From: Polytrichum commune
Lineage: Eukaryota; Streptophyta; Polytrichopsida; Polytrichales; Polytrichaceae
DNA length: 64,000 nucleotides
Assembly (NCBI GenBank): GCA_950295325.1
Contig: OX485808.1
Span: 16,326,527-16,390,526, forward strand
Reading direction: 5' to 3'
Part shown: piece after piece, positions 1 through 64,000 of the stretch
How the letters are laid out: the number at the start of each line of letters is the position of its first letter
How positions within the stretch are numbered: the first letter of the stretch is position 1
Translations under genes and position numbers: made by a program
Notes under the pieces: generated by a model
What the model was told of the DNA's origin: nothing
The model's database searches: none
The model's input: the letters and a program-made list of their open reading frames with translations, nothing else

Positions 1-598
1 TCGTACATCTTCCATAAATGAAATAAGATATGCTACAATCTGCAGAAGATTTCTTCACTCAATAAGAACAATTGCAAGGACTCACAGATCCACACATCCC
101 CAAACTACTCACAAATCCCTTCATTGTTTATCTGAGATTGGAAAAAACAACATAACACATCCACCTTACTATCACTTTCTGTCATTCTCTTTGTTTCCAA
201 AAATAGAAAATCAATTTCAATGCTACAGTGAAATGGGTGTATGCAGATTAAAAAGAACCAGCATCCAGAATCAGAAAGAGACCTCTAACTCATGCTAATA
301 AGCCATAAACTCTTTACAATCCTAGATAAGACTTGCATGGTTGGACCAATATAGTAAGAGTAATTAATTCCCAAGTTAACTGGAGCAAATTGAAGAGGAA
401 ATCAACAAATTTTTGGCAAGAAGTTATCTATATAAATGAATGAAAGAAATATACTCAAGACACCAACTTCAGATGCATATAGTCAGTGAAGCAATCTGTG
501 TCCATCACTACCAATCACACATGACAATGTATTGAAATTAAAGACAAACAGTGGAAACATTTATGAAACATTCAGACTTATATTTTATTGCATCTAAC

Positions 599-3500
599 CT
601 GTTGCAGATGGGGTAATAATCCTGATATGCAGCCCTCAGCAACTGCACCCAAAGCAAGAATAGCGGCTTCCCTCTCTTCCCAAGCAGAATCCTTATTGTT
701 GGACAGCCTCACCTATTCCGAGCAAGTTTCAAAAAAAACCAACAGAACAACAAGGCCATCAAAAAACCATAGAAAATAATAAATTGCGTTATTTGTCAAA
801 ATGACTCTCAGATTATGATAAAGAAGACCTTGCGAAAGTAACTTATACCTGGAAGCAACAGCCTTCCAGGTAAACCCCTCTGACCAAAACGCCATGCCAC
901 TTTAAAAGACAAAATAGAATACATATGGTTTTATAGGAGATAATTGTCATCTTATCTGTTCTTGGTCCAGAAAACCATAAATCATAAACTTCAATGACTT
1001 GAATAGACAAACTTCATACATGTCACCTTCCTGTACACCACGTCCAAGAGAGAAAGAGCACAACAAACCTGAACAAGGGGCATGAGAACAGGAAGAATTT
1101 CGTCTCCATACACAGTTGACAAAATATCTAATCCAGCAGCACTACATTTCCGCAAATTCCAGGAATTTATGATGTCATCGTCTTCCTGTAATCATCAGAA
1201 GCCCAACCACAAGATATTTAGCAGGTAAAAAAAGCAAATATGACTAGACACTTGATATGTAGCTTGACATTACTTCACATTACTTCACATTACTACCAAG
1301 AGGCTTGACCATAAGCAGCTCTCCTACAAACTCTGAAATCAGCTGTATTGGAAAACACAGCTGGAGACAAAAGAACATATGAAGAATATTAACTTGACTT
1401 AAGTTATGGTTTTAAATGACTCTTTGAAAGACCAGCAGGTGAGAGTTGACCCCAGGGATGCAAGACAAAGTGAACATTGATAATTGGCACTCCCAGAACA
1501 GCACCTCATCGTCATCACCCCCATCAGCACCATGAATACGCGACTGATGAAACCTTGGCTTGATATCCTGATTAGCAGAACACAATTCACTGCCATAAGT
1601 CCAGACTGCCACCAGAAATCGACAAACTATGTTCCTCTATAAACACTGCTTAATAGACACAAGCAAGCTGAATAGAAAATACAGCCTAGTCATCCGTAAA
1701 ATACCTCCTCTCTATCTGGTGCATTATCATCCTCCTGCAGAGAAGCAAACAGCAATTCCAAAAGATTTAGAAGAACATCTTGGTCAATGCAAGAACTTGC
1801 CAATGAACCTGTGAAAGGTATGTAAAAACACACAGAGAAAGTTCTGATAATTGAGTCCATCCACAAACAAAATTGTTGATGTATTTGACAAATTCTGTTT
1901 TTGTTTTTTAATTGAGATAATAATAATAAAGAACTTCTTCACAAGCCAGAAACTTCTTCACAAATGCACTTGAAAACCAGAACATTGTGAATAACATATG
2001 TAACTTGAAGCAGGAGATGTCTTCATGTCTTACATCACCATCTTGCAAAGCTTCATCATCTTCAGCATAGGCCATGTTGTCCAACAAAACCTGCACAAGC
2101 CAAATCTGTACATCAGAATTCCAATGCGTAAAAGAAAAATCAAATCAGCCCACTCAAGATGTGGAAAAGTAGATAGGTAAGGCCTACACAGCATCACAAC
2201 AATCACTAATGGACTACTATCATCAAAGTTTGCTCTGTGAGTAGTTGTTGACAAACACAACTCATATACAATAGTACAGCGAAAGTGGTCTGGCAATAAT
2301 GCAGTGATAGACTGTACAATACATGAAATCCTTCACATGTACTATACTATATGTCCTCTGTGCCTAAGTACCTACTGGTAAAGACGAAGATCCAGATCAA
2401 CAACATCAGTGCAACAGACAAGGAAAAGAAAAGGAGAAGAATTGCCTGTTAAGTGAAGTACAGCACCCATAGCAAAGTGGATAAGAAACACCAGACAATA
2501 CACGTACTGGATGCAAGTGCTCATTCACAATCTTCAAGACAAAAAAATTTGAGAGAATAAAATCCAAAGTACAGCTTACATCAATAAGACGAGGTAGGAA
2601 CTCCCGCAACAAGTCTGGTGAAAGATGTGCTTCACAAAATGCAGACCTATGAAAAACCACCTCACAATTAGCTCACATGACAGCTATAAAAATAAAATCC
2701 CTCACCCAGTTTTTGTAATGACCATAAGCAGGAAGATAGTGAACAAGACAAAACGTCTCAAGGCAGTATCATAGGAGGAGGCACTTTCTAAGAAGAATTT
2801 GTACATATATTCGCCATACGTATCAGACTTGAAACTCAGTGGCCTACTGCACTAAGAATTGCTCAGAACCAGTGGCACTAACCCTAAACCCCTGATGAAA
2901 CCGACTCACTTGTGAATGGACTATTACAAAAACCAACTAATAGGAAGTATCTCAGGTCTATGAGCATACCAAAATTCGCAAGACTCCAGTGCGACATCCT
3001 TATCGGGATCTTTATTAGCTTGCAGCATATACTCAATCACATTTCTCATATGTGGCTGCACCAACACTCCAAATCATTATCCACACACGAGGTGATTCAA
3101 TAAATTGCAGCCCTTGAAATGAAGGCATAATAATGAGTTCATCGAATTCAGAAGTCGCCTAAGAAGAACACACTCAAATTCTATGATTATCTCTACTTCC
3201 TTAGTGACATGTCAAGTATAAGCTACTGCACATGTGATAGTTTCTGTTGTATATAATGCAAAATAAGAATAATTAATACATACCTGCAGGGCACTAGCCT
3301 GCACTTCTAGCAGTTGCACCAGAGCAGCACAGACCTGTCATTTCCAAAGGCAAGAAAAATTAGCTACAACAAGACCATCTTCCAGAAAAAACATATAGTT
3401 CTTCAGTGAAATAGAGTGAAAATAAAGTCATGAATTTGACATGCTCACAAATGACATGGCACCCTCCATCAAAATTCAAGTTGCACATACATTGGAGCAA

Positions 3501-6124
3501 CTGAGCTTCAAATGGAAGCTTCATCAACTCTAGACACATACCAATTTCCGAACTTCTGGTGAGTTGTCATTGGCTAAAATGAACAAGCCTTGCAAGTATG
3601 AGCCCATGTTGATGAATAATGCCTGAACACAAAGAAGAACACTTGAAATGATTGTTGCACAGGGATGCCCCACAATTTCCACAGGCATCATCAAGAACAT
3701 AGAACCCCTGTCAACAGAATAAAGTCAAGAAATTGCCTCCCCGGCTGGTGTACACATAGAACAAGAGATAGAGGCCGAGCACAAGATCATGCCTACAAGC
3801 TAAAGTTCACACTAGAAACCAACACCAAGATTCCTTGACACTCATTCACAAGAGTGCAGAATAAATACTTACATTTGGTAAGAGGACAATAAATTGATTG
3901 ACGGTACCCAATGCCAGTCTTCGTAATACAGCATGTTCCGAAGTGAAGAACTGTAACATAATAGGGATAGGTCAGGGATTGATGAGTCGTAGCCAGCTGA
4001 TATTACAGCACAAACATCCATTTTAATTTCTAGGTGTAAAGCATTGTAGTTTTGAAACTACGAGGAAGTGCTCTTAATATTTTAAAGTACCTGAAGCAAC
4101 CTAGGAAGGAAAACATTGATAGGACGATCTGGAAAACCCTGTACATCCAAGTCCAGTATATCTGGAAAATCCTCTGAAATCTGCAATTTTGGTGCATCTG
4201 ATGTCAATACATACAGTTGATTTGAAATAGCGGTACATATCAGTTAAGTATATCTATAATGAGAAACCACGTTTCAACACATGCTTTTTGAGAACATCAG
4301 CATGCTTTTTTATGCAGGTGTAGCCTAAGTCGCCAGAGCTCTATATTTAAGACCTGAACACTGTGCTGGTTACTACCACATAGAATTTACTAATATATTA
4401 CTCAACATCCAACAGCTTTCTCAGCTTCAAAGAAATACTTGACTGAACCCACAATACTTCAGCACACGAGTGCTTCTCAACAAGTAAAAGAAAACATGTT
4501 GATGCTTTCAATATACAGATAAACCCTGATCAGCACCTCCACATTTTACTTCGCATAAGTTCCAGGGTGAAATATCTAAAAGGGTATAATGGCCTGAACT
4601 TGAAAGGAACCAAATATTTGGAAATAAAGCTTCAAGTTTTCTACCATGTGCAAATTGAAAATGAAAGAGAAAAACTAAACCTTGTAGAGAGCACCCAGCG
4701 CACCCTCCATGTGGTTGTAGTCATTGCTGTCTAGGCATTGAACTAGGGCCTGAAATATTTCTGGCCAACCCTGAAAACCACCGTGTTGCACCACCACGCT
4801 CACTATAGTACCAACAGTGGTTCGCACACCAAAATCCGAGGACCCCAGGCATGGTAGCACTTCTCCCTTAATGTACTGTAGATGTGGGGGTTGGATCGAT
4901 TGGTAATTCACTTTCAAGTTATTCTTCAACAGCAACCCTGCAGCTTGTCGGATATGAGTTGCATCTCCCTGCAGGCGAATTATCATCAACATTGCCCCAC
5001 TACGAGCTCTTAACACAATGCCCACATTGATAAACCACAAAATCAGACCACCGACACAGGTTGTAAGTGTCTCTTAACAGTACGACCTAATTGAATCTTG
5101 TCATTCTAGGACATGAGCTCTACCGGACAGGACATCTCACCCTACGTATTGTCAATCTCGCAGACTTGTGAGAAAGTCAACCAACAGGCATAGTGCTCAC
5201 TGCTATCGGGTAACATGGCTGTCTCAACATTTGACCAGGTCTCAACAAACCAATGAAGCCAGATGATTTGATCGTACACAAAAGTATTACCAACCTCCAA
5301 TCTCAGAATCGATATACAATAATGACCCTCTAAAAGTCAGTCGCACCCTAGGGTGCCTATAAAAGTACGAAAGGTTCCCCTTGGAGACTCCGTTAATAAT
5401 TCTGCCGTCTTCACCCACGTCTATCAAATATTGCCCAAGTCTTATAGAATTATCTGCTTCAAAGGATATACTTAACCGAGAACCACGAACCAGATAATAA
5501 AATGTAGGAGGTCCAAATTGGACAGTTGTGCAGGTAAGAATCAGCACTCGGGTAAAACTGATTGATTCTGGAATAATATGGATTGATATATAAATGATAA
5601 CCTTCGAAGTGGAGAAACCCAAGGTAGATTACGACGATTTGCTGAATACAAAGGCCCGAATACAATTTGGAAGGAAAACAAACATCATTGTGCCACTTGA
5701 TGAAATATTCAACCCCGATTGATTCTGATGACACCGAACTATCACCGAACCTCGTCACATCACAATTTCTAATAAGTTCAATCAAGCACCAAGTCGCCCC
5801 TTTCCAATTCCAGTGCAACATTCGATATCATCCACATTCCAAGAGGAGAACTCGATTCCAATTGACATCAGCATGATGATCGTCATCGTGGTCCGGGTTA
5901 CGACGAAGTTGATGGATGGATGGATGAGAAATAAGATTTAGTCGCACCTCAGCGCGGCACAATATGAAGGCGAGGTAATTGTTGAAGTCCGGCAGCTGGC
6001 TGCATCGCTGATGCTGCTGCCATATACGAGACTGATCCACGGTCGGCAACCGGTATTGCTCTAGCAAGTCGCATATTTCCTTCAACCCTTCCTCCTGTGG
6101 CTGCCATCCCGCTGCTGTCGCCAT
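599..6124 (-). CDS. TRN1: Transportin-1 (karyopherin beta-2), N-terminal half, 13 exons, runs off left edge
   Basis: Nuclear import receptor that carries PY-NLS cargoes (such as RNA-binding proteins) through the nuclear pore and releases them on RanGTP. Exons traced on the minus strand with GT-AG borders and unbroken phase: 6124-5948, 4968-4681, 4180-4091, 3950-3873, 3622-3542, 3334-3284, 3055-2970, 2646-2580, 2090-2034, 1734-1705, 1567-1505, 1185-1069, 712-599 (433 codons; plant TRN1 is about 890). Recognised by colinear HEAT-repeat landmarks: [17 protein letters not shown] near residue 7, [61 protein letters not shown], the acidic H8-loop stretch [11 protein letters not shown]...DDDE, and [15 protein letters not shown]. 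The start at 6124 is chosen because family similarity begins there, although the frame is open upstream to a Met at 6283. Intron 1 is long (about 980 nt). No further exon was found in 1-598, so the next intron is at least that long. No disabling change was seen. Confidence 0.95.
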
Positions 6125-6460
6125 ACCTTCCTCTAACTCTACCTCTAACCCTACCCCAAACCCTAACACAAGACCAAACTCCCAATTCCTGACCACCTCG
6201 GACTCTAAATACTTCAAAATCCTTCCAGGCCGCTTGTCGATATTGTCCTTTACACCCTGGCCACACAGCCTACTCGAATCCAAAGACCCACAGCCAAATC
6301 CTGCTGCTGCTTCAATCCATCTCGCTCACTTTCGCCATCACCTCCCCGTTCAAACTCCTTTTGCTTCGCCGATCCCGCACCAAATCGTGTCAGATCGGTG
6401 CCCAGGGAACCCTATCGACTCCAGCAATCCGTAGGTATCAAAATACCGCGTCGGGAGGCG
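6125..6460 (-). promoter_or_regulatory. Transportin-1 leader and proximal promoter with telo-box
   Basis: Upstream of the transportin start the sequence contains AAACCCTAA at 6158-6166 (plus strand), preceded by related CTAACCCTA steps at 6145-6155. Interstitial telo-boxes of this form are known near transcription starts of plant housekeeping genes. No transcription start or TATA box can be fixed from sequence alone. Confidence 0.5.
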
Positions 6461-6860
6461 TGCGATGATGAGAACGCGGCGTCCGATGAGGCGCTAGGGC
6501 TTCAAGGAGCTCGGAGCTTTGAGCTTCCGCTGGCTCTGCTATGCATTCCCCTCTTCGTCTCTCTGCTTCCAGGCCCAACTAGTCCCCAGCGGTCGGTGAC
6601 AAAGAGATCCCCGACCGGAGGGCGGAGGATGCCTTATATCGTCAGCTGCTCCGGTCGGCTGGTGTGGTGGCATCCTTCCTGTGGACGGCGTTCCGTAGAC
6701 TTTGGCCCACTGACTGTTTTGCTCAGCAGGGGCCTAGGGCTGGTCGGTAGCCGGATCCTGTTGTGACCGGTGGTCGGCGTCTGATGGGTGAAGTTTGCCC
6801 AACTCTCTGATTCTTGAGGGGAGTCTGCATTTCCAACACTTGGCCACTCTCACACTGAGG
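6461..6860. other. GC-richer intergenic stretch upstream of transportin-1, no gene
   Basis: A short open frame at 6398-6766 (plus) has no recognisable domain, is arginine, leucine and proline rich and lies in locally GC-rich DNA. I read it as chance coding potential in the upstream region of the transportin gene. Confidence 0.4.
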
Positions 6861-6867
6861 TTATTGA

Positions 6868-7017
6868 GAGGCTCCATGGATGCCAAGTCGAACTTTTGCT
6901 ATACCCATACCATCCCCATACCATACCATACCATAAAAGAGTCCCCATACAATTTAATACTTGGCTTAATTTTGTCCACCAAACAACTCAGGCAACTCAA
7001 AAACCATCATGGTAAAT
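6868..7017. repeat. Diverged direct repeat, copy 1
   Basis: Shares ordered blocks with 8,110-8,262: GGATGCCAAGTCGAACTT, CCCATACCATCC, a step to TTTGTCCACCAA, then GCAACTCAAAAACCATCAT. This copy also carries a short run of CCATA units. Family unknown. Confidence 0.55.
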
Positions 7018-7261
7018 GGGTTTATTTATGTATCTACATAGGGTAATTGTATTTCTCAGTGCACTTTTAAGCACGTAGGCAAAATTACTATTGAGTAGTA
7101 TATTATATTTGGTTTTGTTAGGTCTTGTTGGTGATTGAACGAGAAATTCAACACGTTTAGCATTTAGTTTATGGATGCTTTATATACGCTTTGCGTAGAG
7201 TGTTGAGGTGTGTCCAAAACCAGCCCTAAGTTTTTATGTTGAAGCCAAATTCATTGCAAAC

Positions 7262-7400
7262 TATATATATATATATATATATAGGAATTATTTTGGGGTA
7301 ATGTTCACAATTAAGTGTAGTTATCATCTGGGTTCCGTGAATGCTCACTCCAACAATAATCAACCTTACAATACCCTCATAAGTTCCCCCCCCCCCCCCC
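7262..7400. repeat. Simple repeats: (TA)n at 7262-7283 and poly-C at 7386-7400
   Basis: An uninterrupted TA dinucleotide run of about 22 bp and, about 100 bp later, a run of about 15 C. Both are read directly from the sequence. Confidence 0.9.
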
Positions 7401-8109
7401 TCACAAATTGAACAATACTCATCGTGAGTACTATTCACAATGAGATGGAAACCAATAACTAGACCTATCCCCTAAGATTTGTAATCGATCATAACAGTTT
7501 ATATAGATAAATAGATAGATAAATGACGTTGCCAGTTGCCAACCACCTTGTCACATGGGACCAACACCAACAGGTTTGGTTGGACTAACATCGCCATTCA
7601 CATTCTACCCATTAATACCTATAAATTATGAATAATCAAATCATGATTCTCGGGCCCTAGAGTAGGGTTCCCCTTATGGGAAAAGGACCAGGCTCCACAG
7701 CTTGAGTAATGTTATGTGAGAGGTAAAGAGGTGCAAATATAAGGAGTGTCAAGGGCAACTAGTTGAGGTGGTTAAAATAGATAAAATAGTGTTGGTGCTC
7801 GACAACACAACGGGTAGGGAAAAGCTAGCGCAACAGGTAGGTCCACCTGACAACAATTCAAACATTGCGGCTACGATATTCAACCCAAATATGACAGGAA
7901 ATGAAGACCATCCACAAATAAGGATTGAATAATTGTATACATATTCATGGACCCACAAATCAATAGATAGTTGTTAAGCAATGTTACGTCATGATGCGTG
8001 ATAACCTTGCATTGACCGAGTTTTTACCTTTTTTTTAATGCTTATCCCTCTCAGATGTCAAGGTGTGACCAACCCATCAATTACCATAATCAAATTACGT
8101 GTATAAGCC

Positions 8110-8262
8110 GCATGGAGGCCAAGTCGAACTTACAATTCCCATACCATCCTAACGTACATACGTCCTTGGAGATTTCAATAAGTTGATTCATTTGGTCCAC
8201 CAACTCCAATTCATGCAACTCAAAACCCATCATCATCATCGTGATAACCAAGCTTCGAGCAT
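8110..8262. repeat. Diverged direct repeat, copy 2
   Basis: Second copy of the module at 6,868-7,017, in the same orientation about 1.24 kb away. Shared blocks are GGCCAAGTCGAACTT, CCCATACCATCC, TTTGGTCCACCAACT and CAACTCAAAACCCATCATC. Confidence 0.55.
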
Positions 8263-9970
8263 TGGCTTGGAACCCAATTTAAGTGAGCCCCTTTCCAATG
8301 TCACGTGACAGTGCCATGAGTGTGAGGGAACCATCAAACATGTACTTGTTCTTAAACTTACTAACATAATTTAAGTTACAAGGGTTTTTAAAAAACTCTG
8401 AATAAATTTCGTCCATACAACTTCCTCATGCAAATCAAAGTCCATCGATGTTACCTTTTGCTCATCTTAAGGTAGACATCCATTCATTGGTTACTCTTCT
8501 TATTAAAGCACCTATCATTTGAGTGGTATGTGGTTTGGTGCGGTTTCAAGAATGGACATTAAAAGATATATGTGCAAAAGACATTGGACTGCGTGCTCAA
8601 GATATTATGATCATTATAGATTTAATAATAAACATAAATGAGGGAGCATGGATGATACATGGCATGGGGTATGTAAAATTGCAAGTTGGGTAAGGCTAGT
8701 GTGGCTTTGGATGTATATATATAAAAGTGTTTATTCACCACCATGCCTGGGGTACTAACTTTGCCCAGTTGCCCTAGAGTGTGGGTTGCCACGTCCCTTG
8801 TAGGCCGTGCCTACATTTATATTGTATTTCCACCCCACCCCCCCCCCCAAATGGAAATGGGTGCAGTGGTAAGCGGTTACTTGGTGTTATGTATTTACAC
8901 CGACATGAATATGAGCCCATTTGCCCTATAATACATGTGAGGAAATAGAAATATCACATCCAAAGTGGCAACCTTATGTCAAAGATAAGTGCACGGTGTC
9001 TTTGAAGTTGTCATGTAAGGCAAGTGGCTTTGTTGTGGGCCTTTCCAACTTCACATATCAAATCGATTGTTGGATTAAACCAGAAATTGCCTCATCAAGC
9101 TCGCAATTGTGAATCACACATGTTGCCATTTCAAGCTTCATAATCGGAGTTGCGATGCAAAAGTTACACTAGATCAACATGAAAATCAATACATTTATTC
9201 TCAATTGGTCACATATACCCTCTTAGTTTTGTTATTTATCGAGGCTAGAAAGGTGTCTATCTTTTGAGCATGTAGTCCAATCTCAACACAATAAGTGACA
9301 TCTTGGGTGTTCTTAAGCCTAGTCATATACCAATCAAACACATGTGTTTGGTTGAGAAGAGCGGCCACATAAAGCCCACATACCTTAACCCTCAACTTCC
9401 CAAGCATGTGAAAGGGTTGTTTTTGAGTGCATTTCACTCAATGGTTTGCGGAATTTTCATGGACAAGTTTTGAGGTTAAAATAGTCTTCATCCATAGGAT
9501 CTTGAAACATGGGAGATGAGCTATAACAAGGGGAAAATGGGCACAAATAAACCTTGGATTTCTAGATTATAACAATTGAAGGAAGTGATGCATGAGAAAA
9601 TGCCATGTTTTCTCCCTGAAAAAATTTCTTTGAACAATGAGCAAAAGGCTTGTGTGATTTACTAGATGGGAACAACTCAATAGTTGAGCACCTCCCACAA
9701 ATTCTCATGCAAAAATGTGCAAATCACAATAGGCAAGCCACCTTGCATCTAGAGTATTGAATTGTCGCAAGTTTCTTACCACATACATGCAAATCATTCT
9801 TTGAAAATTCAAGAGTGTCCAATGTTAACTACGTGATTGATGTGAACACAACAACCATCTCTACGTGAACATCAAAAAATAAATTGTTTTTATCAAAATA
9901 AACATCTTTGATGTTCATGCAAACCTTGCATTGAAGTGACAACTATTGATTGGAATCAACATCCTCACCA
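8263..9970. other. Intergenic, no gene seen
   Basis: Short overlapping open frames only. A C-rich run lies at about 8826-8848. A segment at about 8,960-9,180 resembles 49,840-49,985 near the isomerase gene (shared blocks: CTCATCAAG, CATTTCAAG, ATCGGAGTTG, GATGCAAAA), so it is part of a dispersed repeat of unknown type. Confidence 0.5.
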
Positions 9971-9973
9971 ATG

Positions 9974-10197
9974 GTCGGGGAGAACCGGCAATTAGTTACA
10001 AATGAACTGGTTGAGATTGAGAAATAACCAGTTGAAGTTCGAGACTGCAGGAAAATTACCGATAATTTTAGAATAATTTATAGAATGTACCCAATTTAAT
10101 AAAGGAAAGCCGGAGGATGTCAACATGTAACCGGTTGGACTTGCAAACACTAGGATCTCGACCGATTATGCCCAAAAATCTCCCCGATCACTAATCC
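9974..10197. mobile_element. Candidate small hAT-type MITE
   Basis: About 224 bp bounded by inverted TCGGGGAGA (left) and TCTCCCCGA (right). The flanks read TCACCAAT on the left and TCACTAAT on the right, an 8-bp near-match, which is the target-duplication length of hAT elements. There is no coding capacity. The inverted repeat is short, so this stays tentative. Confidence 0.35.
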
Positions 10198-10694
10198 TCG
10201 CATGAGCTCCCAAGACAACAAAAACATGACCACTTCCCACTTTGACATATTTTTACACATTCTAATCATCTACAAATTGCATGGCTCATGTCTCTATGTG
10301 TAGATATCCATGTTGGCTTGATGTTTATAGCTATTTTGGATTTGGACAAATGAGTTAGGTGGGGTTAGTGTAGAGAAGAATTCATTCATCAACCATAAAT
10401 TGGTTGCTTGGGAAGTTAGGGGTTAACTAAGAAACAAGGATCTCATTTCTTTTTCTCCTCTCAACTTTCGATGTGAAGATTGCGCAATGCGTGGCTAAGG
10501 TATGTGGGCCTTATGTGGCGACCCCCTCTAAATGCATAAAGGACTAAATGATCAAGACATGGTCTCTTTCTAGTATATTTGGTAGCACCTCACTCCTTCG
10601 GGGGTCGATTGGACACTTGTATTTAAGTGGTATATGGTAAGGCTTGTAGTTCATATTAAAGACTACGAAGACACATGTTGGTACGATGAGATTG

Positions 10695-10975
10695 GAGTAC
10701 ATTGCAACCTCCCTAATATCATGCATGTGGCAACCAAAGTACATGTGATATTAAGGAGGTCTACAATGTTAACATGTATGCATGATAATAGAGAATTGGA
10801 GTAGCATGTGATATTATGGAATAACACAAAGTCAACATTGCAATAATGACAATGATAACAATGATGACAACGTGATACATGCGAGCGTCCATTTGAATTC
10901 TTTGGTGGATTATTTTAATGTCAAAACCCATGATATATGAGAAGGCATATGTGACAACAAGAGGGAGATGTGGTA
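10695..10975. repeat. Dispersed repeat with hairpin, copy 1
   Basis: Contains an inverted repeat: ACCTCCCTAATATCATG, a spacer of about 20 nt, then CATGTGATATTAAGGAGGT. The whole module recurs at 19,995-20,254 in the same order, including TGACATTAT/TGATATTATGGAATAA, AAGTCAAC and CCCATGATATATG. There is no coding capacity, so it is probably a decayed non-autonomous element. Confidence 0.6.
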
Positions 10976-11289
10976 AATTGAGGGCCAAGGTTACCTCTTG
11001 TAGCAAAGAGTTGCCCAATCATGTTAGCCGCATAGTGCCACATTTGAGCCAACTTTCAACTAAAGAATTTGTGCTCCACCAACTCCACAATTGACGAGCC
11101 ATAATGGGGGCAATTATTATCAATATATGCCAAGCGTTGTCTACGCCATTCGTTCATTACCAATGCCTTATGAACGATGAACCAAAGAAAGGTTGTGCCC
11201 TTCTACACCTTGTGCTTATACCAAATGATCCTCCAATTCAAAGAGGTGGAGGGAGGAATTTTGTTTCGCCATTTGTTGGAGATTAGTTT

Positions 11290-13005
11290 TTAAGACTTTT
11301 GAGTAGTAATCCGCTTCCTCCCAATGTTGGCTAAATATACCATGAAATGAGTAATCTCAAGCCACCGCCACCTCGTTAGGTCAATGAAAAGTTTCTCCAA
11401 TTTTCCAATAAATAAATTGAATTGGGATTGAGCACTGCCCCGTGAAAGCATGTCCACCCTAACTCGTGACATCCAGCTTGAGAATGTCATGGGGATCTCT
11501 GCATCCTTAGCATACAATTTAACTTCAATAAGGGTATAGGATCGTGACTGAACAATGGAATTAAGGAATATACCCATAAATGTAGCACTAAATTGGATTG
11601 ACCCAAAACTAAATTCCTTAAAAGAACTTGCACTAACCACCCTTTCCAACAACTTTGTCCTCTTGGTTTATGAAGAAACCAACCATTCCTATGAAGTGGG
11701 ATGTGCTCCTTGTTGGCTAATCATTCTATCTCGGAACAAACTATAGTGTTCTAATAGTGGGATCCAAAAATTGTAATAAACATTTGCAAGGTAGAATTTG
11801 GTATGCACTTCTTCCAAATCTAAAATATATATTCCTCCATGAATCCCAAATATCCCAAAAGTATCTCAAACCTTTATTAAGAAATACAAAGCCACTATCC
11901 ATGACAATGCCAAAGAATAAACCTTGGTATTTAGTATGCCACTAGAGGTTAAGTTGTAAAATAGCCTCCAAGCAAGACGAAGAAAGAAAAATCATAGTGT
12001 GTGCCATCACCTTCCATGACTGAGCAATATGATGTCACATTTTTTTACCCGCCTTTGATAGAGAAGTTAGGAGAGAGCAACCATGGAGAGGAAGGGCCTC
12101 ATGAACCATGATAAAAAAAAGGTTGGAGTTGCTTGATGCAGTACCTCAATGTGATTTGTAGATTCGATTAGTTATGTATAAGTGCTTGAATGATCCACTT
12201 ACTCACAAGTGCTTGCATCGTGTCCTCCGGGGAAGTTGAGCTTGGACCTCCGTCTTACTTAGGCATCACATAGTCATCCCAACTCACATGCGCTCTTGCA
12301 GCGTTCTCACACCCCGACTAGAGGTGATTACGCAACAAAGATATGATTTTCCTCAAGACTTTCTTTGAACTGGCCCAAACCCTAATGAAATACCAAACGA
12401 TGACATCACTGCTTGATTCACAACGAGGGTTTGCTAGCAAACAACATGTGTGTGGAGCTCCAATACTTGAGTTTGGCCTTGATCCCATCCATAAGAAATT
12501 GGTCAACATCTTGTAGCTCAAGATTCAGCCTGAAAGGGGTGCCAAAAAGCTTGGACAAATCACCGGTGGCTGCCCATTTTCATTGATATTTCTCCACCCA
12601 ACCCGGTTGAGTAACACAACCACGCCAATACGCCACACTTTTGTGCCAATTATTCTCTAGGCCAGGGGCAAGCTCAATATTCCAAAGAATCCCCACATAT
12701 TATCCATGCTAGCCTTTTCCGTTCTCACAATAAATGAAATATCATCAACATATTGGCTAATTATTTGTTGGGAAGACATTGAGGAAGGTAGATGCCTTTA
12801 ATAAGACCAGTCCTTACCACAATTTTGACTACAAAATTCAATGCTTCCGCAACTTTAATAAAAAGGTAAGGAGCTAGTGGGCAACCCTGACAGACTCCTC
12901 TATATAATCTAAAAAGTTATGTCACTTGACCGTTAATATTGACATAGACCAATGCATCATATTCTTTAGACTTCAACAATTGGGACATGAATTGCTCATT
13001 TTCTT
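11290..13005 (-). pseudogene. Decayed LINE (non-LTR) retrotransposon, reverse transcriptase region
   Basis: On the minus strand, frames with several stops and shifts give the order of a plant LINE ORF2. The RT motif RGVCQGCPLAPYLF lies at about 12,903-12,860, with VAEALN and GLIKGIYLP following. The polymerase box Q-Y-V-D-D with SFIVRT lies at about 12,760-12,735. Then come C-terminal landmarks at about 12,520-12,200, where an IVWYFIRVW segment is followed by ISLLRNHL and a V-S-W-D-D block, and an open frame at 11,652-11,290. At least one frameshift separates the QGCPLA and YVDD boxes and there are in-frame stops, so it is not functional. The 5' end (ORF1 and endonuclease) was not found. LINE-class assignment is firm; the clade is not determined. 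Confidence 0.75.
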
Positions 13006-16000
13006 TTTTTCCATTAGCTTAGGCATGCAAGTTTTACGGTCAAGACGGGAATGGGGCCACATTTTTATTGGAGAGGTGGTTTATGCCACTGCACCAAGAG
13101 TGTCACCAACACTAAATGTCAACCTACAATATTTGTCATCCCTAGTAAAGAAATTTGAGCATTACATAGTTTTACAATATTTGCAGTTACTTGTCACTTA
13201 CTTAGTGGTTTTTCATCCAAATTCCAATCATCCGTGACGAATATTCCATTGCATAAATGTTAGGATACATAACAAACCAAACTTTGTTTCAATAATTGGA
13301 ATGGATGTCATTCAAACTTCATTTGTGACAAGACTTGTGAACTTACCCATAAGAAGTGTCATTGGAAAAGTTACCACATAGACATAAACTACCATATGAT
13401 ACTAAATACAATATATAGTATAGTTCAAGACCAAAATACGTGGCCTTGTTTCATATGAGGTCATGAGCATGGGGGAACCCATAATATTCATAAATTTGAA
13501 TTGCAATAGACAATGGATGTAACCAACCACATGGCATTCGAAAGCTAGAGATGTAGATAGGAGAAATGGGCCATGGATTTAAAAGGCCATGTGCATATTC
13601 TTTGGACAATTATGGCCACCGGAATTCAATTGAGGGCACATTGGTTAAGTGAGGTCATCAATCTAGTAATCTTTGTGTCAATTACACTGAATATTCATCT
13701 ACACAAACATTATATGTGACATTAAACATGGAGTGTTATATTAATTAGAGTGGTCTTTGGGATTTGTCATGATGCCTTTTTTAGTTGTTGCTTCATGTAA
13801 GTTGCCATTCAAATGACACTCCCATGGTTTTTGTTGGTTTTGGGTTTATTTACTATTTTGGACAATTTCGGGAAAAAGAATACATGTAGCGAGTGGGTGA
13901 GAAACATGTCCATAAGAAAGAGTGTGTTTTTGTATGACTCTTATAGATCATCGAAGTACACTACAACATTGGGTTGATTAATGTCACGTAGGGGGGTCCC
14001 ACCAATGTTAGGTTATTAGGTCAAACCTTCTCAAATTCAATCTTATACCACGTAAGAATCCTTTATAAGTGTGTTGTTCACCTTTTGTGGACCACTCTTG
14101 ACACAACCTGATTAAGGGGGTGGATCCTAAATTAGCCACAACGATTGGTCAAAGTTGGTGCTATTCTGAAACCGTGCTTACATCCTTCTTACACCGTCAT
14201 CATGATTGGCCAAAGTGGTGTTATTTTGTACTTCATGTCTTGTATGATTAGTGGATTTTAACTTTGGCGTACTTCATGCGCCACTGCTCTCGCTTGTTAG
14301 CATGTTAAGCATAAAATACACGTGTTGATTCAAAGTCAATGCTACATTCAAACACATGTACCTTAGTGATTGTAAACAATTGGTGTAGATCGATAATGAA
14401 ATAGTGTGAGCCATTATAAATCATATGTTGAATGTAGTTGTTGCATGTGTTTTATTATCCTCTATTATTTCTCCAATATTTCTTCGCTTCTTGCATGCCT
14501 ATGTTTCCCCCTTGGAACATGTAGGCATAATCTTTGGAACCCACTTGTCTCTAAAGCAAACATGAACACAATCAATTTGTACACGAGGGCAATGGAGTAC
14601 CTTACAAATGCCACGTACGTTAGGAAGGAAGGGTGAGAGAGAAAAATGACATGAGAAAACTATCAAAGGAGGAAATATGAGAGGAAGGAAGGGGGAAGAG
14701 CAAGAGATCAATCTTATTGTTTTTGGACCAACAATATATATGTTAACATGTCCAATGAAACGACACGACATTATTAAGCAACTACATGATGGTCTCTTTC
14801 CAAAAAATAGGTTGCGATTGAAAACTATGATAATTTACAGTTGCTTGTCAAAAAAATTGTAGTACGTAGCATGAATGCTCTCACAAATGGGGAATCTCAA
14901 AAGTCAAGAATAATTATGCTCATGTATTAATACATGGTCCCATGGAATGCAACCAAGGATTTGTGTCATGTTATGTAATAAGTTATAGATATTCTCTCTT
15001 TGAATAGTAATGGGATTTCGTTGATGGGGGCCACCACTAGAAATGTGGATAAATGAAATCAAATAAAGGTGAATGAGTGGAGGACCATAAGGAGGGGCCT
15101 CTTGAAACTTCTAATGTTGTGATTGGTTGAGAAAGATAAAAGCCACTCAAGTTGGGTTAACACAAGGTCCGTGGTCCTAGGGTATGTCTCCAGGAGGTGA
15201 CTATCAAAATTTTAGAAAACCACGTGAGATTAAAAAAAAAAAAGGGTCAATTTAATTCATTTAGGGTAAATTTTATATTTTTGTTAGATCTACCATAGCA
15301 TTGGAATATATGTCCCCTACATGATTATATGTAAAATAGGGTGGTAGATAATTCCTTCATTTTAGTAATAAGTTTAAAAAAAACATGGTCATAGACATAG
15401 GATCCCCCTAAAAGTGTGTAGTAGGATCACTAGAATAATAATGGGTCTGACTACTTGGATGAAGAAGTGTGTAGTTTATGTCCAAATTTGAATCAAGTGC
15501 GTTAGTATGAAAGGAAATGTTGTGGGATTCTTTTCGGTGGAAGGAATGTGTTGGCACTCTCAACGGCTATTGGGTTTTGCAATGGCATTGAGCATGTAGG
15601 ACCTCGATGGATGCTTGTTTATTTCAGCTTGTATATTTTGTTATCTCCATGTTTATTGGTAACACTTTAACTAGTATCCAAGTGCTATTGGTTGTGTTTT
15701 GAATGATACTTTGAATGGTTTAGGATTGGTATTACTAATTGAAACCAAATGAATGACAATTTGAATGGTATGGAATGCTTGTTGCTCACATAGTCGGTTT
15801 CGCAATGCTATAGTATTCCGTCCACTATTTGGTACTTGTATAATTCATAAAGAAATATTGTGCCAAAAATTAGCCTCTCTAAACAAATACAAATAAATAC
15901 ACGGTGCTAAAAAATACATCAAAGTAGGTTTTTATCTACAAATAAGGAGGGAAAAATATTGAGAGGTGCATAAATATCCCCCCATTAAATACCCCATTAT

Positions 16001-16090
16001 CGCACGTGGTTACAAAACGTAAGGGGGTGCAATCGCCCCAAGGGGTACATCCATATGGAATCCTAAATGACCATTGAAGATAATGTTGCT
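13006..16090. other. Intergenic, no gene seen
   Basis: AT-rich sequence with only short shadow frames. Around 14,130-14,230 there is a local duplication of a CACAACGATTGGTCAAAG-like block. No inverted-repeat ends or protein similarity could be supported. Confidence 0.45.
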
Positions 16091-16099
16091 CTAACTTAG

Positions 16100-16995
16100 T
16101 TCTAATGACTCCCAAGGGATGGGTGACTATGAAATAAAACCCCCTATATACAAGAAATTTATATTGGAAGTCAATAAAACTAGAGACAATATTGCACGAG
16201 GTATATATACACAAAGGCACATGAACAATGCTTGGAGTGAGATGGTCTCATGCTCTCCTTAATCTGCCTTTTATTGCTTTTATTTTATTTTATTTCCTTG
16301 ATTCACACAAACAACATGAAATAACTTTTATCCCTCTCAGACAAGTGTTGTAGCCTTATTCTAACCTTAATTTCTCTCATGCCTCTTCCATTACATTTCT
16401 ATTGATTGTGAGCGATCTAGTGATCTACCTTCTACAATTCCCTCTAGTATTACATTTCTATGACTACGAGTAAATTAATGCTCCACCTTCAACAATTTGT
16501 AGAGAATTACAAATGTGTATTTTGTAACGGCATGCTAGAAAATGGACTTATGTATTTATACAAAGATTCTCAATTTAATGTGACAAATGTCTCCACTATG
16601 TACACAAAATATGAATCATGAAATATACTTGCCTTTATTATATGTACAATCCACACTTTGGCAAAGTCTAGAAGTCAAATACAAACCATAACAAGAATGA
16701 ACACGGTAGTCATTGGGGATTACCACCTTGTGATAATAATGAATGAGAATAAAAATTGGATGAAACTAGCACATCTATTGCCAATTTCTCCTCTAGATTT
16801 TAGGACCCCCTTTTGTACATCTACCTTTACTTCAAAATTCTCAATATGTACACACTAAAATACACAAACCAAAAAAGAAACTCCCTCATCATGTATACTA
16901 TGTAAGTTAATGCCTCAAAGTGAACTTCTTTTTACACTCACATTAGTCTGTACATGATACGAGAGTCCACCTCTTGGGCAAGGACCAACTCCTTT
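16100..16995. repeat. Diverged dispersed repeat, copy 1 (pair with 24,290-24,865)
   Basis: Ordered shared blocks with 24,290-24,865: GGGTGACTATGAAATAAAAC, AGAAAATGGACTTATGTATTT, ATGAATCATGAAATA, TTGGATGAAACTAGCACATC, ATCTACCTTTA and TACATGATACGAGAGTCCACC. No long open frame. It is likely part of a decayed transposon of unknown family. Confidence 0.55.
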
Positions 16996-17725
16996 ACACC
17001 TCCAAGATGTTCTCTCTACTAGAAAATGCAACAAACCCTTGGCAAACATGGCACATAAAAACCATAGTAAAAGGAGTTCAAGACTCAAGTATGATAATTT
17101 AAGAAAAATCTTAATAATATTATCATTACCAATATACATATGGGGGGAGCATGTCACCATTTAAGGTTGGTTTAGGGTTGTTGAATGCGGTATGGTACTC
17201 ATCACAAGCAAAGAAGGAAGGCTTGCCCAATGAACTCCCAAAATTGGGAGGAAAATAGCTATGGCCTTAATTTGGATGTGCTAAAACCTTGTACTTATGG
17301 TGTGTGTGTAGGGTGAGTTTCCATGTAGGCCACACATCCAGCACACTTCCATGCACCCACTAAAGAATATTTAACCTACATGTGTTGGTCACCGAAGGAT
17401 TGTAGACCGGTTTTAAGACGAGTAGGAGGTTTTAACCCGAAGAAGGAGCTTAGTAGGTGGACCCAAATTTGAAAAGATGGGAGTAGCTAGTTGGCACATA
17501 CGAACCCTACCCCACTAAATTCCCTCTACATTTGGGTGGGTTCATCCTTAATCACACTAGAATCTAGTGGGCGAGTGACCTATATGAAACTCACCCTAAC
17601 CGCCAACATGTGGTTGGTTAGCGGCTTATGCTTATCTACATGTGAACACCTCCAACCCATTATTATCTAGAATCTAGTGGACAAACAACCTACATGAAAA
17701 CTCACCCTTAACATCAGTGTGTATG

Positions 17726-18022
17726 TTTGACAAATTTTAGTTGACGTTCAACTTCAAATCCAAAGTGTCATGTGACGTTTTCAAAAACGAAAATGAATGG
17801 CAATCGACACTTACATTTTCTTTTGAAATGTCACCTCAATGTCACATGCCTGGTAGCACGTGTCGTTTCGATTTCTAAAGTATCGATTGACGTGTGGTTT
17901 TTTTCCTTCACAAGTCACATGACATGTCAGAATTTGAATTATGCGTGTCAATTGACGTGTAGTTTCTTTTTGTGCAAGTTTTTGCGTGTCAAATGTCAAA
18001 AACTTGCAAAAACTTTGTCAAA
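17726..18022. mobile_element. Candidate MITE with TTTGACAAA inverted ends
   Basis: About 297 bp, beginning TTTGACAAATTTTAG and ending TTTTGCAAGTTTTTG-like sequence on the opposite strand down to TTTGTCAAA. The interior is dense in TGAC/GTCA and contains repeated TCAATTGACGTGT-type units at about 17,885 and 17,950. No clear target duplication. Confidence 0.3.
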
Positions 18023-18900
18023 AATACAATATGCTTAACATCTTAAGTGAAGTGGTCTAACCAAAATAGTGGTAACCATATAGGACACGGCCACCTTCTC
18101 TAACATCGTGGATTCCACTCTCCATTGAAGTGCATGGTAACTTGAAGTTGTATCGGGCTAACATAAGTGCCTCCTTGGGCCATGATGTTATTATTAGTAC
18201 ATGCTACATTGTATCATGTAACTTAGGCACACTCAATGTCTACTACTTTAGGAGCACATGTGTTCTAATTTGAGTCTATGGAACGTGTAGGCAGCGGGAA
18301 CTTATAAGTGGTTCGTACCTTGACTGTCAAGTGTACAATTTGTCAAACTTAGTTGCTTGATTCTGACGATTGCAATTGGATGCTTATCCATGTTGATGGG
18401 TTGGCAAATGAAGCCAAATAGTCCTTGTTGGTGTGCCCTCCATCATGCTCCCAAGTACAAACTTGCCTTAAATAACATCCTTTCTTTCGGCAACATCTAT
18501 TTTTAATCCTTAAACCGTCAACAAAGTGACTGCAACGGTGTCATGAAGTAAGACGTTGCTACAAGTGATTAATCATTTGTGGTATCAAGTACAAAATAGC
18601 ACCAATTTGGCCATTCATACTAGAGGTGTCAAAAGGATGTAAGAAACACCGACTTTGGCCACTCACAGACGTCACATTTAGATAATATAAGGTATCCTGG
18701 ACGCCGAAAATAAGAAGTGAATGTTGTGTCCGGGAATGTTGCACAGACATGTCATTGGAGGTGTTCTCTGTTATGACACCACCGTCGATGACTAGGTAGA
18801 GTCTGACTTACGAGAGGGAACCCAGCTCCAAGCTCCTCGTTGATAAGCATGATCATACAATGTTATTCGATACAAGATGAGATGATATGAAGAGACACTT
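18023..18900. other. Intergenic, no gene seen
   Basis: Short open frames without recognisable domains. The part after about 18,760 may be the more decayed upstream portion of the hAT-like remnant that follows. Confidence 0.35.
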
Positions 18901-18920
18901 TGAGCATTTGTGAATGTTCT

Positions 18921-19066
18921 GCGGTGGATTGGCAAATGCTTTCGCCAACACAACAAGCGTTGAGTCAGATTTTAGTATTCTAAAATGGGAAATTTTGACT
19001 TTCGACAATCAATGATGAACCGGACGCTGGAGGGCATCTTTCAGGCCAAGCAACGCCGTGTTGTGA
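18921..19066 (+). pseudogene. hAT-like transposase C-terminal (dimerisation) remnant
   Basis: An open plus-strand tract reads A-N-A-F-A-N-T-T-S-V-E-S-D-F-S, then ILKWE, then a tail with R-T-L-E-G-I-F-Q-A-K-Q. The NTTSVE-SDFS...KWE block and the LEGI..CKQ-type tail match the C-terminal end of hAT-superfamily transposases from memory of the family. Stops and shifts interrupt the frame upstream, and the catalytic domain is not recognisable. It is a short decayed fragment. Confidence 0.5.
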
Positions 19067-19099
19067 TGGGAATTCTTGTTCCGACTAGGTTCGATGATG

Positions 19100-19990
19100 G
19101 CGTTGGGGCCCATTAGAACAAGCAACTGACACTTTTACAACTTACGTCACAAAAATTGATTAAATTCAAGGCAATTTTCCACTTTTGATATATTGAAGAT
19201 TTTGAAGATTTTTGGACTCCGAATTTAAGCTAAAAGCGGTAAAATTGGCATTTGCCATATCTTAAGAGGCCTAACCTATATGCTCAACAAGGCGGTGTAA
19301 GAAGTGTTTGACAAAAGAGGGACAACACCTTCGTTTAATAGAAGACTCTCGCATGCAAGAAAGTTGATGTTGTGATGATTCTCACCTAGCAATCCAATGT
19401 CAACGAACCCCCCCCCCCTCCCCCAATGGATAGTAAATGGTTCGTTCCTTAAAACAACTTTACAAATTCATGTAGGTTGATTTATTCATTTATTTAAAAA
19501 AAAATTATAAACTCTTTGGAGTGTTGCAATCTATGAAAATCTTATGACAAATTTTCAAGTTGTTTAACTTGCTTGAAAAACAAAGCTTTTGGAAGTGTAA
19601 ATTTTAGGCTCAACTAGCTTAGTAGAAACTCCAATAACTTGAGTCCCCTTTTACACTAGGCTTGAGCTTGCAATTAGGTATGCGGTGATTTTGGCACTTC
19701 AATTTACAAGCTTCATTTCGAAGTCCAAAATTTTGAGAGCACAATGACCAATTCTCAATCATAGCATTGCTTAGTCGTGGGGCATTGCAATGTGGGTCCG
19801 GGGAATCTCACAGGCCTTGCGACTCACTTATTCCGCTTGCTCCCCTTTTTTGAGCTTCACTTGGCCCCATTGATGTTCACCGGATGAAGCTCTTACCGGC
19901 TCACCAACTAAAGACGTGTTTTTAATATTAACATAGTATTGATAGCATCATTGGCCTTCAATCAATGGGGCCCATGTGCATGCCGACATG
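19100..19990. other. Intergenic, no gene seen
   Basis: AT-rich sequence with a C-rich run at about 19,410-19,425. No protein similarity or structured repeat recognised. Confidence 0.45.
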
Positions 19991-19994
19991 ACAA

Positions 19995-20254
19995 CTACAC
20001 TCTAACCTCCCTAATATCATGCTATTGTGGCCACCAAAGTGTACGTGATATTAAGGAGGTATGCAGTGTTGACACGGATGCGTGATGATAAGAAATTAGT
20101 GTAGCTAGTGACATTATGGAATAATACGAAGTCAACGTTGTAATAATGACAACATGATGTGTGCGAGCGTGTGGTTTGAATTCTTTAGTGGGTTACTTCA
20201 ATGTCAAAACCCATGATATATGGGAGGGAAATATGACAACAAGGAGGGAGATTT
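19995..20254. repeat. Dispersed repeat with hairpin, copy 2
   Basis: Second copy of the module at 10,695-10,975. It has the same arms, AACCTCCCTAATATCATG and GTGATATTAAGGAGGT, and the same downstream order of blocks, about 9.3 kb away in the same orientation. Confidence 0.6.
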
Positions 20255-20915
20255 AAACCGAGAACATATGTTCCCTGGGGTTTTGGGAGAGAAGAGAATG
20301 AGTGACATTAAAGAGGGTGATATCACAAAGGTTAGGGTGTACCTATAGAAAAACTCTCAAAATTCTCAAAATAAGGGGTTTAGGGAAAATGTGAGCATGT
20401 TATTAGAAACTCTAACAACCTCTCACTTTTCACTGCATGTTTAGAAAGGGAGTGGTATGAGAGGTTGGTGAATTGTTATGAGCTCTCATTAGTATGGGTT
20501 TTATATTAAGGTCCGAGTTTGAAAACTTGAGGTCCAATACACCTCTTAAATGGATCTTTCTTTTGGACTCAAATTGGACCCCAATTTATAAAATTTGCAT
20601 TTAAACTTTGGAAAACCATTTTCTTGAGTGTGGACAACCAAGATTCGGCGGGAAAGTGATGCCGCATTAGTGTGCTTCACTACTTCATATCTTGGACCCA
20701 TACCATAGCTCTTTGGGTCCAAAATGTTCCTCATGATCGTTCAATTCTAGAGTTTCTTGGATTTAAGATTCAAATGCACCCTTAGTTTGAAGCAAGTGTT
20801 AATGTTCAAAGTGAATGCCAATGGAGGGGCAATAATACTAACCTATACATATCTATGACAAACAATGAATGTCTGGAAGTCTGCAATGACCTACAAAAAA
20901 AAGAATTCATACCCT

Positions 20916-22435
20916 GGCCACACCGGTTGGTCATGGCCTAGCCTGCAGTAGCCCCAGCCTAGGAGGTAGCGGGCTAGGCCAACCCGGTGTGACCCGCACT
21001 GGCCTGCTCTCTATTCTAGTTGGGCATGTGGCAGGGATTGATGGCCCATGCCCAACACTTAAAATAATTATAGCAAACAAATTTTATTTAAGTTAATATA
21101 TTATCTACTAAACATATGATTATATATGATTATATATTTATCATATATTTATGAATATATAAGTGTATGTAAGATAAAAACCAACCCCTTTTTACCAACT
21201 AAGACTACCCACTTACTTTGCCCAACAAAAATATGTAAACATACTCTACATCTACAAATCTATTTTCTTGCCTCATTTCACATTTTCGAACCAATACAAA
21301 AACAATGCATTTCTATTCAATGTCCATGTACGTTGTGATGTTGCTTCTAATAAATGTCTTGTTTGGATACCTGGTTGTACATCATTGTCATTTGACACCA
21401 CAATTTAATGTGTATAGTATTGTCCTTAGTATAGTCCATCGGTTCTTAAAAATTCCAACTGTATTTTCTATTTTAACCTTCCATGTCATAAACACTAATC
21501 AAAATCATCTTCATCCTTCTTGTTTGATCTTTGAGCATGGTGGAGTCTGAGGAGTTGTTGTAGTAGAGGACAGGCATAGTCTCCAACAATACATGGCTTT
21601 AATTTTCTTCCTTCAATCAACATTCTTGGTTCTTATAATATAACGTTCTCCACGAGTTTTCTATAAAAAATAGATATTCTCAAATGACTTGCATCATGAG
21701 TGCCTCCAAGTGCAAGCACACACACATCTAAGAAATCTTTATCATGATCACAAATTCCTTGTAACAATACCGTATGTGCATCATATCGACACCAATAATC
21801 AACATATGTATATGCACGTTTAGGTTTGTTCGCTAATTTGATATAAGTGCCATCTATAGCACCACACATTTGAGGGAGTTTGATGATATTAAAAAAAACC
21901 CTTGCCTTATTTATTGTAATCTTGCACCACTTGGAATAGTAATGTATCTAGAACAAATTTTATCCTTGTCAGCCAATGTCTTACAAACCAATCTTGTACA
22001 TTTGAAAACAATTGCTCTTCCCACTCCAAATTCATTTCCAATGTTACAATCATCTTGGCCAAATGCCAACCTCCGGAGTACCAGTGCTATTATTTTTTGT
22101 ACTAACAATGCTCGTCTATAATTTGTATATCTATGCTTTATATATGGTTTCAGAATATCACACAATTTCTCATATGTCCAATATGTCATGCAAAAATTAG
22201 CATACCACTCGTTGTCTCGAAGTTTGACATCTTGCATATACACTCTTTGATACATCACATCCCACCTACAAATAGACCTAGGAAACATCCACCACCTTCT
22301 ATTGGGCAACCTATTCCTCCTTGATTTCTCTCCAATAAATAAACATGCCAACACTAGTCGCCACTGGCTACGGGGGGGGGGGGGGGGAGACCGGCCAGGC
22401 TGGCTAGTTGGGTGCCTAGCCGGCTTGGTGTGGCC
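20916..22435 (-). mobile_element. PIF/Harbinger-type DNA element, about 1.5 kb
   Basis: The ends carry inverted GGCCACACC (20,916-20,924) and GGTGTGGCC (22,427-22,435), with further GC-rich matches just inside (CTAGCC and GGCTAG steps). The interior is AT-rich and holds a HARBI1-like transposase pseudogene on the minus strand. A G run of about 15-16 sits at about 22,373-22,388. The expected 3-bp TWA target duplication is not evident, so the exact limits are uncertain. Confidence 0.6.
21633..22354 (-). pseudogene. PIF/Harbinger (HARBI1-like) transposase, frameshifted
   Basis: The DDE_Tnp_4-type transposase is read in two minus-strand segments: 22354-21911 and, after a shift, 21869-21633. The first segment ends after ITIPSGARLQ and carries the helical region usual before the catalytic core (L-V-Q-K-I-I-A-L-V-L-R-R-L-A-F-G, then EFGVGRAIV). 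The second contains the catalytic Asp block C-G-A-I-D-G-T-Y-I-K and the block FLDVCVLALGGTHDASHLR, matching the second-Asp region of the family. A one-base frameshift near 21,900 joins the two, and the C-terminus after LVENVIL is missing, so the protein cannot be made whole. No Myb-like partner gene was found beside it. Confidence 0.75.
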
Positions 22436-22439
22436 ATGC

Positions 22440-24285
22440 TATCGAACTACCAACATTCTCAAACAACTTTTTATGAGACAGTTTGGGGGTTTGACCAAAA
22501 GCTTGTCAAGAATGACCAAAGCTTGTCATAGCCATTGCGCATAGGATTCACAAAGCCATCGTCTAATGAGCATTATATACCCAGGAAAAAAAGGTTCATG
22601 GGAAAAGTGGACATGACCAAACAAGGATGTTTGTTGAAAAAGTAACAATGTCAGTGACATGAATATTTTTGGTGGTTCCCACCAAATTATGCAATTCAAA
22701 TTGCTAGCCAATAATATCAAAGATCAAGTGATTTTCATACATTTCAAAAATTTTGTTATTTTCTGAAGGAAAATGCTTGTAGAATGATTTGTTGGAGACT
22801 AAGAATAAAGACCCGTATTCCAGCTGCACAAATGTGATTTTAAATTAACTCCCTAAAACACTCTCTTGTATGCCAACACAAAATAAAGCTTCTACTTCAT
22901 ACTTTATAATACATATTTTATTCAAGCTGAAACCCCTAGGCTTGTAGGATTTAAAGTGAAAGTGGAAAGGGGCCTTAAGTGTTGGAGTGAGAATGCTTTG
23001 TGCCTACCATGCTACTTGTAGATGGCTTGAAAAGGCTCCAATAATGGCTCAAATCCAAATTAATGACAGGTGGTCCATTGAATTGAGCTATATGTAGAGG
23101 CGATACTTTTATTTTACAACAATATACCAAACAAACGAATTGAGACTAAAGGCAAGATTGCATGGTTTGAAGTTTAAGTCTTAAGGTATGTGGACGTTAT
23201 TTGGTTTGATTTTCATGTTCTTCAACTTATACCAATTAGATCTACACAATGAAACTCGTGTTGCATTAGCAAATCTATGGTGATATACATGTAAAAATAT
23301 ATTTAAAATCATCTCTCTCCTAATTGAGTTATGATTGTTGGAAATGCATGTTTGTTGCTTTTTTAATTGGATACACAAATCTTCCCACTTGTGTTCACTA
23401 TTGAGTGTAGAGTAGTTATTAATATTTGATAATGTAGTCCAGTCTCCTTTAAACATGTGCCTTTACAATGTTTGTTCTTCGATCCTCAACGAATTGCTTA
23501 CCAATCAAATATATGATTCGATTAAGAGAACGAGCCACTTGAGACCCATCTAGTACCTTAACCCTAAAAAGTCACTGGGTGTTTCTTGAACGAGAGATAA
23601 CTTAAGGTGAACAACCTTTCATGCTTGAATGTTGTTCACACGAAAGCAAAAATGGTTGTAGAGCACACAAAAGAGTGCATTCATGCAATTCATATTCAAA
23701 TTTAACAACTTGACATGACATAAATCCATGTGGGCATAAGATATTGATTGTAAATATTCACAAGCAACTCACAACAAGGGTGTTATATGACGAAATTGTG
23801 TCCCAAGGTTTAAACTAACCCAGCTATGCGAAACATATATTGGAGGAGTGAAAACATTAAACACAATCATGTGTAGAAATGGTGGTTGGAAATAGTATAC
23901 GCTCCACATGATTGTACATTGTATTATATTTTATTGTTATCTATAATTCCACCCTATTGTCAATGTATTTTCTTAGTTTGAGAGGGTTATTAGAATGATA
24001 ATTAGAATCTCAATATGGATTTTTTATTAAAAAAAACTACTCTAGATAAAGATAACATGATAAAACAATTGATTCTTCTTGTCTATGAAGATCCATTGGG
24101 GTCTTGGGTCACCATTTAGGGTATGCTTTCACATGTAAGTAGCTTGTGAGGGGATGAGATTGAGAAGGTCTAGCATCTAGAAATCACTAGGGCTAGTGCA
24201 CTACTTTGCATTGATATCGGTGCTTTAGGATAGGGTCTTGTCATTGTACTCTTTTTTGTGTGCCCCATCACATCATGCGGGGTGG
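22440..24285. other. Intergenic, no gene seen
   Basis: Short shadow frames only. No inverted-repeat ends, RNA gene or recognised protein remnant. Confidence 0.45.
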
Positions 24286-24289
24286 ACTC

Positions 24290-24865
24290 TTATTGGAAAC
24301 CTAAATGATGTGAGTGGGTGACAATGAAATAAAACTTCTTATATACGGAACATTGATAGATAAAATTAAATGTATGCGTACCAACATTAGGTTAGAAAAT
24401 GGACTCATGTATTTACACCCAACTTTGTATTCTAATGAGATGATTGCCTGCCCTACATACAAAAAAATATAAATCATGAAATAAATGGACCTTTAGTACA
24501 TATGTATTCCACTTCACTTTCCAACAAGAAAGTCATTCAACATTTTTTCATCTATAAGATACAACTCATAATAATATGACCTTAAAACACATGTCATTCA
24601 GATGAACTAAGCTAAATTGGATGAAACCAACACATCTATTGTCAATTTGATTCTAAAGATTAGGCGGCCGCTGTGTGCATCTACCTTTAGTTTAAGCTTC
24701 TTGGTAGCCTATTTAAATGTATGCACTAGAGAAAAATAATACTTCTCCCTTCTATGTATGCTAATGTCTCAAATAATACCCCTACCTACACTCATGTTAG
24801 TTCGTACGTGGTATGAAGAGTCCACCCCATGGGCATCACATGGACAAACCTAAAACCAACCCTCT
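24290..24865. repeat. Diverged dispersed repeat, copy 2 (pair with 16,100-16,995)
   Basis: Same ordered blocks as 16,100-16,995 over a shorter length: GGTGACAATGAAATAAAAC, AGAAAATGGACTCATGTATTT, AAATCATGAAATAAA, TTGGATGAAACCAACACATC, ATCTACCTTTA and GAAGAGTCCACCCC. Confidence 0.55.
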
Positions 24866-25069
24866 TTTGAAATTGACCATGTAGATTCTACATGATATTG
24901 GTTGATTTGACTAGCTATTATTGTCTCTCCATATTGAAGATTTGGGAGGGGGTCAATTTTAGAGCATGTGTCATTCCAACTTTAGAACTTTAGAACTAGT
25001 TCTTAAAGACTCCAAAATTATATATATGACTTTTCAAAACTTTTACAAAGTTTGAACTTCCTCTTTTCA

Positions 25070-25620
25070 TAGGCCAAATCCTTCAATTTCTTCCTCTTTG
25101 CAATACAAGGGTGGGCGGGTGGGAACATCCACAAGACTCTCTCTATGTTTCATGCATCTTCCTATTTGATAGTATAGTACCACATTGCATAATAAAGTCA
25201 TTTGCCTAATGTCTCGTAGTATGTGTTGTACCACATATGTACACCTTGCATACCTCGTTTGCCTTGCAAGAATACATACCTTATTTGGGTTTTTTGCTAT
25301 CATATGGTATTCATCTCCCAATGCTTGATTTTAACTATCCCATGCTTTGTAAGTTAATTGCCAACCTTCTTGCCTCTCTATCAAGTATGTCTAACTAGAT
25401 CACCACATGTATGTTGTACTTACTAAGGAGATGTACCTAGTAACCTCAATCAATATTTGTGCATAAAATGTCATGATCACAATACATCACTGCATTGACT
25501 GTGTGAAAGGCTTGCCTCACATGTGCCCATGTGCCCATGCAACCAAACAACAAACAATTGAGGATTAGTTGCGTACACAAGGTAAATAACAACATGACCT
25601 AGTTGTTATTCATGTCGCAC
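25070..25620. repeat. Direct duplication of about 0.5 kb, copy 1
   Basis: Blocks AGGCCAAATCCTTC, GGGTGGGCGGGTGGGAACATCC and, further on, GCTTGCCTCACATGTGCCCATG...TACACAAGGTAAATAA recur in order at 26,215-26,726, about 1.1 kb downstream. Diverged, with no clear gene. Confidence 0.5.
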
Positions 25621-26083
25621 ACACTTAGTTCATTTCAAATGCACCAAAATATTTCAACATACAACACTCATTGTAAAACATATGGGTGTTCAAACCTGTT
25701 CCTCGGCCATGATTGGGTTACTCCAAGTAGAAAACTCCTCTTGGTGATGAACCTTAGTTACTCTTACTTCAAGCACATATCTTTAACCCAATGTGTATAC
25801 ACAAAGCTCGCCGCACCTCTCACTTGCGTGAATGATAAAAAAAATAGGTATTTTTTTAGGGTTAAGTGCTTATATTGTATTACTTACGTATGGTAAGTTC
25901 TCGTAACCCTATTTTTACTTCATTCATGTATATCTCTGTTACATCCATTCCATGGTGAGTATGATTTCTTTCCATGTGTGTAGATATATATGAGTTTATA
26001 TCATCTATTTTACATAGATGACCTTTGCTATGTCTATTAATGTAAGAGTTTAAACTTGACTTTTTATTAACATGTCATAAATC

Positions 26084-26085
<2 letters not shown>

Positions 26086-26153
<68 letters not shown>
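26086..26153. repeat. (GA)34 microsatellite
   Basis: 68 bp of uninterrupted GA dinucleotide. A shorter (GA)n tract lies at about 27,082-27,104 and a (TA)n tract at about 26,351-26,369. Confidence 0.95.
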
Positions 26154-26156
<3 letters not shown>

Positions 26157-26214
26157 CTTGAATAGATCTAGGCTTATATTAAGCCTAGTCTTTTCATGAT
26201 ACATCCTCTTATTC

Positions 26215-26726
26215 AGAGGCCAAACCATTCTTCTACATATATGTGTACCTTTCCATAAACTTGGGAGGGTGGGTGGGACCATCCCTCAAGGCCATATCAT
26301 TGCATTTCTATCTCTATACTTTTGCTACTACTTCATCTTGGTGTGTGTAGATATATATATATATATATAATTGAACACTTTGAGTACTCGACTTTTAAGG
26401 TTATACTAAAATGTTGCATTTCATATCCAAGCTTCACAAAATCAAACTTTTCCACTAAAGTAATAAGACCTTTCCTAAAATGTACTCCAAAGGTTCAATC
26501 TCCAATCAAAACATGCTTTGTATTCCTCATCATCATAGAATACCTAAGCATTATTCACATGTTATATTTGAAAAACAATGAAATACAAAACCTAGTATTC
26601 TTGTCAAAGTTATGAAGGGTCTGCCTCACTTGTGCCCATGCCACCAACCAAATCCAAAGAGAGGGTTAATAATGTACACGAGGTGAATAATAGCATAACC
26701 CGATTATCATCTATGTCACATAATCA
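26215..26726. repeat. Direct duplication of about 0.5 kb, copy 2
   Basis: Matches 25,070-25,620 in order: AGGCCAAACCATTC, GGAGGGTGGGTGGGACCATCC, then GTCTGCCTCACTTGTGCCCATG and TACACGAGGTGAATAA. The GA microsatellite lies just before this copy. Confidence 0.5.
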
Positions 26727-28097
26727 AATGAGGCATAAACATACATTTTGTATCATTACATACTCAAACTTCTATTGAGTATTCTACATGTTCCATAGCC
26801 ATTTTGTGTGAACCAAGACTAAGGCACTTAGCCTCCACCTCCCACATGGCTGCACAATTTTACACTGCTCCCAGAAGTTACTCAGGGTAAACTGTTCACG
26901 TAGCTTAACCTTTGAAAGGAGGTTCTCATGGTTCCTTTCGCTTAATATAAGATAAGATAACTATCCTTGTCCGTAGATTCATGGTATCAAATTTACGGTG
27001 GATATTTGTTAGGTAACACTTACCTAACCCTAAAGTATTTAGTCCTTTGGAGTTATTTTTTGTTACGTGTGCTTTTCATCTAGAGAGAGAGAGAGAGAGA
27101 GAGATTTTGGGAAGCCAGAAGGCCTATTGGAACTAAAGATACACTAGGGTGGTGTCAAACCAACTTATTCATTTGCTTTATGTCTATGCAAGAAGAATAT
27201 TTTTCATAAAATTTTAGACCCAAAAACTTGGCACTTAGTTCTTAATCGGTCACTTGAAGGACCATGCATCATACAAAGCTTTGACATCCAATGATTGGAT
27301 GCAATATGCATGAAGGTTTTAAACTTTCATAATTTGTGTCATATTTGAGTTGATTAAACATACTCAGACTAACGCAAATGGGCTCATATTCACCTTGACT
27401 AAATAAATTTTGATGTTAATTTTAGTTTTATTTATTTATTTACAATATGTGACAAAATTGGAGGTGATTAAATTTATGTCATATGTGACTAAATAATCAC
27501 ACATAATTCAAGGTTCTCATTGACTAATAGATGATGACTATGCATGTGATTCTTAGGGCTATAACTTACCAAGTTACTATTGCTACACTCAATATGGCCA
27601 TTAATGTGGTCCACACTAATGTGAATTCCCGACAAAATATCTACATATGAATATGATGGGTAAGAAGGCCGAGGCATCTATAACCGATAAAATAAGAGAG
27701 ATTGCATTTGTTTAGGAGGAGTAATAGCGGGGGATTATTTTTCTTGCAAACAGAGAAATTCCTAGGCGAATACAATTTAAAATAAAAATAAGAATGAATA
27801 TGAATATTGTCACAATTTTTGAAGCGGTTAAGTAAATTAGAATGCACATGCAATGTATATGTTAACCCGTGACCACTTATTTAAATACTAATTCTTAGCT
27901 ACGACTCTTATGAGGGTAATCAATCACAAGTTGCCACCACACAAACCTTAATTCCGTTGGCCTAAATAATATAAACCAACAACAATATCATCCATGGTAG
28001 CATGACATGTATCCTCGTGAGTGGTTGAAGACATGGTCGACTATGGATGCCTCATCCTTAATAACCGTAAACACATAACCTTATTGTTGTTAAAGAA
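26727..28097. other. Intergenic, no gene seen
   Basis: AT-rich, with a GA microsatellite at about 27,082-27,104. Only short open frames. Confidence 0.45.
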
Positions 28098-28100
28098 TAA

Positions 28101-28470
28101 GGGTCGGTTCACATGTTGTTTTCAAGTCCTAAGTCCCCAAGTCACTCGAGGTCAATCCGTGCAACCTCCACTGTTGAGAGCATGGAAGTTGGGACTGACC
28201 ACTTCACATGGGTTCCAAGTAATAAGTCCCAAGTATGACATGGATGCATGCATTGCAACACTTTTATGAGGTGAGGGTTGGAACTCGTGTTGAGAGTTGG
28301 GTTGAGCAAAAAACTAGACCCAACTCTCAACACAAGTCTTGCGATCTTTTGCATAAAATAATAAAGACACGACATTTATGAGGATTCACCATATTTGAAT
28401 GTTTTCTTGAGGCTCAAAAGTTGGGATTTGCTAACATGACTGGGACTTGGGACCCCATGTGCACCGATCC
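28101..28470. mobile_element. 370-bp MITE (Tourist/PIF-Harbinger-like), TAA target duplications
   Basis: Begins GGGTCGGTTCACATG and ends CATGTGCACCGATCC (imperfect inverted repeat), with TAA immediately on both sides (28,098-28,100 and 28,471-28,473), as PIF/Harbinger elements make. The interior contains a strong hairpin: GTGTTGAGAGTTGGGTT at about 28,287, then AACTAGACCCAACTCTCAACAC. The same family recurs at 62,673-63,484. No coding capacity. Confidence 0.75.
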
Positions 28471-28735
28471 TAAGATAGGATGGCCTATAGTAAATTTTGT
28501 GCACATTGTAACGTCTCTCAAAAAGAGCAAGGAAAAGAATAAGAGGCATGATCGACTCAACCTTGAGCCTTATATGCTTGTATGATCTAAGAGTTGAAGA
28601 TGTCCTCAACTAGTCCTCAAGCATATAATTAATTGGCTCTCTCTCCATGCCCTCGGTGCGAGTAAAAAGCTCTTAACTAATGGTCATTACTTACGAGATG
28701 AGAACATCATGTAACACCATAGTCCCAACTAAGTG

Positions 28736-28803
28736 AGGGAAGCTATCTTATGAGCGATGAGCAGTGAGCGGTGAGCGGTGAGCAGTAACACATGAGCAAT
28801 GAG
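28736..28803 (+). repeat. Left terminal inverted repeat of the MULE
   Basis: AGGGAAGCTATCTTATGAGC followed by GAT/CAGT/CGGT-ending GAGC heptamers and spaced GAGCAAT units. The heptamers are candidate transposase-binding subterminal repeats. Confidence 0.85.
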
Positions 28804-28953
28804 CAGTAACATATGAGCAATGAATCCAAATTTAGTAAAGACACACGGGTTTAGGGTTTACAACCAAATTTTTGACAAATTAATTGCATATTTTCAATTA
28901 TAAATTGCCAATATTTTAAATGAAGCACAAGTGAAAGGGCCCTATTTCCATGG

Positions 28954-29140
28954 ATCATTTAGAACACTTTCAATCCATTGCTGATTTTTATTATAATAAT
29001 TCAAACCAATACATGTCATATATTGACATCCTTATACATGTAGCTACAACTAGCACTTGTACAACTACTCACATTCTACAACACCAGCAAATTCAAGTAG
29101 GTGCATAACCTCATTATACATATATGTCGGTGCCATAATT
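28954..29140. repeat. Second copy of the transposase 3' end (candidate spare terminal exon)
   Basis: Duplicates 29,527-29,710, the 3' end of the transposase gene. On the minus strand it can be read back to an acceptor-like TTTTGTAG at about 29,190, encoding MGLYSTREQFEWLTIM, then APTYMYNEVMHLLEFAG, then VVECE and a stop. This parallels APTYTYNEVMRLLELAG plus IVECE in the main gene. The upstream residues differ from the main gene, so the copy derives from a related element rather than from simple local duplication. Confidence 0.7.
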
Positions 29141-29224
29141 GTGAGCCACTCAAACTGCTCACGGGTTGAATAAAGGCCCATAATCTACAAAAGAAAGAAA
29201 ATTATATATTAGAAATAGTGAATA

Positions 29225-29450
29225 TGTAGGTAGCTACTAGGTTTTGAGACATCTGCCTGTGGATGCGAGTTGTGTAAGAGACTGGTATTAGGTCTGGATC
29301 AACCCGGGTTCGAATCCGGTTGGTTACATTGACTGGTGCTATCCCAAATTGAGCTAGTGACAAAGCAGGAATAATCTATAGGCGGATACCAAGAAGACAT
29401 TACTACGCGGATGTGCGTAGAATCTTCTTAACTATTAATTATTTTTAGAA
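29225..29450 (+). mobile_element. tRNA-derived SINE-like fragment
   Basis: Contains GGTTCGAATCC at about 29,307-29,317, an exact internal pol III B-box, with an A-box-like TGGATGCGAGTTG about 40 nt upstream. The surrounding sequence does not fold as a complete tRNA that I can draw, so a SINE head is more likely than a tRNA gene. It sits between the two copies of the transposase 3' end. Confidence 0.4.
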
Positions 29451-29640
29451 ACGTGTTATTATTTATCCGTGTGAATCAATCAAACCACACATGGTTGGGT
29501 CGCAGTCTAAATAAAAATGAAGTTACTGAATCATTTGAAATACTTTCAGTCCACTGCTAATTTTTATTATAATAATCCAAACCAAAACATGTCATTTATT
29601 GACATTCAAATATATGTTGCTTAATAGAACACTTGCAATA

Positions 29641-32600
29641 CTACTCACATTCTACAATACCAGCAAGTTCAAGTAGTCGCATGACCTCATTATAGGTATA
29701 TGTAGGTGCATGAATGAACTTGTCACTCTCGTAATCCACTTTGCACAAAAATCTAAACACATAATAAAGATGTTTACAATACACCCATTTTCCTTTCTTT
29801 CCCAATGCATGAGAGGACATTTTCGTGAAATCTGAACATGTGCAATGCGGGATATCGCCAATTGTGACATGATAGGTGATATCCTGCTTGGAGACAATGT
29901 TGATTATCACTCCAAAGCCCGGATATGGAATGGCAGTGACCCCAACCACATAGTAACCTTCCATGAGTCCGGCGCTCTCCCATTTGTTTTTGTGATCCGC
30001 CAGAGGTGCTGTTGGATTACGACGAACTGTCTTCCCAAATCTGAATGTAGGGTGGGTGTCTGGGTTTGGTGGCATAGAAAAATGCGAGCGAGGGATGGGA
30101 AGAGTTGCGATTGTTGAAAGCCTATGACGAGGAGACAATGCCTCCTTCTGCTGTAGTTGAAATCCAACATCTTCAAGTGCCAAAACCTCCTCTCTCGATA
30201 GATTGGTACCTATTTTCACTGGCCACGTGTTGGGTACTATAGGCCAGTCCAACACATATTTCTTCTTACTGCCACTCACACAACGTTTGATGTCGTCAGG
30301 ACAAAACCAAAATTCATACTCCACATTGTTGGGAGAGCGAAATTCCTTCCTGAGCCCTTTGTATGTTGGAGCAGGTGTGCCATGTTTCCCAGTCCCGACT
30401 TTGGAATTGCACATAGTCCCTGTAATAGCCTGCAGTGCCCAACAACGTTTGGCTGAGTTGGGTGGCAATCTTGCAATGTGCCACTTAGAAGCAAGACAAT
30501 CAATCTCTAACACGGATGTAGTATGAACCACACCATGAATTGCAGAACTCAACGATTCCTCTATGCGTTGACAAGTTGCTCGAGTGTTGGGACGAGGAAT
30601 GAAATAGTTCACTTTGTCGGGTCGATGAGAGTCACAATCAGCACCCGGTGGTAGGTTGAGTTTGCGGTTGGTGGAACCAAAGAGCTCTGACCCTTCCAAT
30701 GCACAATCTCTCGTGTTGACGTCTTCTGCCCCTGGATAAGACTTCATGGCATCGGCCAACATTTTTGGATCTCCACACCTAGCAGTCGCTTTGAGTTTCA
30801 AGGATGCCGAATCATAACCTTTACCATCAGACCCCCCTTTCAACCATGTCCGGTAATTTGCAATTTGCATGAAGGCACGAATCATGTCGTCCACTGTAGC
30901 TTCATATAAACAAGTCATCTTGTTGCCGGACTGTTGAAGCCATTTGTTGTGTACAGTCTCTGCAAAGTTGCATGTTGGCATTTCCGCACGTTCTTCTATT
31001 GTCATATCTTATGAACAACACACAAATATGAGGATAAGAAAAATAGAAGATATATATAACAATGGAAGAAAAATGAATGACATTGAAGAATGAAATTTGA
31101 TATGTACTTACAAATAGCATATGACCACCCCATTGTCTGTAACAAAAATGCCAAAAACCCAACCACTCTGAAAGGCCAAGGATGCCTTCTTCTGAGGCAG
31201 CTCCGGATGACAACCACCAAGAACGAATCACATGATACTTAGTCTCGGCGTCGTCCATTGTTTTTACGTCTTTGTAATCATTGCATATTTGCTTGTATTG
31301 AAACTGCAAGGATGGTTTGATATACTTTTGGGTCACCTTATCCAAGCTCGCAGACCAATGGAAAAAACATGTACACTCACGTGCAACCATGGGTAGACTT
31401 GGATCACTATCCCCGTAAATCGCCCTCACCACATTCCAATTAGCTTGAGCACTATTAGCCATAAACCCTTTGAAGTTTAGGTTTGATACACCATTTTCTG
31501 CTATGACTTTATTCAAATTTTCCCAAAAGAGAATTTGTGCTGCACCATCTTCAGATTGCATGTCAGAACACGCAATAGTCAACACTTTACAGTATCGACT
31601 ATCGTACACATGGCAAGCCATGGTCGTCCAGTCCTTCAAACGTTTGACATGGTCAAATATAATCCATGAATTCTCCATGTCCCCACCGATTTGCATTCTC
31701 TTCACAAGCTCCACACCACTACTTGGAAGGTCTACAGACATCTTGAAAACAAACACTTTGTCCTTTGATTGCCCTGAAAACCGACTACCATGGACGAACT
31801 TGAAAGCAGAGTGGTCTTTGAGTGCCATAATACTATTTATAGTTCCCATTCCACTACGCAAAAAACGCTTTGATCCGGATACAAAGTTACGACAATTCGG
31901 GGACGCAAGAGTGCTGAATTTGTCCATGACGACCTCTAGGGATGAACCAACCAAGTGATGGCCTTCGACATTTGCGGGAGATTTGAGAAGGTAATCGGCC
32001 AAGAATTGTTTGCTTGCTGCCATAACTATGGTTGAATTTTTGGCTGTGGGTGTTTTCAATACTTCATTTGCAACGCACTGGTATGCCATGTCTAATGACT
32101 CACAGTATGTGCCATTGGCCACAGGGTGATCATGTACACCAATATGAATGCAAGCCCTGGACATTCCAACAGATGTGAAATGGATGTATAGGATTCGAGC
32201 ATGACATAAAGCAATGCACACAGGTGTGGAACGACATACCTTACACTCGACAGTGGACCTAGAAGGAGGAACATTATCCACAGCAAATGGGAGAGGAGTT
32301 GAACCGGCCCATTCAGTGTTGTTCCGGAGGCCCCCATTGCGATTCATGTAATTACAGTAGTCATTAGGACATTGGAGATGACCAGCACATGTGGAACACC
32401 GGAAGGACAATCCAAAATCATTTTGGATATTGGTGGTTTTGGTGGTGCACCAAGGGTGACCGTCGCACATCTTGTCCATGCCGTCCATTGAGCGGCCATA
32501 CATACTTGGAGCTTTAAGTGTCACAGGGGGTAAGAGAAACAAAACATCACCATTAAGAAAAGATGGTAAGTACTTGACATCATGAACATCTATACTATCA

Positions 32601-33247
32601 AAATCAATGGATGCGAGATCTGACTTTGATCTTTTTCTAGACTTTGTAAGCTTCAAAGGATCAACGATAGTCAACCCTATAGATGAAGGTGAAGGGTGTA
32701 GTGGAGGACGTTGAGAAGGTGAGAGCTGGGGAACCAAACTCTTGTACATAGGACCGCATGGAGATTTGGCTACATGTATAGGAAGTTGTGAAGAAGTGGA
32801 ATGAAGAATTTTAAATGGAAACGGCGATGTGTTTGAAAGATCAACAGATGCACAAATGTCATCTTCCGAATATGATAGCACAAACACACAGTCATCAGTG
32901 GGTTCAAATTTAACATGTGCGACATAGGGAATTTGAACGGTGGATGTACCGGATTCGTTTGTCAAGAGGACAGTTGAAGCTTGCATCTGAGATTCAGAAA
33001 GACCTATTACCCTAAATGAACCAGGTCCTAAGATCCACATAAAACCAACCTCGGTTCTGTTTTTTTTAACCAAAACCGTTTCATACACCTCTCCATTTGC
33101 AGAATACATCTCCTGCTCTAAATACATGGTTCCTATCTGGAGGTTGAATCTCAGACTAAGCAAATCCTCTGAGACATTAACATGACCATCATCTTGAAGT
33201 TGCAAAATGAAGGGAACAAAAGATCCGTGAGCTCTAATGGTAGCCAT
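29641..33247 (-). CDS. MULE transposase with SWIM zinc finger, two exons
   Basis: Catalyses cut-and-paste transposition of the host MULE. The start is taken at MATIRAHGSF (33,247), following a short leader frame. Exon 1 is open from 33,247 to about 31,135. It holds an N-terminal beta-rich region, a Cys/His-rich putative zinc module (C-D-G-H-P-W-C ... FRCSTCAGHLQC) near residue 270, then the transposase core: SWIIFDHVKRLKDWTTMACH with the first candidate catalytic Asp, and MANSAQANWNVVRAIYGD. A short intron (about 31,005-31,135) precedes exon 2, open from about 31,004 to 29,641. Exon 2 ends with the SWIM finger: C-T-C (HCTCSDF) and, 24 residues on, C-K-H (YCKHLYYVFRFL), matching CxCx(n)CxH. 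Phase at the intron works with a donor inside TGGGGTGGTC but not with the stronger GTAAGT site a few bases on. Apart from that junction no stop interrupts about 1,200 codons, so this gene looks much better preserved than its partner. Confidence 0.85.
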
Positions 33248-33996
33248 GGAGAAGAAGGAAAATATGAACAACACATGACAATAATGTTATATCAACATCG
33301 CTTTTGTATTGAATGATGGAGAATATAATAATTGATGTAAATTAAAAGAGGTGATACCATAACATCCAATAATACAAAAGGAGACAGATCATAATAGTAG
33401 ACAGAGAATATTTGCAAGGAAAACATAGAATCCTAAACCAGATCCCAAAAAATATCTCCTTTAGAAACTAAGCCATAGGAAACTTGAACCCACAAGGGAG
33501 TTGTCTAATATAAGATTATCACATGGGAGAAATACGGGCACGGATATCATGGAGAAAACATTGTCAAATAATAAACAAGTTGGCAGAGTTTTAAAATACG
33601 ACTGTGTAGGCTGGATGTAGATGCAGGAACAATTAAAATTGGCCGGCAAAGTAAATGATTGGCCATTATAAATAGAACAAAGTCAATGTGGTAGGTTGGG
33701 ATATCAGAGAAATTTGGCGGATATAATAAAAATAGAAGTAGAGTGAAAAACGCGTTAAAACAACTTGATCATTGGACGCCAATTGCAACACTGATGATCG
33801 TAATGTGCGCTAGGTTTAAGTAAGCTCTAAACACTAAACTAATGTATGAAAGTGGAGTGGTAGAAGATATATCATAGACATCAATGATAGTGGAACATGT
33901 AGAGAGAACACTAGTGAGGCGGAAAAGAAGACATAGGAAGGCGGAGGACGATGAAGGTGCAGATAGCATGCAGACAATGGTATTTCGGAGTCGGAA
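33248..33996. promoter_or_regulatory. Divergent promoter region of the MULE
   Basis: About 750 bp between the transposase start (minus) and the first possible exon of the partner gene (plus). AT-rich with no open frame of note. By position it must hold the promoters of both divergent genes. No specific binding site recognised. Confidence 0.4.
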
Positions 33997-35458
33997 ATGA
34001 AGACGAGTTCACAAAACAGAAGAAACAAAAAGGTAAGTCAGCTTCTGAAATTGTTTGATTTGAAATTATTTTGTTATGTATTCTTTAACAAGATGTTGTT
34101 TGTTTATCTTGTTCGAAATATTAATATGGTTGATTGTATATATTTTTTTATTATATTATATATGTATTTAGTTGAATTATGATGGGTATTAACACATATA
34201 TATTGTCAGGTGCTAGTAATGTGATGTTGACGATCTTCTTTTGAAGAACCAAAATTTCTAGCAAGTCCATCACCTTCACAAAACCTCCCTATCTATGCTG
34301 AGACCGTGGCTTCTGTTTGGAGTTCATAAATTTAGTGGCCGAATCATTATTAACATTCATGAAATGCATGTTGTTGAGAGTAACAATGTAGTGCAGAGGG
34401 TAGCTGAATGCGTTTAAATGTAAAAGAACGTCATTTATTCATATTAACAGTGGTTACTCCAGTGAAGGGTAGGAAAAAAAAAGTAGGCGAAAAAATAGCT
34501 TTCGTTTTTCAAGTAAGAGACAATTGTCAAGGGCTAGAATGAATAGACGTATTCCTCGAATGAAATGAGTGGACCTATCAGGTACAACAAGGAATTTGAC
34601 GTACGAAGATATTGTGGCATGCGAAATGATAACGGAAGATGTCTTCGAACACCAAACTCCTACATGTGAAGCTCAACCACATATCGTCTCTGAATGCAAT
34701 GAAGAAGATGAAGAGGAGGAAGAGGACGAAGATTATGATAAAGGCATCGACGAAGAGCAAGCCACACAATACGAAAAAGAAGAACAATCTTCTGAGGCGG
34801 AATTCGAGGTAAGTTGTACGAAAGAAATGATAAGAGAAGAAATTTAAAATGAAAATAAATTTAGAGGTATATAATATATACTATATTGTACACACCAAAA
34901 ATACGATTCCAACGGTATATAGCATGAACAAAATAATTTTGTTTTGCATGTTTTAGAGCTAAAAAACAATTAGAGCATCTTAGATTCTTCTAAAATCTTC
35001 AAAACATGAAGATTTTATGCTGGAAATCTAACCATATTAGTTTTAGTAGACTTTGACGATTTATGTAAAATTGATATTATGTCCAATAATTCTGAAAAAA
35101 AATGCACTGAATGGCAAGGCTTAAATCTATGCACTAGATTTTTTGTGGAAATTAATTAGGATATTTGAAAAAGTTATAGCAAAGATTCCATAGACTGAAA
35201 TCTACCAAATTTTTACTTGTTTTTTATTTTTATTTTTTTAGAGTCCGACTTATCCTAATCTCTTGAAGCCATACTCTTCGTAATGTCTTCAGACATCCTC
35301 TTTCGAAGTGCGGCGGCAACAACATACGCAAGAAGCAAGAGCACGCACAATGGAGGATGCAGATGCTGGTACAAGTTCCAGGCGGCGACGTGGGCACATA
35401 GACAAAACGAGCAAGAGCGACAAAGAAGCTGCAACTCCAGAAAGCAACTCAAATGAAG
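33997..35458 (+). other. Candidate 5' exons of the ParB-methyltransferase gene
   Basis: Three plus-strand tracts end in good donors. (1) ATG at 33,997, basic MKTSSQNRRNKK, donor GTAAGT after 34,032. (2) About 34,569-34,808, very acidic (two long Glu/Asp runs), donor GTAAGT. (3) About 35,300-35,458, with an arginine cluster SRRRRGHIDKTSKSDKEAA resembling a nuclear localisation signal, donor GTGAGT. They lie between the divergent promoter and the conserved domains and probably form a low-complexity, nuclear-targeted N-terminus. Phase between them was not closed, so the exon chain is a proposal. Confidence 0.45.
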
Positions 35459-35479
35459 GTGAGTTTCTCTTCCAAATGG

Positions 35480-36370
35480 ATAGCCGTTAACGGCCATCCT
35501 TTCTATGATGCCCACTTATGTGTTGTAGTCTGTTTCATCTAAAAGTGTGGCCGTTAACGGCCACCCTTTGTTGCATCTTATATTTCTGAGTATATGTGTT
35601 TCTTTCTTCAAATATACACACATTTCCTTAAATTTTTTGTCCTTGAAATTTCAGACTCTTCTCCATATGTGTTTTTTTCTTCGTGTATGCACTCAATTGC
35701 TTCATTTTTTTTTCCTCCAACAAGGGCGGCCACCCTTATTCACATTTCGGATTTTTGTTCATAAGGGTTTCTTTCTACATGTACACACCCATTTCTCTTA
35801 TTTTCTGTCCTTCAATAACGGTGGCCGTTAACGGCCACCCTTATTCTTATTTCAGATTTTTTTTCCTTAGGGTTTCTTTCTACATGTACACACCCATTTC
35901 TCTTATTTTCTGTCCTTCAATAACGGTGGCCGTTAACGGCCACCCTTATTCACATTTCGGATTTTTGTTCATATGGGTTTCTTTCTACATGTATACACCC
36001 ATTTCTCTCATTTTTTTTCCTTCAATAAGGGTGGCCGTTAACGGCCACCCTTATTCTCATTTCAGATTTTTTTTTCATAAGGGTTTCTTTCTACATGTAT
36101 ACACCCATTTCTCTCATTTTCTGTCCTTCAATAAGGGTGGCCGTTAACTGCCACCCTTTTTCACATTTCGGAATTTTTTTGCATAAGGGTTTCTTTCTAC
36201 ATGTATACACCCATTTCTTTCATTTTTTTTGGCTTAAAAAAGAGTGGCCGTTAACGACCACCCTTATTCATATTTCAAATTTTGTTTCTACATGTATGCA
36301 TGCATGTGTGTATGCATTCATTTCTTTCATTTTTAATCTCCAAGAAGAGTGGCCGTTAACGGCCACCCAT
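35480..36370. repeat. Tandem array with period of about 106 bp, each unit carrying a GTTAAC-centred palindrome
   Basis: The perfect palindrome GTGGCCGTTAACGGCCAC or a close variant occurs starting at about 35,482 (imperfect), 35,547, 35,821, 35,927, 36,031, 36,137 (one base changed), 36,244 (one base changed) and 36,351. A half-palindrome (GGCGGCCACCC) lies at about 35,727. From 35,821 on the spacing is 104-107 bp, with the inter-palindrome sequence also repeated (TTTCTTTCTACATGTATACA, CACCCATTTCTCT, TTCAATAA). The array lies inside what appears to be a large intron of the partner gene. Open frames crossing it are by-products of the repeat. Confidence 0.9.
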
Positions 36371-36516
36371 ATTCAAAATTTAGACTTTTTGGGAATATGT
36401 GGTTTTCTCTCTTATGTATACTCTCACTTTCTTTAATATTTTTTCATTTTGTTTTAGTTTGCATATATGATTTTTTTCCTATGTATATATTTCTTTTGAT
36501 TTATTTTGGTTTCTCA

Positions 36517-39500
36517 AGTGGGTGATATGTTTTGTGCTTTAGATTTGGAAGTTGTACATCTTTCTGAAGATCAATTGGAGATGCAATTGCATGCATTTTT
36601 GAAGAATGAAACTGTCAACACATCTTCCCGTCTTGAACGGTTGAGGTATCAACCAAGGGCAAAATCAAAATTCAACATTCCACTATGTCAAATGATTGCA
36701 TTGCCTGTTATAAGGCTTTTTTTTTAAAATGACGTTATGAACCTGGCTGCACATTTTGTTGCTTGTGGTTATATGAAGGGCAATGGGGTTTTTATGTGGC
36801 CTTGGAAAACAATGAGGGAAAAACAGTAGATGTTACCGATAGTATCATTGAATATTGGAGTGAAAATTGGGTGAGGGCTAATGATGCCTTTGAAAAAATA
36901 TTGCAAGCTGATGAGGACCTCAAAGTTTTTTCTGGCAAAATGTTCATGGTGTGGGACGGAAATCACCGTTTGCAAGCATGGTTGCCCATTATTAATCGAA
37001 ATCACACATATGATCCGGTTTGGCATTATGCTGTTGAAAGTATTATTTTGGACGTCAAAGGAGATATTGCAACCATGTTGGCAGCTTTACATGAAGTCAA
37101 TTGGTAATTACTTCATTATTATCTTTTTATTTATTCGGTTCATTTGGTTTTTTTTATAGTTTTTTTTATTGTATATCTCTTTTCTTTGGCTTATCATTGG
37201 ATGTTTTGTTTTGACAGGAGGAACCAAAAATCTCATGTTTGTACCAATCTTGTTCATAAGCTTTTCCGCATTCAAAGCATTGCTGGACAACCACTTTCAT
37301 ATTTTGAGAAACTTGTTTCCAAAGAAGATCTTACTGCCGCTGATGGCAAACAAAAATCCAAACATAGGACTTGGTTTATTTTGACTGTTGAGGCTCTTAA
37401 TGGATTTCTATACCAGGTTATTTTTTCTGAAGTATTCGTTTTTTACGATTTTTGTTTTCTTGTATTTTTTTTATTTCGATTTCTATAACTATATTTTCTA
37501 TTGCATCTTATTTTTGTAGTGTGTGATTATTCATACTCTTATATGTTTTTTCGTTGGTGTAGCAAAAGTTGGGAGATGATGCTGCTGCTGCTCAAAGGAA
37601 ATTTTATGAGAAATATCCTGATCCTACGCATTGGACTTCGAGTGCAGTAGATGAATTTGTTTCCAAAGCTGTTGAGAGGGTGAGATTGACTTCTCATTCG
37701 GAATTGAAGAAACAACTTCCCATTGCGGATCCTAAACATTCTCCTATGTTCTTAGAGCAGGTGAAGTCTCATTATGAAACTCACAATGAGAACCCTGAGA
37801 TGACTCAAGAAAAACTTTGGATGGTAGCAACTTCGGCAATGGACACATCTATGAAGATTAAGTGGCTTGAGAGGTGGAACAGTCCCCCTGCTCTTCGTGA
37901 GGCTCTCAAGTTTCCGAAACCAAAATTCAATGATATAGAGTTTCCTAAGTGGCTTCATAAAGCTACTTGGTGGGCTCAGGTGATAATTTTTGTCCTTCTA
38001 TTATGTTTGGTTCATTTATTTTTTGTCTATATTTTTAATATATTTTTAATATTTTTTCAATCATTTAATTCTTCTAATCTTTATTTTGTATTTGGCAGTT
38101 GGCTATTGAGACCGAGAAACTCTTTGATGCTACTGTGGCTGATATGCATGTGTCCATCAACTACCTTCCAGATGGTATGGATCGTTTGCCCAGTATTTTT
38201 TATTATGTGGAGGCAATGTGCATATGATTGTGGGATACTGCATTTTTTCGTGAATTCGGTGTGGATAAGGGAGTTCACAAAAATCATAACATTGACAAGC
38301 AACTCAATTTTTATCCGGCCATGCGAAGGGTGTTTTATAGGTACTTCAAATATGTCTTATTTCCTGCGAAAGCCATTTCCAAATCTCCCATTTTTTTGGC
38401 TAATTATTTGGATATCGAAAGTGAAGAATGCATGTTCATAGAGGGGATCATAAAATCTTGGGATCCTATGCATTTTGAAAAATGTGGGTGGTATTTGGAT
38501 TGTCCTCTTAAATCACCTCTCACTTTTGATATTGCCCTTCGAGATTCCATTCAACCCGCCCTCAAGGGTACAACTAAAATTGTTCCCTCTATAATGGATG
38601 AGGATGCAGCCAAGATGCCAAAAAAAAAAGTCTAAACCTAAAAGACCAATCCTCCTCATTCATGATAGCGATGAGGATGCTCCAATTCAAAGCAGTCTCA
38701 ACAACCTTGTAGTTACTGAACCTTCTTCTTCAAATCTAGAGGCAACGTTTCATACTTCAAAGCGGTAGAAAACAACCCCTTCTCCTAACTTGGATATGCC
38801 TCCCAAGTTTAGAGGTATGATGAATATCTTGCCTCCTTTACCTGCAAATCATACATCTTCGGATTTAATCTTTAATGATTCTTTTGTGAGGATTATCGAG
38901 GATAAGAAGCAAACAAATACATTTCGTGCACCATATGACGACATTGTGGCTTTTCTATCAAAGGTGAGTTCATTTTATTTTACAATTTTTACTTTATTCA
39001 AGTTTTATAAAGTTTCACTCGTATTTTGTTACGTTATTTTATTTTTAATTTTTAATTGTCGTCTTTATTCATGAATTGTAATATTTATATTTTATCTTTG
39101 TAGGTTGGTGAAGGTAGACAATTTTTTTTTGATGGCCAATTGCAAAAGAAATCTGTTGTGGACCTCATTATTGCGGATTACCCAGATGGTCTTCGGGTTC
39201 CAGGTGTCTCGGATCCGCCATCTCAAATTCTCCCTTGGAATGCCAACATTCCAAGTTTTCTCAACATATTGATGGCATTTGCTCTTACCTATCTTCATGA
39301 TGATGGAGCATTCCTTTTGTTTTATCCTGACAGTTCTGCCGTGAAGAGAGAAGTGGCAGGATTCTTCAAAAACTATAAGTTCAAAATCAAGGATGAATGG
39401 ACTATCATTAATTCCTTGTACTTGGCAAATCCTATGAATCCGTCCAAAAATGTAAGTAGCAATTATGACATTTCATTTTGATTGGTTCATATTTGAATTT

Positions 39501-40447
39501 GTTTTTATGTGTTGTATATTTTTTAATTTCAATTTTATATTGACTTTCAGACTTTGAAGTTCAAGGCTTTGTTATTGGTTCGATCATTTTCAATTCCCAT
39601 TGCGAGGCAACCTCAAGAACTTCTGATCACTATGCATCCTTCAATTCCTGAGGTCGATTTAGCCACAGATGACGTTCTCTTCAACTCTATTACTATGGAA
39701 ACTCAATTATGTAGACAAAGAGATGGCAAGCCATGGAGGGGTGCAAAGGAGAAGTCTGAAGTTTTAATGAAGTTATTTGTTCATGGTTCGAGTTCTGTAG
39801 GCGGTATTGTGGCAGACATGACTGCTTCTACATGTATTGTATATTACAGTATCCAATTATTCGTTCATATGTTTTTTAATTCATACTTCAATGTTCGTAT
39901 TTTTCTAATTAATGTTTTGCTTCATCCAGGTTCTTCTATTAGAGCGGCTCATTCATCTAATCGTCATATTCTAGCATTAGAAAGTGATGCCGAACTCTTT
40001 GATGAGGTACTAAAACCTCTTCAAACACCTACAAAGGATACCTCATGCGGTGGTATGGACTTTGATGATGATACTCCAATAGAAGACGCTGCACTTCTTA
40101 ACTTATGTGAGTAAGTTTTTTCATTGTTTTTTTCTCAACAACTTCAATTGCAAATTCTAGATTTTGTATTCTAATTTGTTGTTACATATTCTAATACATG
40201 GTTTGTTGTTTGTAGTTGGATGAATCCATCGCCGATACAAATCTCGTCATTTTATCGGCACCGTGGATTATTGAGAAGCCCCTCTCTTAGTCCTCAGAGC
40301 CTCCCTGTGTATGCTGAGGCTTTAGCTGAAGCTTATGCTAATGCTTCATCTACTTCATCTTCAATTTCACCTTCACCTCGTAGATATTATGATACTAGAG
40401 TATGTGCTTATTTTGAACTCAATGCATCTGAGTCCGACGATATTTAA
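36517..40447 (+). pseudogene. ParB-like domain fused to beta-class DNA methyltransferase-like domain, decayed copy
   Basis: Exons by splice sites: about 36,517-37,103, 37,218-37,416, 37,563-37,979, 38,099-38,963, 39,104-39,451, 39,551-39,833, 39,930-40,110, 40,216-40,447. The first holds a ParB/Srx-like fold: IPLCQM, then VMNLAAHFVACGYMKG, and MVWDGNHRLQAW, the D-G-N-H-R signature of that superfamily. After a helical middle region and a lysine-rich stretch (KMPKKK) comes a methyltransferase-like core. It has DLIIADYPDG at about 39,162 (motif IV position, DPPY expected), a helix-strand unit LTYLHDDGAFLLFYPD, a later KALLLVRSF strand, and at 39,810-39,990 a motif X/I block, ADMTAST then SSIRA and HILALESDAELFDE, resembling FxGxGT...E. 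The order IV then I is that of beta-class N6-adenine/N4-cytosine enzymes. Disabled here: TAA at about 36,725, a one-base shift near 36,775, TGA at about 38,226, a shift in an A-run near 38,625 and TAG near 38,768. Family assignment is by motif reading only. Confidence 0.7.
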
Positions 40448-41060
40448 GTTTGTATTCATGATTTGATTTTTGAAATTTGATTTCCAAGAACTTCAACAAT
40501 TTTAATCTACTACCCGATTTATATCTACAATCCATTTTTGTTGTTCTTTATGTTTTGGACTTCGTAAATGTCACCCTCATGATGGTGTTATGATGTATTT
40601 AAATTTTACATTGATGTGTATTATAGTGAGACATTCTAACATGCTACACTTGTTTTCAACATGAGTTTGCTTACACATTGTCTCCAATTACATTATTATT
40701 ATCTCAACAATTAAATGTATATTAGTTCATTTTTAGTACAAAATTGTTATAGCAACATTCTCATTTGTTGTTCATTTGGACTATAGACCCTTACATGTAA
40801 TTCCACAGTCATAGGCCCCCAACGGATTTACAAACCATAACCGGGAAAAAATTGAAGGCTCACATGTTCACGCTCGCATGCTCACATACTAGCAACCCCG
40901 AGTCGTGTACATATTGGTCTTTTTCATTGCTCACTACTTGCAATCTAGCATTCATATTATTTGTCCTCCCCAATCTTCTTATTATTGAACCCTAAAAAAT
41001 TATTTCTTTAGGCCACGGTTATAGGATACTCGGGGTCCTATTACCAAATATTTTGTTTTC

Positions 41061-41128
41061 TTCACCGCTCACAAATTACCGCTCATCGCTCACCGCTCAC
41101 TGCTCACCGCTCACAAGATAGCACTCCC
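41061..41128 (-). repeat. Right terminal inverted repeat of the MULE
   Basis: Mirror of the left end: CCGCTCAT/CACCGCTCAC heptamer run leading to ACAAGATAGCACTCCC, followed by the flanking 12-mer CCCAACTAAGTG. Confidence 0.85.
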
Positions 41129-41140
41129 CCCAACTAAGTG

Positions 41141-41684
41141 GGTAAATCCCCTTTACCTTTGAAAACCATTAGATCTCCCAAGGCGGAGTTAAGAGGTTCG
41201 ACATGAACAATTCATCTCAATCTTTCTCATGTTTCAACACACCTTCACCTCATTTGTTTTCTTGTGCAAACACCCATCTATGCATTAGAAGCAAAATCAA
41301 CTTTTTGTGAGGCCTCCAATTTTGGGACTTAGCCATGAGATTTTCATATGTCACCCATAACACTCAATGTGCATGCCTTGTGGGACGATGATCGCACACT
41401 ATTGAATGTACAAAGGTTGTGACAAGTGAAAAGTGAGCACCCCCAAGGGAGGGATAAAATCATTTTGGGGTGAGTAGGTAGGTTACTATGTCGCTCCGTG
41501 GCAAGAAATTTTGTGTAGTAAGGGTTTGGTTGAGCATCTTAGTGATGTGAGGATTCTTGGTGCCATAAGTCAAGTTCAAGTTGTGCTTCTAGATAACGGG
41601 GACGATCCTCCCATATTAAACAATTTGTGGTTCACGCTTATGCCATGGACAAGAGGAGCAATGCAAAGCATGGTGGAAGCAGTA
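41141..41684. other. Intergenic, no gene seen
   Basis: Sequence right of the MULE. Short open frames without recognisable features. Confidence 0.45.
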
Positions 41685-41687
41685 TAA

Positions 41688-42240
41688 GGAGCACTTTATA
41701 TTAGGGCCCATTTCTAGGGCCCATTTCCAAACCCTAGGCATCAACCAATGAGAGTGCTTAGATTGCCCAAATGGGCCCTAATATGGGCCCAAGGGCTTTA
41801 TATTGAGAGTCGGCCCACTTCTCCTAAAGCTTACGTGGCGGGTGACATGGCGGCGTTTTGGAGGGAAAGAAATGGGCCGAAGGCAAAAAAATGGGTTGAG
41901 GGTTTATGGAGACCCACTTCGCACCTAGGGCTCACTTCACCCAACTTCCGTCATATAGTCATTTATGATTTTATGACTTTATGACTTTAGTTCAAGCAAG
42001 GGCATAATTCATTTAAGCCCAAGTGGGCCATGGATTGGGCCTTACAATATAAAGTCCTTAGGCCCATTTGGAAGGCCCACTTTAAAGTAGAATTTCCAAT
42101 TTGGGCCCTACAAGTGGGCCTATGGACTTTATATTGCAAGGCCCACTCAACGGCCCACTTTGTAAAGTAGGGCTAAAGTTAAGGCCCACTTCAAGTCCAA
42201 GTGGGCTCAACTCCAAATGGGCCCTAATATAAAGTGCCCC
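41688..42240. mobile_element. 553-bp MITE (Tourist-like) with TAA target duplications and internal inverted modules
   Basis: Left end GGAGCACTTTATATTAGGGC, right end (reverse complement) GGGGCACTTTATATTAGGGC, matching over about 26 bp, with TAA on both outer sides. The interior repeats the end motif in both orientations: GGGCCCTAATATGGGCCCAA, TTTATATTG, CAATATAAAGTCC, GGCCCAC. The element could therefore fold on itself at several points. No coding capacity. Confidence 0.75.
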
Positions 42241-42479
42241 TAAGCAGGAGCTACAAATCGTGGGCTTGAATTCAATCAAGTCATTTTTTTCATTGTTGGT
42301 TGAACATGCATATACGAGCTGCCAATACACTTTGATCTAATAGTGCCACTTATTCAATTGAATGTTTGTACATGTAAGCGTTACTTTCCTATCTAACAAA
42401 TGTTTGTAATTTGTGTTGCAAACTTAACTATTTTGATACAAACATATTTGTAATGCAACCTTTGTAACTCTTGGGATGT

Positions 42480-43560
42480 GTAGATATGTGTCCTTCCGGT
42501 TGTGAAGATTGGATTGACCCACAAAACATTCTAGGAGTCATAGTCGTGATTCATGAAGAGATTTGGCAACTCACTCATGCAAGCATGACACGTGCAAAGT
42601 TGTTGGGCAATAGTGTATTTTTTACATTGTAAAGTATATAACCAAACCTAATGGACTTTTTGGAAGGCTGCTGTCTATTGCTTTGCCATTGTTTGACTCT
42701 ATAGAGAGGCCGCTACTAGACATGGGAACAAATGAAGCTTTTTGTGCAAAATTGTGTCAAAAATTCCATACATCAATGAGACTGAACACTAGAAGCATGT
42801 TGACGCATGTATTTGGGTTCATGTTGATTGGCATTTTCATCGACCTTTTTTTGATAGCGGAAGACCAAAAACACATGACACTAATAATCTTTGTATTCAA
42901 GAACATCAATGAGGACTTATGCTCGTTCATAAATCAAGGATGCAACAACAAGGTTACCACTGGAGAAATATAATGAAAAGAAAGGTGCATCTTCCATCTT
43001 TCAAATCCATTATCATGTAGGTGGATCCACACTATACTCCGATTTTGTGTACAATCATAGGAGAAGGAATCCAAGGATGTATTTGAGCCTTTTGAACAAA
43101 ACGAGCAAGTGACTAAGGTCATTGTGCACTGTGACATGGGTGACTACAAAATTGTTGTAGAAGTTGGCTTATCCTCGTTGCTTGATGATTGTAGACATGA
43201 AATTGGTGTTTAAATAGAGCCTGATCTAGAGTCCGAGTTCTAGATGTACATTATCAATGATGGCCATTTACAAAAGTCAATTGTAGGATTGACAATAATT
43301 ATATTGTTTCCACAGTGCTACCACAAAATTCTAAATTTAGAACTATACATGTTAAAGGTAAAGTTTCAAAATTGAATAGAAACTTCAATGGGCTTTATGT
43401 TTGGGACCCACATGCCTTCAACTCGGGTGCACTTGGCACGCCACATGGCACTATGTGTTGTAGTAGAAGAATTTAAATATGTTTGGTGCCTTGCAACAAT
43501 TGCTACAATTCTTTGTAATGAATCAAACTAAGTAGTATTACCGGCAACATCTTTATTTTA
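42480..43560 (+). pseudogene. Decayed coding tract, unrecognised
   Basis: Plus-strand frames interrupted by several stops still read like protein, for example VTKVIVHCDMGDYKIVVEVG near 43,110-43,170 and MGFMFGTHMP then LARHMALCVVVEEF near 43,390-43,475. Another frame is open at 42,683-42,973. Composition and periodicity suggest an old coding sequence, perhaps from a transposon, but I recognise no family. Confidence 0.35.
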
Positions 43561-43780
43561 GAATCTATGTGCAATTATTTGATACCAATGTAGGAATGTC
43601 TAGATGAAAGGGTTGTCTTTAAAAAAAAAATTTCTACTCGAGTATTGTGTGTGTTGCCGACACACAATCTAAGTGGCAGGGTTGTTATTTTCCATGCCAT
43701 GGCAACTCCTCATTACCAATGATCCATATTTTTGTACAAAATATGGTGCATGTAAGATGAAAACATATTGTGATGACATT

Positions 43781-43801
43781 AATATATATATATATATATA
43801 A
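43781..43801. repeat. (TA)n microsatellite
   Basis: About 21 bp of uninterrupted TA. Confidence 0.9.
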
Positions 43802-43999
43802 TTGTTATTATTAGCAAACAATATTCTTCAACCGATCAATCTCATAAAGCTAGGTCATGACAATGAGGGAGGTTTAGTGAATTCTCAACATATAGTGGGT
43901 CATTTGGTGTTCACCAAAGCATTTAAGGTAAAGCGAACCCTATGCATAAACTTTGTGTTTGAAAATTCTTTTTGATTGCTCATTTGTTAGCCTTAGTTT

Positions 44000-46445
44000 G
44001 GTGAAGTAAGGTTGCATTGCATCAAGTTTGTGCCACAACTCAATTCGATCTCTCTTGGCTTGACCTTGTGTGCGTGTGTGCGTGTGTTTAATTTTTTATT
44101 TAATTTTTCAAATTTTCTTGTTGTTGCATTTACAACATCCACGTAAATTTTTTTTGGGTGGATTTCCTTGGGTGTTTGGATTGAGTTTGAAAGTGTGAGG
44201 GCATGCACTCCACCAAACAACGGTTTATTGGGTATGTTATGTTTTTACCAAAGAGCTCATCATCCTTAAAAATTGTCACGTTGCCACCATGCACACCTGT
44301 AAGTAACATTGTTATTTTACATCTCTTCAACATCTAACTTCTTCACGACATCATCATGTATGGTCCAAATATGGATATGGATATGGTTAGATTGAAGGTG
44401 GACAATCTTCTCTATTATTCTGTTTACATCAGACAGAATATGAACATGCACTCTATCTAATAGAATTGCCAAAATTGGTTTCTATCGATCATGTTAGAGG
44501 TTGGTTGGGATTCCTTTTGAGAAGATTCCTTCATTCCAAGGGTGCATGCATCCAATGCTCATTGCTGCCTCAACATCTACTATCGAGCCAACCCTTGATT
44601 TCTTTCGCTTTTGGCAACAATAGATACACAAATGCAAGATGTTGGCACCATGTTTTAGTTTGTAAATGCACTTGTTCATTTTTACGTCCATGGCAAGATG
44701 CCACTCTATAAAACAAATCACCAATTTTGGGAACAACTGACCCTCACCTTGTGATTTAATCAATCCAAGGACTTTGGTTTGATAAACCCACTTCAAGATC
44801 TTGTGTGACTCACATGACACTTGAAACTATGCGATGGGCCTCTCTCTCTAATATTAGAGAATGCATGCACACCTAAGTTATAGTGTAGGAGTGATGAGGG
44901 AATTATTGTATACGAGTGTGCATCTCATCCATTAAACATACTTTTGACTCCTATAGATTTATTGTCAATTCATTTCAAATGACTTCAAATACATACTTTT
45001 GAGGTATTCAAAGATGTTTCTGATTCAAATTAATCAAAAAATAAAATCTCTGGAATGCATACTAATTTAGGGCCACTATGTTGGATGAATGAGAGGCACA
45101 CTCGTATGCAATAGTTCCCTCTCTTGTATGACATATAGTGCATGCTAAAAATCATTTTGGTTTAAAGCTTGAAAACAAAAGAAAGAAGGTTTAGTCATAA
45201 CATGAAGGCGGTATTCCTTACAAGTCCACCATAGTGCGTTGCACTTGTTCAACATCAATGAAGATCGAGTTGATTTTGTTTAGTGAAACCTTGACATTAT
45301 CATTAGTCTTCAATTTTGGTGGTGGAGCAATTTCTAGTATGTTTACAATCGGGTAATCGTTATTGACATGCTCACTCAATTTCAAGTTAAGCATGAACCT
45401 CCCCAAGATACCTAGTGTGGATATGGAAGGCATCCGTGAAGGCATCCAATGATGAAGGCCCCATCTTGCATGGTGTGTTGCACCTCCAAATTGGTAGTAA
45501 ACTACAACATGCTCAATTTGAGTAATGTCATTTCAATCCATGGTCTCATGTATCTCATTTCCTCCAACATATTTACCTTTCTTATTCAAATTGAAGTTTG
45601 CCATATGGATGCCAATTTGCACTCAATTTTGAAGGATTCCCATATCACTGCTACTTTGATTTTTGATAACATGGAGGCAAAGACTTTACCTATTTTAGTT
45701 TGCATACTTTTATGTCCATGCAACCGCTGTCTTGATGTAGTTTCTTGGTTTACAACCTAAAGTTGATTTGATGATGTGGGAGCAACAATAGACCACAATA
45801 ATCTCAACATCCATTGTGCTTGACCTCGTGACAATCCTAAGCAAGGCAAGACCTTGCTTACATGGACGAAATTGCAAAATCTTTATGGAATTTTCATTAA
45901 GAGTTGTAATTGTTGCTATCTTCGCCATAGAGCGGCAATCTTTTTTTTCAAATCAAATTTTATCAACTTGATATTCTCCTTGCAATTCTCATGTAACAAC
46001 TCAATCTCGATCCAACATTGGATTTTCAATTGCAAAAACTACCTTCATTTTTATTTGAGAGGGCATTCATGTGGCACAGATGTTCCTCAAATGTAGGAGT
46101 CGGGGGTTGACATTCTTCTTCCAGAGTTTGGACTTTGTGTGTTTTTAGCATTTCACTCGTTGCCAATGTCTCTTGGTTTTCTTTGTTGGCAGTCCACTAG
46201 CGTGTAACTAATCTCTGCTGAACTGTAACAATTGATTCTTCCTTTCAACATTGTATGTTAGAATCCTCACATTCTTTTGTAAGCTAAGAATTTTTCTTTC
46301 AACTTCATTAAATTATAATTGGCATGTACAATCAATAGATGCAAATAGAGTCTCAACGTATCCTAGGAGCCCTTTCTTGCCTTCCCTACAAATTTCTAAC
46401 AAGTCACTTATAATGTAGAAGCTTGGGTATTTCTTTGAGCTCGGT
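44000..46445 (-). pseudogene. Decayed coding tract with coiled-coil character, unrecognised
   Basis: Minus-strand translation from about 46,445 downwards gives protein-like text broken by stops: a stretch containing SDLLEICREGKKGLLGYVET, then a heptad-like segment (KILSLQKNVRILTYNVERK). An open frame follows at 45,928-45,710, another at 45,445-45,218 and, beyond a MITE insertion, others at 44,820-44,494 and 44,333-44,130. Charged, leucine-spaced residues suggest a coiled coil. No catalytic motif was seen and no family is proposed. The MITE at 44,896-45,121 interrupts it. Confidence 0.4.
44896..45121. mobile_element. 226-bp MITE with inverted repeats of about 45 bp
   Basis: Left end GAGGGAATTATTGTATACGA and right end (reverse complement) GAGGGAACTATTGCATACGA, the match continuing through GTGTGC.TCTCAT.CAT..AACATA. 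The target duplication is not clear, so the superfamily is open. No coding capacity. Confidence 0.75.
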
Positions 46446-49129
46446 TGATGGGGTTATGTAGATCCATCAATTTGTACATCAATGTTTGTTGCACCACTCT
46501 CACATAATCTATGAAATTTAGATGTTGGTGTTTGTTCATGGAGCATGCAACTTTGATTTATAATTGGAGCATATTTGCTAGCTATGATTGCGGAAACTTA
46601 CCCAACTACTCTTCCTGAAACAACATCCTACAATCCATACCAAATCTAAATTTATAGCACATGAGCCAACATGACATCAGAAGTAAATGCAGTAAATGTT
46701 GTAACAAATAAATGAAACATGAGCAAAATAGTTGTATGAGACAACTTTGAGCGGGAGCAAAACAAGGTTGCAACGTGGAGTGGAACGCACAAAAACAACT
46801 GACAACTTGGAGAAAATTTTGGAAGGGAAAGCTATACTATCACTATCTTGGCATGGTCAATTTGGGCCTACACCACCCTACCTTGTGGTGCTTGCATTTG
46901 AACTTCTAGTTGTTGCCGCCCGAGCAAGAGGATCTCAACCATCGATTTGATTTTGAATTTACATGCGTCAATACTCCCACTCAATATCTCTCAAGCAAGG
47001 GCGGTTTTTTTGGGCATGAATTTGCTCCAAGTGGGAAAGCCACGTTTCAAACATCCCCAATTTACTTTGTAAACGCTATGTTGTGCATCATCTTGTTGTG
47101 ATGGAATGAGAAACAATACGGGGAATTGTGATTGGCATTACTATATTGAAAGGTTTGGAAGTTCAATTTATCAATACTTTGGTTGGCATTACACCATAGG
47201 TTACGATCCACTTGAGATCAAATGTTGATAGAATGTTGAAAGGTTGGATGATTTGGAATAAACCATCCATAAAGAGGGTTAACATTGGTCAAATTAATAC
47301 TTTCCATTTGGAACCCAAAATGAACATGTTAAACTACATTTTGCTCGGTTGCATGGAAGTGATTGCCAAGAATGAAGCAACCTATTTCTTGACAACATCT
47401 TACCACCTAAACAATTTTGGATCTCACCCAAGTTGTAACCATATCAATCATATTTGTATATTGTTGTGCTTTGCACATAATGAATGATTGGTGTATGCTT
47501 AGGTTTCTTACATAGTATTTGGAATCATTTGGCTTTCTACTTGTGCATTTTGATTGCCATATAGCACTTGAAGTCAAGGAATCTTTATATATCCTGCTAA
47601 AGCATATTCATTTTGGAAATCAATGACATTAACCACTATTCATCCATTTCAAATTTGGTAGTGACATTGATACACAATTTTGATATAATCTTGGCATGGT
47701 GATAAAAACAACAATATATTTTCTGGAAGCTCCGCATTATCATGAATGTGTACTTCTCCACAAAATAGCTTGCATAACAAACTAGAGTGTGTCGTCATGT
47801 TCATAAATTGAGAAAACAAAATGTACGAGGACAAAGACCACAAGTACTTCCATGATTTTGAAGTGTCATAGATGTTTCATGTTGAAAACATCGCAATGTA
47901 CTTCATACAATGGGAATGCAATTATGTAGTTACTTGTTACAATATTAACATGTGCCACTGTGCCACCAATTTTCTTTTGTTTGTTGCTACAAACGCGAAG
48001 GAATAATCATTTGAAAATTTGTAATTCATTGTAGTTGTGCTAATTTTGTACTCACATGTGATGACCTAATGTTGACAAAGAAGTTCATGCTTCATTTGCA
48101 TGAGGATCATGAATGCACCCAATACATTAGGTATTCACATATTACCTATGCTAAGATAGCGGAGTGTTATAAGAGAGTGTTGCATGATAAAAGTGTCTCC
48201 CAATGACCATGCATCACAAACCTCTAAAATCCATACATAAACATAAATCTCACATCAAATATGACATTGAATCAATGCCCACGAAACATAGTGATCGCAT
48301 AGTACGATTCATTTATTTGTATGGGTGTTAGACCTAAGAGATTACATTATGAGTTGAACCAATGTCAAATGAATAGAACATTAAACTAGAAAATATTGAA
48401 CTTTGAGGGGTTATGTGAACACAAAACATCAAATTGTTGGTCACTTGCATTTTGAGACGATGCAAATTTGTGGAGAAAATTTTGAAGCATAGAAAGAGGG
48501 TGGTCGTAACATCATCATTAAGTAGGGTGGAGCCCGTTCTCTTTCCCTTGGAATATCCCAACTTTCTTGTTAGAAAACTCCAACACGACATTCTCAACCA
48601 ATATAATAGTGAAAAACACACTAACTACTTAATCCGAGCTGATTGCATATTCATCCTAGAACAATAAAGATGAAAGGTGTATAATGTTGCTTGAATTTTA
48701 GCCTAAATCTAGAGTGGATGGGAAAATGGGAGTAAATTAAGTCTCTTTAGGATTAGAAAGAGGACATGCTTCATTAGCCCATATTAAATTGAAGAGGTTG
48801 AAGAGGATTACACTACATACAGCATGGGTCTTGTGGATGTGAAGCTGAGGGTCTTGTGGGGGCTTGTCAGGATGTGCATGGCACTTGGACGCTCCCCGCA
48901 TCTCCTCCGATCTCATGGAACCACATTCACAATCCACCACTGCAAGAAACGCCTCGCCTTGGAAAACCTCGTTCCATCGAAGGTTTTGGTGGCGCACAAC
49001 TAACGACATGAGTGTTCATGTGGCAAATTCATCGGAAGATGGCAGATGGTGAGGCAGTTTCAAGTGGCTCCGGGGATCGGTAAGACTTCAGAACATGGAG
49101 GTGTGTGAAGAAGGGGTTAAGAGAAGGAG
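46446..49129. other. Intergenic, no gene seen
   Basis: Short open frames on both strands, none with recognisable domains. The last few hundred bases presumably include the promoter and leader of the isomerase gene, but no TATA box or start could be fixed. Confidence 0.4.
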
Positions 49130-59005
<9,876 letters not shown>

Positions 59006-59009
59006 GAAA

Positions 59010-61020
59010 ATAACAACCGAAGATTTCTTTCTTAGGAAAAATGTTGTATCTCTTGTAACAAAACCTGAACAAATTCCACATTTTGGGTAACTCGGGTATA
59101 ACAATTCTCTAGCGTGCCAGTTTATTTTCAAAATAGAAGCTGCTGGTTTAGTGTACATTGACTTAATAAAACTTGTCCATTACTCGAAACTTGATGAGTT
59201 TAGGCCTTTGTTGAGAATTCTGGAAGACTTTTGACCACCTGCTCTTTCTGCTCAACAGGAAGCAGCATGAAGAGAGCGCCACGTGGTGGTGGTGGGTGCC
59301 CATGTTGATGACATGAACAATTATAAATTAAACCATGCACCAGACGGCAGAACCATAAAATCACAAAGCGAGATCTGTTAATTACTCGCGGGAGGGTAGT
59401 ATGAATTATACCCTTCCCTCAATATAATTTGTGGAGGAAGCCATCATGAGATGAGGAACAATATCAATCACTTGGCAATACTCGGAAATTAGTACTGACA
59501 TGGACAGTGAGGATTCTTAGTATACAGGTGTTATTTCTTGATATGGAGAAGCCACTGCTAAAATTCTGGGGGATGCATACCTTGAGACTATTGCTTCTCC
59601 TTTGTACATATACTTACACACACAACCCAATTTGGCAATGTGCACTTCAAGATTAGCTCTCAAATTCTCAAGGTTACAAGAACCCGAAGTTGCCCACTGC
59701 AGAACCACACAAGTTGTATGCAAAATTCAGATGTTTGACAATTTACTGTGGAGAAGATTGTGTGGAGGTTCACAAATCTCTAACTGCCCTCCTGTAGGAA
59801 GAACGGCCTGGGCCTCTTGATGCACAAAAAGTGCATACCTACTTGAATTACAAAATGTCATTTTAAGTGGGTCATGTGAAAGTGACCCTATTCAAAATCA
59901 ACTCGTTTATGAATTGCAGTCACACATAACAACATCACTGAGATCATCTGTTTAGTAATCTATTCCCAGATAATACCTACCCTTGCCTCAGTGTTAGGCC
60001 CTTTCATATAAAGTCCATCAGTTAAATTGTCTCATAGAGTTGGTTCTTAGGTTCAGTATGAATTAAATAGTGACAACCATGTCAACTGCAGCGTTTATGG
60101 AATTATCACCACGTACTCTACTTGCAAAGGGCTTAAACTAGATGTCTGGAGGTCTTTAATAAGTGTCATGTCCTTAATTGTCAATCTGATACTATTCGTC
60201 AACATAACTACTTTTTTAAGTGAAAATTTATTTACAGTTTGACATTTATGAAAAAATATTGGGATACTTCACATTATAGTTTGTGTTTTAATATACAAGG
60301 GGAGGATATTCTTGACATACTAATGTCAAGTGTCATTTGTGTACACTGTAGTCAACTTGTAGACCATTATGTAACACAAGCATACACCTCATAACACTAC
60401 TGTACATACTCATGTCAATATATTAGTAAGCGTACTTGAACACCAAGTGTCATGAGGTGAAGTGTTGATCATTAGTGTAACGTAGCATATGCCTCAAATT
60501 AGGGTATGTGATCCTTTTACACCATGTACCACTAAATACTAGAAATGGTGTCCACCAAACATGCTCAACTAGTTGAGCAATGTTATGGAGTATTCTAATC
60601 AAAGAAATACATACATTTCAAAGGAGCTTGGCTTAAGATTTGTGAGAACCATGTACGTTGAAGGTGGAAATATTGGCCCCCTACTCATGCTAGGTTTATG
60701 GTTGTTCATTCCCAATTTAAATGAAGATGCTGATTTTAGGGGATATGTTTGATTTTCTTTTTTAAAGTTTCCAAGTCGTTAGAGGTTCCCAATGTCTTTG
60801 ACTTACTTACATGGTTCCCACAAATCCTTGGCCATGAGATCGAGATTGGACTATGTGACATTTTTTTAGAACATACTGGATGTATTTGGTCATTATTTAG
60901 TCATTGCTGTAATATATGATAGCACGTTTTATTTCCTTAGTAATGGGTTGCACCAATATGATTTTATTCGTAGACAATGGAAAAATTTATTTATCTGGTA
61001 CTATAGGTTTGGTAGAAGAT
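59010..61020. other. Isomerase 3' flank and intergenic, no further gene seen
   Basis: At about 59,256-59,303 an alternative last coding segment for the isomerase could be read (phase 1, SSMKRAPRGGGGCPC then stop). Farther on only short frames occur. A perfect short hairpin, CTTGACAT-ACTA-ATGTCAAG, lies at 60,311-60,330. Confidence 0.4.
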
Positions 61021-61025
61021 AGTAA

Positions 61026-61524
61026 GGGCCACTTCACACATGAGCCAAGAGCCGTGACCATGAAATTGTGAAAGCCCAAAAGAAAGTGTCCAAAGGCCGT
61101 CCCAAGACACCTCCAAAATCATGTTGTGTGGTCACAGACCCTCAAGTGTAGTGTGAAGTCATATGTGACCGAGCCCTCATCCAAATGCTATTTCAATGTA
61201 TTTCTATTCATGCGGGTCCTCATGCATGATAAAATAGAATAAATCAACAGTTGTGAATGTTTGGAGTGTCATGGTCTCCCGGTTTTCGGTTAGGCCTACC
61301 TCCAAGAGGTGGTTTTTGAAAATAGTCCAAGTGACCATGAAACATGATCCATTTGATGCCATGTAGGAATCCATGTAGACTTTACATCCATCTTACATTC
61401 ACTTACTCCATTGGTCCCTCAAGCGTAGTGTGAAGCGAACTTGGACTAGGTCCGCCGTTTCCATCAATGAGAGTGCTTGAAGTGTAATGGTCACGGGCTC
61501 TCAGTCTCGTGTGCGAAGTGGCCC
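61026..61524. mobile_element. 499-bp MITE (Tourist/PIF-Harbinger-like), TAA target duplications
   Basis: Left end GGGCCACTTCACACATGAGC and right end (reverse complement) GGGCCACTTCGCACACGAG, the similarity continuing through GAGCC(C)GTGACCAT. TAA stands on both outer sides (61,023-61,025 and 61,525-61,527). The interior contains further partly inverted GTGACC/GGTCAC and GTGTGAAG steps. No coding capacity. Confidence 0.75.
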
Positions 61525-61527
61525 TAA

Positions 61528-62670
61528 TGTGGTCCAAATTTCACATTTATACACTTTTGAAGAAAGAAAGAAAAAGAAAAAGAACATCATGCCTTTGCAT
61601 TAATGTGGCAAATGTGGGCCCTATAGTGTACGCAACTAACACTATTGAATGTAATGTGGTTTGACCTAGGAAATAGAGGAAAAGAAAAACCCTAAGGTCA
61701 TATATGTAAATCACATTACACGTGGAACACAAAGAAATTCTATTCGGAGTTATTGGGTTAAAAAGATTACTTCCATAAATTGTACTCTCTTTGCTTCTGA
61801 ATGGCCCTCCACTTAGTAATCTTCCATATAGAACAATAAGATGGAACTTGGATCAACAATCATGGGTGAGGCACTCTATAGGATTTTTGTGTCCCACGTG
61901 TGGCAGAGGGGTATCTGTTTGGGGGTTATTTACTTCCAAGGCATGAATTAAAGGTTCCCTATAAATACCTAATTCTTTAAAAAGACATGTTTTTGCACCC
62001 TATCATTACTTATATTCCTCATACCAATGCCATTTATTATAGTCTATATTCCTCTTGAATAATAAAAAGTAATTCATGTCCATACATACAACTATTGCAA
62101 ACATGGATCCATACAAACCATTGCATAAAACTTGTGCTTGAGGATCATAATACAGAACACAACAACACGGTTTTTCCGTGTACACAATTGCATTTTTGAT
62201 CCATCCTTCCAACTTGGAACATGCTTACAAAAAAATCATACCAAACATGAACCTTAGGGTCCTAAAATTCAACCCCTATATTGATTCCACTAAAAAGTAA
62301 TGGTCCACATTTTAAAGTTTATCTACTTTACATGTAATGGGAGTGTCTACATTTGGTGGACTCTTTATTATTTGAAATTCCTTTATGATTTTTTTTTCAA
62401 ATGAATTCAATCCTCTTATTATGCCGCACGTTGTTTGTAAAATGCACTAAGTGCCCCACATGTGCCAACAACGTTTTAATATTAAATTGTGCAAGACAAG
62501 TTCATCTACACATTAAAATCTTATCCAATCATATGGCTCCATTCCTTCAAGGCCAAAGTAAGGGCCTAATAATAAAGGAGGCCAAAGAAACCAAACGCTC
62601 TCATCCAAGTTATTAGACCAACAAACCAAAAGGAAAACATTAAAAATAGAATCTCAAAATTAAAATATCT
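61528..62670. other. Intergenic, no gene seen
   Basis: AT-rich, short open frames only. No structured repeat recognised between the two MITEs. Confidence 0.45.
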
Positions 62671-62672
62671 AA

Positions 62673-63484
62673 GGGCCAGTTCACATGAGGTCCCAAGTCC
62701 TAAGTCTCAGTTCACTTGAGGTCAATATGTGCAATTGCAACCGTTGTGAGCATGGAAGTTGGGGCTTACCACTTCACATGGGGTCCCAAGTATGATGGGA
62801 ATGCCTACATGGCAACACTTTTTGGACATGAGGCTCATGACCTGTGTTGAGAGTTGGGTCGAGAGCAAAAAGCTAGACCCAACTCACAACATAAACCCCA
62901 AGATTTTTTGCATAAATTAATCAAGATCCATATTCTAATAAACATAATCCGTATTCTAATGGTTTCTTGAGGCTGAAAAGTTGGGACTTTGCCTCCATAT
63001 TGGGATTTGTTGGGATCATGTTGGGACCATGCCAGGGGAGGATTTTGGGCAGAAATATATTCCATAGATTTTTCTAGAATGATCAGTCATCTTAAAATCT
63101 TGAACTTCAACTAGTGATTTTTAAAACACTACCAGTTCACATGTAACTAGCGGTTGGTCCTCCCTGTTCATTTTTGGACATGACTAGGACTTGGGACTTG
63201 GGACTTACCACTTCACACGGGTCCCAAGCATGACATGGATGCCTACATGACAACACTTTTGAAAGTGAGGCTTGGAACTCGTGTTGAGAGTTGGGTTGCA
63301 GCCAAAAACTAGACCCAATTCTCGACACAAATCCCGCAATTTTTTTGCACAAAATAATCGAGACTTGACTTCAATGGTAACGAACTATATTTTAATGGTC
63401 TCTCAAGGTTCAAAAAGTTGGGACTTGGGACTAACATGAATGGGACTTGGGACTTGGGACTTGGGACCCCATGTGAACTGGCCC
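62673..63484. mobile_element. 812-bp MITE, two-unit member of the 28,101-28,470 family
   Basis: Begins GGGCCAGTTCACATG and ends CATGTGAACTGGCCC, a perfect 15-bp inverted repeat, flanked by TAA on the left and TTA on the right. The interior holds two diverged copies of the unit seen at 28,101-28,470, each with GTTGAGAGTTGGGT and the complementary GACCCAA(C/T)TC arm, and tandem GGGACTT heptamer runs (about 63,186-63,212 and 63,439-63,468). About twice the length of the other member, so it looks like a nested or tandem insertion. Confidence 0.75.
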
Positions 63485-64000
63485 TTAACTTAAGTTAGTC
63501 ATCAATTGGCATTGAAGAGAGGCCGAAGCTGAGTCGTCGCCAAGTGGCTGCTTCAAGCTGACTCATCTCACCGACACGTGGCGGTCCACTTGTCACGATA
63601 AGGTGGGCCAGACTGGCGGATGATCTTTCCGCTGCCTTCAGTTGAATGCATGCCATTATGGATAGCGCCATGTCTCGGCCATCGTGACCCATCATCACCA
63701 TCATCACCTAAGTAACGATCGTTTCTTGTCCTGCTGGAGTTCATCGATTACAAAGTGCAAATCCATAACTTTAACATATTACTCTGCTGGATCGCTTCGC
63801 TTGTCTTTTGCGTCCAGGGATTGATTGGAATTTTCTTGTTGCTATGGAGTTTGGAGTTTTACAGGAGACGAACTAGGGTTACTAAGCAGTTTTGAGGAGT
63901 TTGAAGGAGTTCTTGGTTGTTGTTGGAGATCGGGGGTTCACGTCATTTGTGCATTTGAAGCTGGGAGTGTTGCATTTGCAACTAAGAGGGAGAAGGGTTA
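63485..64000. promoter_or_regulatory. Probable upstream region of a gene beyond the right edge, with G-box
   Basis: ACACGTGGC (G-box/ABRE core) lies at 63,574-63,582 in a locally GC-richer stretch, followed by GA- and GT-rich sequence to the edge that could be a leader. No coding exon can be confirmed inside the window. Confidence 0.3.

Follow-up and report, generated by a model that had tools for sequence, protein, structure and literature searches.

The window, meaning the whole stretch of 64,000 nucleotides of Polytrichum commune DNA that was analysed, contains a transposon at about 28,736-41,128. Two divergent genes lie between its matched terminal inverted repeats, namely the minus-strand open reading frames (ORFs) of a transposase and a plus-strand multi-exon gene at about 36.5-40.4 kb, hereafter the partner gene. 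An earlier note on this DNA had proposed the element and its two genes, and both proved real. The features are as follows.

28724-28735, no strand: left target-site duplication; 12 letters match, and the 10-bp CCAACTAAGT is 28725-28734 by comparison with other copies
28736-28802, plus: left terminal inverted repeat, built with 7-bp TGAGCGG-type units
29641-31008, minus: transposase, C-terminal ORF with a CxC...CxH (SWIM-like) motif; SWIM E 0.79, below cut-off
30902-33286, minus: transposase, main ORF (794 aa) with a putative DDE region
35464-36440, no strand: intergenic tandem array of 105-bp period (TRF 35727-36390), in which the palindrome GGTGGCCG-TTAA-CGGCCACC lies
36500-37107, plus: first region of the partner gene, containing the GNHR motif; reading frame disrupted in the window copy
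37218-38635, plus: middle exons of the partner gene; the window copy has an in-frame stop at about 38,225-38,227
39104-39481, plus: exon of the methyltransferase-like domain in which motif IV is altered (IADYPDG)
39527-40114, plus: exons of the methyltransferase-like domain with motifs X and I (WRGAKEK, ADMTAST, HILALESD)
40175-40447, plus: partner gene, C-terminal tail exon
41062-41128, minus: right terminal inverted repeat
41129-41140, no strand: right target-site duplication; the 10-bp reading is 41130-41139

Ends and genes of the window element

The inverted ends (28742-28802 and 41062-41122) are 84% complementary over 61 nt, as in Mutator-like elements (MULEs). A 12-bp flanking duplication had been proposed. 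CCCAACTAAGTG is indeed present on both sides, but the length shared with six other elements is 10 bp (CCAACTAAGT), and the two extra letters match by chance. The duplication is 10 bp long in all seven elements with both flanks compared (the window element, C1, C3 with 9 of 10 letters, C6, F, H and the deleted copy L098). MULE target-site duplications span 8-11 bp, a range that includes this length. The A-type copy L098 has both ends and the 10-bp duplication and keeps the array, with most of both genes lost. The same ends also enclose the two genes in further copies.

The assignment to MULEs is supported by the ends, the 10-bp duplication and the CxC...CxH motif, but not by Pfam, in which no transposase model matched the A, B, C and D transposases or the C-terminal ORF of H. 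SWIM scored 0.79 in the window and 0.076 in H, both below cut-off, and the DDE-like and CxC...CxH motifs were recognised by eye only. In the window's partner gene, comparison with L025 reveals a frame change in the first exon and comparison with L010 an in-frame stop in a later exon; this copy is broken and decayed. Jointly with the role of the partner discussed below, and just as tentatively, we regard the window element as the decayed form of a DNA transposon that had two genes and was autonomous, and that its ends mark as Mutator-like.

Two halves of the partner protein

The C-terminal half of the partner, judged by its sequence, has the fold of a beta-class N6/N4 DNA amino-methyltransferase. 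Its motif order, IV then I (X/I), is right for this class. In the Pfam search of the partner translations, the methyltransferase family PF01555 scored above cut-off in subfamily D (joined exons) and in subfamily F (the unjoined ORF L064; E=1.1e-7, positions 1-216 of 221). PDB profiles matched residues 17-234 (DpnA 3.3e-6, CcrM 1.4e-3), and the best 17 Foldseek matches of a low-confidence model (pLDDT 42) were all beta-class DNA amino-methyltransferases. Phage methyltransferases were matched at weak E-values, the best being 7e-4 among the matches listed.

The catalytic motif IV of beta-class enzymes is canonically (D/N/S)PP(Y/F/W). A census of copies with x-x-P-x-G, covering the partner subfamilies other than G, found the canonical motif in 0 of 37 places and no DPP[YFW]. 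The aromatic position holds D or E in 36 of these and Y in one. This sole Y-bearing copy is L064 (DIPYG), also the source of the full-length PF01555 match; its three F relatives have D. H (QFPDG) and one E-type copy (VIPEG) have also lost the first D. An enzyme deprived of the stacking aromatic in DPPY is expected to be incapable of amino methylation. The partner, a relative of bacterial DNA methyltransferases, is probably unable to methylate. Pseudo-methyltransferases of the METTL14 type, with EPPL as motif IV, likewise conserve the fold and alter this motif, but they belong to another class and context.

The earlier suggestion that the partner serves to mark or protect the element's DNA, taken as methylation, is weakened by the altered motif IV, which is why we rank it below a DNA-binding role. 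An active enzyme with a changed motif, D-x-P-[DE]-G, labelling or protecting the element, perhaps at CG-N4-CG sites, seems to us improbable. The PF01555 match spanning motif IV to I would suit such an enzyme, as would the residues D20, L21, A24, P27 and G29 in and around motif IV, invariant across the nine rows of the methyltransferase-domain alignment A2. C, F and H retain motif I (GTG or STG); in A it has partly degenerated (TAST), which leaves SAM binding uncertain as well. The array sites described below are short palindromes, and many DNA methyltransferases of this kind use short palindromes. The acidic residue at the DPPY aromatic position and the lost first D nevertheless argue against activity.

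The first half had been called a ParB/Srx-like domain. What stands of this is the motif MVWDGNHRLQAW; the Pfam, PDB profile, profile-profile and AlphaFold tests gave the domain no support. The ParB/Srx box II motif is G-x-[HR]-R, and GNHR matches it in at least 90% of the rows of the first-half alignment A1, where NENHR, DDNYR and GDHR also occur; F has GNHP. Searches of Pfam, NCBIfam, PHROGs and PDB profiles gave no ParB match. Against 15 phage and bacterial ParB domains, hhalign returned probabilities below 1% with a profile of low diversity (Neff 2.4-2.6), and the AlphaFold model, a poor one (pLDDT 47), had no fold match. PF02195 matched only the small contigs C10, C12 and C23 in the plant's own genome. 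The best other Pfam match was NTR2 in an H copy (E 0.0015, below cut-off). No microbial relative was confirmed by tblastn in the viral or genome contig collections, and no phage matched. Given the low profile diversity and the poor model, the one shared motif may still reflect a distant relation to ParB.

Pairing, exchange and palindrome arrays

The partner gene lies upstream of and divergent from the transposase at 112 of 150 scored transposase loci among the matches listed (H 89, A 12, F/G 11; none with two types), and the shifted control gave a mean of 0.63 and a maximum of 4 in 300 trials. This count replaces the one made before the H partner was recognised (16 of 49 methyltransferase places and 30 of 150 transposase places listed). 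Seven diverged partner subfamilies were found paired, and the methyltransferase-fold gene is a recurrent partner of the transposase. Mutator-like elements tend to pick up host gene fragments (PMC6446971), and the partner could in principle be a host or microbial fragment captured by chance, Pack-MULE style. The same gene in the same place and orientation, its seven paired subfamilies and the low dN/dS of C copies already contradict this reading, which we consider highly implausible.

For the C-type first exon, dN/dS was 0.07-0.14 at dS 0.40-0.60, indicating purifying selection. The signal was weaker in B (0.28-0.80) and in A (0.52-0.80, from three usable pairs at dS 0.026). Pairs with L006, L007 or L008 were left out, and dS between subfamilies was mostly saturated. 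Between the A and H transposases, identity is 88% across 461 aa and 95% across the C-terminal ORF; A and F share 89% over the C-terminal ORF and 75% over the N-terminal part. The partner methyltransferase domains share only 27-34%. DNA similarity between A and H ends near 34,041 and restarts near 40,951. The tree of the partner disagrees with that of the transposase (AU p 1.75e-5 and 5.7e-61), from which we infer that the partner gene and the array have been exchanged between elements as a cassette.

The partner might also be a transposition co-factor acting on the ends or on integration, such as mudrB of MuDR, with the arrays being promoter or insulator repeats or hairpin-prone satellites and not its binding sites. 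The divergent two-gene layout, the recurrent pairing and the selection on C-type copies would all be consistent with this. However, the terminal inverted repeats of the window element are common to B, F and H elements and to other A copies although the partner was exchanged, so the partner does not follow the ends. Moreover, a single core is common to the arrays that recur in eight subfamilies. We consider a co-factor unlikely.

These arrays, with CG-N4-CG-core sites, lie upstream of the partner gene in elements of eight partner subfamilies. The sites differ between all eight and are palindromic in seven, B being imperfect. The window array has perfect palindromes at 35547, 35820, 35925, 36024 and 36349; outside the element, 51.6 kb of the window holds 9 palindromes, no two alike. 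Each subfamily's own perfect palindrome occurs in 3-9 copies per locus in A (3 loci), C (L018), D (L019, L015), E, G and H (2 loci), as against an average of 0-1.0 for all palindromes together in shuffled loci. The F array has 5 copies (no shuffled control). Exceptions are three of four C-type loci without the L018 array in the stretch examined (L014 with no perfect palindrome, L013 with one similar, L017 with another sequence) and the D-type locus L016, whose palindromes are other than those of L019 and L015.

Genome-wide searches and several loci cover A and H only, and B to G are represented by one array-bearing element each. The A palindrome has 143 sites (reversed control 0); 47 of the 50 listed lie no more than 6 kb from a partner gene of type A and none near H. 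The H palindrome has 490 sites (control 0), with 42 of the 50 listed near H and none near A. As the palindromes adjoin the partner gene, this co-occurrence can be mere linkage. Half-site similarity among 7 elements was not significantly related to partner distance (Mantel r 0.34, p 0.065) or to transposase clade (Mantel r 0.09, p 0.37).

A candidate second H site, GTTTGGGTCG-NN-CGACCCAAAC, was rejected. Its core is CG-N2-CG, and many of the sites listed form clusters away from scored H genes; at L091 it makes up 14 of 23 palindromes, ten of them outside the element. With 9,231 sites it is a dispersed repeat, and palindromic arrays are thus not unique to these elements, a point that would favour the co-factor.

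A putative DNA-binding accessory and known systems

We tentatively favor the view that the partner is a sequence-specific DNA-binding accessory, acting like VANC, and not a marking enzyme. A catalytically dead methyltransferase would have turned into a DNA-binding protein, probably a dimer, predicted to bind the array sites in the control region shared by both genes. The bound partner may keep the element active, either by countering silencing or by activating transcription, in the way that VANC serves VANDAL elements. Swapping partner and array as a cassette would change the element's recognition code and let it escape host silencing.

The comparison with VANC is stronger than first proposed because these elements carry their own tandem site arrays in a non-coding region, as VANC targets do (PMC5735166, PMC10398659). 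VANC targets are family-specific short motifs in such repeats, and proteins and motifs diverge fast (PMC5735166, PMC10398659). VANC in Arabidopsis is likewise an extra protein of a Mutator-like element, and family-specific arrays are seen here in A and H by genome-wide search and, exceptions apart, in a single element per subfamily for B to G. There are also differences. The 9-base motif of VANC21 is arrayed in one orientation, whereas most sites here are palindromes, and the available parts of these sources mention no methyltransferase fold for VANC (PMC5735166, PMC10398659). Loss of DNA methylation is shown for VANC; for the partner described here it would be hypothetical.

ParB-N6_N4 methyltransferase fusions are reported in phages (PMC12704722). 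The phage and bacterial fusions also place a G-x-[HR]-R motif domain before a beta-class methyltransferase, but the plant gene is interrupted by introns, its middle region is long, its motif IV is altered and it shows no measurable similarity to ParB. One ParB-N6/N4 methyltransferase fusion lies on the small contig C12 (L060). Among eukaryotic mobile elements encoding methyltransferase-fold proteins, DIRS retrotransposons carry Dam-like enzymes, and dinoflagellate and charophyte elements carry DNMTs (PMC5890265); the plant element, by contrast, is of the cut-and-paste type by its ends, and its domain has no canonical catalytic motif. Searches of an open-access library gave no published description of this element.

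It is possible, if somewhat doubtful, that plant transposons evolved anti-silencing (or self-recognition) a second time and independently, in a system in which a microbial-type pseudo-methyltransferase would read CG-N4-CG palindromes and a swapped key-and-lock cassette would give one transposase lineage many recognition codes. If VANC is unrelated, anti-silencing by arrayed sites would have arisen at least twice. If the partner binds the palindromes, nature would have supplied about eight pairs of protein and site that share one scaffold, differ in specificity and pass from element to element under pressure from the host. With binding assays and methylation maps, the question of how transposons change their recognition codes can be put to a direct test.

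The element and its companion gene

The inverted ends of the window element are 61 nt long and 84% complementary, bearing out the matched terminal repeats described in the earlier note, and CCCAACTAAGTG flanks both ends. That note also read a 12-bp flanking duplication. The duplication itself stands, and its length is better taken as 10 bp plus two chance letters because 10 bp are duplicated in all six other elements with both flanks read, one with 9/10 letters (contig positions C1:65020, C3:34397, C6:36477, F-type at C1:9648, H-type at C1:63980, and the deleted copy L098). As claimed, two divergent genes are present: a long minus-strand transposase gene with two ORFs and a plus-strand partner gene with several exons. 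None of the Pfam transposase models matched the element's transposase, so the Mutator-like label, also part of the earlier claim, rests on the ends, on how long the duplication is and on motifs recognised by eye. A 183-bp direct repeat (83%; window 28951-29133 and 29527-29709) lies inside the left end, near the transposase gene end.

The genome (408 Mb), in which the window occupies C6:16326527-16390526, was searched with single exons, and 150 candidates were scored in each search; the motif IV exon had 1,083 candidates in all, the GNHR exon 1,151, the transposase 1,851 and the H-type exon 775. Among the best 150 of the 1,851 transposase candidates, 112 had a divergent upstream partner gene within 14 kb, whereas shifted transposase places gave a mean of 0.63 and a maximum of 4 (300 trials). 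Other copies with both genes between the same ends, proposed as a check, were also found. Partner types were H at 89 loci, A at 12 and F/G at 11, never two at one locus. The count used 76 GNHR and 27 methyltransferase (MT) places for type A, 138/150 H matches (12 low-identity ones were dropped) and 13/83 PF01555 matches for F/G-like partners, five of them read. Five of the 38 transposase matches lacking an A, H or F/G partner (ranks 123, 128, 132, 140 and 143) had a divergent partner match of another type. The elements read also pair a transposase, 42-43% identical to the window's, with partners of types B, C and D, which lie outside this count; no transposase was found beside one E-type locus in the stretch read. 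The pairing of this transposase with a partner gene is recurrent.

An H-type exon is identical over 105 aa at C1:63990311, C1:48089105 and C1:64526215, and this subfamily probably moved recently. C53:15408-28816 and C2:19223605-19237013 share the same matches with identical spacing; C53 is probably a haplotig that duplicates C2.

A methyltransferase-like domain with an altered motif IV

The claimed methyltransferase-like domain was recovered by Pfam N6_N4_Mtase (PF01555). Joined exons gave E-values of 1.2e-4 (B), 7.1e-6 (C) and 1.6e-8 (D), only D being above the cut-off, and the F copy L064 holds the whole domain in one unjoined 577-aa ORF (1.1e-7, positions 1-216 of 221). DpnA and CcrM were found in a PDB profile search with this C-terminal half, enzymes of this class still rank first with its low-confidence structure model (mean pLDDT 42), and the MT alignment contains motif I together with its following acidic residue. 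DPP[YFW] occurred at 0/37 places in the motif IV census of subfamilies A-F and H, without G (38 rows, L004 and L010 being one locus). The motifs were EYPDG (14), DYPDG (9), DIPEG (6), DIPDG (3), QFPDG (2), and DLPEG, DVPEG, VIPEG and DIPYG (one each). The sole motif with Y, DIPYG, belongs to L064; its three F relatives have D. Catalysis may have been lost in this domain.

The partner gene is under selection at least in C, whose first exons show dN/dS of 0.07-0.14 at dS 0.40-0.60. The values were 0.28-0.80 at dS up to 0.12 for B copies and 0.52-0.80 at dS 0.026 for A copies (three usable pairs).

Most copies of the first half contain KMFxVWDGNHRxxAW, which resembles ParB box II. The ParB/Srx-like domain claimed earlier was not supported beyond this likeness by Pfam, PDB or profile-profile comparisons, an own-genome search or a structure model; the AlphaFold model of this half was poor. 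Small, bacterial- or phage-looking contigs (C10, C12 and C23; L060-L063) are probably assembly contamination; a ParB-methyltransferase fusion ORF on C12 has its CDPPYG motif intact.

Palindrome arrays and their exchange

Between the two genes of the window's A-type element lies a 105-bp tandem repeat centred on GGTGGCCGTTAACGGCCACC. Sites of the other subfamilies share its CG-N4-CG core.

Sites upstream of the partner gene, by subfamily
B: imperfect version around GGCCG-GCAC-CGGCT
C: GGGTGCCG-TTAA-CGGCACCC (L018)
D: GTGTCTCG-GTCC-CGAGACAC
E: GGGTATTGGCG-GCAC-CGCCAATACCC
F: TGTTTGTGCG-CTGG-CGCACAAACA
G: GGGTTTCG-GTAC-CGAAACCC
H: CCTGTGCG-TTAA-CGCACAGG (two loci)

Each array locus holds 3-9 copies of its subfamily's own perfect palindrome; in shuffled loci all palindromes together average 0-1.0 (five shuffles, F not included). 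The window outside the element has nine palindromes in 51.6 kb, no two alike. Exceptions are three of four C-type loci without the L018 array in the sequence examined: L014 has no such site, L013 a single similar one and L017 a different palindrome. Another is L016, a D-type locus whose palindromes differ from those of L019/L015.

Genome-wide, the A and H palindromes have 143 and 490 exact sites, and their reversed controls 0. Of the first 50 A sites listed, 47 have an A partner gene within 6 kb, 17 are near a scored transposase and none is near H; for the H palindrome, 42 of the first 50 sites listed are close to H and none to A. The three A sites lacking a partner match all fall in L098 (157-5785; C2:30651501-30658000), an internally deleted A-type element that retains both ends and is flanked by a 10-bp duplication. 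In this single case the array remains and most of each gene is gone. The arrays are well established for A and H and seen in single elements for the remaining subfamilies. Another palindromic repeat family, GTTTGGGTCG-NN-CGACCCAAAC, is far larger, with 9,231 sites genome-wide.

Tandem clusters of GTTTGGGTCG-NN-CGACCCAAAC
L091:8448-9253
L092:5574-5890
L095:4342-4586

Array and partner were replaced as a block between A and H elements. These elements have both ends in common, and their transposases are 88% identical over 461 N-terminal residues and 95% over the C-terminal ORF (A and F, 75% over the N-terminal part and 89%). The A, H and F partners are 27-34% identical in the MT domain and 38-48% in the first half. 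A-H DNA similarity ends at about 34,041 and returns at 40,951 of the window. In ten-row trees, A, F, G and H transposases stand together versus B, C and D, and the A partner groups with B and C; F sits on a long branch, and the incomplete rows include the A_C3 transposase, filled to 35%, and the G partner. Imposing either grouping, both picked after pairwise identities were seen, on the data of the other gene was rejected (AU 1.75e-5 and 5.7e-61). Half-sites followed neither gene significantly. One F element (L080:1344-2260, C1:9656501-9660600) has extra ORFs between its two genes, with kinase-like letters by eye (HCDLSFTNI ... GDWG) and no Pfam match.

A proposed VANC-like reading

Pairing, fold, altered motif, arrays (firmly in A and H, elsewhere in single elements) and exchange are shown here. 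A methyltransferase fold with a non-canonical motif in seven subfamilies, selection at least in C, linked arrays of symmetric sites and joint exchange lead us to propose, as the best explanation and at somewhat under even odds, that the partner is a sequence-specific DNA-binding accessory resembling VANC. It would bind the palindromes of its array, presumably as a dimer. Because the B-G arrays come from one element each, array exceptions exist and the full-length F match is the one copy with Y in motif IV, we lowered our confidence slightly in this binder and in the independent system considered below, and raised slightly that in the two main rivals, an active marking methyltransferase and a transposition co-factor.

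The targets of VANC are tandem arrays of family-specific motifs that lie in non-coding sequence (PMC5735166, PMC10398659); the present elements likewise carry subfamily-specific arrays in a non-coding region. This parallel suggests that the partner may work in anti-silencing of its element. It is possible, though less likely than not, that these elements represent a second, independently evolved transposon anti-silencing or self-recognition system, in which a pseudo-methyltransferase would read CG-N4-CG palindromes as a swappable cassette.
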